Source: Liolophura sinensis
Lineage: Eukaryota > Mollusca > Polyplacophora > Chitonida > Chitonidae
DNA length: 64,000 nt
Assembly: GCF_032854445.1 (NCBI RefSeq)
Contig: NC_088304.1
Span: 5,206,001-5,270,000, forward strand
Reading direction: 5' to 3'
In this document: positions 1-64,000 of the stretch, one piece after another
Position numbering within the stretch: position 1 is the stretch's first letter
Layout of the letters: every line of letters begins with the position of its first letter
Translations under genes and position numbers: made by a program
Notes under the pieces: generated by a model
Told to the model about the DNA's origin: nothing
What the model saw: only the letters and a program-made list of their open reading frames with translations
Databases searched by the model: none

Positions 1-3000
1 GGAGATATCCACTTCCAAACAGAAGAAGTTCAGTCTGGTGACATTTGTAGACACGCCAGGTCTGGTCGATGGTGACATGAAGTACCCGTTTGATGTCAAT
101 CAATCCATTCTCTGGCTGGGTACGTCCTACTTCATAGGACATGACCTTCATTGAATTTGTCCTTGAAAATTTTCAATTTTGGGTCGATGTAACTCAGTAT
201 TTGTTCTAATGAATTAAACCACCGCCCATGGCCAGGTAGTTTGAGCTAAACCTCTGTGAGCTGGATTCAAACTTCCGCCCTTGGCCATGTGGTTTGAGCT
301 AAACCTCTGTGAGCTGGATTCAAACTTCCGCCCTTGGCCAGGTAGTTTGAGCTAAACATCTGAGAGCTGGATTCAAACTTCCGCCCTTGGCCATGTGGTT
401 TGAGCTAAACATCTGAGAGCTGGATTCAAACTTCCGCCCTTGGCCATGTGGTTTGAGCTAAACATCTGAGAGCTGGATTCAAACTTCCGCCCTTGGCCAT
501 GTGGTTTGAGCTAAACCTCTGCGAGCTGGATTCAATCTTCCGCCCTTGGCCAGGTAGTTTGAGCTAAACATCTGAGAGCTGGATTCAAACTTCCGCCCTT
601 GGCCATGTGGTTTGAGCTAAACCTCTGTGAGCTGGATTCAAACTTCCGCCCTTGGCCATGTGGTTTGAGCTAAACATTTGCGAGCTGGATTCAAACTTCC
701 GCCCTTGGCCATGTGTTTTGAGCTAAACCACTTGTTCAAAACTGGTTTAAGATTTAATACCAAATTTAAGGTTAAGCCAAGTCAATTTTACACTTGAACT
801 TAAAAAAATTGTGTAACATTATATTAAATATGAACTGAAACTGCGGCTGTTATACTTTGTCTTTGGAGAACTGTATTGGTTGCAGAGTTTGGCTAATAAT
901 TTTAAAGGTAAAGTTTGACTTAATTATGGTATTGCCTTGTACACCTTTGAACAGCTGGGCGCTGTATTCAACCTGTAACCTCATAGTAACTTCAGAAGAG
1001 ACCAGTCATGCATATCCTGCCTTATTAGTGCCCTACCCAGGAACAAAAACTTAATACTGGAAAGGTGTACACAAACTACAAACCCTTGATGGTAGAATGC
1101 ATTTGCCTACTCACACATTACTCCAAATCTGAATTCATTTAGTAAATAGCTTATACAATCTTGCAATCTTGGCTATTACATTTGACCTCTAGAATTACTA
1201 ATCCGGTTTTAATACATATTATCATTTGTGTTGAAGTAGAATTGTGTCTCTGATTGCAGGTGATCTGGCTGACCTCATCTTTGTTTTCTTTGACCCAATT
1301 GGTCAAGCCTTGTGTAAGAGAACCCTAAACCTGGTAGAGAAGCTGAACGACAAACATGCTGACAGAATGAAGTTTTACCTGAGTAAGGCTGACGAGGCAG
1401 GACATGAGAGTGACAGACAGGTGAGAAGGGAGATAACTTGTGACGTCAAGTTTGCCCAGGCTAATTTGAGAATTTTGACTCTCTCATGGAAACTGTATGT
1501 TATCATTTTGGTGCCAAGGTTATCTTCAAATGTGTAATAGATAACATTGATATTGACTCTTGGGGTAAGTTAAATACAACTTATGCATCACATTAAATAA
1601 CAGGGAATTTAAGTAGAATCATGTTTGTGGCATTTTATTCTGATCTAATGGAATTTGTACAATCATCACCAAGAATCAAAAGAAGGAAAAATTGTAAATT
1701 CAGCAGATTTAGTGCTTATTAATTATCTTAATAAGCTTATCCAATTTAAACACATGGAGGCTCTTATTACTCTAATGCCAATTAGTCTTCAAGCTTGTCA
1801 TGTACAAAGTGCTCATCCTTCAAAGATGGGAGAAATGAGGGGAGAGGTATCTTAAATTCAGTTGATTATGTGGATATTGATCACCTTAATGACCATTTGA
1901 AGTAAAACTATACAGGTTAACATTTAATTCATTAGGGTTTTCCTTGTGCTTGAGACCATGGTGGTGTGGTGTGCATAAAGTTTGCTGGAGTCCACTTGCC
2001 ATCCATCAGTATAGCATGTCACATTTGGAAGAGTGCACCAGTAACTTGCCAGAGGTTGGAAGTTTACTCTGGACAGTCCGGTTTCCTCCACCACACCAAA
2101 CGAACTTGTTCTCACACATCAAGGTCAAAATTTGTCTTTAGTATGACCAATTAAATAAACATGTTTTCGAATGACCTGTTCACAGAGGGTTATGATGCAG
2201 ATAGTCCAGGAGCTGTGTAAGAGGCCGGGTTTGAACCGCACAGGCTTCGACATGCCCACCATTTATATCCCTAATGCAGCATCAAAGGTGAGAGCAAGAG
2301 ATCAAATCCAGCTTCGGCCAAATGGTAAAAATTTTTACCCTCTTGGGAACCAGTCTTACACAGCAGTCCTAATGCTGGTGTAAGACCATGCTATGTAAGA
2401 TGTAAGCCCATCTTACAAAGCAGTCGTAATGCTGGTGCAATGACTATGGTAAAGAAATATGTCACCATGGTAAATGCACTTGACACAGCATGAAAGTTTC
2501 ATAAGAAAGGTTCTGGGGTTCATTGATTGACATTCATAATGTCCCGAAAGACAAAAATAAATCCACAGAAGTCTTTGTCTGTGCAGGAAACATAATATGA
2601 AGTTACATCTAAGTGAACTGTGATATTTTGTGGAAATTTTAGACGTGACAAAAATGGTAATTTGAACTTCTGAAGTAATGTATGCAATTTAAGAATGTGA
2701 CAAATAATATATCTTTATGTGGTGGTAATTAAGTTTGTAAAATTTCTTTAAAAAAAAAAAATTCACTATTCACTGCTCTTTCAACCCACACATAATATCA
2801 TTATTATTCATTATTCTCCTGAAGAAACTAGATTTGAATATCACTTATGAAGGTTTGTTGTTGTTGTAGTCGCGTTGTGCCAATCAGATTGAAGATGTGT
2901 GTAAAGACATTGAGAAAACCATCAACCAGACAATACAGAACACTCTTAACACCCTGGAGAGGGACTGTAACCAGATTGCGCAGCTTGTGGATGAGCGTTT

Positions 3001-3427
3001 AGAAAAGGACAGGTGAGTGACGCACAGGTGGAACTGATATTACATCTTGTGTGGAGATTATCAACCTTACCTTACAAAAAACAATGGCAATAAGCCAGAT
3101 AACTGTTTCGAAAATAAGCAAAAGCATTGTCATTTATGCCTAGGGTACAACATTACAGTCTTCGGCGATGGCCAATCATTCAACTCAAATCAAGTTTCTT
3201 ATGTATTTTTCAAAATTTTCGACTTGAATCTGTCCTTGAAGAAATGTAAAGTCTCAGACTTCACAACGAGTGGAATAAGACACAGTTTGCTGAACTAAGT
3301 GTAACTGCCGAGGGGCATAATGCTTAAACCCTGTCATGTGGATTTGTTTGTCTCGATCACGTGCACTGTAAATAGCTATCTAGATTACATGATTAAAATC
3401 ATAGAAAACCATGGAACACTCCAAGGT

Positions 3428-3481
<54 letters not shown>

Positions 3482-6400
3482 TTTATTTCATTTTTTAGAT
3501 TTTTCATGTTATGCCTCCCACTGTTTTTTTTTTTTTTCTCGCAGAAAAAATTATCTGCTTTTGAACAGTCTTGTTGTGGCTGTGAGTCTCTCATATTCGA
3601 CAAGTGACCTAAGCAGAGTTTTTGTTGTTATTTCAGCATAGCCTGTGCGTCTAACCTGCGTGCTCGTGTGCGCGGCTTCGTGTACGGCTTCGCGGGGCTG
3701 ATGATCCCACTCCTCCTCCTCCTTACCTACCTCATCAGCACCTCCCACAAAGTCCTCAGGCCCCTCCTCGGACAGAATCTCGTGGACACCCTCGGCATTT
3801 ATCTGGTGATTTAACATTGTCACACACCGGCCCTCTAAACTCATGAATCAACAGTGATAACTATACTAGTGACTACAGTAACAATACCAGTGTCTGTGAA
3901 TGAAGTTATTCTGGCTGATGTTAGATGCTATGTGCTTGGGCAGGTGTTTGGAAGGTAGAATGATAGCCTACTGGGAAAATATAAATTTTAGCACTAGAAG
4001 TAATATCTGATAACATTTATTTGCCTCCAGAAATGCCTTTTTTGTGGTCGAAAATTTAGGTCATTTAGGGTAGGTAGAAAGCATCTTTGCTCTGTGTGGC
4101 ACAAGATTTGTTTCCCTTGGTAGAGGACTGCTATTTTACCATTGAAATTCAAAGAGCTGCATGTGATGATGAAACCATCTTAAAGTCTTAAGCACAAAGT
4201 GAAGATCTTGATACCTTCTGTACCTGCCTATGAAGGCCATGATATAAGACCTCTTAATCTTCATTTTGTCATTATGAATTCTAAATAAATTGTTAGATCT
4301 ACATTTGTATAAAAAACACTTTGTCTGGAACTCAGGCCTAATTTTTATTCAAAGTTTGTTCACATCAATCAAGAATTAAAGTACAGTTGCAAAGTGACAT
4401 CTTCTGAGATAACTTCCATCCAAGATAGACGGCCATTCAGGCATGTTACAGTGCATTCAGTCTATAAGTTCTGAGATAACATCCATCCAAGATAGATGAC
4501 CATTTAGGCATGTTACAGTGCATTCAGTCTATAAGTTATGAGATAACATCCATCCAAGATAGACGGCCATTCAGGCATGTTACAGTGCATTCAGTCTATA
4601 AGTTCTGACATAACATCCATCCAAGATAGACGGCCATTTAGGCATGTTACAGTGCATTCAGTCTATAAGTTCTGAGATGACTTCCATCCAAGATAACATC
4701 CATCCAAGATAGACGGCCATTCAGGCATGTTACAGTGCATTCAGTCTATAAGTTCTGACATAACATCCATCCAAGATAGACAGCCATTTAGGTATGTTAC
4801 AGTGCATTCAGTCTATAAGTTCTGAGATAACATCCATCCTAGATAGACGGCCATTCAGGCATATTACAGTGCATTCAGTCCATTTACCTTGCCATCCATT
4901 CATACTCAAAGTAAAGCTGAATATCAAAATTTTAAAAAGATAAGTAAATCTGCCTCCTTATTTTCCAAAATTCTTGCCTGCCCGACAATTTGAAAATGGT
5001 TGGATACCATGACCTTACTAAGTTTGTTGTGTTTGTGTTTTGACACCAGGGTCCGCTGAGCCGAGCCTGGCGAGCCATCCCGCCCGACTACAGCACACAC
5101 GTCCTCGGAGGCTTCCTCGTGTTCGCCCTCATCCTCCTGCTCCTGGCCAAGTTCTGCTCAAGGTGAATCCTCTCTTCAGTTTTACTTCACTGAGGTTTTC
5201 CCGTCACCTGTAAAATTCTCAGAGTTTTGACAATGTCTTAAGGCCAGAAGAATTGTTAGATACTTGGGTAAAGTGCAGTAGTTTTCCTTTCCGGTTTCCT
5301 CCACCTAGAGATCTGACCAGTCAATTTAGTGAGCGAGTAATGCTGTAATGAAATAAAATTAAATAAATCAGTTCACAAGCTTTATAGAGATAATGCTTGG
5401 AAGTCTTTGGGTTTAAAAAGAAATCTAGAATGTCAGGAAAATTTCTGTTAAAGAATGTAGGGAATGTTGGCTGGGCGTTCTTTCTGTATTGTTTTAGCGT
5501 ATTTTTGGTCTGCATATCCATCGTGTTCATACCAAAAATGTAAATCCCTGGACGTCAGATTTGTTCACCCAGCTCGCAGTACTAGGTGTACAGTTTACTG
5601 GTGATTGTCACATGATAGGGAGATTGTGCTTTGATTATTTCTCCCAGGGTGTTACCTTCTTTTCCTGTTCAGTGTTTAGTGATTGGATGTCTGAAATGAT
5701 GAGTCACATGACACTGCCCCAGTCTGAAAGCTGTGACTGAGAGGTGTTTATCTCTGATTGACAGGTAAATTAGAGTAATACCAGAGAAAATAAATTTTGC
5801 CCCTTCATGGCAATCAACCTCAGGAGTAACCAGTATCTCCTTGCATGGTGCTCTCCCTTAGTCAATGCATTATCTCTGTAAGGAGCTTGAGTGTACAATA
5901 CTCTTTTCTTAAAGTATTTGAATCCTTGAAGAAAATGGAAATTTAGTGTCTAATTTCAATCATTGTGAGTTATGATATTTTATCAACCAATCAATGGTGT
6001 TATGTTACTAGTTGTGAGGTTTTATCAAGCAGTCAGTGCTGTTTTTGTTAAGAGTCATGACATTTTATCAGCAAGTTCTGTCACAAGTCATGATATTTTA
6101 TCACAAGTGATGTTTTATGAACTGGTCAGTGCAGTTTTGTTGTGATGTCATGATGTCCTTTGATGCGGTCAGTGCCATTTTGTTACAAATTGTTGCTTTA
6201 TCAACTGGTCAGTGCTGTTTCGTTGCACGTCCTGATGTTTTATCAACTGGTCAGTGCTGTTTTGTTGCCAGTCCTGATGTTTTATCATATGGTCAGTGCT
6301 GTTTTGTTGCACGTCCTGATGTTTTAACAAATGGTCAGTACTGTTTTGTTACAAATTACAACATTTTCTCAGCCAGCCAATGCTGTTTTGTTGCACGTCC

Positions 6401-8506
6401 TGATGTTTTATCAACTGGTCAGTGCTGTTTTGTTGCACGTCCTGATGTTTTATCATCTGGTCAGTACTGTTTCGTTGCACGTCCTGATGTTTTATCAACT
6501 GGTCAGTGCTGTTTCGTTGCATGTCCTGATGTTTTATCAACTGATCAGTGCTGTTTTGTTGCACGTCCTGATGTTTTATCAACTGGTCAGTGCTGTTTTG
6601 TTGCACATCCTGATGTTTTATCATATGGTCAGTGATGTTTTGTTGCACGTCCTGATGTTTTATCATATGGTCAGTGCTGTTTCATTGCACGTCCTGATGT
6701 TTTATCAACTGGTCAGTACTGTTTTGTTGCACGTCCTGATGTTTTATCATATGGTCAGTACTGTTTTGTTGCACGTCCTGATGTTTTATCAACTGGTCAG
6801 TACTGTTTTGTTGCACGTTCTGATGTTTTATCAACTGGTCAGTGCTGTTTTGTTGCAAGTCCTGATGTTTTATCATATGGTCAGTGCTGTTTTGTTGCAC
6901 GTCCTGATGTTTTATCATATGGTCAGTACTGTTTTGTTACAAATTACAACACTTTCTCAGCCAGCCAGTGCTGTTTTGTTGTCAGTCATGATGTTTTATC
7001 ATATGGTCAGTACTGTTTTGTTACAAATTACAACATTTTCTCAGCCAGCCAGTGCTGTTTTGTTGTCAGTCATGATGTTTTATTATATGGTCAGTACTGT
7101 TTTGTTACAAATTACATTTTCTCAGCCAGCCAGTGCTGTTTTGTTGTCAGTCATGATGTTTTATCATATGATCAGTACTGTTTTGTTACAAATTACAACA
7201 TTTTCTCAGCCAGCCAGTGCTGTTTTGTTGTCAGTCATGATGTTTTATCATATGATCAGTACTGTTTTGTTACAAATTACAACATTTTCTCAGCCAGCCA
7301 GTGCTGTTTTGTTGTCAGTCATGATGTTTTATCATATGGTCAGTACTGTTTTGTTACAAATTACAACATTTTCTCAGCCAGCCAGTGCTGTTTTGTTGTC
7401 AGTCATGATGTTTTATCATATGATCAGTACTGTTTTGTTACAAATTACAACATTTTCTCAGCCAGCCAGTGTTGTTTTTGTTGTCAGTCATGATGTTTTA
7501 TCATATGATCAGTACTGTTTTGTTACAAATTACAACATTTTCTCAGCCAGCCAGTGCTGTTTTGTTGTCAGTCATGATGTTTTATCATATGGTCAGTACT
7601 GTTTTGTTACAAATTACAACACTTTCTCAGCCAGCCAGTGCTGTTTTGTTGTCAGTCATGATGTTTTATTATATGGTCAGTACTGTTTCGTTACAAATTA
7701 CAACACTTTCTCAGCCAGCCAGTGCTGTTTTGTTGTCAGTCATGATGTTTTATCATATGGTCAGTACTGTTTTGTTACAAATTACAACACTTTCTCAGCC
7801 AGCCAGTGCTGTTTTGTTGTCAGTCATGATGGTGTTTAAGCCAGCAGTGCAGTTTTTTTTATTACATGTGATTTATCAGCCCACAATACTGTTTTGTTAC
7901 AGAACCCAGGTGACCTTGTCAAGAAAGCAGAAGCGAACTTTGAATGAAATCCGGGATCATGTGGCCAATACAGTCAAGAGGAAGAAGGTGAGGCTGTTTC
8001 TAGTGTCTTTACATCTGCATACATCTACATCTATCAGCATAATTTGTTTTGACCATAAATTTTGACTTCACCATTAAAACATTTTCGTGAAGGTCTGGTC
8101 TAAAAGAGTAAAATTATTACAGAATTTTGTGAACGTGATCTAAGAATGGAAAAAAGGCTTCATTAAATCTCAGCAGCAAGTGTGAAATGTTAGTGAAACT
8201 GTTTGGACTTAAGATGGTGATCCAGTGTCTAGACTTCCACAACAGTAGACCCAAACGAAATTCCCATCAGCCTGATCTGATATTTCTCTGGTAATTTTTC
8301 GTGTTTCATAAAGGTGTTTCATGTTTTCGTGAATGTTTCTCACTTCCTCCTAAATGTTTTATAGTTTTCCATGAATTTTGGATACTATACACAAATGGGA
8401 AATATGAATGACCCATGGAACCTCACACAAGCTATTTTTTCTTTTTTCACAGGAAACCCTGTACCAAGAGTATCTCCAACAGAGCGTGGCAGACCATGAC
8501 CTTTGA
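1..8506 (+). CDS. Dynamin-superfamily (EHD/sarcalumenin-like) membrane GTPase, C-terminal part
   Basis: Eight exons join in one frame with GT-AG junctions: 1-119, 1260-1420, 2186-2287, 2870-3012, 3637-3805, 5050-5162, 7903-7987 and 8453-8506 (TGA at 8504). They give 314 residues; the 5' end, including the P-loop, is outside the window. Seen: a DTPG switch-II (G3) motif in the first exon, then ADLIFVFFDP, then LSKADE as the G4 (N/T-K-x-D-like) motif in the second exon. A helical stretch follows in exon 4. Two hydrophobic segments follow, one in exon 5 (GFAGLMIPLLLLLTYLI) and one in exon 6 (GFLVFALILLLLAKF), then a basic tail rich in Lys and Arg. The layout DTPG, DLIFVFFD, xKAD matches EHD proteins and sarcalumenin, which bind and remodel membranes. 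The twin membrane anchor suggests an integral membrane protein with the GTPase on one face. I cannot assign an orthologue name; G4 has Ser where EHD has Asn. The gene call is strong, the precise function is not. Confidence 0.85.
222..729. repeat. 53-bp minisatellite, about 9.6 copies (GTPase gene intron)
   Basis: Near-identical 53-bp units run head to tail in the intron between the first two exons of the window. Each contains GGTTTGAGCTAAAC and GAGCTGGATTCAAAC. Variants differ at a few sites (CATGTGG/CAGGTAG, CCTCTGTG/CATCTGAG), which would allow copy-by-copy alignment. Confidence 0.95.
3431..3480. repeat. (TA)n microsatellite
   Basis: About 24 uninterrupted TA units lie in the intron upstream of the first-TM exon. 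They produce Ile-Tyr reading frames on both strands that are not genes. Confidence 0.98.
3637..3805 (+). CDS. GTPase gene exon with first transmembrane segment
   Basis: The acceptor AG ends at 3636 and the donor GT starts at 3806. The exon completes an AGC codon split across the previous intron. It encodes an Arg-rich stretch, then about 20 hydrophobic residues including a run of five leucines, then a hydrophilic loop. The next exon (5050-5162) carries the second hydrophobic segment, so the two could form a hairpin or a two-pass anchor. Confidence 0.8.
4403..4880. repeat. 67-bp minisatellite, about 7 copies (GTPase gene intron)
   Basis: Units of about 67 bp contain ATCCATCCAAGATAGACGGC and TTACAGTGCATTCAGTC. 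One copy near 4674-4700 holds an internal 26-bp partial duplication. The array ends about 170 bp before the acceptor of the exon at 5050. Confidence 0.93.
5960..7836. repeat. 42-bp minisatellite with 84-bp higher-order section (GTPase gene intron)
   Basis: Roughly 44 units of 42 bp fill the intron before the exon at 7903. The first part (to about 6930) is simple 42-bp units with TGATGTTTTATCAACTGGTC. From about 6930 to 7830 two diverged units alternate as an 84-bp higher-order repeat, one unit carrying TTACAAATTACAACATTTTC. The edges before 6115 are degenerate. Because 42 is a multiple of three, frames stay open for hundreds of codons on both strands. No start context or non-repeat protein sequence supports translation. 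Confidence 0.95.
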
Positions 8507-8778
8507 CCTAACTACACCTAACCGAGGATCCACCTTTGATCTTTGTATTGGAGACTTTCAATTGTCTCCCCTTTACGGCAGCTAGTTTACACCATGTTTA
8601 AATGGTCATATTGTGGAATGTTTGATTATCACATTGTAAGGGGTGGGCAGGAGGAAGATGTCCATCAGTCATGAAAATATACGTGATCTGCTAATCATTA
8701 TTATTACATTCATACCATTACTTCTTTCTTACCTCTTGCCCACCCCCTCCTGTTAAAAAGTGAAATAGTCTCTATATC

Positions 8779-8784
8779 AATAAA
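8779..8784 (+). promoter_or_regulatory. Candidate polyadenylation signal of GTPase gene
   Basis: AATAAA lies 273 bases after the TGA stop at 8504-8506. Further AATAAA-like runs occur near 8875-8890, so the true cleavage site cannot be decided from sequence. Confidence 0.45.
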
Positions 8785-11700
8785 AAAAAGTTTACCTGTG
8801 TGAATTGAAGTATTAATTATGAACAGAGTATTTTGATGTCAGAATGAGTATTTTAGTACCATTAAAAAAAAAATAATAAAATAAATAAAAATGAGAAGAC
8901 GAGAAACTTAGGTTTTAAAAAAAAAAATCAGATGATGCGGACTTTAGAGCTTATTAATGCAGGATATATGTACATTTTACATTCTTCTATTGAAATATCT
9001 CCTACCATTAAATACTGTCATACATGCTGATAGTCATTCACTTGCAGTTGAAGAGTGTTGTTTGTATCATTCTGAAAGGTTAATTTGGGTTTCAAAGAGA
9101 TTCCAGGTTTTTACCATGATACCTTTTTTGAACAACTGGATTTTTGAACAATTGGCTGTTTGGTTTTAATGCTGTATGGCCCAAACTTTTAATAGGCTGT
9201 TTTTTTTTTTGTCTTGAGAGGCCAACTTTTGCTTGAGATAAGTACCCTTTGTCTATGCAAGGTCTCGGCGGATTTCTTAATGTTGTGCTAATCCAATGTT
9301 CAGGATGAAAGTTGAATGACCGGTTTCCTGTGTTGATAATGTGAGATGAACCATATGCTTTTTGTGGAGCATTAGAGAGTCCCATCCTGTCGGGGATAGC
9401 CCACCTGCACAATGGTTGTTCACATAACATTGCAACACCTGAAATTCATTGCGTTTTTAGCTCACCTGTGATACAGGCATAGTTGTAACTATTTTGTCCC
9501 TTTCCTTAAAGGCTAGACAGTCGCCTTCTCTTGCCAGTCTGTCCCCCTGAAAGGGCAGGGTGGCAAATGTGGGCATGCAAACAACCAAAGATATGACAAT
9601 AAGACAACCACGCTAAAATGTAGGCCTAATGTATAGTGTCCTGTAGCTATATGTCATTGTGAACTCGCATATGTCCTTGACCTTTATCCTGTATCTGTCC
9701 CCAACAAGGAGCAATGTAAATGTACCAGTTAATGTTCAAACTACCTATAGTTATTAATGGGCTCAAAACGCAATTCACTGGTGCCAGCATAATGTTGAAT
9801 GGTTTCTGAAATGTGTGTTCTTTTTAGGGAAGACAATAACTAGGGGAGACGGTGCTGTTTCAGTTTAGATGGAAGTTTATTTTAATTTCAATATGCAATG
9901 TGGGGTTTTTTTTTTCTGCTTATTTTGGCTGTTGTTAAAAGAAAGAAATCCTGAAATATAATTACTGTAAAATCATTTACCTCTGTGTCATATTTTGCAA
10001 ATTTTGTGCAATCCTTCTTTACACAATGATAAAATCATTACTGTGTGCATTTTTATCATTTTAGTCAATCATCAAAAAGTTAATTGCACTTACCTAAAGC
10101 CTGCCATTAAACATAGCTGTTGCTGTAAAGATGGATTTACAATTTGTTCTTACTGTTATCATAACTCATTACCATTGAAAAATAAAATAAAAATAAAGAA
10201 ATTTAAAAAAGAAAAATAGTTGCATTCCCACCCATGTAATATCCACCACGGTGCATGTTTTGGATTAACAGTTACCTCAAATCTGAGATTAGAAAGCTTT
10301 GTCACATTTTTATTCAAACTGAACAGGGATACAAAAGAGAAAATGAGAAAAGAAATGAGAATGCAAATGCAGGTATTAACTAGTGCCATTTAAGTTTTAA
10401 TTTTCAATTTGAAGGCAGTTCATCACTGCTAAACCAGAAATGTTTTTACTGTTACTGGGGCACTGGTGGGGGCAGGGGAATTTTGCTTTTATTTTTGTAT
10501 TCTAAGTTTTAACACAAATGTTCATCCGTCACAAATTAATGTGATTATGTCGGGAATGTGAACTAAATGAATTCATGTACAAGGCTATATATTTATTGTA
10601 TCATGTCGCATTTTCACATTGAATGAATGAAGCCAGTGTCTCACGCCTAAATTTTTTCAGTCATGAAAGATTTTACCAAGGCAGCAATTTGTTTATGAGC
10701 ATTTTTTGTGTTTATTCTTTTGTCCGTTGGTCATTTTAGTTGGTGCTTTGTCCGATAAAATATAGTAAATAAGTTTGACTTTACAAAAGTGATAGTTAAC
10801 TGATTTTGTTCCCGGTAAAACTTCATTCAGTAAGTGCTGAAATATACATTTATTTGAGTAAAATAAAGAGTACAGTACAACACTGGATTTCATGGATTAC
10901 TCCTTACTATTAAAGCATATTAAAGCCAGTCCCCATCTTGAGGATTCGCTGCAGTAGTCCAGAATCAGTGTGGATCTTGTACGCTGGACATCAAGCCTTC
11001 AAGGTCACACCGCACCATACAGAAAACCATCAAAATCTGCAGTCTTTATACAGGTATGGCTTGATACACAGCGTCATGGCAGGGTGTGCTGGTATGCAGG
11101 TATGCTGGGTACTGCTTGACCCGGTGGTTGGTCTTGTCTGGTGGCTTAGGTATGGAGTTTCAGTGAAGCAGCACTAAATATATACAATGTATGAGTTGTC
11201 ATGGCGACTGGGGAACACTTGTTTCGGTACAATATGAAGCAGTATTCTGCTGCTTTGGGGTGATGTATTACCCTAGCCTCGGCTACACTGATGGGCTTTC
11301 CCTTGACCTGGTGTGAGAAGCTCAGAAAAGGTCGCCAAAAAGTGCGAAGGGTCGCCCCATTACAGTGTTGATGATTCATGGTATACATGTGCCCTCGACT
11401 GTGAACACAAGTGATGCGGAGACTTCAAAACAAACGCGTTCCTAGTATATACAGACCCTCTAAATTAATAGAGTGAATCCCAAGAATGCTAGTTTATATC
11501 TGCAAGTCGCTGTACTTTGCTTGGTCAGTCAGTGACATTTTTGACAGGTTGAAATTAGACCATTCACAATGGTCACAAAGCAGCGTGTATGTACGAGATA
11601 AACTTATTGACAGGATGTAGTAGCTATTGCACATTTGCGCTTGTTGCGACATCCGGCAAAAAGTGGAAGTTGTCTTGCATTTAAATCCCTCATAAATTGA

Positions 11701-12185
11701 GAGAGAGCATGCATGCTTTGGAATATTTGTCGCATCAGGGCGTGAACAATCCGTAGGTCTATTTTCAACAATTTCTGATATTTACTTGAACGTTGAGGCA
11801 GGTAAATATCAAAAATTGTTGAAAAATAGAACACAACGTTTAATTTAATTGAACTACCTTGAATATATGAACGGTTGCAATGAAAACGCAACTGAGATGC
11901 ATATGTTGATTAGCGATTACAACTAACATGGCAATATGGTACACGACTTGAATACACCGGTCTCACTCATTGCCTCTTTGCAACATTCATGAAATTGCCT
12001 GCTTCTCCTTGCATAAATCCATCCTAATTTTATATTTCATCCACTTGTGTAATAAAACAACGATCCGGACTGGTTGTGAAAGCTTTGACCAAGGGTACAT
12101 GAACATCACGCAGAGGCACTGGAAGAGGGAATATACTGAATATCTTTTATCAGAGAAGTCAAAATGTAGATCTGACTTGGTATAT

Positions 12186-12417
12186 AGTAGGGACCGAAGT
12201 GGTTAGCGGCCCAATGATTCATGCAGAAGCCTCCCCCCACTGCGGTAGCTAACAGTTCAAGTCCAGCTCATGCTGGCTCCCTTTGTGGCCATATGTGGGA
12301 TGATCGTGGATTTCCTACGGGTCCTGTCCGGTTTTCTCTTACCATAATGCTGGCCGCCGTATGAATGAAATATTCTTGGTACAGTGTACAACACCAATGA
12401 AATAAAAGTAAAGTAAA
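12186..12417 (+). mobile_element. tRNA-derived SINE, diverged copy
   Basis: It shares the B-box GTTCAAGTCC and the 3' body (CCATAATGCTGGCCGCCGT, then AAATATTCTTGG and ACACCAAT) with the intact copies. The tRNA-like head is degraded. It ends in an AAATAAAAG tail. Confidence 0.8.
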
Positions 12418-12479
12418 CTGTATACAGTGAGACTTAACAAAGGACCGCCAGACAGTCAGTGGGCCTACACGGGCATATA

Positions 12480-12660
12480 CTGTAATTCTTCAACCTTTTA
12501 AGTATTTTTTTCAATGGGATTTATACATCTACAGTTATTACAAAAATGACTGAAAATGATCCGTTTTTGTCATTAAGGTGCAACATTCATAAAACTGCAA
12601 ATTATTTCTCTACACCCCATAAATCTCTCAGAATGTTTGGAAAATATTGGTTGCAGCAAC
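12480..12660 (+). repeat. Unclassified dispersed repeat family A, copy 1
   Basis: This segment starts TGTAATTCTTCAACCTTTTA and ends at AAAATATTGGTTGCAG. Diverged copies with the same order of blocks are at 52136-52300 and 56881-57070, and an inverted partial copy is at 28072-28185. It has no A or B box and no coding capacity, so it may be a short non-autonomous DNA transposon or another SINE type. Confidence 0.65.
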
Positions 12661-12865
12661 GTATGGGGAGACCATAACAAGTCTTGTTGTACACAAAATG
12701 GCCTGTGTATAAGACGACTTACAGTATAGGCCTATTAATGTAAAGAATCTATTCCGTCCTCCAGACGCCCGCGTTCTGTACAAATTCGGTTTCACACTGT
12801 CTACTGTTTTCGCAGTGTTTCCCCCCCCCCCCCCACCAATTCAAATCAAGACGCACTTATAAAGT

Positions 12866-13130
12866 TTATTTATTTATTTGATTGGTGTTTTACGTTGTTC
12901 TCAACAGCAGTTCACTTATACGACGGCGGCCAGCATTATGGTGGGTGGGAAACGGGCAGAGCCCTGGGGAAACCCACGACCTTCCGCAGGTTGCTGCCAG
13001 ACCTTCCCACGTACGGCCGGGGAGGAAGCCAGCATGAACTGGACTTGAATTCACAGCCACCGCACTGGTGAGAGACTTCTGGGTCATTACGCTGTGCTAG
13101 CACGCTAACCAACTGAGCCATGGAGGCCCC
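12866..13130 (-). mobile_element. tRNA-derived SINE, near-intact with target-site duplication
   Basis: On the minus strand it reads GGCCTCCATGGCTCAGTTGG (A-box region), then a B box within GAATTCAAGTCC, then the conserved 3' body and a TAAATAAATAAA tail. An 11-bp direct repeat ACTTATAAAGT flanks it at 12855-12865 and 13131-13141, which is the expected signature of LINE-mediated insertion. Frames of about 60 residues inside it are not genes. Confidence 0.92.
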
Positions 13131-13436
13131 ACTTATAAAGTATATGAATGTATATGCAACATTTATGAAGAGACGAAATAAATCTCGTCAAAATCACTAT
13201 ATAGGCCCATATAAGACTAGAGCGGCGACGTCAGTGGGATATAGTTGGTAATTGGTCACACGTAAATAACCGGTGATCCGGCCTCCCGACATTTAGGCCT
13301 ACTAAATTAGGGATTTATTCTAAATGTTTACTGTTATTATAAGTAAAACAAAAATGCACTAATATTTATTGCAAATTATTACATTATTCTGTACTAAAAA
13401 AAACGATGTCTTCATCCGACTTCCATACGAAGTTGA

Positions 13437-13525
13437 CCAGCATTATGGTGGCGGGAGAAAACTGGGCAGAGCCTGGGGAAACCCACGACAATGCTCCACG
13501 TATGACTGAAGAGGAAGCCAGCATT
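13437..13525 (-). mobile_element. SINE fragment
   Basis: Only the central part of the SINE body is present, from the CCAGCATTATGGTGG block to GAGGAAGCCAGCAT, with internal deletion. It is clearly related to the copy about 300 bp upstream. Confidence 0.75.
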
Positions 13526-14237
13526 TCTGCATAAAACAGGCTGCTCGATACTCTTTATAAAGTATTCCGCTAAACAGAAAGGAGTTGCAAGACTTGTTGT
13601 TTTCAATTAGGGGCCAAAATAGGTGAATTAAAACCCAGCAATAAAACAGTATAGGCCTACTATAGTCTCTGTGCAGTTTTGACTGCACGTGTGTATTTTT
13701 TTCCTGCAGAATCGGCCAAGGCTTATTCCAGAGTCTGTATGTAACAGAATTTCATCGAGACATTGACATAGAGCCTACAACTATCGCTTAGTGTCATTTT
13801 CCACACAAATTAACACCATGCAATAACACACAGACTAACTTTTGTCGTGGCATTCTTCTTAAACGTTATAATTTAATGAAAGCACTTGTCCTTTAATTGA
13901 CAATGTTGTAAATGTGAAACAACAGGGAATTTTTTAAAAAAAAGGTATTTTTCAGTTATATTCATACTTTTAATCTATCGTGCTCCCATTCACGTCCTGA
14001 AAATAAGAATTCGTCATGGTTTGATAGTTATTGTAATATTTTGACAGTCACTGGTAATATAAGGTATAAAAATGTTATATTATTGAGTTTATGCACACGT
14101 GCTCACTCGGAACTCCTCGACCTTTCCCGGCCAAAAGGTCAAACATGTGCTCATTACGTCGGAGCAAGATGTCGTGGTAACGGGCAGAGGAGGGATTCGT
14201 AGTGTTTGTTCATATCGGCGTTTGTTAAATTCTTGTG

Positions 14238-14318
14238 ATGGGGAAACGGAAAAAGGGCTTCAACTGGAAAGCTCGAGAGAATCCCGAAACTGTCATCGAC
14301 AGGAGTGGCGAGAAAAAG
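14238..14318 (+). CDS. DHX37: DHX37 exon 1 (start codon)
   Basis: The ATG at 14238 is chosen because the reading [13 protein letters not shown] matches the short basic N-terminus expected for DHX37. The donor GT at 14319 joins in phase 0 to the exon at 16778. Upstream in-frame GTG at 14235 is not a plausible start. Confidence 0.9.
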
Positions 14319-17300
14319 GTAAACTGTGTCGACGTGTTTGAAGCTGATTGCAACAACAACAACATCATCATTAACAACAACAACATAACACTGAACGCGA
14401 TATCACAGATGACCCACAACATTTCACAAGAGGGGGCTACAGATTGCGGGTAGGCCTAGATTTTCTGAGTTTGACACAAATTCCCCCCCCCCCCCCCCCC
14501 CCACCATAGTTCTTTAGGCTAATGATATCGGAAATAAGATTGTCCATCATCCTTACCCTTCCAATTTCATGATTCTTAGCACAAAAATCCGGGCTAAGGA
14601 TGGCTTATATTTACTGATACGCGGAGACCTCTTTGCCATCTTTAACCTGTATGCACCCGATGATGACATTGTATCTGTTTTCAGCTGCATCTGCAAAGCT
14701 TGCTGCATATGCAATACTTAATATCCAAATCCACTTAGTAGGCTATATGGTCTTTATTGCTGACATTTATCGCATATTTCCTCAGAAAATCTCAGTTGAA
14801 CTCAAAAATAAGGTCTTGTTTGAGCTGCTCACCGCATGACATGGTTTACCCGATTGACCTCCATGTAAAGTGGTACGGCAGTGACACTGATGTCAGTTGA
14901 GAATAGACACCACGAAATGAGATAAAAATTGTCCAGAAGACCACAAAGACGTCAAGTGAATGTAATTCACTTGACTTTTGCTCATGAAACATAAGTGTTT
15001 TCTCGTATTTTCATTTCACCGAGCAAGTCGGCGAAAGGTTCTGTTCTCATATACATATTTTACTATGGATAGCTTCTCGGCTGTGAACTATACCTTACCC
15101 AGTTTTTAAAGTTCACAACCGATTTCTTGGTTGAATGCATCTAAACAGTACCAGATTTATTTATTTATTTACCACATTTCAGTTTAGGCATGCTTCCCTG
15201 AATGAAGCAGGCAAAGTAGTGAGGAGACCCTTTTTCACATGTTGTCTATGTTATAAAAGCATGTGACACACGCGTTCAACTCTTACCATGTTCACCTGTC
15301 TGAAATACATCTAAAAAAACTCATTCTGTCACAACAACTGTAGTGGTCTAGTGGTATAAGCATCTAAGGACTACGGACAAAACACACTGCTGTATAGAAG
15401 TTCAATTCCAGAGCTTTTCACAACAAACAAAGAGATGACTTTCTGAAATATGTATGAACCTCGAACAGTTGAACACAGAACACTGATGCATGACTGTCAC
15501 ATGACAGATACTAGAATGAAGAGCGTCTTCATTTATCGTTGCTTTCATGTAAACTGAACGTCGCCCCATTCATCTTTAACCATTGAAAAATCAGTAAAAG
15601 CACTTGCCTTTGGGGAAAAAACACCTAAGCAGCACTCTAGTCCTCACGAATCCCGAAATCGGTTGTGAATGCTTAAAACTGGTCAAGATGTACACGTAGT
15701 TCATAACTCCAATAGTAAAATTTCTGTATTTCACCAGACCTTTCCGAAATTGCTTGCCAAAACTCACGTGTCATATGCAAAAGTTAGGTAAATTATATCC
15801 GCCCACCGCTTTGCTTTCTTCTGAGCAATTCCTCTCCCATTCCTTTAGTTGTGGAGTGGGGTAACTCTCATCCAAGCAGCCCAGTTGCGAGAGTTACGGA
15901 GAGAAACACATACCAAAATTCACATTGGCCTGCAAACCACAGGAACTCCCACAGGAGCTTTCTCAAAGTATCAAATTCTTTGTTAATGCTACTGCATCTA
16001 ACACTGTGCCCCACCCCAAGTGTGACAGGGCTACGCTACCTGTTGGGATATGAACCATTGACCTATCAAGCCATACCTGCATTGCTGCCTCTCTCAACGG
16101 AATCTCTTACCCTGATTGAAGATGGCCAGTACATTTTTCATGATAAAAAAAAATAGGTCAGTCTCCAGTGTTACAGGAACAGGGAAATACCCTTAAAGCT
16201 GAAAATCATTTACTTGCTAATAACCTGCTATTTACCCCAGGTTCTCTGACTCCTGGCTTATATTTGTAAGTAAAATGTTCTCATGTAGAGCCTCAACACT
16301 AATCTAGACGGTAATTTGGAGTTCGCATTCTCTTATCATTGAAAGCAAAAAATAGAGTAGGCAAATGGAGACAATTGAGCTGCTGAATGTTTGTGAACTA
16401 CATGAAATGAATTTTCTGGTTGGCTTTCCCTCCGCCCGTACGTGGGAAGGTCTGTCAGCAACCTGCAGATGGTTGTGGGTTTCCCACGGGCTCTGCCCGG
16501 TTTCCTCCCTCCATAATGCTGGCCGCTGTCGTATAAGGGAAATATTCTTGAGTACTGTGTAAAACACCAATCAAATAAATAAGTAAATCATTTTTGACAT
16601 GCCACATGATTCAGAAGGGGCTGTTTTTAGCTTTAGCGATGAAAGAGTTCAAACTCTGAACATGCCTATTAATCAGTCGAATGTGGTTACCCAGTCTTTT
16701 TTTCTATCTTGTTAGCTCTTTGTACCGTATCTGCAGTTAACTCTGCAGCCTTGATTTCTGATATTATGACATTTCAGATAAAGCTAGACAAGAGCTTGCA
16801 GCAGGGTGCATATGATGAGAGCAACATGCTGGTGTTGCCTGCCGAGAAAAGGAAGACGAAAGTTAAACATGAGAGCCTGGAGAAGCCTCAGAAACTGAGC
16901 AAAAAACAGAGGAAGAGGTTAGAGAAAGTCCTGGAGCAAAGGGAAAAAAAATCCAAGGTATTGCTCAAAGATCAATAGCATGCAGATAACCAGGGCAGTG
17001 GGAATTTGAAGAGTGTGATTTGTGTTGCATTTATTTCACCTATTCAGTATTAAACGCTTTTGAGATGATTTGTCTTTGACTGTGTTTTGCTTAGAATTAA
17101 GGAAATCTCAATTTTTTTTAGTTTCTTTTGGAGATGACCTTATTACTGGTATGTCTTCAACTCAAGAGGTTTCAACCCACCAAATAAATAAATAGATTAA
17201 CTTTAGGGGTTTGTCAAGTATTTAGTAAGAAGGGGTGATTGCCCCTGAATTTACTGTTCTAAACCCGTAGGCTAGGCCTGAGAGCTTTTGTGTAAATCTT

Positions 17301-20300
17301 CAGTCTGTTAAAGAACTGAAATATAAGCTTAAATTTCAGTTAAGTGTAGCTAAAGCTTTCTGCCAAATCGAGGTGGTGAACACCTAGGCATTTGCCCTTT
17401 TACTCACGCCAACATGCACACTCGCTCACACACGGCAGTTAAAACATTGTCCAAATAACATGGGAGTTAATACAGAACTCTGCTTTACGCCCTTAGAAGT
17501 CCAAAACTAGGTTTTGTTGATGTTCACAATTTAAATAGGCTATGGACATTGTTCTTACATACAATAGTTTCTGGGTATTATCAGCCGTACTTCTCTGAAT
17601 ATTGTTCTTTGTTTTTCCTTTCCGAATATCTTTCCTTGTTATGTATTTTTAAGTTCACAGTTGATGTGAAATGTGAAAGGGTTGATTTAGTTGATATTTA
17701 CTAGATTTATTTATTTGATGGTTAATTAATGCCATATTTAAGAATTCTTTATTTTCTTGATAATGTGATTTTTCCTTTTTTTTTTTTTTTTTTTTTTTTT
17801 TTGCCATCCAAGCTTGATTTTGTCTTACTGTTGTTGTTGTTGTTTGTTTGACAGCGAGCAGAGTTGTTGGAGTCCCTGTCTCAGGTCCAGGCTAGCTCTG
17901 AGGAGTACAGCCTCTTCACAAGCACATCAGAGATGCAGTCCAAGGCCTACAAAAGGTTACCTTCACTGTACCATTTATTTTACATGTATTTCAATCTCAT
18001 TGGTCAGGAAACAATCAAATAATTGGTTAAGAAGAACGATTTTGAAGATTAAACTTTTCAGCACATAAATTGTAACTCCTCAGTCTGGCAATGCTAGAAG
18101 TATACACCTTCCCTATAGCCTGTCTGCAAGGCACAGTACACATGTTCAACACACACCTGGTGGAGAAATATGCCAACCTCTTGGTTGGAAATCGTGAACT
18201 GAATCATGGGAGATCTATTTGCAAATGGCTGCTTAGAGAATTGGCCACACCTTGAAATTGAAACTCTGTATTTAAAAACTACAATGTTGCTGATCATTGT
18301 TTCTATGGAGTTAGGAACGCATTGACTAATTTTAAATTTCCAAGCAACTATAAAACAATTACTATCAAAGAAATTGTTGTCCTCTTACAGAAGTTTCCGT
18401 TGTCGTAAATTTTTTTTTAAGTCTATTTCAACACAGCGCCTTATACACTATTTAAGACTTAAGACTATTTAACACTATTGGGTTAAATGGTATTTCTTGT
18501 CAAAATAGTTAGGAGCCAATGCTGTTGCTGTGAGTTCAAGTCCAGTTCATGCTGGCTTCTTCTCCGGCTGTAAGTGGGAAGGTCTTCTAGCAACCTGTGG
18601 ATGGACATGGGTTTCCCCAGGCTTCGCTTGGTTTCCACCCACCGTAATGCTGGTGGCCATTGTTTAAGTGAAATATTGTTGAGTATGGTGTAAAACACTA
18701 ATCAAATAAATAAAAAAAATTTTCAAGATAGTTTCACCAGAGCCAGAATTCTTCCTACCATATTGCTAGATGCCAGTGTATAAGTGAAATGTTCATGACT
18801 ATGACAAAACACCACTCAAATCAATCAAGCAAAGTAGGTGACTTCAGGGCATAGATTTAGCCAGAATTTGAAATCAGGCTATCTCATTTCCAATTTCTCC
18901 TGTTTTCCTGTTTTCTCTCCCATGTTAATTTTGCCAGAATCTAGCGTCTCAAAGACACCGAGACACTGAGACCCCAGGCTAAACCCACGCTTCAGAGGGA
19001 GTAAAAGAGTTTTTTTCTTTTTTTTCTAGCCTTGATTTGCATCGTGCTTAATTTAGCACATTACTCAAATATTGATTTATTTAAACTAATAATTTCATAC
19101 CTGAAGCGAGTTCACCTGACAAAAATGAAATAGGATTGATTTAATAAATCTGAGTAAAAAAACCTATGGTTAGAATTTAGTGTATCTGTAATATATATTA
19201 CACTGAATCTATCTTAATGTGACAAAGCTGTAAGAAAAACAGTTGTTGCCTGTTCTTTAGTGATGTTTTGGTGCAGGTACAGTAACTCCTTCACTCTTCA
19301 CTTGGGTATTACGCCCATTCTTAGGGCGTTTATCCATTAGTTAGGGTTTGTGCCCAGTCTTGGGGCGATTATTTCCCTTGAGTAAGAAAAGCATTAACAA
19401 ATAAATTAAGAGGTTGGGTGCGTTGGTTTCCTCAGAGTTGTAAATCACAAACAAGCGGCCAAAGTAGAACACTGATAAATTCAGAAAACAGCTGGATTTT
19501 CAACATCAACAGTAACATTTTATTCAATGACAAACATTTGTAAAATCGAATAGAGTAAATGGTATCTGTATTAAGTCTACATTGTAGAATTTATTATTAG
19601 AGATTGCTTATATGAATATTTATATAGTAGTAAGTAGTTAGCAGTCATCACCGCCCTAACTCTGGGGTGGACAGGGCGGACATGAGTTGGCCTGCTTTAT
19701 AGAAGCCAGCTTGTAAAAATATGGCTGATGAGGTGGAATTTCCACCCGTAAGCCAATGGTCTACCAGTATGAGGTGGCTATTTCTCATTTAGCGGGCAAA
19801 TGAAAATAGCCAAACTTCAGTTAAGTGCAGTTTACATTTATTTTGGTGCATGAGTTGGTCCGAAAGTTCTGAGATGTAAGATTTGTAGGTGTAAAATTTT
19901 GCTTAATGATCAGAAACATTCCTCCCTGTACAAACGGGGCGGTGCCGTGAACTTCGCTCATTGGTTGAAAATGTATAGTCTCGGCGATGGCGGATCAGAA
20001 CGGTCTTGCATCAGCGGACCGTACAGTCCAGTCAGCAGCAAACTACTATGATTTCCACTCACTAAATTAAGGCATTTATAGGCACCATTGTCTCATCAGC
20101 ATCTGTGAACGCCTGTGCCATCTTGAGGGGACAAATAGGAACGTCTCCCTCTCGATTCAAGGAAACTTTAGCCATTTGTACCCAAGCCTCATGAATATTA
20201 ATGAGGCACTTGTGTATTGCGACAACATGCAACCTCGACAGACTGCATGGCATCGCCTACTGTTACTCTGCACAAAAATCTTGAAAATGTGATTATAAAA

Positions 20301-23300
20301 ACAATTGAAACTTGGACACTAAAGTACTTAGCAATACCTATAGATAAAACAATCACCAATAAACCTCAGTAGTATTTTAATATGTAGTACCTTCATGACA
20401 AAGCTAACGACAGGTTGACAACAACAACAACCTCGGTATTCTAAGGTCTCTGATGGAAAGAGATATAATTTCGATATGACAAGACACAGAAGCAATTTCT
20501 AAAACTTACTGTGAGACAATTTGTTACAGTACTAACACTGTTTACAAGCCTAATCAACAGCATTACCAAGCATAATTATCATTATCATTGGAACCCACAT
20601 CGCTGAAGAATAATAGTTAAAAAGCTGTTACCTTTATAACTTGGTCATGTCATCCTCTAAAGTTCTGAATGCCACTAAAGGAAGTAAATTTAATTTTCTA
20701 TCCTCACATTTATCAGGAATCTGAAGATCGAGACAACTGCTGAAGGTCTGGTTAAAGTGAATGCCATAGCTGGCAGCAATAAAACCAAGAAGAATAGAAA
20801 GAATCCAAAGATTGAGGAAAAAGAAAGTGGCGAGGATTCAGAGTCCTCCATTAACACATCTGACATGTCAACTGATGAGGAGGAAGAGGACACTGAAAGT
20901 AGTCCCGCAAAAAGACCTCTGCCACAGGAAGTTGAAAGAGACAATATTCATACACCAGAGAAAAGTAGTCATGAAAGTAGTGCCAAGGGTGAACCAGTTT
21001 CTGGAAAAGAAGATCAGAAACCTAAGACATTGTTAAGCAAGAATCCAAGGGAAAGCAAGCCTGTGATTAACATACCTGTTCATAGAAGTGCGGAAATTCA
21101 GGTGAGTTCATATCCAGGTATGACTACATGTTGATACATATATTTGGAATTTACCACAAGCTGAGATTGTTTAGAGCAGGGTTTCTGCATAGATCGAAGT
21201 TCAAATCCAGGTATGGCTTGACGCATATAGTGGGAATTTCCCTTACGCTGAGATTATGTAGAGCAAGACTTCTGGTGTGAAGATCCAGGTATCAGCCACT
21301 GTGTTTTCAACACTGCAAAAGATAAATAGAGATCCTTCCCCCTTTCCAGACACATTAAATGTCTCCTTTGTGAGGCAAGACACACTCATTAAAGTTTGAT
21401 CCGTGGTTTTTAGGAGAGTCGTTTGAAGCTACCTATCCTGGGGGAGGAGCAGCAGATTATGGAGACAATCAGCGAGAACCCCGTGGTGATTATCTGTGGT
21501 GAGACGGGCTCGGGAAAAACCACGCAGGTGCCACAGTTCCTGTATGAGGCAGGATATGCCCAGTGAGTTGATCTCCTGTTTTGAAGAGGAAAAAGGTGCT
21601 GTTAGACAGATTTTAACCTGGTTGTGGGTTTCCTCCCACCATAATGTTGGCTGTCTTTCGTATAAGTGAAATATTCGTGAATACAGGGTAAACCACCCAA
21701 TCGAATAAATGTATAGATAATACAGATTTAAATAGAATACAGATTTAAAACTGATAGTCTCATTGCGTGTGTAGTACTTACAAATGCCATTTGTCATAAC
21801 ATCATCTGTGTAGAAAGCAATGGATTGTTTCATATAGTTTATAACCAGAAAAAAAAGCTGTATAAGGCAAAATAAATCAGATAGGTCGCTATGAGTTTGT
21901 TAATTTTTAAACCCTTGTTATTTAAAAAAATTTGAAGAAATTAGCATTGAGGAAATGCAAAAATAAATAAAAGTAGAGCCCTCTTGAACTGGTTACTTCT
22001 TAAAGAAATAGTTTGAATGATGATCTAAAAATTATTATCATTCTCTGTGAGAATATTCAATAATTTGCTGTGAATTATTTAGTTGTGCTCTTTTGTAGTG
22101 GAGGTGGAATTATTGGTGTGACTGAACCCAGGAGAGTTGCCGCGGTCAGTATGTCTCACAGGATCGCCACAGAGATGAATCTTTCTGCAAGGTGACTTGG
22201 GTGTATTTCTATTATGTTTCGATAGTGAGGGTCTAGGTGCTCAGAGTGAGCAGGTCTGCTGTAGTCTTTACGCTGGAATTTCAAAAATCCCATGCTTGAG
22301 ACCTTTGTGGAGAGAAGCAGTCAATGGTGCTCTCATATGGCAATGGTATTCTCTTATAGCAGTGGTGCTCTCTCAGGACAGCAGTTCTCAGTAAGGGCAG
22401 TGGTGCTTTCTTAAGGCAGCAGTGCTCAGGGCAGTGGTGCTCTCTTAAGGCAGCAGCACTCAGGGCAGTGGTGCTCTTTTACGGCAGCAGTGCTCTCTTA
22501 TTGCAGCAGTGTTCTGTCAGGGCAGTGGTGCTCTTTTAAGGCAGCAGTTCTCAGGGCAGCTGTGCTCTCTCGGGAGTGGTGCTCTCTCAGTGCGGCGGTG
22601 CTCTCTCAGGGTAGTGGTGCTCTCGCAGTGTGGCGGTGCTCTCTCAGGGAAGTGGTGCTCTCGCAGTGCGGCGGTGCTCTCAGGGCAGCAGTGCTCTCTC
22701 AGGGAAGTGGTGCTCTCAGGGCAGCAGTGCTCTCTCAGGGCAGTGGTGCTCTCTTAAGGCAGCAGTGCTCTCTCAGGGGAGTGGTGCTCTCTTAAGGCAG
22801 CAGTGCTCTCTCAGGGCAGTGGTGCTCACTTATGGCAGCAGTGCTCTCTTAGGGCAGCAGTGCTCTCTCAGGGCTGTGGTGCTCTCTTAAGGCAGCAGTG
22901 CTCAGGGCAGCAGTGCTCCCTCAGGGCAGTGGTGCTCTCTTAAGGCAGCAGTGCTCTCTCAGGGCAGTGGTGCTCTCTTAAGGCAACAGTGCTCTCTCAG
23001 GGCAGTGGTGCTCACTTATGGCAGCAATGCTCTCTTAGGGCAGCAGTGCTCTCTCAGGGCAGCAGTGCTCTCTCAGGGAAGTGGTGCTCTCTCAGGGAAG
23101 TGGTGCTCTCTCAGGGCAGTGGTGCTCTCTCAGGGGAGTGGTGCTCTCTTAAGGCAGCAGTGCTCTCTCAGGGCAGCAGTGCTCTCTCAGGGCAGCAGTG
23201 TTCTTGCTTAGGGCAGCAGTTTCCATTCCCTATTTAGCTGACTGTCATCTTATACAAACTCTTGGGTAGGTCTTTAAATATAAAAAATATATAAATATAA

Positions 23301-26300
23301 AAAGAGAGTATAGAAATATAGAGAGTAAAACCAGAGCAGCGACAACAGTGTGATAGGCGATAATTCGTCGCATGTAACTGGCAAGATGCACTCTCTTGTC
23401 GCATGTAACTGGCAAGATGCACTCTCTTGTCGCATGTAACTGGCAAGATGCACTCTCTTGTCAGCTTATGTAAATGCTTCATTAGTAGAAAATTACACAT
23501 CCCCTAGCACCATTAAACAGAATTGGGTAAAAAAAATATATGCATTGATGCTAATTGCAGTTTATTGCATGTCACTGGTCTAGAATTACTTAAAACGCTG
23601 TATTGTCATCACATTTAATATACATTTTATACACATTAAAACAATGCAAAGGGGCAAGGCCCTGGGGATGCAGGAATACTAGGTAACAGGTGACATCAAT
23701 AAATAATTCAAATGAGGCCGATACAGTGTATAGTTATGATGTCTGCACATTTCACAGAGAAGTGTCCTACCAGATTAGGTACGAGGGAAACGTCACGGAT
23801 GACACACGGATAAAACTCATGACGGACGGTGTCTTGCTGAAGGAGGTTCAGAAAGTGAGTACTTTTATTTATTTAGTTATTTATTTAGTTATTTAGTTAT
23901 CTGCTTGGTGCCTTATGTCATGCTGAAAAATATTTCACTTATACGGGGGAAGCATTGTGGTGGAAGGAAACAGGGCAGAGCCCAGGGGAAACCCTCGACC
24001 ATCCATGGGCTGCTTACAAACCTTCCCACATACAGCCAGAGAAGTCAGCTTGCACAATGACACAGGAGCCTCTTACCAATGCGGTAGCTGTGAGTTCAAG
24101 CCCAGTTCATGCTGGTTTCCTTTCATGTCTTATGTAGGACATGCCAGCAACCTGCAGATGGCCATGGGTTTCGCTTAGACTCTTCCTGATTTCCTCCCAC
24201 CGTAATTCTGGCCACCATCAAATAAGTGAACTATCCTTGACTATGGCTTCGAACACCAATAAAATAAATAAATAACTTTACTTGTACATGTGTTTATCTT
24301 TGGTGTGTTAGCTCTGGAAGTGTTCATTTGATAACCAGTTCTCTAGGATGATTCCTAAATCCTCAACTTAAATTTTTTGTTCACTCTCCTGTTCCCAGAG
24401 GCCATATTGCTGAAGGGGCTGAGTGTGTTCCATTCATTTCCATTCTGGTGGGTTTTTCCTTTCTTACAGGACTTTCTGCTGACCAAATACTCTGTCATAA
24501 TTATAGACGAGGCTCACGAGAGAAGCGTCTACACAGATATTCTCATTGGTCTGTTATCTAGGATTGTCCCTCTAAGGCACAAGGTAAATACAGAGACATT
24601 CTCATTGGTCATTTATCTTGGATTGTCACTCTAAGGCACAAGGTAAGTACACAGACATTCTCATTGGTCTGTTATCTTGGATTGTCCCTCTAAGACATTC
24701 TCATTGGTCTGTTATCTCAGATTGTCCCTCTAAGACATTCTCATTGGTCTGTTATCTTGGATTGTCCCTCTAAGACATTCTCATTGGTCTGTTATCTTGG
24801 ATTGTCCCTCTAAGACATTCTCATTGGTCTGTTATCTTGGATTGTCCCTCTAAGGCACAAGGTAAATACACAGAGATTCTTATTGATCTGTTTTTTGGAT
24901 TGTCCCTCATATCTATGCTTTTGTATAGCATAGCATTCATATACCATCTGTCAACCAAGATGGACGCTCCAGGTCAATAATTGCAAGGGCAATGGTTTTG
25001 GACAAAATTCCCACAATCTACAAAACAACTAAGAAAGGATATAAGGTTTGAAAATAGAACCGAATCATGCAAAGAGAAGCAGTCAAAAGTTTTCAGTGAT
25101 GTTGGAAGGACGAAAAATAAATGTATGTTCTAGGAGACTGGGTCAAATCAGTATTCAAATTGTTTGTAAGGTGACTTTAAGGACATTAGTCTGTTATCTC
25201 TGATTATTCCTTTAAGACACACTGTAATCATAAGTTCACATTCCTAGTAGTCTGTTATCTTGAACTGTCTCTCTTTGACACAGGATAAAGCTCACTAGGG
25301 ACTTCACAAAATTCACAAGGGCTAGTTTTTGTCAACTGGCCAAGTTTGTTGGACGCCTCATGTATTGTTGTAGTTATGCATTTTCGTCCATCTCTGATGC
25401 CATTTGTCTGTCTGCTACCAAAAATTATGTGAAATTCATGTATCTTTGTAAAAAGTGGGTGAACTTTGCTCACTTTATCAGCATTTGTGGTTTCATACCA
25501 ATACTTACATAATTTACCAATGGTTCCTATGTGTACAGTTCAATAGTGTTCATATTTCATATCTGGACACTTTCGAATTTTCCGGGCTTTACGTATCTGT
25601 ACAATTGGACATTGTTCATGGTTTCATCCCTGTACTGTTCGTTAGTGTTCATAGTTTCATCCCTGTACAGCTCATCAGTGTTTATGGTTTCATCCCTATA
25701 CAGTTCATCAGTGTTCGTGAATGTTCATGGTCCATTCATGTATAGTTCACCATTGTTAATGGTTTCATCCCTACACAATTCATCTGTGTTCGTGAATGTT
25801 CATGGTCCATTCATGTATAGTTCACCATTGTTCCTGGTTTCATCCTGGTACAGTTCATCAGTGTTCATGGTTTCATCTCTGTACAGTTCATCAATGTTCA
25901 TTTTTTCATGCCCGCGCAGTTCATCGGTGTTCATGGTTTCATGCCTGTACAGTTCATTAATATTTATGGTTTCATCCCTGTGCAGTTCATCATTGTTCAT
26001 GAATGTTCATGGTTTCATCTCTATACAGTTCATCATTGTTCGTGGTTTCATACTTGTACACTTTATGATCAGTGTTCGTGGTTTCATACCTGTACACTTT
26101 ATGATCAGTGTTCGTGGTTTCATACTTGTACACTTTATGATCAGTGTTCGTGGTTTCATACTTGTACACTTTATGATCAGTGTTCTTGGTTTCATACTTG
26201 TACACTGTATGATCAATGTTCGTGGTTTCATACCTGTACACTTTATGATCAGTGTTCGTGGTTTCATACTTGTACACTTTATGATCATTGTTCGTGGTTT

Positions 26301-29300
26301 CATACTTGTACACTTTATGATCAGTGTTCGTGGTTTCATACTTGTACACTTTATGATCATTGTTCGTGGTTTCATACCTGTACACTTTATGATCATTGTT
26401 CGTGGTTTCATACTTGTACACTTTATGATCATTGTTCGTGGTTTCATACCTGTACACTTTATGATCAGTGTTCGTGGTTTCATACCTGTACACTTTATGA
26501 TCAGTGTTTGTGGTTTCATACCTGTACACTTTATGATCAGTGTTCGTGGTTTCATACCTGTACACTTTATGATCAGTGTTCGTGGTTTCATACCTGTACA
26601 CTTTATGATCAGTGTTCGTGGTTTCATACCTGTACACTTTATGATCAGTGTTCGTGGTTTCATACCTGCATAGGTCATCAGTGTTCATCAGTATGTTTTT
26701 TTGTTTTCCATAGAAGGGCAAGCCTCTGAAGCTGATCATCATGTCTGCCACCCTGAGGGTGGAGGATTTCACTGAGAACAAGCGTCTGTTTAAGCTCACC
26801 CCGCCTGTCATACAGGTAAGTCACCAGGAGGGTGGAGGATGGGTGAAATCCATCTACCTGACACAGTGACGTTTCCCATGGCTCTGCTGGGTTTAAACAA
26901 ATTATCCTGTCGTAAGTAATCTGAATTGACATTTAGAATGTTGCAATCTATAATCCTGACAAAGATGTCAACAACAAAGTGTACAAAGTCATTCTAATCA
27001 AAACCAATGACCCATGAATGGTCGTGGGTTTCCCTCAGGCTCATGCTCTTTGTCTCTGGCTGTACGTGGGAAGGGTTTTCAACAACCTGGGGATGTTCGT
27101 GGGTTTCCCTCAGACTCATGCTCTTTGTCTCTGGCTGTACGTGGGAAGGTTTTCCAGCAACCTGCGGATGTTCGTGGGTTTCCCTCAGACTCATGCTCTT
27201 TGTCTCTGGCTGAACGTGGGAAGGTTTTTCAACAAGCTGCGGATGTTCGTGGGTTTCCCTCAGGCTCATGCTCTTTGTCTCTGGCTGTACGTGGGAAGGT
27301 TTTCCAACAACCTGCGGATGTTCGTGGGTTTCCCTCAGACTCATGCTCTTTGTCTCTGGCTGTACGTGGGAAGGGTTTCCAACAACCTGCGGATGTTCGT
27401 GGGTTTCCCTCAGACTCATGCTCTTTGTCTCTGGCTGTACGTGGGAAGGTTTTTCAACAAGCTGCGGATGTTCGTGGGTTTCCCTCAGGCTCATGCTCTT
27501 TGTCTCTGGCTGTACGTGGGAAGGTTTTTCAACAACCTGCGAATAATCGTGGGTTTCCCTCAGACTCATGCTCTTTGTCTCTGGCTGTACGTGGGAAGGT
27601 TTTTCAACAAGCTGCAAATAATCATGGGTTTCCCCCGGGCTCATGCTGACTTTCTCTCTGGCCGTTCAAAAGGCCTGCCAGCAACCTGAGGATGATCATG
27701 GGTTTGCCTCGGTCTCTGCCAGGTTTTCTCACACCATGAGGTTAACTGCTGTCGTATAAGTGAAATATTCTTGAATACAGCGTAATACACCAATCTAATA
27801 AATAAATAAATCTTTGCAATCAATATGACACTCATGAGAAAAATGTTGCTATTTGTATGTCATTTGTTCTGTATTTACAGGTAGATTCCAGACAGTTTCC
27901 AGTGACAATTCATTTCAACAAAAGAACTCCTGAGGACGACTATTTGGCAGAAACATACAGAAAGGTTTGTCTGCTGTTTTCTTGTTTGTCTTATTTGTTT
28001 TGTGCATGCGTAAATAAAAAAAAAAGAAATATCATTTTACTCTAATTCTTCAACCTTTTTATCCTCGTGTGTGATCAGATCTTTGAAACATTCTGAGAGA
28101 ACTATTGGGTGCAGAGAACTATCTGTGTACCTTTTTAGTTACACTATAAAATCATTTTGGTGTCATTTTGATAATAACTATGCATAAAGTCCATTGAAGA
28201 AAAGCGCTTCATAGGTCATAAAATTTAAATATGATGTTTCCTGAAGCTACCTTTTCCTCAACTGATTAATTCTTACTCTTCCTACCGTTGACCTTTCAAC
28301 TTTGACCTCTACAGGTGTGTAAGATCCATCGCATGTTGCCAGATGGAGGAATTCTGGTCTTTGTCACGGGTCAACAGGAAGTACACACACTCTGTAAGAA
28401 ACTGCGAAACGCTTTTCCATGGCAACAGAAATCAACATTAAGTAGCAGTGTTTCAAAAGGTAATCTACACTGACAAGTAATTTGAAATTTAAATTAGCTC
28501 TGTAGAAAAATTACATAGGGGTACCAGACCTGCTTACTTGTATGATTTTGGCGTATTTTTACACCAAACAGGTAGAAAATACGACTGTAGGCCAAAGAAA
28601 GTATAAAATACGCTTAGACACCATACAATGAAGAAAATAAAATCTGAAGTCTGATTTCGTTATTTATTTTTATACAAGTCCGTTTTTAGTATCAGATCCA
28701 CTATTTTAGCATTTACACTACAGCGAGTATTTCGCAGGAAACTCTCAACTTGCTCATTAATATAGCTTGAATGTAGTCTTTTTATGTCAACCCTTGTCGT
28801 TGAGCACACTTTTCCCGGCAAAATGGCTGGCGATTAAATGCCTGATGGTGCCCGAAAAAAGCGGATGTAAAATCACAAAGTCATTTACAGGGAGAAATTC
28901 TTGAACAAGCATCCATTAATTTTCAGAATTACACCGTCACAACTGGAAAATCCACATGATCACATGATCAGTACAGGTCCTCGCTGTACAACAGTTGTCA
29001 GACTCAGTGAATTCAAGATTGCTCCTGTCATGAATATTTTACAGTATCCATTCACGTGACATTTGTTCAAATCTGCAATTTTTTTTTAAAAGTGCATTAA
29101 ATCGTCAAAAAAAGCTTGATCACAGAAAATATAGAGAACATATCAAAGATTGTACACCAGCTAAAACTGCTAAATCCTTAATAACCTCATTATCTTAAAG
29201 TAGAACATGCAGAATTGTCTTCTTAATGACCCAAACTAACACACCAATCGTGTTTTGTTTCCGTCTGGGGCACCTTAGTCCCTTTTTTGGAAATTCTTTT

Positions 29301-32300
29301 GACATTTCATATTTTAGTCTACTGACACAAGTAAAAGGTTGCCGTTGTTAAACCTTTTGTACATTGGTGTTTTTATTTGAAGCGATTTTTAAGAAGGGTT
29401 ACAAATGTATCTGACACATTGTTGTCACGATTTTGGACACAAACTTTGATTGTACATGTAAACATGAGTATTTGTACACATTCACAAAGGGTAGGCAGGT
29501 CTGGGACACTCAGAAAACTTTTAGGTTTTGTAGTAGGCACTTGTAACATTCTGCCATTATTCAGCCTTTTCGCATGTTTGCAAGGCATTTATTCAAGCAT
29601 ATTCTGAAGGCATTATTCTGTGTTGACTGGTAAAATTATACTTTTTGTGAAGCCTTTAAACTGGCCAATCCAACCAATGTAGCTTTGTTTACTACATATC
29701 GCATACTGGTTTGGGTACGGCTTTAAGTCAGGGAGTTTTTCAAGTACCTGTTCAAGACACTGGTTTCCTCCAAGTTGACTGACATACAAGTAAATTGTGT
29801 TTTTTTTTTGTTTGTTTGTTTTTTTTTTTGCAGTACAGCTTTAAACACAATGAAAAATAATCAGGCAGTATTTTTATTAATCTGTAGACAGAAATGCAGT
29901 TTGCAGTTTGTTATTTTAGGTAAAAGGACAAGAAAGAAAGTTTCAGCACTTCTTGATGAGAAGGCCAAATTGCCCAAAATAAGCCTGGATAAGTAAGTTC
30001 CTGTCATAAATTAGAATTTCTGACCTCTTCATATGCATGAGGTGTTGTGTTTTAATTTAAGGCTTATTTTTAATTGCAATTTTTTTTATACTGTAAAAGT
30101 TAGTAATTTTGTAAAAGAAGTAAAAGTTAGTAATTTGTTTCCCAAGCTGTTACTTCATGTTTAACAAAAAATGTCTGGGAATAAACAAGTTATAATAAAT
30201 TTTTTAAAAATTGTGCTGAGTGGCAAAGGTGTGTGCCAATTATACCCATAAAACTAGTTTGATGTTATCAACATGTTTTTTTTTGTCATTTGACTTATTA
30301 AATATCTAAAACTTTACTTTCGCTATTCACAGCTACTCTGCTGAGCCAATTGATGAAGAGGCACAGTTGGAATTGACCAATCAGGACTCAGAAGCAGAAT
30401 TGTCTGACACCGAAGAACGTGGAGAAGAAGTATGTTCCCTGTAAATCAGAAACTGTGTGAGAATGTTAAATTTATTAATTTTAAAAGATGCGTGTGTAGA
30501 TACATGTAACTTAAATATATACAGTCACAATGTTACTGTGGTATAATTTCCAGGACTTTGAATGGCTCAGTGATATAAAGTGTTCTTGGCTAGAGTCCTC
30601 AATTGCTTGACTAGTTAGGCCACCTCTGGCATGAGCTAAGGCTTTTGCTGTGAACCGTTACATCCTTTACCTTTACAACTCCTGATTTTCATGTTTTATA
30701 AGATATCACTGGACATGTCATGTAAACTTAGATTTACTTGTGTCAGTTAAATGGAACTGAAGCATTTGCCTGATAATACATTGTATCATCCACATAATAA
30801 CAATATTCAGGTTTTTCAGGATGAAGAAGGAAGTTCCCCTTTGTATGTCTTGCCTCTGTACTCGTTGTTGTCAACAGAAAAACAACAGAAGGTAACGTTG
30901 AACTCACTGTGTAATTGAAATTGACTTAATCTTTTCAGGATGAGATAAGGTTTTCAAGTACTTGACAATTACTGGTGGTTGTACTCCAAGAACTCCATTG
31001 CCCTTCGCATTCGCAGCTATTGGATGACGGAAATATTCTTTGAACAGGGCCTTAATAATATATTGAAGTCAGTCCAAGATTATAGAAATATTGGTTGATA
31101 CCAAACCCACAGCATCATCACGGAGAAATACTGCATGTAATGTTGTGATGCAGACATCTAACTGCAAATAGATTTTAATAATGAAAATATGAACCATAAC
31201 TTTTAGAAGAAGGGAGATGAGCCTGTATGATAAAAATGTTTACATTCACCGGCCCAAGTTAGTGGTCATAAAACAGCAGTTCACAACAACAACAAAAAAT
31301 GAATCGCTGTCCTAAACTTGGAAGAACGGATGTTTAATGCCGAAACCATGGCATAGTCAGTAAGTACTAATGTTCTTTACACTGGATAAGTGCTGCACAT
31401 GGTTTGCTACAGCAAGAATCTGCCCAACAGTGATGGAAAATCTTTTCCCATTTCTCAAATCAAAATATTGAACATGGTGGATGCATCGCTAAATCTAAGG
31501 TCGTTAGACAAGTGCTGATGTGTCCATAACCATATGACATCTGATCACCTGAAAAGTAATTACTTCAACATGCCTGTGTATTGTAGGTGAAATATGATCA
31601 CCCAATCACATCGTTAAGCAAAATTTAGATCTCGGTGCCAAGAATGAGTTCTAATTTATCAGATCACAAAATTTCATGTCTCTGTGTTCAAAATATTCCA
31701 AAAATTCCACAAAAATTCTTATTTAATTTAAGGATATGTAAATGAATCTTCAAATTCTACATGTAAAACAGATTTATCTACACTATGGGCAAGGGAGTGG
31801 TTTAACCCCTAACCTGTCATGCAAGTATATGAATGTACTGTCTCTAACAAAATGGCTACAATATATATCTGGTACTGTATTTTAACTTGTTGCTTCTAGG
31901 TTTTCAAACCACCACCAGAGGGCTGCAGGCTGTGTGTCATAGCAACCAATGTGGCCGAGACGTCCCTGACCATCCCCAACATCAAATATGTGGTGGACAC
32001 TGGAAAGGTAACATTGTCCTTTCACAGCTGTCATGGTTTTAGTGAAACATTGTAATACCTGGAGTAAATGTTCTGTTAAATTTTTTCCTGTCTTGAACGA
32101 AAGAGATTCGATTGTAATTGACATTCTTTGTGGACATATTTGAAATTTGTCACCTAGTAAATTTTGCGCCGCTGTTGGTCAAATTTTGATTGAGTAAATC
32201 TCAAAGTGTGAATTTTTTCAAAAAGTTAAGCCAGAATTTAGCTCCAGTAGGGATCTGAGTCAGTCACAACTTTGTGATGAGAAAAGCACAAATTTTGATC

Positions 32301-35300
32301 AGTAAGCCTCTATTCTTGACAGAGGAAGAGCTTTGTGTGAAGAAAGCATGAATTTTTCATGAAAATAGAACAAATTTTTAACTGTTAACAAGTAGAATAT
32401 GAATTTCTTCATTTGCAGAGCACCAGTGTGCTATGAATATGTAGATATACATGGCTTGTGTTAAGGACAAACACCCTCAGAATATGCTTAAAACAACACA
32501 AGGTGATTATGCGAAAAGGTTGAAGTAGTACAGTTTTTGTTATTGCAAGTTTGTAGGGATTATTATAAAAGAGTCTTGTATACTTTGTTTTATTACAGGT
32601 AAAAACCAAGTTTTATGACAAAGTGACAGGTGTGTCAACATTCCGTGTTACCTGGACATCCAAGGCCTCAGCCAATCAGAGAGCTGGTAGAGCGGGGCGC
32701 GTAGGTCCAGGACATTGTTACAGGTACAGCAGCATCACCCAGCCATATTCAGATTAAAAAAAAGTTTTTCCCCACCATGTGGAAATTACAATCAAAACTT
32801 GATTGGTCCTTGCTGGTGTGTATATTTTGCTATGGTAATTTCACCTGTAATTTCACCTGATTGATCAAACTAATGACGAACTCCAGCTTTGTTTTACACC
32901 CACCAAGCCCTATCACCAGAGTTTATATACATATGTTTAAAACCTAATATTTTCTCCTTGCTATTAAAACTTAGCTACCTGCCAGCCTGGCAGAGACTTG
33001 GCTGTGTTTGGTGGGTGTAAAACTCTTCTGTCTTGTCTTGTGAATGCAAGCTTTCCTGAGGGTCAAATCGTCTGGAAACTTGAAGAAACTTACTCCAGGG
33101 TTCTTCACCAACCTGTTTTTACAACAGAACAACAGTTTTTATGCAGAACAGCAAACCATTTTCAAGGGAAATTTGATATGTTAGTTGTCACTTGTGTGAC
33201 TTTTTAACACTGGACTAAATGGCGAAGCTCTGACAGCTGGTAAAGGTTGGACTTGTATGACGTCATTCGGCGGAGACTACTGAGTGTTGGCGGAAGAAAT
33301 GCATAAACCCAGCCTCATTATCTAGTGGTTTTAATACCATTTTACTCAGATTACTGTACTTTTTTTTCAAATATTTTTATTACTCTCAGTTTTTAACAGT
33401 ATATACAGGGGTAACTAATTATCAATTAATAACCAATCTGGACACCATTCCTTTAATGATTTACAGTTGACTCTGCTCACAACATTAACGGAGCCTTCAG
33501 ATTTGATCTTACAACATCATTGTGACGTCCCTTTGTCCTGAGACGTCCTCGCATTACGGCACGGTGAAGCAAATCATTGGATGTTAACATGGGTGGATAA
33601 CATATAATAACACAAATTATTCATGAAGAATGACTTATGTCCTCACTTACTAATTCTCTAAAATAAATTTCGGGGCATAAACGTCATCCCTCATCAAGAA
33701 TATTCAGTATTGCATATACCAGCCCAAGATAAAATCTACTGATTTGCCCCACTGGCATACCACGGTATAAAGGGACATTACTATGAACTCAAAACCGTCT
33801 TGTTAAAATTAAGGGAGAATTTATGAATCTGCATAACTGATGCAGAACATTTTTACATCCATTTGTTCAATAGTTGATGTATCTAGACTAAATTTTTCAG
33901 CCCAATCTATGACCCAAAAATTGATGAGAGTGAGACGGAATTGTAGACAAACAGACAGGCGGACAATAAGCTATCAGATTGTTTCCCACGTGGTATGTGT
34001 TGTAGGCTCTACTCCTCGGCAGTGTTCAATGATGACTTTGAGAAGTTTTCACCCGCTGAGATAACACGGCGACCGGTCGAGGATCTTCTCTTGCAGATGA
34101 AGGTAAAAACTGTCCAGCAGGCTTACAGTTACAGGACAAACACTGTTAAACCAATTATAGCAACCAACTGCTAAAGTCGTGACTTCAATCATTTGTGTTC
34201 CTTTCAAGGAGCAGGAGATGATAAAAAAAATGGAGCTAAGTTGGTGAAATTCTTATTTTTGCTGATTCCTAAAGTTAAGAGTGCTACAAGACACTGAAGC
34301 TATCATACTTGATTACTTTTTCCAGGAAGTTGTTTCCTAAATGCTATATTTTTCATTTTTTATGCTAAAATCTTGTGCAGGGCCTATCACGCCTGGGTAA
34401 ATATGTTTTGTTTTTTCCTCCAGTAGTGTAGTCATGTGACCAAAGTGTGCACTGATGATTGGCTCAGAGCAGCTGTGATATCACTCCAAAACTATGAATA
34501 GGAACAAAGTTTGTTCCAAACAGATTCTTCTTAGCGTTAATATTTTCGTGTTGTTGAGGTGTTTGCCTCTCAGTTGCTGGTCAGATGTTATGAGCGTTCA
34601 GTCCAGCTCTTGTTGATACTACCATGGCATGTTTTCGGGACCTTTATGCAATAGTTAATCAGTCAATATATCGTTTATTTCAGGACATGGACATAGACAG
34701 GGTGATCAATTTTCCGTTCCCCACTCCCCCAGATGGCGACCAGATCAAGGTAATCGGATGAAAATCTGCTTTAGCTTGAATTATGTAAATCTGAAAGGAT
34801 TTGTGAACACGCTGCCTTGAAAGAGTACATATAGATCTTTAAGCAAAATGAGAATACGATGTTATCTAGGCTTTGAGTCACTTTGATTAATCTGATTTGA
34901 CTCAGTGATCTGTTCAATCACCTGATCGCGTTCCAAATCTGGTCACCTGGTATTCTCAGTTGGCAGAGTTTGAATTCAAATAGCTGCATGATTGGGGAAA
35001 AAATTGCAAAAATTACTTCCTGGTGATCTTCCAAAATTTCCAAAAACGTTGGCCTGCCAGAGAGGCCTGGGGCAGTTTGTTCAAAAGGATATTAAAAGTT
35101 TAAGACAAATTTAAATCTTAATACCAGGACTGGCCTAATACAAAACTAATGGCACATGAGTTCAGACTAAAGCTTATACCAGTCTTAAAATGTTAATACA
35201 CTTTTGAACAACTGGGCCCAGATTATTAACTTTAACTTATTATTTTCGTTTGATTATGTAGTAATTACCGTATGTACAAATACAGCACCCAAAGACCTTG

Positions 35301-38300
35301 ATTTTCCTATGTGGTTCTGCCCCTTTAACTTCGTCGTAAAGCCTTGAATGTGTGTTAGAAGTAAAGGAAGCTGTGTTTCACTTGTACCGAGCTCAACAAA
35401 CAAACAAACAATAATCATTCTTTCATTTTATCAGAAAAACTCAGCTGTTGGCATCATAAGTATCAATTTAAGAGCTTTATGTGCTTCAGAAAATGCATTT
35501 TGTCAAACTTTAGGTAAAATACAGTAATTATGTCATCGCTATCATTAAATTACAACAGGAGGAAACTGTAAAAAATAAATGTTTTATTCCAGGTAAATGT
35601 TAATTAATCATGATGGATTTTGGTAATAAATTAATAGAAACCTCAGAATATACCCTTTCACTCACAAAAGTTTGTGATGAAAAGTAACTTTTATGCATTG
35701 TATTTCCTGCAGGCAGCTGAACAGTTACTGATATCATTAGGAGCTTTGGAACAACCTGTGAAACCAAAACGCTTTAAAGATTTACAGAAAGGTGAGATTT
35801 CATGACATTTATGTAATAATATATGTGATTCATGTCTTACGGGTAAAGAATATCAACTTTCTGTTGTTTCACATGCACATGTATTTCACTTATCATTTTT
35901 ACCTACGGTAAGCAGTCTTTGACATCATGTCTGGTTGTGGGTTTGCCCCCATCCCATCAACACCCCCCCCTCCCCGGCTTTGTCCGCTTTACTCCCACCA
36001 TAGTGCTGGCCACTGTTGCATAAGTGAAATATTCTTGAGTGGGGTGTAAAACACCAATCAAATAGATAAATAAGTAAATCAACATTATGTCTTGTGATAT
36101 TGGTCTGAGGGCAAGTCAGTCAACATTGAAATTGAGCAGGATAACACGGCCATTGGGATTTGGGTTTGTTAGCTTTTTGAATAAAGTTGTAAGTATAAAT
36201 TTTGTGATGGTTTGATACCTTTACATGGCATGACCTGGATAGTCACAATCACAATTAGAATGTAATGAGAGATATTAAAGGATACATGAAAAGGAACTAT
36301 AAAATAAAGATAATGTTTCTATTCCAAATGAAAAAAATTTATGCCCCGGAATTTTTGCTGAAAGAATTTCATTTTTTGAGTATTTTTATACCTGTTAATT
36401 ACCATATTATGCATATTTTCTGTCAAAGGTCATATTTTTTCAAAAATTGTGTCATCATTGATCTTGCTTGGAACTCGATGAACACTCACAAAGTGCCCGA
36501 AGCCCAGTGAACCGTGTCACTACAGTGTGGGCAATGTGACACGTACACAGATACTACATGGCTTCTTATGGGCCAGCTTAGCGTCCCATCAGTGCCCCTA
36601 CACCCGCCCGATTCAATCTGTCCCCTACACCCCTGCCCCCATTCGGCCAGACCCCACTCGGTCTGTCCCCGACAGAGTTCTATTTAACTAGGGATTATCC
36701 TCGACATCACCCGTGTAAGGTACTTAATTTCCGGACTGACCGCTGGGACTTTAAGAAAACTGTACTTTGAAGCTCACTTAGTGAAAGTTGAAAAATGTGT
36801 TTGTACTGTTGTATGTTATTACACCTGATATTCTACACATTGATAAATAAAACCAAAGTGTTTCATGTGTCCTTTCAGATGAATTCATATTGTGTGAAAG
36901 ACTGATTGATTGTGCCAATGATGTAAACATCATTAACATGTCATCCTGATCAGATANNNNNNNNNNNNNNNNNNNNNNNNNNNNNNNNNNNNNNNNNNNN
37001 NNNNNNNNNNNNNNNNNNNNNNNNNNNNNNNNNNNNNNNNNNNNNNNNNNNNNNNNNNNNNNNNNNNNNNNNNNNNNNNNNNNNNNNNNNNNNNNNNNNN
37101 NNNNNNNNNNNNNNNNNNNNNNNNNNNNNNNNNNNNNNNNNNNNNNNNNNNNNNNNGATAAACATTTGATTTTTGATTTTTTTTTTTTGATTGGTGTTTT
37201 ACGCCGTACTCAAGAATATTTCACTTATACGACGGCGGCCAGCATTATGGTGGGTGGAAACCGGGCAGAGCCCGGAGGAAACCCACGACCATCCGCAGGT
37301 TGCTGACAGACCTTCTCACGTACGGCCGGAGAGGAAGCCAGCATGAGCTGGACTTGAACTCACAGCGACCGCATTGGTGAGAGACTCCTGGGTCATTACG
37401 CTGCGCTAGCGCTTTAACCGACTGAGCCACGGAGGCCCCGATAAACATTTGCCAGAAAATAGCCCAATTTAATGGTTTCAATTTAGTCTCCTCCCACATG
37501 TATTCATCATGTTAATTATATTTTCTGTTTTAGGGCTCATTTAACTAAAGAGTTATTCTTTACCCAGCCAATCAGCCGATGACGAGTAAGGCCTTGTACA
37601 GATGACAACTTTATGTCACTGTGTTTTTGAATCAGGAGGTTACCGAGTACATTGTGAATATTGGCTGTTCACATGTGCTTTTGGCACGCTGAAGTTTCTT
37701 TCCTACAATAGACCTGCCTGTTATTTAAATATAAATTTCTTAAATTTGGTGTAAAGCACTAATCAAACAATGAAATACTTTCTTTTTTTTTTTGTTTTAG
37801 ATTTTAGCACAAAGATTACTCCCCTTGGTCGAGTTATGGCGAGTTTCCCGGTTTCTCCACGATATGCAAAAATGTTGGCACTGGGCCATCAGCATGACCT
37901 GTTGCCATATGTGGTTGCCATAGTAGCAGCACTCTCTGTGCAGGAGATGTTCCAAGAAATAGAGAAGCCCGCTGCTATGGAGAATGCTGTAAGTTGTGAA
38001 TCTGGTTCTTAGCTTCAATATTGAGTTGTTAAAATTCATCACTACTATTTAAGTTGCTCTATTGGTCAGTTGGTCTGATTTTTGACATTCTACCTTGTAT
38101 GACTGGCCAGATGGCCAAATTATTTTTCATTATATTTTCTAACATCCATGAATCAAGGGGCTTCCTGTGGGACATCACATCCATTGCAAATTCGCAGTAC
38201 GCGTATTGTAAAATGTGCTCTATTTTCTGTTGAGGAACCTCGGAATGAAATCGAATTGTTATATGTTCACAGAAAGAAGAACAAAGACAGCGTCGTGTGC

Positions 38301-41300
38301 GGATGTACCAGATCAGACGTACATGGGCAGGCACTGTAAGAGTGTTGTTACCATGGCAACAAAAATCATATTGAGCAAATATTTGTGATATCTGTTTGAA
38401 ATCGATTTTTGGCGACAGAATAATTCCTCAAAGCTTGTCTTAAGCATGTTGTATTGTGAGAAAATAATACATGTAACTCTACTTTGATGAGCTTTGATAA
38501 CTAACATAAGAAGTGAACTTATGAGACAATCTCTTAACATGCTAGCTAGACCACTAGCTGTGTTCAGCCCGAGGTGCTTTCTCTGACGTCTGCTGTAACT
38601 GGATCAGCACTTCAAGCCAGCGCTAAAAAAGTGAAGCATAAATCCAGTGACAGCCCAGTGCCTAGATCAGCCCCAGTGGTATTTAGATTTGTTTGCAGTT
38701 GTTGCAGAATTGAGCATGAATCCTGTTGCAATTATGTAAACATTTAATTGGAGTCAAAATCACCAGCACAACCTCTCTGAGGCCGTGACCTGAAACTCGA
38801 ATACCCCGGCCATGAACCTGCAGCTAGGCTATTGAAACAGGGTTCAAACAGGCTTGAGTTCCTTGTAAATGATTCAGTAGGCCTGGTGTATCAACAGTTC
38901 AAGCAGCAGAAGAAATGTTCTAACAATATATCCAATTTCCAAAAAAATTATGTTTATCACTTTGGCCTTTCATCGTCGAAGCCCAACTTTTATCTGTCAT
39001 AGGCTACTGCTTAGACTATTATACAGAAAATACCTTGCATGTTAGAGAACTGGAGTAAATGCCCTCAATAATGGAGATGGTGCTGAAACTGTGTCAAGGC
39101 AAAGTTTCACAAAATATTTATTGGGTTAAAAAAAATCTAAAAAAAATATTTAATGCCGGTTTAGATACTTCTAATGGTAGTCTTTCAGTGGATATAGACA
39201 ATAGTCAGGTGCTGAATTTCACTTTAAAAGGGTTCCATTGATCTTAGAAAGGTGTTTTGAGGTTTGTTTGGGAAGTAGGATTATGTACTACTGAAAAAAA
39301 ATTCAGCAACGTAAGTAAGTTTTTATGGTCTTTATTTAACCTCAAAACAGTGCGGTGTTGAGAGGGGTAGATCCAGGGTCAATCCTGGGTCAGGTCACAC
39401 CTAAGACGTTACAAAAAAAGAGGAAGTTGTAACTTCCTCGCTTGGCGTTCAGCATTAAGGGGATAGTGCAACAACTAGTTGACCCGTTTCAGTATAATGG
39501 CTTGGGTGGTGCGGCTTACTTGCCTTCGGTAAGGCATCTCAGTGAAGCAGCACTAGATGAAAGAGCGGTGGAAATCCGTCCTGTAACAAGGAAGCACATT
39601 ACATACACTCCAAGGACTCCTTCGTCATCTTATGACGGAATAATTGTTAGATATGACTTTATACCCCAAGCACTCACTCACTTACTTACTCATAATGATG
39701 CATTACATATTTTCAGGCCTGGTTCAGTTTGTAAGCCAGAGGAACTCATCTCTCCTTGTAAAGGCTTTTCACCATCCTTGTGTGGAAACGACTATTCTCA
39801 ACCTACCTAATTACCCTTGTCATGTTAGACAAAACCTAATTACCCCAATTCCTTTTTGCATATGAAAGAGCAACTTTCGTCCTGCAACAAGGAGGAGCTG
39901 TTTAAAGTGGAACGTGTGTAGCCTCTGTAAGTTTCCGCATCTTTTCTCTGTTTCTCAGGGCCACTCGTTTTTGCTAGGTGACCTGATGGTGATGCTGAAG
40001 GCTGTGGGGGCGTGTGAGTACGAGGGCTGTTCCCCGGATTTCTGCGCTCACCACGGCGTTCGCTATAAGGCCATGAAGGAAATACGCAAACTACGTGCAC
40101 AGCTCACTAATACAGGTTTGAACAAGAACGTAGTGTCATTTGCTTGTCTTTTCTGACAGAGACAAATTTAAGTTTCTCCATGAGACAAAGAGCTCGTCAA
40201 TGTATAGATGGTGGTTTGACCGTTCACATGTGTGTGACTGGGCAGAATGATCAGTTTTGAAAAAAAATAAAAAAATAAAAATTGGTGTTGAAAAATTGGC
40301 AGATGATAGGATCTGGGCCATGATAATGTGCTATGTAAACATTTTTGCAAAATTTGCTGCTTGATTTTAAAAACTGCTTTTTTTTCTTTTCTGTTTACAG
40401 TGAACCTAGTCATTCCTGACACCTCCCTATGCCTTGATCCTAAGTTATCTCCCCCTAATGACTTACAGGCCAAGCTGTTACGACAGATTGTATTGGCTGG
40501 GATGGCAGACCATGTAGCAAGGTGAGAGATAACTTACTTATTCAGCCTGTACAAGTAGGGCATAAAAGGGTTAAAATTCAATTTAAATTTCAGTCAATTT
40601 TGATGATATCAGTCTGAACAAATTAGTCAATCTGCACAAATAGGGCATAGACAAGCTGAAATTAAATTCAAATTTCGGTAAATTTTAGTAATATTGAATG
40701 AATAAGCCAGTTAAATTCAAATTTCACTAAATTGTAATGATGTCAGTCTGAATGCAGAGGTTTGTTTTGTCGGAAAATTTTGAGAGGGTTTATGGAACGT
40801 TTTAAATATGCATTTGTGTGAACTTGGACTCCTACAAGTACCCTAACCCCTGAGCTGTGTGTGTTGTAGGAGGTGTGCAGACCCACCCCCTGGGGCTGAT
40901 GAGGAGGCTAAAAAATGTAGACATGCGTACCAGGTGAGATAAGGCTGACACAGTGCACTAGGTGCACCTGCTAGTGTGTGTCAGAGTGAAAGTCTGGTAT
41001 TAAAAGAATTGCAATAAAACTTGGTTAAATGATATATTCTGATTTTAAACTTTTCATTTCCCAAATTTGTTCATTTAGGAGCAAATTTTTTTTTCCTCTG
41101 TGCAGGGAACCAGCAACCTGCAGATGGTCGTGTGTTTCCCTCAGGCTCTGCCCGGTTTCCACCCACCATAATGCTGGCCGCTGTCTTATAAGTGAAATAT
41201 TCTTGAGTGCGGCGTAAAACACCAATCAAATAAATAAGTAAATAAATTCTCTCAGTGAACAGAGCTTGAGGAGCCTGTATTTATCCACCCTACCTCGTGC

Positions 41301-44300
41301 TTAGACATTTGCTGTGAAATACATGTTGTTTTGTGTTTTTTTTCTCAGTGCACAGAGCTTGAGGAGCCTGTATTTATCCACCCTACCTCGTGCTTACACA
41401 TTTGCTGTGAAATATGTGTTGTTTTGTTGTTTTTTTCTCAGTGCACAGAGCTTGAGGAGCCTGTATTTATCCACCCTACCTCGTGCTTACGCATTTGCTT
41501 TGAAATATGTGTTGTTTTGTGGTTTTCTGTCAGTGCACAGAGCTTGAGGAGCCTGTATTTATCCACCCTACCTCGTGCTTACGCATTTGCTTTGAAATAT
41601 GTGTTGTTTTGTTGTTTTTTTTCTCAGTGAACAGAGCTTGAGGAGCCTGTATTTATCCACCCTATCTCGTTCTTACACATTTGCTTTGAAATATGTGTTG
41701 TTTTGTGGTTTTTCTCTCGGTGCACAGAGCTTGAGGAGCCTGTATTTATCCACCCTACCTTGTGCTTACACATTTGCTTTGAAATACGTGTTGTTTTGTG
41801 GTTTTTTTCTCTGTGAACAGAGCTTGAGGAGCCTGTATTTATCCACTCTACCTTGTGCTTACACATTTGCTGTGAAATATGTGTTGTTTTGTGGTTTTTT
41901 CTCTTAGTGAACAGAGCTTGAGGAGCCTGTATTTATCCACCCTACCTTGTGCTTACACATTTGCTGTGAAATATGTGTTGTTTTGTTGTTTTTTTTCTCA
42001 GTGAACAGAGCTTGAGGAGCCTGTATTTATCCACCCTATCTCGTTCTTACACATTTGCTTTGAAATATGTGTTGTTTTGTGGTTTTTCTCTCGGTGCACA
42101 GAGCTTGAGGAGCCTGTATTTATCCACCCTACCTTGTGCTTACACATTTGCTTTGAAATACGTGTTGTTTTGTGGTTTTTTCTCTCAGTGCACAGAGCTT
42201 GAGGAGCCTGTAATTATCCACCCTACCTTGTGCTTACACATTTGCTGTGAAATATGTGTTGTTTTGTGTTTTTTTCTCTCAGTGCACAGAGCTTGAGGAG
42301 CCTGTATTTATCCACCCTACCTCGTGCTTACACATTTGCTGTCAATAAATGTTGTTTTGTGTTTTTTTTCTCAGTGCACAGAGCTTGAGGAGCCTGTAAT
42401 TATCCACCCTACCTTGTGCTTACACATTTGCTGTGAAATATGTGTTGTTTTGTGTTTTTTTCTCTCAGTGCACAGAGCTTGAGGAGCCTGTATTTATCCA
42501 CCCTACCTCGTGCTTACACATTTGCTGTCAATAAATGTTGTTTTGTGTTTTTTTTCTCAGTGCACAGAGCTCTTGAGGAGCCTGTATTTATCTACCCTAC
42601 CTCGTACTTAAACATTTGCTGTGAAATATGTGTTGTTTTGTGTTTTTTTTCTCAGTGCACAGAGCTTGAGGAGCCTGTATTTATCCACCCTACCTCGTGC
42701 TTACACATTTGCTGTGAAATATGTGTTGTTTTGTGTTTTTTTCTCAGTGCACAGAGCTTGAGGAGCCTGTATTTATCCACCCTACCTCGTGCTTACACAT
42801 TTGCTGTGAAATATGTGTTGTTTTGTGTTTTTTTCTCAGTGCACAGAGCTTGAGGAGCCTGTATTTATCCACCCTACCTCGTGCTTACACATTTGCTGTG
42901 AAATATGTGTTGTTTTGTGTTTTTTTCTCTCAGTGAACAGAGCTTGAGGAGCCTGTATTTATCCACCCTACCTCGTGCTTACACATTTGCTGTGAAATAT
43001 GTGTTGTTTTGTGGTTTTTTCTCAGTGCACAGAGCTTGAGGAGCCTGTATTTATCCACCCTACCTCGTGCTTACACATTTGCTGTGAAATATGTGTTGTT
43101 TTGTGGTTTTTTTCTCAGTGCACAGAGCTTGAGGAGCCTGTATTTATCCACCCTACCTCGTGCTTACACATTTGCTGTGAAATATGTGTTGTTTTGTGTT
43201 TTTTTTCTCAGTGAACAGAGCTTGAGGAGCCTGTATTTATCCACCCTACCTCGTGCTTACACATTTGCTGTGAAATATGTGTTGTTTTGTGGTTTTTTCT
43301 CAGTGCACAGAGCTTGAGGAGCCTGTATTTATCCACCCTACCTCGTGCTTACACATTTACTGTGAAATATGTGTTGTTTTGTGGTTTTTTTCTCAGTGCA
43401 CAGAGCTTGAGGAGCCTGTATTTATCCACCCTACCTCGTGCTTACATATTTGCTGTGAAATGTGTGTTGTTTTGTGGTTTTTTCTCTCAGTGAACAGAGC
43501 TTGAGGAGCCTGTATTTATCCACCCTACCTCGTGCTTACACATTTGCTGTGAAATATGTGTTGTTTTGTGTGTTTTTTTCTCAGTGCACAGAGCTTGAGG
43601 AGCCTGTATTTATCCACCCTACCTCGTGCTTACACATTTGCTGTGAAATATGTGTTGTTTTGTGTTTTTTCTCTCAGTGAACAGAGCTTGAGGAGCCTGT
43701 ATTTATCCACCCTACCTCGTGCTTACACATTTGCTGTGAAATATGTGTTGTTTTGTGTTTTTTTTCTCAGTGCACAGAGCTTGAGGAGCCTGTATTTATC
43801 CACCCTACCTTGTGCTTACACATTTGCTGTGAAATATGTGTTGTTTTGTGTTTTTTTTCTCAGTGCACAGAGCTTGAGGAGCCTGTATTTATCCACCCTA
43901 CCTCGGTTCTGTACAAGCAGAATGCAGAGTTTGTTGTGTACCAGTACATCCACGAGACGTCCAAACTTTACATGAAAGGTATTCATCTGGTATTTTAAAT
44001 GTGAGCTATAGATAAGTCTGAGGAAGAAAAATCAATTGTATATCAAATTCAAATTAAATTGTAAAAATGGTGGCAAAATAATTTTGTAAATAGAATTTGA
44101 ATTAATATGTTAAAATAGTGCACAGGACAAAATGCTTTGTAAATGAAAATTTAAATTAAATTGTGAAAATAGACAGGACAAATCAATTTTACATTAAATT
44201 AATATTTAAATTAGAAGTAGAAATTCATTAAGTTAATGTTGTTGATTTTTTTTTGTAAAAATATTTGACATTTATTGGAGATTTGTACAATAAATATTTT

Positions 44301-47300
44301 TGACCAATTTTGGAGGTTTTAAGGTTTGCCGACCTTTGTAAAGGTTTAGTATTCTTCTGCATCCTTTAAGTCTCATCAACATTATCAATTTTGAAAGTGA
44401 AAATTTCGTTATGCATTCCTAGGGGTGACAGCCATTGAAGATCATTGGCTGCCGATATTTGCTCCATCTCACTGTACATATTCTAAGCCAATGGATGAGC
44501 CTCTACCCAGATATGACCCAGTCAAAGACCAGGTGGTGTGTCATATGACCTCTACATATGGTAAGTATAATGTACAGAATGTGCAATGCTGACGCGGACC
44601 CACGTGGGAATGATCAGTGTTCTCTTTTAATACAAATTATCATTACAGAATTTATGCTAAGCCCGTGTTGCGTCTGGTAAACAGACCCATGCCCCCTGAA
44701 AAGCTACAGAAAATTCCCCATCAGACTTATAAAAATGTGAAGTAAAGAAAAGTCTTTTCAATCGCCAGTGGAATGTTTGAATCGATATGTTGTCGGTAAT
44801 AAATAGTTAAAGCACCAAAGAAACCAATCTACACACTCGCCAAACTTTTGTGTATAAGCTGCATCAACAACGAGTCCTCTACATGCATCTAGTCAAACTT
44901 TCGATTTTTTATACCCATGTGTCAGATCTCTATGACATAATAACACGGGGATAGTGCATGTAGCACTAATGGCCCAGTGTGCTCCAGCATAATAGCTAGA
45001 ATGCATAGGCCCATAGTGACCCAAAGTCCGACCTAAGTATGGTCTCCTTGACTGACCCCTCCGTACATCATTAATTTTGGGAAAATGCCTTTAAAAGTGA
45101 CAAGAAATCAACATTTCATGTGCGAGATGATCTACCCTGACAAGTCAGAAAGGTCAGTCTTGAACTTTTGCCCAAGACATGTTAGTTTTGTCATGTATTT
45201 TCGTTTCGCCGTCTTGCTCATGGGAAGGCTCTAGTACAGGACGAGAATTTTACTACGGACATTGGGAGTAACACCTTATCAAAAGACCCAAAATTGAAGG
45301 GGGAATACTAGTTCAAAAATCCGGTGAAAGCTTGGCTCATATTTACTGATACGCAAAGACCCCTTCCATCCTTTGCTACGACGAAGTGTACACTGGATTA
45401 TGACATTGTATCTGTATTGGCAATGCTCTCTGCATGTGCAGTAGTTAATATCCAAATCCTTTTTATACATGGTCTGTCCTCAAGCTGAGACATTTATGCA
45501 CCTTTTGCAACCATTGACATTGACCTTTATTTGATATTTCCTCAGAAAATCTGTCGAATTCGAAAATTAGGTCTGCTTTGAGCTACTCACCACATGATGC
45601 CGTCTACCCGATTGACCAAAATTGGTACATCAATCATGTTGATGCCTGTTGAGAAACTGACATCATGTAAAAATATATCACATTTATCAAGTATTCCAAT
45701 TTATAGAACAGCTCAGCACTCAAAGATGTTGTGTTGACAATTGATTGTTGAGTGAAGTAGAAGTATGAAGTGCCAGATGCTTTTAAGATAAGAAATTGAC
45801 GCTGTGACAACGATTTTTTTTCACCAGTCGTCAACCAGATCTTAATTAAATGTGGTTTAACAGTGTGGCGTGCGAAAGCAATAGCTGCTTATGTTTAATT
45901 AAGATTAATTAATGGATTGCACAGTTGTTGAAAACTGTTTATCTTCCAACAGTATTTCTTTATGTTAAATAATGCACAAACTTGTCAGAGTTCTGTGGTT
46001 TACCAGTTCCATTCACTCATAAAATTGACCAGTCCACCACTGTACAATACAAAAGTCCTTGATTATGTGACTTAAACACAATTAAGTAAATAATACATCA
46101 TCCATTGGTCTCAGAATTACGTTCGGAGTTTCCTGTATGTATATCTATATTAGGGGCAAAATTCCTATGTTTCTGCTATATTTTTCTGGAAAGCCTCCTA
46201 TATTTTCTCCTGTATATTTCCTAAGAGAGGCACTCTGAGGGCTGACATCATGATTTCCGGAATATCATGTGACTGTTTCTCAACCAATGGAAACTAAGAA
46301 TCAGTCCATGAGGTATAATAATTTAGCCCAAATTCCGTCAGGTGCAACTTGGAGACCTGCAGTGGCTCATTATAAAATTTAATATGTCTCATATTTACTA
46401 TACATTATTGGCTGACAGACAGTAAAAATATCATTATCTCTTAACTGCAATATAAGACAGAGCTTTTGTGATGGGGTGGGGTGTTGTCTTTATTTTTGGT
46501 GTCTGGTATATTCCGGAAGGCTGCACCATAAAGATGACAGCAACTATCAGGCAACAAAGATACTCTTATTTGATATATACATTTTACTGAAATACTTTTT
46601 GTCAACAAGATCTTTGAAACTCGTATCAGAACCTTGTGATTATTGTTTTTTTCAGGACGTTGTTGTTGGGCAGTCTCGGCCACAGAGTTGGAATATCCAC
46701 AAGGTCTTGATCGCTTTAAGTGGTTTGCACGGGCTTTGTTAGAAGGGGAGGTAATCCATGAACTCAAGCAGTTTGTTCCATGTTTGCTGTCTGTACCTGC
46801 GACAATGATCAAACCTTGGGCCAAGTAAGTTGAGACAACAGTGATATTTTAAGTCTGTTTTGATTTCCATTATATTACAAATGAAACATACAGGTTAAAA
46901 GTCCTACTGTACCATGTTATCAGTCAGAACTATTTTTAATTGCTGTAATTCTTCAATATTTTCAACATGTTTGCAAAGTGTTGATTTAAGCATATTCTGA
47001 AGACATTAGTCTCTGTAGACTGATAAAATTATAGCTTTTGTGATGCCCTGAAATTTGCCAATCCAATCAGTGTAGTTTTGTCTCCAAAATTTACAAATTA
47101 AATTACAAATGTGCATGAAGCACTGAAAGTCGCTGTTTTATATGAGAAAAGGTTGAGAAATTAGGGTTACACATACTATACTATGGGTGTCTGAAGAAGG
47201 TTTCACCAGAAATCATTTAGAGTAGATGAGTGAGGAAGAAAATTTAAGAGCTGAGCATTTGTAAACTTAAGAAGTTCCAGACTGACAGAAGTGTCATTTG

Positions 47301-48641
47301 TGCCTCTGAAACATGGTGAGACAGGTGAGCGGTAAATTGATGTCAGTGCCTAACACTTCTGACAAGTCACATGATAGAGTAAAGCATTTTTTTTACCTTT
47401 AGTAATAATTCGATCTCGAAACTCCCCAGTTAGATAATTAATTATTTTCGCTGTGACCGACCGGCTGTGACCGACCGGCTGTGACTGACCGGCTGTGACT
47501 GGCCGGCTGTGACAGACTAACTGTGACTGGCTGGCTGTGACAGACTGACTGTGACCGACCGGCTGTGACCGACCGGCTGTGACTGGCCGGCTGTGACAGA
47601 CTGACTGTGACTGGCTGGCTGTGACTGGCCGGCTGTGACCGACCGGCTGTGACTGACCGGCTGTGGCTGGCCGGCTGTGACAGACTGACTGTGACCGACC
47701 AGCTGTGACTGGCCGGCTGTGACCGACTGACTGTGACCGACCGGCTGTGACTGGCCGGCTGTGACCGACTGGCTGTGAACCACTGAGGTTGCGAGCTAAA
47801 TTACAGATTCAGCCAAACAAGGGAGAGAATGACTTGCATCTACAATCTCATTGGTCAAGGGTTATTGAAGAACAAACATTGAAGTTGAGTGTCGTATTAT
47901 TTCACACTATGCAACTCTTTTACTTATTAGTTACTTAGGTAACGTAACATGCCCACAAAATGCAAATAAATGTCACAAAACGTTATTTCTCAGTAGTTAC
48001 GCACAGTACGAGGTGTAGTGAAAATTTGATGAACTAAGGTAGATTGTTTAAGCCTCCAGCCTGAAACCTGACTACCATTATACAAGTCGAAAACTCTTGA
48101 GTATGGCGTTAAACACTTACCAAATCAAATTACATATGAACGTCAATATTCCTGGTGTTTCAGGCTTCAGCCCAGAACAGAGACTCTCCTGAAGGCGTTG
48201 ATATCTGAGGCTGTGGACACTAGACAGGTGCTGACAACAGTCTGGAGAAACAAACCTAAGTGTAAGTGATAGCCTTAAGGTTAATGGTTCAAATCCTACA
48301 CATGCTGTTTTTGGTGTGCTCTTTGGATAATAAAATAAATACTCTTCTGATGATCGATTTGGTCAAAATCAATCTTTCTTGACTTCCTCACACTGTTACA
48401 GAAATATACAGCCTGTACTCCAGTTCAAGCAGGTGCCTTAAATATCATTCGAAAATTTTGTGAGGTTTTTTGGTTTCTGTGCAAACAGCCCTGCTGTGAA
48501 CTTAAAACATAACAAGAAATATTGATTCCTGTTTTTTCTGTCTTTTTTGTTTTTTCTTCAGATCTTCTCTCTGCATATTTGGAATGGCTGCCAGAATCTC
48601 AGCATGAAATGGTCCGGAAGATATGGCCACCATTGTCATAG
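14238..48641 (+). CDS. DHX37: DHX37 (Dhr1-type) DEAH-box RNA helicase, complete, 29 exons
   Basis: Exons: 14238-14318, 16778-16957, 17855-17955, 20717-21101, 21414-21562, 22099-22191, 23758-23854, 24470-24583, 26714-26815, 27881-27964, 28315-28459, 29920-29992, 30333-30429, 30811-30891, 31900-32007, 32599-32723, 34006-34102, 34684-34749, 35713-35791, 37801-37988, 38273-38335, 39959-40115, 40401-40521, 40870-40933, 43864-43978, 44423-44560, 46656-46824, 48164-48261, 48562-48641 (TAG). All junctions are GT-AG with matching phases, giving about 1149 residues, close to human DHX37 (about 1157). Motifs seen: GETGSGKT near 278, [20 protein letters not shown] near 375, SAT near 411, [20 protein letters not shown] near 609, QRAGRAGR near 657. 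The N-terminus MGKRKKGFN is typical of the family. Known role: in the nucleolus it drives release of U3 snoRNA from pre-18S rRNA in the small-subunit processome. The exon 3 donor (GTTACC) is weak and exon 14 has two in-frame acceptors. Confidence 0.96.
14590..14860 (+). repeat. Unclassified dispersed repeat family C, copy 1
   Basis: Shared blocks with 45325-45620 include ATATTTACTGATACGC, ATGACATTGTATCTGT, TTAATATCCAAATCC, ATATTTCCTCAGAAAATCT and CCCGATTGACC in the same order. The copies differ by many substitutions and indels, so they are old. Confidence 0.7.
15050..15725. repeat. Imperfect inverted repeat, possible fold-back element remnant
   Basis: About 70-80 bp at 15050-15130 (ending TTCACAACCGATTT) are the imperfect reverse complement of 15640-15725 (starting AAATCGGTTGTGAA). 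The pair adjoins family C, so it may be part of one larger decayed element. Confidence 0.5.
16420..16588 (+). mobile_element. SINE 3' body, 5'-truncated
   Basis: The sequence runs from the CCGTACGTGGGAAGG block through CATAATGCTGGCCGCTGTCG to AACACCAATCAAATAAATAA. The tRNA head with both boxes is missing, as expected for 5' truncation. Confidence 0.87.
17770..17803 (+). repeat. Poly-T tract before DHX37 exon 3
   Basis: A run of about 30 T lies some 50 bases before the exon 3 acceptor, followed by a (TTG)n stretch that forms the polypyrimidine region. Confidence 0.85.
17956..20716 (+). other. DHX37 intron 3
   Basis: The intron carries one SINE (18511-18718) and a SINE tail fragment (about 18755-18835). 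Near 19300-19375 there is a short pair of related GGGCG-containing phrases. The remaining 1.9 kb shows no coding exon or recognisable element. Confidence 0.6.
18511..18718 (+). mobile_element. tRNA-derived SINE, head-truncated
   Basis: It retains the B box (GAGTTCAAGTCC), the body and the AATCAAATAAATAAA tail, but not the A box. A second 3' fragment of the same family follows at about 18755-18835. Confidence 0.83.
20717..21101 (+). CDS. DHX37: DHX37 exon 4, acidic low-complexity linker
   Basis: This largest exon encodes about 128 residues rich in Lys, Ser and acidic residues, including a run of five Glu plus Asp (DEEEEDTE). It ends in [13 protein letters not shown], which lines up with the conserved segment just before the helicase core. 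Low conservation of the linker is normal for the family; similar acidic stretches occur in the vertebrate protein. Confidence 0.9.
21414..21562 (+). CDS. DHX37: DHX37 exon 5, Walker A motif
   Basis: It encodes [13 protein letters not shown] followed by [28 protein letters not shown] is motif I, which binds the ATP phosphates. The exon ends two bases into a His codon completed at 22099. Confidence 0.95.
21618..21711 (+). mobile_element. SINE 3' fragment (DHX37 intron 5)
   Basis: Only the end of the body is present: CCTCCCACCATAATG, then AAGTGAAATATTCGTGAATA, then CGAATAAATG. Confidence 0.72.
22395..23225. repeat. 19-bp minisatellite in DHX37 intron 6
   Basis: About 40 short units of the form GGCAGCAGTGCTCTCTCAG or GGCAGTGGTGCTCTCTCAG fill most of the intron before exon 7. 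Some units are shortened to 14 bp. Almost every unit carries CTCTCTCAG, which resembles a weak 3' splice site. Frames read from it are low-complexity artefacts. Confidence 0.95.
23367..23459. repeat. 31-bp direct repeat, exactly 3 copies
   Basis: Three perfect or near-perfect tandem units contain CGCATGTAACTGGCAAGATG. They lie in DHX37 intron 6, about 300 bp before exon 7. Confidence 0.95.
23862..24048 (-). mobile_element. SINE, minus copy of a head-to-head pair
   Basis: On the plus strand it starts with TTTATTTAGTTATTTA-type tail repeats, then the reversed body (TTTCACTTATACGG, GGCAGAGCCCAGGGGAAACC) and ends around the region after the tRNA-like head. Confidence 0.78.
24049..24274 (+). mobile_element. 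SINE, plus copy of a head-to-head pair
   Basis: It begins within the tRNA-like head (CACAATGACACAGGAGCC), has a B box (GAGTTCAAGCCC) and body, and ends AATAAAATAAATAAATAA. It abuts the minus copy directly. Confidence 0.82.
24470..24583 (+). CDS. DHX37: DHX37 exon 8, DEAH motif, followed by its own tandem copies
   Basis: It encodes [18 protein letters not shown], where DEAH is motif II for ATP hydrolysis, and ends [10 protein letters not shown]. The donor used here is GTAAAT at 24584. The last part of this exon and the donor are copied downstream in the intron (24584-24880). Confidence 0.93.
24595..24880 (+). repeat. Exon-8-derived tandem repeat, about 40-59 bp, about 6 copies
   Basis: Each unit repeats ATTCTCATTGGTCTGTTATC and GGATTGTCCCTCTAAG, the last part of exon 8. 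The first intronic copy also carries the exon end and a donor (GTAAGT at 24643). The last carries a donor (GTAAAT at 24862). Middle copies are 40 bp and lack the donor. Confidence 0.92.
25600..26690. repeat. 33/36-bp minisatellite in DHX37 intron 8
   Basis: Older, more varied 33-bp units (GTTCATGGTTTCATCCCTG, CAGTTCATCA) occupy about 25600-26040. They pass into about 17 highly uniform 36-bp units (GTTCGTGGTTTCATACCTG, ACTTTATGATCA) to about 26665. Both periods are multiples of three, which gives open frames of 220-380 codons on both strands. They lie wholly inside the intron between exons 8 and 9. Confidence 0.95.
27018..27814 (+). mobile_element. SINE with internal 75-bp tandem expansion (DHX37 intron 9)
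   Basis: Eight 75-bp units (27018-27640) contain CTGTACGTGGGAAGG, CAACCTGCGGATG and GTGGGTTTCCCTCAG. These are consecutive pieces of the SINE body. The last unit runs on into the normal SINE 3' end (AAGTGAAATATTCTTGAATA and ACACCAATCTAATAAATAAA). The array is therefore an expansion within one SINE copy. The unit is a multiple of three, so open frames of over 200 codons on both strands are artefacts. Confidence 0.9.
28072..28185 (-). repeat. Dispersed repeat family A, inverted partial copy
   Basis: The reverse complement carries GTTCTCTCAGAATGTTTCAAA and a TTATTATCAAAATGACACC-like block in common with family A, in rearranged form. It lies in DHX37 intron 10. Confidence 0.5.
29541..29697 (+). 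repeat. Dispersed repeat family B, copy 1
   Basis: It shares GCATGTTTGCAA, AAGCATATTCTGAAG, TAAAATTATA and GCCAATCCAA in order with 46942-47085. Both copies are in DHX37 introns. The family start in the second copy (CTGTAATTCTTCAA) resembles the start of family A, so the two may be subfamilies. Confidence 0.65.
30811..30891 (+). CDS. DHX37: DHX37 exon 14 with two possible in-frame acceptors
   Basis: The acceptor can be the AG ending at 30810 or the AG ending at 30819. The choice adds or removes VFQ without changing frame. Downstream residues [12 protein letters not shown] match the conserved helicase segment, so the exon itself is secure. Confidence 0.8.
32599..32723 (+). CDS. DHX37: DHX37 exon 16, motif VI
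   Basis: It encodes [20 protein letters not shown], with QRAGRAGR as motif VI carrying the arginine fingers. The exon before it (31900-32007) encodes motif [13 protein letters not shown]. The order and spacing are standard for DEAH/RHA helicases. Confidence 0.94.
35929..36079 (+). mobile_element. SINE 3' part with poly-C insertion
   Basis: The body block GGTTGTGGGTTTGCCCCC is followed by a C-rich stretch, then CACCATAGTGCTGGCCACTG, TGAAATATTCTTGAGTG and AATCAAATAGATAAATAA. It sits in DHX37 intron 19. Confidence 0.8.
36881..36956 (+). other. Possible exon-like segment cut off by the assembly gap
   Basis: After a good pyrimidine tract and AG ending at about 36879, a short open stretch runs 23 codons ([15 protein letters not shown] and on) to TGA. 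It has the same splice phase as DHX37 exon 19 (phase 1), so it could act as an alternative last exon. It could equally be chance, or sequence from elsewhere joined at the gap. It is not part of the main DHX37 reading frame. Confidence 0.2.
36957..37156. other. Assembly gap (200 N)
   Basis: Exactly 200 N bases lie in DHX37 intron 19. The exons either side (35713-35791 and 37801-37988) join in phase and without missing conserved residues, so no coding sequence need be lost. Confidence 0.99.
37169..37439 (-). mobile_element. Full-length tRNA-derived SINE with target-site duplication
   Basis: This is the best reference copy. The minus strand reads GGGGCCTCCGTGGCTCAGTC, in which TGGCTCAGTCGG is an A box. 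A B box (GAGTTCAAGTCC) follows, then the conserved body and a CACCAATCAAAAA tail. A 12-bp direct repeat GATAAACATTTG flanks it at 37157-37168 and 37440-37451. The element starts 12 bases after the gap. Confidence 0.95.
39414..39700 (+). repeat. Dispersed element with terminal hairpin (DHX37 intron 21)
   Basis: It starts with GAGGAAGTT-GT-AACTTCCTC, a 9-bp hairpin. It continues CTTGGCGTTCAGCATTAAGG, GTGAAGCAGCACTA and ends CCCCAAGCACTCACTCACTT. I recognise this layout as a common non-coding dispersed element in mollusc genomes, without a name. A short related fragment (CTTGACCCGGTGG, AGTGAAGCAGCACTAAAT) occurs near 11115-11180. Confidence 0.65.
41102..41247 (+). mobile_element. SINE 3' part, immediately upstream of the 93-bp array
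   Basis: It runs from CAGCAACCTGCAGATGGTCG to CACCAATCAAATAAATAAGT and ends a few bases before the first unit of the acceptor/exon array in DHX37 intron 24. Confidence 0.87.
41251..43863 (+). repeat. About 93-bp acceptor-plus-exon minisatellite, about 28 copies (DHX37 intron 24)
   Basis: Each unit has a T-rich tract, TCTCAG, then the first 42 bases of exon 25 (GAGCTTGAGGAGCCTGTATT...CCTACCTCG). An intron-like spacer follows (CTTACACATTTGCTGTGAAA, GTGTTGTTTTGTG). Spacing is 92-93 bp. Some units begin TGC after the AG as in the exon; others begin TGA. Higher-order copies exist: 41599-41907 repeats at 41973 (374 bp on), and a GTCAATAAATG variant recurs 186 bp apart (42341, 42527). Confidence 0.96.
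43864..43978 (+). CDS. DHX37: DHX37 exon 25, last copy of a tandemly amplified acceptor/exon unit
   Basis: It encodes [18 protein letters not shown], then [18 protein letters not shown], matching the conserved C-terminal OB-fold part of DHX37. The first 42 bases and the preceding polypyrimidine/AG are the terminal copy of the array at 41251-43863. Only this copy continues into non-repeat coding sequence, so I take 43864 as the main acceptor. Confidence 0.9.
44561..46655 (+). other. DHX37 intron 26
   Basis: This 2.1-kb intron contains the second family C repeat (45325-45620) and related sequence from about 45170. No other element or exon is evident. Confidence 0.6.
45325..45620 (+). repeat. 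Dispersed repeat family C, copy 2
   Basis: This is the counterpart of 14590-14860, with the same ordered blocks (ATATTTACTGATACGC to CCCGATTGACC). An upstream stretch at 45170-45290 also matches sequence near 15000-15075 (TTTTCGTTTCGCCG against TTTTCATTTCACCG), but in a different order. Confidence 0.7.
46942..47085 (+). repeat. Dispersed repeat family B, copy 2
   Basis: It starts CTGTAATTCTTCAA and ends around GTGTAGTTTTGT. It is collinear with 29541-29697. Confidence 0.65.
47451..47785. repeat. 14-bp minisatellite, about 24 copies (DHX37 intron 27)
   Basis: Units of the form GGCTGTGACCGACC, with C/T and A/G variants, run without a break. The array is far more GC-rich than the surrounding intron. 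The minus-strand Gln/Ser/His frame inside it is an artefact. Confidence 0.95.
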
Positions 48642-48695
48642 TAGCAATGTCTGTAATACTTGTATAAACATCATACGAGACTGGATGAAAAACCA

Positions 48696-48953
48696 GCCTT
48701 TGTGGCTGATGTGGTTAGCACGCCGACGTGGCACAATGACCCAGCAGCCTCTCACAAATATGGTCGCTGTGAGTTTAGTCCAGCTCTTGCTGGCTTCTTT
48801 CTGTAACAACGTGAGAAGGTCTATCAATAACCTGCAGATGGTTGTGGGTTTCCCCCGGGCCCTGCCCAGTTTCCTCCCACCATAATGCTGGCCGTCGTCA
48901 TACAAGTGAAATATTCTTGAGTACGGCGTAAAACACCAACCAGATAAATAAAA
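48696..48953 (+). mobile_element. Near-full SINE in the DHX37 3' UTR, carrying AATAAA
   Basis: It starts in the tRNA-like head (TTTGTGGCTGATGTGGTTAG), has a degraded B box (GAGTTTAGTCC), the full body and an AGATAAATAAAAAT tail. It begins about 55 bases after the DHX37 stop. The tail contains AATAAA at 48947-48952, 306 bases after the stop, which could serve as the polyadenylation signal. A second AATAAA is at 49650. Confidence 0.85.
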
Positions 48954-49495
48954 ATCAGCATATACATTGTAAACTATTTGTGTATGTCTCCTCCAGTACG
49001 TAAGGTAACCTGTTGTGAAAGCAAAGGTACAGTATATGTGTTCAGGATAAACCAAATGATGGTGTGTACAAGGTGAACACAATGAAAGCAGGACAAACAT
49101 TCATAGTTGATAAAAATTGTTCTTTTTTTAATTTAGAAGGAAATATGAGATAAACCTGATTATTGCAGGGCACTACGTATGTACCTTTTTGTTGGCCCAA
49201 CGTCAGCGGCTAGCATCGTGGCATACGCCTAAAAGGCTCCAGGAAGAACACGAAGGGTGGCTGACAGCCAAAGAGGGCTGCTGATCATTATTAAATGATC
49301 GATAGAAGTATGATGTAAAACCATGTGTTCTGTTTTCACCTCCTGCTATCCATCCATTAATGATAGGGAAGGCTCTGTTATATGTATACAAATCTGCTTT
49401 TCTCTCACTGTGAAGATGAGGTTTGGCATATACACTGTACCTGTAGCTGAAACATGGTTGATGAGAATTAACTCAATAGTTTGTTTACACATTTT

Positions 49496-49548
49496 CCTGA
49501 TGTCTACAATACAGTTGTAGAATTAACAATACAGTTGTAGACATCAGG
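49496..49548. repeat. Perfect inverted repeat, 14-bp arms, 25-base loop
   Basis: CCTGATGTCTACAA at 49496-49509 is the exact reverse complement of 49535-49548. The loop also has a direct duplication of AATACAGTTGTAGA. It is followed by no T run, so there is no reason to call it a terminator. Confidence 0.8.
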
Positions 49549-49789
49549 CTGCAGAGGAAGTAAGAAAGGGTTTAGTACTTTATTAATGTATGTTGTTGTT
49601 GTTTTTATTGATACAGCAGGCCTGTACATGATTTTGTATTATAAACAAAAATAAAACTGAATGACTTTTCGAGAATCAGATTTGTGTATTTATATTATGT
49701 GTTTTTGTTGGTAAAGGCTCTGTTGGAAAGACCCACTTTTGTGCACATTATTTATTTCATTGTTGTTTAATGCTACACCTGAGAATGTC

Positions 49790-49885
49790 TTATACAAGGA
49801 TGACCTGTTTTATTGGAGGAGGAAATCAAAGTGCCAAGGGCAAACCATCGACTTTTGGCAAGTTACTGACAGACTTTTCCACGTT
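49790..49885 (-). mobile_element. Decayed SINE fragment
   Basis: TATTGGAGGAGGAAATCAAA, CCAAGGGCAAACCATCGAC and TTACTGACAGACTTTTCCACG match the reversed SINE body at low identity. Confidence 0.5.
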
Positions 49886-50159
49886 AAATATGCACACTAT
49901 ATTGATGGAAGAGAAATCAGAAAACCTCCTGACCAGCAAGCATAGATTGAATGCGAATGAAAAGAACAGACGTTTGTACAAAAAGTACATCTCTTATTTC
50001 ATTTATATTTTACAGCATGCAATATGTTTTATTTGACTGTGGCCAGGTGTAGGTGTGGTGGAAACTTTTTCTACCTGTCTCTAGCCATTGGTGTTTTCTA
50101 CAGAGCAATGGATTTAGTCTGTGTTATGTTCCTTCAATCTGCCCAATGACAATAAGGAA

Positions 50160-50300
50160 CACAGACTACATATATACTGAGATTAATATAACACACATAT
50201 TATATATTTGTCCCATATATATTACATTAGTCCCGGATATATATATTATATATTCGTCCAAGATATATATATTATATATTTGTCCCACATATATATTACC
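50160..50300. repeat. AT-rich palindromic tandem region
   Basis: Several imperfect units of TATATATATTATATATT separated by TCGTCC or TGTCCC give about four short repeats, each able to fold on itself. Confidence 0.7.
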
Positions 50301-50976
50301 TGTATCAACTTCAGTACAGGACACCATTCGTCCAGTCAGAAACCTCAGTTAGTGAAATAATTACTTATAGACTTGATTGTAGAGATTTTGAATAATCACT
50401 TTATACTGGGACTAAGTCCCAGCTTTAAATGAAAAACAAACAATAAAGAATGAGGTCTGAGCTAAACAACGCAGTTTACTGAGTGTTATACAGCTGTACA
50501 ATTAGACATGGCAGGGCAATAAATAAAGCAGGAATTTACACTCCATAGGATATACACATCAGATCTGAAATGAGACAACTGTTAAATGAGCAGAAATCAT
50601 TCAACTAATATCAGCGGCTAGTACAAAATCTCGTACACATTTGACTACATTCATGTACAGGCTTGTGATGGAGCACTCGTATACTTTGCAGCACATCTAG
50701 GTTAAGAATGAAGTCGGCAGCAGCAAATGTGCTGAAGTACATCTACATTTTATTGCTGTCAAAACGAATACCCCAAATCTGCTAGAACAGTGGCTGAAAA
50801 TTAATGATACTTACTTTCTAAAGTTCAAACTTATAGTCTGGGACTTAAGGAAGATATTAACCCAACTGGAATAGAACTGAATATTGTTCATTTCTGAACA
50901 TGTGAACCAAGGAATTAGGTGACATGCTTCATATACATGTAGGTTAACTGGAGAGCTGACCCCTTCCCCATGACCT

Positions 50977-51121
50977 TTGTTACATGTATATGATTTGTGA
51001 CAGTGTGCAGTATATACCTGTATTTTGTTACATGTATATGATTTGTTACAATGTACAGTATATACCTGTGTTTTGTTACATGTATATGATTTGTTACAAT
51101 GTACAGTATATACCTGTATTT
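50977..51121. repeat. 48-bp direct repeat, 3 copies
   Basis: Three tandem units contain TTGTTACATGTATATGATTT and ACAGTATATACCTGT. The first copy differs by a few substitutions. Confidence 0.93.
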
Positions 51122-52135
51122 GACATATCATCCACATCCAGATCAATGTATACAATGTGATGTGGTTTTCGTTGCCAGAAAATAAAGTGTTATAATTTAA
51201 TGCCAGGGAGAGTTTACCTACTCATTCTAGACAACATACTACAAAGACCTTCAGAGTACTTTGGGACAGTGTGGAAATCAGCTGCTATGCTTGTAAATCA
51301 TACCTAAACTCAGTTTAGCTTTTTAGAGAGGTTCGTAAAATGTCTTGCGTAGATTTCCTGGTTGAAATTCACATGTTAGAACACAAAGAAGACATCAGCT
51401 AATGACATGAGAACCAGAGGCCAATGTTAATATAATTCTGATTTACCCATGCCACATCCAGGAGAGGGAGGGAAATGGAATAGCTGACCCTCTGTCTGTA
51501 AGAACATGGGTGGATAAAACTCTCATCTGGATTACTGCTATTAGTTGTTGCAACACTGATGTGACCTTTGTTTTTTCCCAAGATTTTTGGAGCTTTTTTT
51601 CCCCCTCAAATTTGTTTCTGATTTAATGTTCAGAGCCAGGGCATTTGACATGTGGTTCAAGACAAAGTCACTAACTTTCCAAGCAAAATGGGTATCAGAG
51701 TGTTTCAGGAAAATGAAAATTTGCTGAAATGTTCAACAGTACATTAGATCTAACTCGGTTTGATGATGATCCCTAAGGTATGAGGTCAAACTAGGAAAAT
51801 TACAACAGATATACGCACATACTTGAACATATGCAGATCTTTTAGGAGCCATGCAATTCTATTATACTGCTTACCATACTTGCTAAAATAAACCAAATCC
51901 AGATCAATAAAAATAAAGAAAAAAGTGATGAACTATACAAGTATAAATAATCAAATTTCATTACAAATCCATGTATAAAATGTACTTCGACTAATTATGA
52001 AATCTAAATTGCAGAAATTCATTAATTCCAACATCACAAGGGGCGTGCTGTGCACTAGTCTGCTGAGAATATTGGAATTCAGTAGAAGACATAAAACAAG
52101 TGAAATGCACTGTGTATATCGGCAGAACTGACGTA

Positions 52136-52300
52136 CTGTAATTCTTCAACCTTTTCGAAATTTATCCATACGATTATTATGAAAATGAGGCTAAAATGAT
52201 TTGTTTGTGTCACCGAAGCTGCAAGCTTTCTAAAACTGTGCAAATTATTTCTCTACACCCAATCGTTCTCTCAGAACGTTTTAAAATACTGGTTGCTCAG
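52136..52300 (+). repeat. Dispersed repeat family A, copy 2
   Basis: It runs from CTGTAATTCTTCAACCTTTT to AAATACTGGTTGCTC and is collinear with 12480-12660. Confidence 0.68.
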
Positions 52301-53213
52301 GCGACTAAAATGTTTTAAGAACTAAGATGTTCACCGTAAATATCTATTAAACATTATGAGACAGATGCATATAGATTAAATGACGCTTCAGTTGTCTTGG
52401 AACATGTAATTTTTTTGATGCCTTTTCTGACATTATGACAAAACCACTAAAACAGGAAAAACTGTATGCTCTATCAATGTCAAGGAAAACATCAGCTCTG
52501 AAAATCAGACCTTTTTCTGAAACAACTTATAACAAAATCAGTGAAAATGTTGGCGAAAACATTTTTGACATCATTTCTGATACTGAAAACAATACTAGTA
52601 TATATGTATTTAAGATCAGTGGGAATTTAAGCACAAATGACTGGTATATATCATATTGGTGGTCGAACGTGCTACTTTAGGTCCAAAGTTAACGCCATGT
52701 AAGTTGTATAAAAAAGGAGGCACTTTGGTAATAGGGACGGAGCAATCAGATTGTTACGGATGTTTATAATCAACACCAACATCTTCATGGGGAGGTTTTG
52801 GATCATTTTGATTTGTATTAAGAACAAAGGTATACACAAATGTGAAATAAAATGTTCCAAATTAAAACTTAAAAAACAACTTTAAAAAAGTAACTAAATT
52901 ACATTGATTTTGTAGACTGTGACCAAAATAAATCATCATAGACAGTTTACAATGGTTTTCGTTTTCAAACATACAGCACCATTATCCACAAATTACCATA
53001 AATCACTATCTGAAAAAGAATCATTACAAAAATAAGCGATCTTGTATTCCGATCAAAGTTTCATACAAAAATGTGAGCTTTTTGAGCAAACAATGAATTT
53101 CTTCAGTTAACTCATTTTAAATTCTGCCAATGGCCACTCAGCATCACACAGAGAAAACAGACAGATTTCTCTGCTTACACCATCAGCACAAAAACATAGG
53201 AATAACAGTTTCA

Positions 53214-53360
53214 TATTTATCTGATTGGTGTTTCATGTAGTACGCGAGAACTTTTCACCCACACGAGGGCAGTCTGTTTTATGAGGGGGGAGGGGGGAGG
53301 GGGGGGGGTAAATTACTCAGCTTTGGGAAGTAACTGATGAACTTTCCTCCAAGTGACACA
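53214..53360 (-). mobile_element. Decayed SINE with G-rich tract
   Basis: It starts ATTTATCTGATTGGTGTTTC, like the reversed tail of the SINE family, then diverges into a G-rich run at about 53285-53309. Confidence 0.55.
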
Positions 53361-53663
53361 TGAGTAAGTCATGTGTCCAAGGAACTTGGTGTAACATGAC
53401 ATGAATGGCTGAATAACTACTGCTGACCACTTACTGCCACAGAGGCCAATAGAACAGGTCAGTAGAGGTGGGGGAATCTTGGAATTCATATATGTACATG
53501 TATATCGAGAATTTCAATATTCCCTAAAAGTGTTTGTGTAACAATGAACGTTCATTGGGACAGCATTAGTTAATTTACTGTCCACTTCATATTTTGAACA
53601 GGCCCGACATGACTTAAGAGATGACTTAATCTCAGAGTTAGAAAGTATCTGAATGCTCAGGGG

Positions 53664-56600
53664 TTATGAGCGTTTATCCATGACAACGTTGCCTTCTTTG
53701 TCTTTCACCCGAATCCGTCCGTTTGAGTAGCGCGTTTCCTGTCGCCCGTCGGGGAACACTGTTTTAACCGTGCCATCTGGGTACTCACGTTTCTGGAGAG
53801 CAAAAACATGTGATTCATGGGTGAGAAAAGTTTCTTCAGTGATAAAATAAAAAAAAAAAAAATGAAAGGTGTTCTACAATGATCAAGTTTATCCTTAGAA
53901 CAGTGAGAAAACTTCATTTTGTAACAAACCAAAGTCAAATATAGAAAAAAATTGGAGGTTCTGACCCCAAATGTTAATTGTAACCGTGCAAGAAATCTGA
54001 TACAAAGCAACTCAAAATGATACATTCTTACAGTTTTTAAGTCTGTGAATGAAACAAATTCGTATGAAAACTAAAACTTTTTAAAGGTAAACCATCATGA
54101 ACATTATCTTTCTCGTTCATTTTACTCGTTAGCTTTAATATAGCTGTAGTAGTCTGGGAGCCCAAATGTTTTTCAGAACTAATATGGCTCTAGATAACCC
54201 TCAAAACATCCAGTTATACAAATGCAATACCGTACAGTCCTACAAACGAAGAGAAAAGGTTTGTTGATACTATCCTCTGCAATTTAATCAAATTGTGCTC
54301 CTTATGCTGGAAGGCGGCCAGCATTAGGGTGGGAGGAAACCAGACAAGGGGTGGGAGGAAACCAGACAAGGGGTGGGAGGAAGCTAGACAAGGGGTGGGA
54401 GGAAATCAGACAAGGTCTGGGGGAATCCCACCACCATACACAGGTTGTTGGCAGACCTTCCCAGGTACAACCGGAAAGGAAGCCATGCAAAGCTGGACGA
54501 TCAGTGACTACAATGACTTACATGTAACTACAAATCAGTACACTGGATCAAAAGTTAAGTTAAGATTGAAAAAGCAAACTGTAAAACGTATGTCAGATAA
54601 CATAGAATTGATAAAAAAAAAGTTCACTCCTGAAAACCTCAAATCTGAGGCTAAACCCAGCAGAGTTATCTACCTTGAATTGCTGAGTGTGAATCTCCCT
54701 CTGTCCATTAGGGAACTCTATAGTCTTGTCCCCAGACTTCTCCACACGTATCACTGTACCATCTGTAAAGACGCTCTCCTCTACCCCGCTGGGGAATAGG
54801 TACTTGACAGTCTGGTCTGGGAAGGTAATCTCCTTAGTGCCGTCAGGGTAATGCTTCTCTACCTGGTTACTGTAACAACGTGATCACAGAGTTAGGACTG
54901 TATGACAGATGGACTCAATGAATAAATGAACTGGGGTTACAGAACACACGAAAAGGTACCATAAAATGAAGAGTACGATTTTAATCAAAATGAAGAAAGA
55001 GGTAAAGAAAAAAAATATGAAGTTTCAATTTATATTTTTGAGGCATATGTTATATTTCCTAATAACGCCTCTATTTCACACATAATTTCCATAAACGGCC
55101 AGGAATATTCGGAAATGAGGTCATGGACGAACATTCCGTGTACAGGTGAACATGCTCTGTACAGATGAACATACCGTGAATGGATGAACATACTGTGAAT
55201 GCGGTATATCCTGAAGTCCCAATATGTTTTACAAAGACTCGGAAGTTTACTCTTACAAAATATGTGACACATGACACATAATGAGTGAGCAAGATGTGAC
55301 TTACTTGGGGAACTGTAGTATCTCCAGACCGTCAGGGTAGGTGGAGTGGGTTGTCTGGGCCTCTGAGTAGTAATACACCTGAGAACGTAACACAAGGAAC
55401 AAGGTTTAACAAGGTTCATACACTTAAAAGATTTCAAATTCCCAGGTTTTTTCAAAACTTTAACAGGCCCAAAATTGAAATTTTCAAGCTGCTTCCTGAA
55501 AACCAAACTGGGAAGAGTGAAACAGATCTCAGATCTATATTGTATAGCATTTATTCGCCTCTAAAAATGTACCATTTAGAGCAAAATTTTACCTCTTTTC
55601 TTTCACATGTAGACACAGCAGTTCTGTTGAGAGGAGGCTGTCTGTGAGACCATTGCTCAAGGGATCCATGGACTTCAAGCAGAAGCCATTATACTACTTA
55701 GCCAGCCAATGCCCAAAACTCTACCCTCTGCAGACCACTGGCCAAGAACTGCTGGAACAGCTGATGATATGTCTGTGAACTGGGAGTGTTGCTGATGTTG
55801 TGTTGTGGCAGAAAGGTCCTAATCTGATACTTGAAACTACATATTTACTTACTACATTGATAAGCGCCCAGTTAGACTGAAAGCTTGGGGAATATGTAAG
55901 TTTGTTAAAGGAGATATGTAAGTTTGTTACAGACAGACACAAATGCCAAGGCATGCACTTCTGAAAAGTGTTAGCTACTAAGTTTTTCTAAATTTCTTCA
56001 GTCTTACACGAGACAGAAAGGGAAGACAAACTTACCACTCGTTGGTCAGCCATGATCTGTTTGACATCGCCATTGAAGAAACTGACGATGATGGACTGGC
56101 CGTCAGAGGAAATCTCTTTCCGGGTCCCGTTAGAAAATAGAATCTCCCTCGCACCTGTGTTAAAAATCCGCTCCAGCTGAACAAAAACAGAGAACATTTT
56201 CACTACACCTAAAAAACAATCGCTAGCATTTCACTGGCTACAACATGGGTGGATATTCCAGTGTACAAATGAATATGTCACCTGCTTCCAAAATAATATG
56301 AAACTCGCCACATGATAATAACCACTTTTAACTGTTATCTGTTTAAAAAGCAAGATGGTTGAGACCTGAGTCTACAAAATTTCAGAGCACAAGGTGATTT
56401 CTATATTTCATTCATCTAAAGAAGTTCTCAATCATATGACGGAGCTCGGTACTATGCACGGAAAAAACAGCTGTGCTCAAAGGAAACCACAAACGTTTGC
56501 CAGACACCTGATAAATCTCCTGACTTCAAAGTAACAGTCAAACTGGCGAGAGCTGGATTTGAACCTGAGACAACATTAATCAGGGGCCGATCAGCTTCCG

Positions 56601-56857
56601 TGAAACTAAAGGTATACGTAAATGAGGGCCCCCAACCAAAGAGGCGATATAGGCACGGGAGAGGAAAAGTCTGCTCACATAATCACTATAATAAATCCAC
56701 CAAACAAAACCTTACTTTTCCATCTGGATGCTGAATTTCCTCGTAATCCACGCCTTTATCTATTGAGGATTTGTCAATGTCAAAACGGGCAGCCATTTTG
56801 CGTGAATGCGGCGGGACCCGGTGCTCAAACTCTGACACACTCGGCACTTCAGACACA
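53664..56857 (-). CDS. CENPJ: CENPJ exons for the TCP/G-box beta domain
   Basis: Five exons (56857-56716, 56176-56036, 55378-55305, 54869-54674, 53792-53664) encode EEIQHPDGK through VVMDKRS. Repeated strand-turn phrases with Asp-Gly or Asn-Gly turns ([48 protein letters not shown]) are the signature of the solvent-exposed single beta-sheet. No strand appears to be missing compared with the family, so this domain should bind its STIL-type partner. Confidence 0.93.
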
Positions 56858-59800
56858 CTGTTAACACAAAAACATGATTTACTGTAAATTTTCAATCTCT
56901 TCAACCGCCAAAGCACTTTTTTCTGCTGAATTAATGCATACAATTATTATGAAAATGATGTCAAAATTGCTTTCTTTGTGTCATTAAAGATGCTAGCTTT
57001 ATAAAACTGTGAAAACTATTTCACACAACTCAATTCTCTCAAAATGTTTCAAAATATTAACAGCAAAAGACCGAAGAACAAGGGTACTCCTGTGACGTTA
57101 TTTCAGATTTAACACCATGCAACAGAGTGGCCGAAATCAAAACTACCTCCACAATTAATCATTAATAAAGCTTGAATTTGACTGGTGATTTGTGTGGTTT
57201 CCTAAGATCCCTGACGAACTTTTGATGCTGCAACATTACAGGTACATGTATGGTTTTTTAAGTCCCTTCCAGCCATGAAATTATGTATCAATTGTGATTC
57301 TACTGCTACTGATCACAACAGCATCTATCTGAATTTACTGCTATTTTCAGTTTCTTTTCTTTCATTCATTTATTTATTTGATTGGTGTTTTACGCCGTAC
57401 TCAAGAATATTCCATTTATATAAAGGTGGCCAGCATTATGGCGGGAGGAAACGCGGCAGAGCCTGTGCGAAATCCACAACCATATGCAGATTGCTGGCTG
57501 ACCTTTCCACGTAGGGCCGGATAGGAAGTCAGCATGAGCTGGATTTGAACTCACTGCGACCTCATTGATGGGAGGCCAATTCTTTCCTTTCAGTCTGTTA
57601 TTCATAAAATAAATAAAAGCACCGTAACATGAAATTGGCAACACCTAAGACAAAGCTTAATATTTTTTATCAAACAACCATTTAAAACAATCTTTCCACA
57701 GAACAGTTTAAGCAAAGTGAAAGGTGGTCATCGTACTCACAGCTGTGGGAGGGCCTCGGCTGTGATCTGCCTTCTGGGAACATCTTCTGTCAGCGATGTC
57801 CTCATGTTATTGCCTGGCCTTTCTGAATGACTCCTCTTGTGACTGGTTGATTTGGACGGGGAATTCAATTTATCTGATTTGTGATTAGTTGAGACTGGCT
57901 TGCCACTCTTTGGTCTTTGGTGATTGGCTGAGTTGGGCCGGTCTGGCTTCTGATTGGTGACTTGACCAGGTTTCTTGCCATCAGTTTTGGATATGTGAGA
58001 TGGAGGATTTCTGGACACCTTTTTCTTCTCGTCTAAAGTAAGCATCAAAGGAAGAGGTAAGTGCAAACAATTAATCACAAATTCACACCGAAACACATAA
58101 ATTTAAAGTCATTACTTGTTCAAGTATTAAATTCACAAAAATGATTAAACACATAATGCTTGACTTACATTATCTCACAGCAGATAATAATATTGAGAAG
58201 CACCATCAGAAATTTAAATACATCAGACATTCACTACTGTAAAAATTTAAACAGCTCAAACTGGCTGCTATACTGAAACATGTAAGGGTTTGAGTACCGG
58301 TCACAAAATTTAACTATTATTCTACTCTCATTGTTCACATGATGGTGTAAGGCTCTTACAAGCCCTGATAAACCTCAAGCAAACATACATGAGGCCATTT
58401 CCCAGGGTTTGTCTTACCTCAACACCACTTGTCCTCCACTAATATGGTAGGCAAATTTGTACATGGCATGTAGGAAAGTTTATCAGTTGCTTGCCACGGG
58501 TCAGTGGATTATTCTCATTTAATCCGCCAACAAAACTTACTACTTCTAATGTAAAAGTGATAAATTCTTGGTTGTTAACCAGCAACAGTTAACAAAAACG
58601 TAAAATTAAACAGTAACTTTACCTCTGACCGGATCTACTTCCTCTTCAGAGTCCGTGTTGATAAAACCAAAGCCATTAGTGACAGAGTTAGAGGCTGAGC
58701 CCAGGGCAGGAGTAGATCTGGAGGGAGGGGCAGACGCCTGGGAGAAGAACCGCTCTGTGGCCTGGGGGAGGGGGAAAAAGAGAAACTGGGTGGTCAACTA
58801 TCAATAATGAAGAACTGTGGTTTTCATAACACGCCTCTAGAATCAACTGAAGATATGTAGACAAAACTACAAAAGCACGAATTGTGGACACATATCAATA
58901 CTTGTACATACACTCCTCTCAGATGTATATAACAGCAGAAGTTTTCAACAGGTGTTCTCTGCCTGGTGGCAGAACAGGTATCTGAATACGGGCTTTTGCA
59001 TCCAAACAATATTCATTATTACATCTCCAAATGCTCTGACACAACGTCACACAAGTCAAAACTGTTTTAAAACACAAATTCTATTTCTTAAACTTTAACA
59101 TGTCACCATGCTACATAACTGAATAAATCTAAAGGAATTTTTTTTACAAACAAATTGCCTGAAAAAAATCACACTTCGTCCATTGTCTCCCTCCAAATAA
59201 ATTTGGTCTTACAGACAATGGACAATCAACTACAGAAAATCTCGATGACCTTGAGGGTTAGGTAGCTGACCTTGTTGGCCTGTTCCTTCTGTAGCCACTC
59301 TAGACGTTTCTTCTCCAGAAGTTTGATCTCCTCCTTGAGTTCACTATTCTCTTGTTCTACTTCCTCTAGCCGACTCTTCAGACGGCTCGTGTTGGATGAC
59401 CAGCGAGATTCCTTTCTCTTCAGTTCCTCCTGGAGGTCGGATAACTGAAACACACAGAGACAAAATCACAATATTTACGCTTATGTTTTTGCAGCTGTTT
59501 ATGCGTCTGTCTGTCTGTCTGCACGTTTTGCATGTCAATTTCATCAAAGAAGTTTTGGATGAAAGTCTGTGCACAAGATAGTTTTGGGATAAGGGCCATT
59601 CCAAAAAATTTTTGTTGATCAGGATGCAGATTTGAACAGCAATTTTGTAAAGGATTCTTCACCATTAAGAGACAATAGAGAAATGCAGAGTTGTGTCCCC
59701 TTGTTTGTAGTGATCCAGGGGATTTGTACATTTTGCTGGGAAGCGGTCTGCCTCGCCTCAGATCTTAAATGAAACACTACATTTGGGATGAAGTTAAAAA

Positions 59801-62800
59801 ATCAAATATGTGTCATTATCATTCCAGAAGTCAAGTATGTTCAAGCCATTCTGTTTAACACTGAACTTACCTGTGACCTTAAAGTCTCAATTTCCTCCCT
59901 CTCTTTCTTGTCTGGGACAGCTCGGGCAGCTTTCTGATATTTCTCAAACACCTTCTTCTCATGCCTATGAGAAATAAATCAATACGTAATATCAATGTGA
60001 CAAATGGAATACCTAGGGTCAATGATGAATCCACAACCAGCGACCTCTTGAAATACATGAATGACATGTAGCCTATCTGTCTATACTGCGACATCCCAAA
60101 TGCAGGACTGAACAACACACTATACAGCTCCGGCCTTAATTACGGCAAGCAACGATGACTTTCTTGATTCATACAGCATAAATAACATTATTATACCTCA
60201 CAGACTAATTCTTGGTTTTCAGTGGTCAATACATGGTCACGTGACATTCAGCAAAACGAGGTGTACAATGATAACATGCTCAAGCGAAGTAATGTCACGC
60301 ACACAAAGTAATATCCCACGTTCACAAGGCAATAGCCAACAATTAGGCTTGTATAAAAAATATACAACCAGATGATGGCTAGTACCGCTACAGACATGCA
60401 AATTAAGTAATTTAGTACGAACTGTGCAGGTATAATAAATTATGTGACGCACACTGTGGGACGAGATATCAACTCTCAACAAATGACGGACATCACTTCC
60501 CTCGACCTTACAAAAATTAAAGTATAAATTACACTTCGTGGTGCACCTATACATGAGGAAAAAAAATACAGTACTAACTTGAGTTTCTTCATTTCCTGTG
60601 TCTTAAACTCATTCAATCTCTGGAGTTCTTCATTCTTCTCTTTCTCAAAATCTTCTATTTCTTTCTTCAGTTTTGACAACCCCTAAATGTAACAAAAGTG
60701 TACAGTTGTAACCTTTCTTTCTTCAACAGCCATTCGATTCATCAGAACAGTTAAGTTTATCAAAAATGGTCATAATGTTGACAATCGACAAATCAGCCCA
60801 GCACTTTTCAAGTTTCAATTAAATACAATGAATCATTTAAAAAACAAAGTTCAATTGGACACAATGAATCACTTAAAAAGAAAAAGAGTTTGGAAAGCTT
60901 TAAGTCCAAGCCGTTATAATTTTGTCCAAACTGGGCACAGGGTTCTGAAACTTGAACTTGATCTGTAGCTTCTTATGGTGAGTTAAGTTTTAATTCAATA
61001 CAGTGAAATGTTCTGAGAAAAAGTGTTAAACTGTTAAAGTCAGGCATAATTTTGTCCAAATTGAAGGTACATGTACATGTAGGCTTGTTCTGGTGAAGCC
61101 TTGTGGTGGGTCTCTGTGGCTCAGTTGGTTAGCGTGCTAGTGCAGCGTAATGACCCAGAAGCCTCTCTCCAATGCGGCCGTACGTGGGAAGGTCTACCAA
61201 CAACCTACAGATGGTCGTGGGTGTCCCTTGGGCTTTGCTCGGTTTCTTCCCACCATAATGCTGGCTGCCGTTGTATAAGTGAAATATTCTTGAGTACGGC
61301 GTAAAATGCATAGTTCCCGCGAGTACCCACAGACTGGCTGCTGCAAGAGTAACTCTTTCACAGATTCAAGCTAGCAGGGGCCACAGTGTTTTCTATGAGC
61401 ACTGTATTTGGCTTCATAAACACATGTGCGTTGTCATAGTAACAGAGCAGTGTCCCATATCTCACCTCCTCTCGTTCCTTCCTCAGTCTTTCCAGATTTG
61501 CATTCTCCGCACGGAACTTGTTGATCTCCGTCTCCAACTCTGCCAGCTTGTCTCTCAGTACCTTAGACTGTATGCCATCATTCATGGGAGCCTCCCGTGC
61601 CGCCTGCAGCTTCTCCTGCTGCTCCTGACAGGTGAGAAATACAGCTCTGACTAACATCAAAGACGAAAAGGAGCTAAACTTTTCTCAAAGCCATGGGGAC
61701 ATAAGGTCATGCCCCAAAAACAAAGGCGATGGCAAAATCTTGAAAATGCTGTCTAAAGGCTCAGACTGGCAACTTGACTGACAAACATCTAAACCAGGTA
61801 CCCAGAAAAAATCTCCCCTACCATATGAAGTTATTTTTGAGATACTAAAGATTAAAGATAACAAAATTAACACAAAACCTTAAAGTAGTCAAAGTTTACT
61901 AGGATGTATGTATGGTGATTGCTTCTGGGCCCAGTTATTGGAAAGTCTATTAGCTAACACTGGTACTGAATAATATCTTATGTATAAAATATTAGCCAAA
62001 CTCAGCAGCCAATGCATGTTGCCCAGAGTAAAACAGCAGCAATTTTAATTCATATTAAATATACTGTTGCGCATTTTTTTAAGGCAGAGTACAAACCTGA
62101 AGACTTGGTTTAAAGTTAAATCTGGTATTAACTCTTTAATCCAGTTTTGAACAACTGAGACCTGTACTTTGGAATTTTTCAGTTATTCAGGTTTTAGGCG
62201 GAAGAAACCTGAATACACTGAGTGAATTGAAGTACTAGAGAGCTGGATTCAAGAATGCAAACTCAGTGATAAAAAAAAGTTGGATTCAGTCAGAACACCG
62301 CTTTAGTACAGAGTCCCTGGGAGTAGTGCCACTAAATTAAATGCAACTACAACACACGGTTAAACTTCTGTGACTTACCTGCTGTTTTGGTGAGGGTTTC
62401 TGGGGCCGCAGTTTGGGGAAGAGCTTAGTGATGAGCTTGGACGTAGGGGGAGGGGATGGTTTGCCGGGGGAGGAGAGATCTGTAGCCCCAGATCTCTTTG
62501 GGGAAGAACCTGAACAAAACAAGGCTGGAACTATACACGTAATGATCAACTGAAGGTTATTACATGCATGAAATAACCACATCTGGAGGTTTTTAGTTCT
62601 ACATGTACCTTCTGTTAGCTAAGATCTTAGCTTGCCACATTACTTTTCACAACCACGTCAAAGCTGTTTAGCTATATAATCAGTAATACTGGCATCAAAA
62701 CAGGTAACGTTCCACAAAATTATATTTTGATATTTTCCTTTCCCTTCATGAGCATTTTGTGTTTTAACATTATGGTGACATTCCTTTGTGGCTGGGCTTA

Positions 62801-64000
62801 TTAATACATTTTAATACGGGCTGGTATATACAATATTGAAAATTATCTACAAAATAGGACTTTAATTTACTGAAGTACCTACACAAATCAACTAAACTAA
62901 ATATTTCCGGGAAAAAAAAATTCACTGATTATGAATAATATCAATTACTCTACATATACTTGCCCATATATAAAATGTGTACATATAAAATGCACTCATT
63001 AGCCCTACTTCACCTTGATATGGCTCAAATATTGCCGATGTGGCGTTAAGCCTTAATCATTCATTCAGTCATTTGCCCTCCAGTGCTATGAAGGAACAAC
63101 CTCGTGGTACAAAAGACATTGTGAAGATGTCGTAACATCAAACCTTGAAATTCCCATATTTGATCCAAATTATGATAAAACTGTTTCTAAGCAGTAATAA
63201 TTTGATACTTCAAGGTTTTTGAATGAACTGGCCAGAGCACCTGAGTGGTTACATATTGTCAATAACTTGGAGATTTCTCTGGGCAGAACAATTCAAGACC
63301 ACAGATATGGCTATTTCAAATATGTGTTAAAGAGAAACCAATGTCATCATTACATAATCACCCTAACGCTGCTCAAGGAACCAATAAATACAAAGGCAAT
63401 CATATATTTCTATGGGTAGAGTAATTAATGTCACATTTAACATCATATTATTTACTGTCAAAACCCTCACACTGTGGCTGACTTTGAGTATTAAGTACAC
63501 AGCTTACACTCACCTGAGTTAGCCTTGGTCTGTCTTCCTGCCCCTTGGTCCTCTATCAGTGTGTCATTACCCTCACTCTCCTCAGAAGAGCTCAACCCGT
63601 CATGTTTTGCGTCTTTCAAACTCTGTTCTCCCCATTCTTCCCCATCATCAAACTCATCCTCACACAATTTCTTTGCCTCATCCTTCCCAGAATCCTCTTC
63701 TTTGGAATTTCCCGTTGATTCACCGGGGTTGTTTGCATTTCTGTCAACTGACTGGCTCTTACTAGGCTGTGATTTTTCTACCTCCTCTTCAGGAGAGCGC
63801 GACAGAACCTCATCACTGTCATGGCTGTTCATTATATTTTCTTTTGACAGTTTGTAGCCTGGAATGTCCTCTGTCATGGAAGCACTGTTAATGGCTGACT
63901 TTGCCAATCTAGCACTAGAATAGTCTCTTCCCGCTATTTTCCTCTTTACTGGCGATTTCGTGACTTCTGATTTCTCAGACAACCTGTCATAGCTATATTC
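53664..64000 (-). CDS. CENPJ: CENPJ/CPAP/SAS-4 centriole assembly protein, C-terminal 753 residues
   Basis: Thirteen exons on the minus strand, listed 5' to 3': 64000-63514, 62509-62379, 61624-61466, 60682-60579, 59964-59871, 59444-59271, 58761-58623, 58032-57741, 56857-56716, 56176-56036, 55378-55305, 54869-54674, 53792-53664 (TAA). All junctions are GT-AG and in phase; the 5' exons lie beyond the window. Order of parts: acidic Ser-rich region (1-162), Pro/Lys-rich linker with [11 protein letters not shown], long coiled coil (about 207-383) with the family phrase [14 protein letters not shown], low-complexity linker, then the C-terminal TCP/G-box domain (about 565-753). The latter is a series of beta-strands with repeated [20 protein letters not shown] and KDKEGNV phrases. 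Known role: sets centriole length and assembly, with the coiled coil mediating dimerisation and the G-box binding STIL/Ana2. The domain match makes this call firm. The tubulin-binding N-terminal part is not in the window. Confidence 0.95.
54311..54497 (-). mobile_element. SINE with internal 22-bp expansion (CENPJ intron)
   Basis: The reversed body (GGCGGCCAGCATTAGGGTGG, CAGGTTGTTGGCAGACCTTC, GGAAAGGAAGCCATG) is interrupted by four tandem 22-bp units (GGGGTGGGAGGAAACCAGAC) at about 54326-54412. The unit is a piece of the SINE body itself. Confidence 0.83.
56881..57070 (+). repeat. Dispersed repeat family A, copy 3 (CENPJ intron)
   Basis: It contains ACAATTATTATGAAAATGAT, TTTGTGTCATTAAAGATGC and CTCTCAAAATGTTTCAAAAT in the same order as the other copies. 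Confidence 0.65.
57366..57574 (-). mobile_element. tRNA-derived SINE, A-box part lost (CENPJ intron)
   Basis: It has a TTTATTTATTTGATTGGTG tail, a reversed body with GGCCAGCATTATGGCGGGAG and a B box on the minus strand (GAGTTCAAATCC). It ends after the ATTGATGGGAGGCCA block without the outer tRNA-like segment. Confidence 0.85.
59271..61624 (-). CDS. CENPJ: CENPJ coiled-coil exons
   Basis: Exons 61624-61466, 60682-60579, 59964-59871 and 59444-59271 give a continuous Glu/Lys/Leu-rich helix, including [18 protein letters not shown] and [17 protein letters not shown], interrupted by VPDK. The helix is where the family dimerises and binds centrosome partners. The donor after 59271 is GTCAGC, weaker than its neighbours. 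Confidence 0.9.
61105..61311 (+). mobile_element. SINE with A box kept and B-box segment deleted (CENPJ intron)
   Basis: The head reads GGGTCTCTGTGGCTCAGTTG, then CAGCGTAATGACCCAGAAGC. The copy then jumps from CCAATGCGG directly to CCGTACGTGGGAAGG, removing the B box. The rest of the body is normal to TTGAGTACGGCGTAAAA, with no A-rich tail. Confidence 0.87.
63514..64000 (-). CDS. CENPJ: CENPJ acidic exon, truncated by the window edge
   Basis: The frame is open to the window end ([13 protein letters not shown]). It is Ser/Glu-rich with an acidic patch [11 protein letters not shown]. The donor GTGAGT follows AACTCAG, in phase with the exon starting at 62509. No start codon is needed here. Confidence 0.85.

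What the first reader, a model, noticed from the sequence alone, without database searches (positions are those of the whole stretch)
41251..43978. Splice-acceptor array: about 28 tandem copies of an acceptor plus the first 42 nt of DHX37 exon 25
Each roughly 93-bp unit has its own pyrimidine tract, AG and exon start, so the spliceosome faces about 29 near-identical 3' splice sites. Only the last leads into the rest of exon 25. Seen directly. The inference is that an ancestral duplication across the intron-exon border expanded into the intron. Use of the penultimate acceptor (exon start 43771) would add exactly 31 residues in frame, with no stop, so minor in-frame isoforms are possible.
Basis: partly seen in the sequence, partly recalled or inferred. 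Interest (0 to 1): 0.78.

Follow-up and report, generated by a model that had tools for sequence, protein, structure and literature searches.

The report
Tandem splice-site array in chiton gene
A chiton gene carries 28 extra copies of the start of one exon, most with an intact copy of the splice signal, and the same kind of repeat turned up at about one in ten other exons checked in this genome, so the animal's splicing machinery probably has to ignore many near-identical decoy sites.

Summary
The array is real. TRF gives 41250-43905, period 93, 28.5 copies, 94% match. There are 28 upstream copies plus the true DHX37 exon at 43864-43978; 26 of 29 keep the acceptor AG and 26 of 29 a candidate branch point. 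It is the only one: the other 27 upstream copies lead to a stop, 9 as first codon. The unit was found at no other place in the genome. The genome matches the Liolophura sinensis assembly.

The array belongs to a described class, "mirage" minisatellites spanning intron-exon borders, known from lancelets, where splicing is reported to stay normal. What is new is scale. DHX37 carries a second such array, at a donor (24535-24908). In a survey, 5 of 60 kinase loci and 8 of 78 CCT/myosin exon matches had border-spanning arrays. Arrays meet exon ends less often than random points (9 against 20.3 of 156), so they look tolerated, not targeted. I infer that the exon-proximal site is used and the rest are passengers.

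The parts
40401..40521 (+). DHX37 exon two before the array exon
   Evidence: (matches 6o16_A residues 716-757), joined frame
40870..40933 (+). exon directly upstream of the array intron; donor GTGAGA at 40934
   Evidence: found by eye from splice signals and frame; no homology match of its own; joined frame reads ...[20 protein letters not shown]...
41100..41249 (+). SINE-like remnant (approximate ends) with (AAATAA)n tail abutting the 5' edge of the array; the first unit is cut in its pyrimidine tract
   Evidence: sequence; SINE identity is recalled, not tested
41250..43905 (+). 93-bp border-spanning (mirage) minisatellite, 28.5 copies
41256..43863 (+). 28 upstream copies of acceptor plus first 42 nt of the exon; AG lost at 41721, 41814, 42095; 9 copies start with TGA
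43771..43863 (+). last upstream copy: the only decoy that stays in frame (+31 residues)
43815..43819 (+). candidate branch point CTTAC (A at 43818, 46 nt upstream of the exon start); present in 26 of 29 units (not u1, u2, u16), and in those 26 no AG lies between it and the acceptor
   Evidence: yUnAy consensus recalled, branching not tested
44423..44560 (+). next DHX37 exon
24470..24583 (+). DHX37 DEAH-motif exon, donor GTAAAT at 24584
24535..24908 (+). second border array in the same gene: copies of the exon's 3' end, three with the donor GT (24584, 24643, 24862) and four 40-bp copies without it, plus a more diverged copy at 24867-24908

Best explanation
This is a mirage-type minisatellite. 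A tandem duplication of about 93 bp (51 bp of intron end, holding candidate branch point, T tract and AG, plus 42 bp of exon start) arose across the 3' splice site of a DHX37 exon and grew to 28 extra copies by unequal exchange or slippage. Every extra copy lies on the intron side, so splicing can remove it. The spliceosome is predicted to pair the copy nearest the exon body (43864) with donor 43979: the array holds almost no donor-like GT, so only the last few acceptors can form a normal-sized internal exon (115, 208, 301 nt). Occasional use of other acceptors gives nonsense transcripts, or at 43771 a 31-residue insertion. The array is mostly a tolerated passenger of a genome rich in minisatellites. 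Shown: anatomy, frames, uniqueness at the search's sensitivity, recurrence. Inferred: splice choice, near-neutrality, route of expansion.
For: Array and 29 copies. All 28 genome matches of the unit lie here. Candidate branch point in 26 of 29 units, with no AG between it and the acceptor in those 26. 23 of 29 array acceptors score 10.6-13.1, against a median of 7.5 for 17 other acceptors of the gene. Of 247 GTs in the array one scores 4.8 and the rest 1.6 or less; the gene's 15 own donors score 3.0-10.9 and the exon's donor 8.0. All 6 variant sites in the exon part are missense or nonsense, none synonymous, so the copies do not look coding (small numbers). Identical units (u6=u10, u12=u14, u17=u18, u20=u23) point to local duplication. 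Border-spanning arrays at 13 of 138 surveyed loci or matches and at a DHX37 donor. Lancelet mirages are reported not to give aberrant mRNAs (passages), and in human F7 37-bp donor repeats only the most upstream, exon-proximal donor is normally used (passage).
Against: No RNA data were available, so use of 43864 is not shown. 25 of 28 decoys keep AG, most with strong tracts; expected if young, but it would also fit maintained decoys. One GT in the array (4.8) scores above the weakest of the gene's own donors (3.0). The review on F7 credits oriented scanning, not exon definition. In older duplicated-acceptor experiments (recalled, not looked up) the intron-proximal 3' site could win, which would make this arrangement costly. 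The exon part varies less than the intron spacer (6 of 42 against 11 of 37 variable columns), not significantly (p 0.11).
Confidence: 0.82

Rival explanations
1. The array is a regulatory decoy: part of the transcripts splice to upstream acceptors, meet stops and are destroyed, so copy number tunes DHX37 output.
For: Of 25 AG-bearing decoys, 24 lead to a stop at least 301 nt before the exon donor and 8 start with TGA; most decoys score about as high as the true site.
Against: Stops are expected in unconstrained copies; arrays of the same kind sit in unrelated genes; lancelet mirages are reported without aberrant mRNA.
Confidence: 0.1
2. The penultimate acceptor (43771) makes a real second isoform with 31 added residues in the OB-fold region.
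For: In frame, no stop, exon of 208 nt, acceptor score equal to the true one.
Against: The insert [31 protein letters not shown] is exon start plus translated intron and would fall inside the stretch matching Pfam OB_NTP_bind (residues 27-116 of the joined peptide); the copy next upstream starts with TGA, so openness is not kept across the array.
Confidence: 0.04
3. Assembly artefact: a smaller array was over-expanded.
For: Tandem arrays are prone to misassembly; there is a 200-N gap at 36957-37156 in the same gene.
Against: Units differ from each other along the array. The matching assembly was made from HiFi reads averaging 8,347 bp, longer than the 2.66-kb array. Copy number may still be off by a few.
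Confidence: 0.03

Closest known systems
Mirage minisatellites of lancelets (Adh3, TnC, globins BflGb6/BflGb9, PGBD5)
   Same: Tandem repeats spanning an intron-exon border, at 5' or 3' borders, units of tens to about 160 bp, many copies with intact AG/GT (passages).
   Different: Different phylum (chiton, Mollusca); 28 extra copies here against 6 and 3 repeat units in the two BflGb6 haplotypes; found in several of the genes sampled here; transcripts not checked.
Human F7 intron 7 37-bp donor repeats
   Same: Tandem copies of a splice site, exon-proximal one normally used (one passage of a review, PMC6627357).
   Different: Donor, not acceptor; one human locus; the review credits oriented scanning.
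Human IFI6 (G1P3/6-16) minisatellite with multiple splice donors
   Same: Minisatellite at a splice site (title seen in reference lists only).
   Different: Donor side; its paper was not held.
NAGNAG and other tandem acceptors
   Same: Competing 3' splice sites (recalled).
   Different: Spacing here is 92-95 nt, with a separate candidate branch point and tract in most copies.

Membership tests
Mirage minisatellite | tandem repeats spanning an intron-exon border and its splice signal | tested here: met
Mirage minisatellite | one authentic copy continuous with the rest of the exon | tested here: met
   only 43864 leads into the DHX37 exon
Mirage minisatellite | many copies keep AG/GT | tested here: met
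   26 of 29 AG
Mirage minisatellite | regular splicing unaffected | not testable with these tools
   no RNA reads
Mirage minisatellite | length instability between alleles or cells | not testable with these tools
   one assembly only
Mirage minisatellite | concerted evolution inside the cluster, with edge copies left out | tested here: inconclusive
   four pairs of identical internal units; units of the 5' half mostly diverge more from the true copy, but the true 3' copy is only 1-2 changes from many inner units
Recursive-splicing ratchet site | AG directly followed by a donor (AG|GTRAGT, recalled) | tested here: not met
   AG is followed by TGCACAG or TGAACAG; array GTs score poorly
Mirage-derived new exon (intron gain) | a donor inside the unit so that a copy can act as an exon | tested here: not met
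   247 GTs: one, in a single unit, at 4.8; the rest 1.6 or less

The most novel reading that the evidence does not exclude
Border-spanning minisatellites are pervasive in this chiton: about one exon in ten carries an array of splice-site copies (13 of 138 loci or matches here). As a rough extrapolation from this small sample, with about 28,000 genes of several exons each, that is of the order of ten thousand arrays. Splice-site choice in this lineage must then strongly favour the exon-proximal copy, or a steady share of transcripts is lost to decoys, with copy number as a heritable dial. To my knowledge no such genome-wide load has been described outside lancelets.
Probability: 0.65. Interest if true: 0.78.

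Novelty: new member of a known kind. Interest (0 to 1): 0.6.

Why it matters
Duplicated splice sites are a classic test of how the spliceosome picks among equals, mostly studied in engineered genes (recalled). A genome with many natural arrays of 2 to about 50 similar donors or acceptors, with RNA-seq from five tissues, makes the test possible at scale: which copy is used as a function of distance, strength and copy number. It also bears on the proposal that mirages seed new introns, and it is a trap for gene prediction and for short-read mapping at exon edges.

Tried and rejected
Coding role of the copies: rejected; six of six exon-part variants are missense or nonsense, and 27 of 28 upstream reading paths hit stops. 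Cassette exon or recursive splicing: rejected for lack of donors. Dispersed satellite: rejected; the unit matches only this locus (that search skips very common words and scores only the best candidates). Border-targeted process: not supported; 9 of 156 ends of exon matches lie within 12 nt of an array against 20.3 expected for random points, 1 of 2000 simulations as low. In that call the ends are those of HMM matches, not mapped borders; I trimmed one match (L075, C8:53412069-53412482) to start at 53412279 because it ran across an intron; TRF was restricted to periods of 10 or more; some fetched stretches overlap each other. Upstream flank as older array units: weak (24 against shuffled mean 16.4, 4 of 300 shuffles as high), not claimed.

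Errors of mine superseded: one search used an exon end one base too long (corrected); crashed; one search included one misplaced acceptor at 38699 in the acceptor score table (redone without it; the branch-point part is unaffected); the third donor was set one base late and its reading is not used.

Survey selection: 60 loci chosen by me from the 138 Pkinase matches (mostly partial-profile ones; a few loci hold two matches), and 78 exon matches, out of 131, that fell in the 20 stretches I could fetch. L054, L057 and L066 had arrays within 60 nt of a match; I printed L054 and L057, did not print L066, and counted none of the three. The 13 were judged by eye on the printed sequence.

Print searches for such arrays: open-licence PMC only, ranked listings seen only in part (20 of 39 papers; 20 of 214; 15 of 1,742). 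The listings showed no report of mirages in molluscs; that is not proof of absence. The chiton genomics paper PMC12005716 has no hit for tandem repeat, minisatellite or satellite in its main text.

Full report
Observation. The array is present as described. TRF reports 41250-43905, period 93, 28.5 copies, 94% matches. Listing every copy of the exon start gives 29: 28 upstream (41256 to 43771) and the true one at 43864. AG is intact in 26 of 29 and lost at 41721, 41814 and 42095. The exon 43864-43978 matches human DHX37 residues 960-994, and six searches of the region place further DHX37 exons on the + strand between about 21.4 and 44.6 kb. The exon before the array is taken as 40870-40933: it has no homology match of its own, but it has AG and GT at its ends and with it the frame reads ...[23 protein letters not shown].... 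The array intron then runs 40934-43863.

Source. The window lies in G000:C10:5206001-5270000, a genome of 609,464,459 bases in 632 contigs. Six contig lengths (96,433,062; 60,359,117; 58,388,612; 37,343,639; 25,057,479; 19,479,325) equal figures seen in passages of PMC11068029, the chiton assembly published as Liolophura japonica (632 scaffolds, 609,495,693 bases) and corrected to L. sinensis (PMC12441733, whole text). One seen there differs slightly (82,489,547 here, 82,493,220 there), as does the total, so the copy here is probably a trimmed version. The assembly was built from HiFi reads averaging 8,347 bp at 14x, so reads longer than the 2.66-kb array should exist.

Anatomy. Each unit is about 51 nt of intron plus 42 nt of exon. 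CTTAC, a fit to the recalled branch-point consensus, lies 45-47 nt before the exon start in 26 of 29 units (not u1, u2, u16), with no AG in between. With AG lost in u6, u7 and u10, 23 of 29 units have both. Of the 29 array acceptors, 23 score 10.6-13.1 on a table made from 17 other acceptors of the gene, whose own leave-one-out scores run 0.8-11.2; two of 1325 other AGs score as high as the true site. Of 247 GTs in the array, one scores 4.8 and the rest 1.6 or less, against 3.0-10.9 for the gene's 15 own donors.

Frames. Of 28 upstream copies, only 43771 stays open (+31 residues); the other 27 meet a stop, 9 of them in the first codon (TGC to TGA), all at least 301 nt before the exon donor. 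The three AG-less copies are among these 27. The insertion would fall within the stretch that matches Pfam OB_NTP_bind.

History. Distances between units show identical pairs (u6=u10, u12=u14, u17=u18, u20=u23), u5-u6 close to u9-u10 (2 and 0 changes), and mostly greater divergence from the true copy in the 5' half. That fits local duplication with the 3' part youngest or most homogenised. The exon part carries six variant sites, all missense or nonsense. A SINE-like remnant ends at about the array's 5' edge (identity recalled).

Same gene, other side. The DEAH-motif exon (24470-24583) is followed by further copies of its 3' end to 24908; three copies (the true one included) carry a GT donor, the second (GTAAGT) closer to the recalled consensus than the true one (GTAAAT). 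Use of the second donor shifts frame into a stop. All 8 genome matches of this exon lie here.

Same genome, other genes. As a background check I took 60 kinase loci and 78 CCT/myosin exon matches. Arrays spanning an exon border occurred in 5 of 60 (L024, L027 acceptor; L038, L045, L060 donor) and 8 of 78 (L075 two donor and one acceptor, L070 donor, L088 two donors, L081 donor, L086 acceptor): 13 of 138, 9 donor and 4 acceptor. Copies often keep the signal: 48 of 51 AG in L086, 11 of 11 GT in the first L075 case, 8 of 8 and 17 of 17 in the two L088 cases, 7 of 7 AG in L027 (counts include the true site, found by fuzzy matching). It is not always as good: in the second L088 case only 2 of 17 sites equal the true one, most having C at the third intron base, and L038 and the second L075 case have one copy each without GT. 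Two of the 13 (L060, second L075 case) are short or diverged. Arrays cover 16.6% of the non-exon sequence and 2.3% of exon matches in the CCT/myosin stretches; ends of exon matches are hit less often than random points (9 against 20.3 of 156). So nothing needs to aim at borders: my reading is that arrays arise widely, are removed from exons, and are partly tolerated at borders, because copies on the intron side can be spliced out.

Known relatives. Tandem duplications of intron-exon borders are known in lancelets as mirages (PMC3087553 passages; PMC3902484 passage). Those passages say that both borders can be hit, many copies keep splice signals, lengths vary, and regular splicing is not disturbed as far as tested. 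Human F7 has 37-bp donor repeats of which normally only the most upstream is used, credited there to oriented scanning (PMC6627357 passage). The DHX37 array meets the sequence features of a mirage; splicing accuracy and instability could not be tested.

Mechanism. I commit to a passenger array with splicing to 43864, by exon definition: with hardly any donor-like site inside the array, only acceptors within a few hundred nt of donor 43979 can define an internal exon. This step is inference from general splicing knowledge and the F7 and lancelet precedents, not shown here. The chief rival is unproductive splicing that lowers DHX37 output.

Novelty. The array itself is a new member of a known kind. 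The apparent prevalence in a mollusc is what would surprise a specialist; my print searches covered open-licence papers only and I saw ranked listings, in part cut short.

Noticed in passing
24535-24908: Donor-side border array on the DHX37 DEAH-motif exon: a second mirage in the same gene.
   Followed up: yes
L024, L027, L038, L045, L060, L070, L075, L081, L086, L088: Border-spanning minisatellites in kinase, CCT and myosin genes of the same genome; L086 has about 43 TRF copies of a 32-bp acceptor unit.
   Followed up: partly
41100-41249: SINE-like sequence (CGGCGTAAAACACCAATCAAATAAATAA tail) ends at about where the array begins and the first unit is truncated there; the flank before it resembles the unit's T tract and AG (possible target-site duplication; weak).
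   Followed up: partly
27018-27662: 75-bp array whose unit by eye resembles part of the SINE-like element at 41100-41249.
   Followed up: no
6108-7831: 84/42-bp minisatellite of about 1.7 kb with long open frames, upstream of the DHX37 exons found.
   Followed up: no
36957-37156: 200-N assembly gap inside a DHX37 intron.
   Followed up: no
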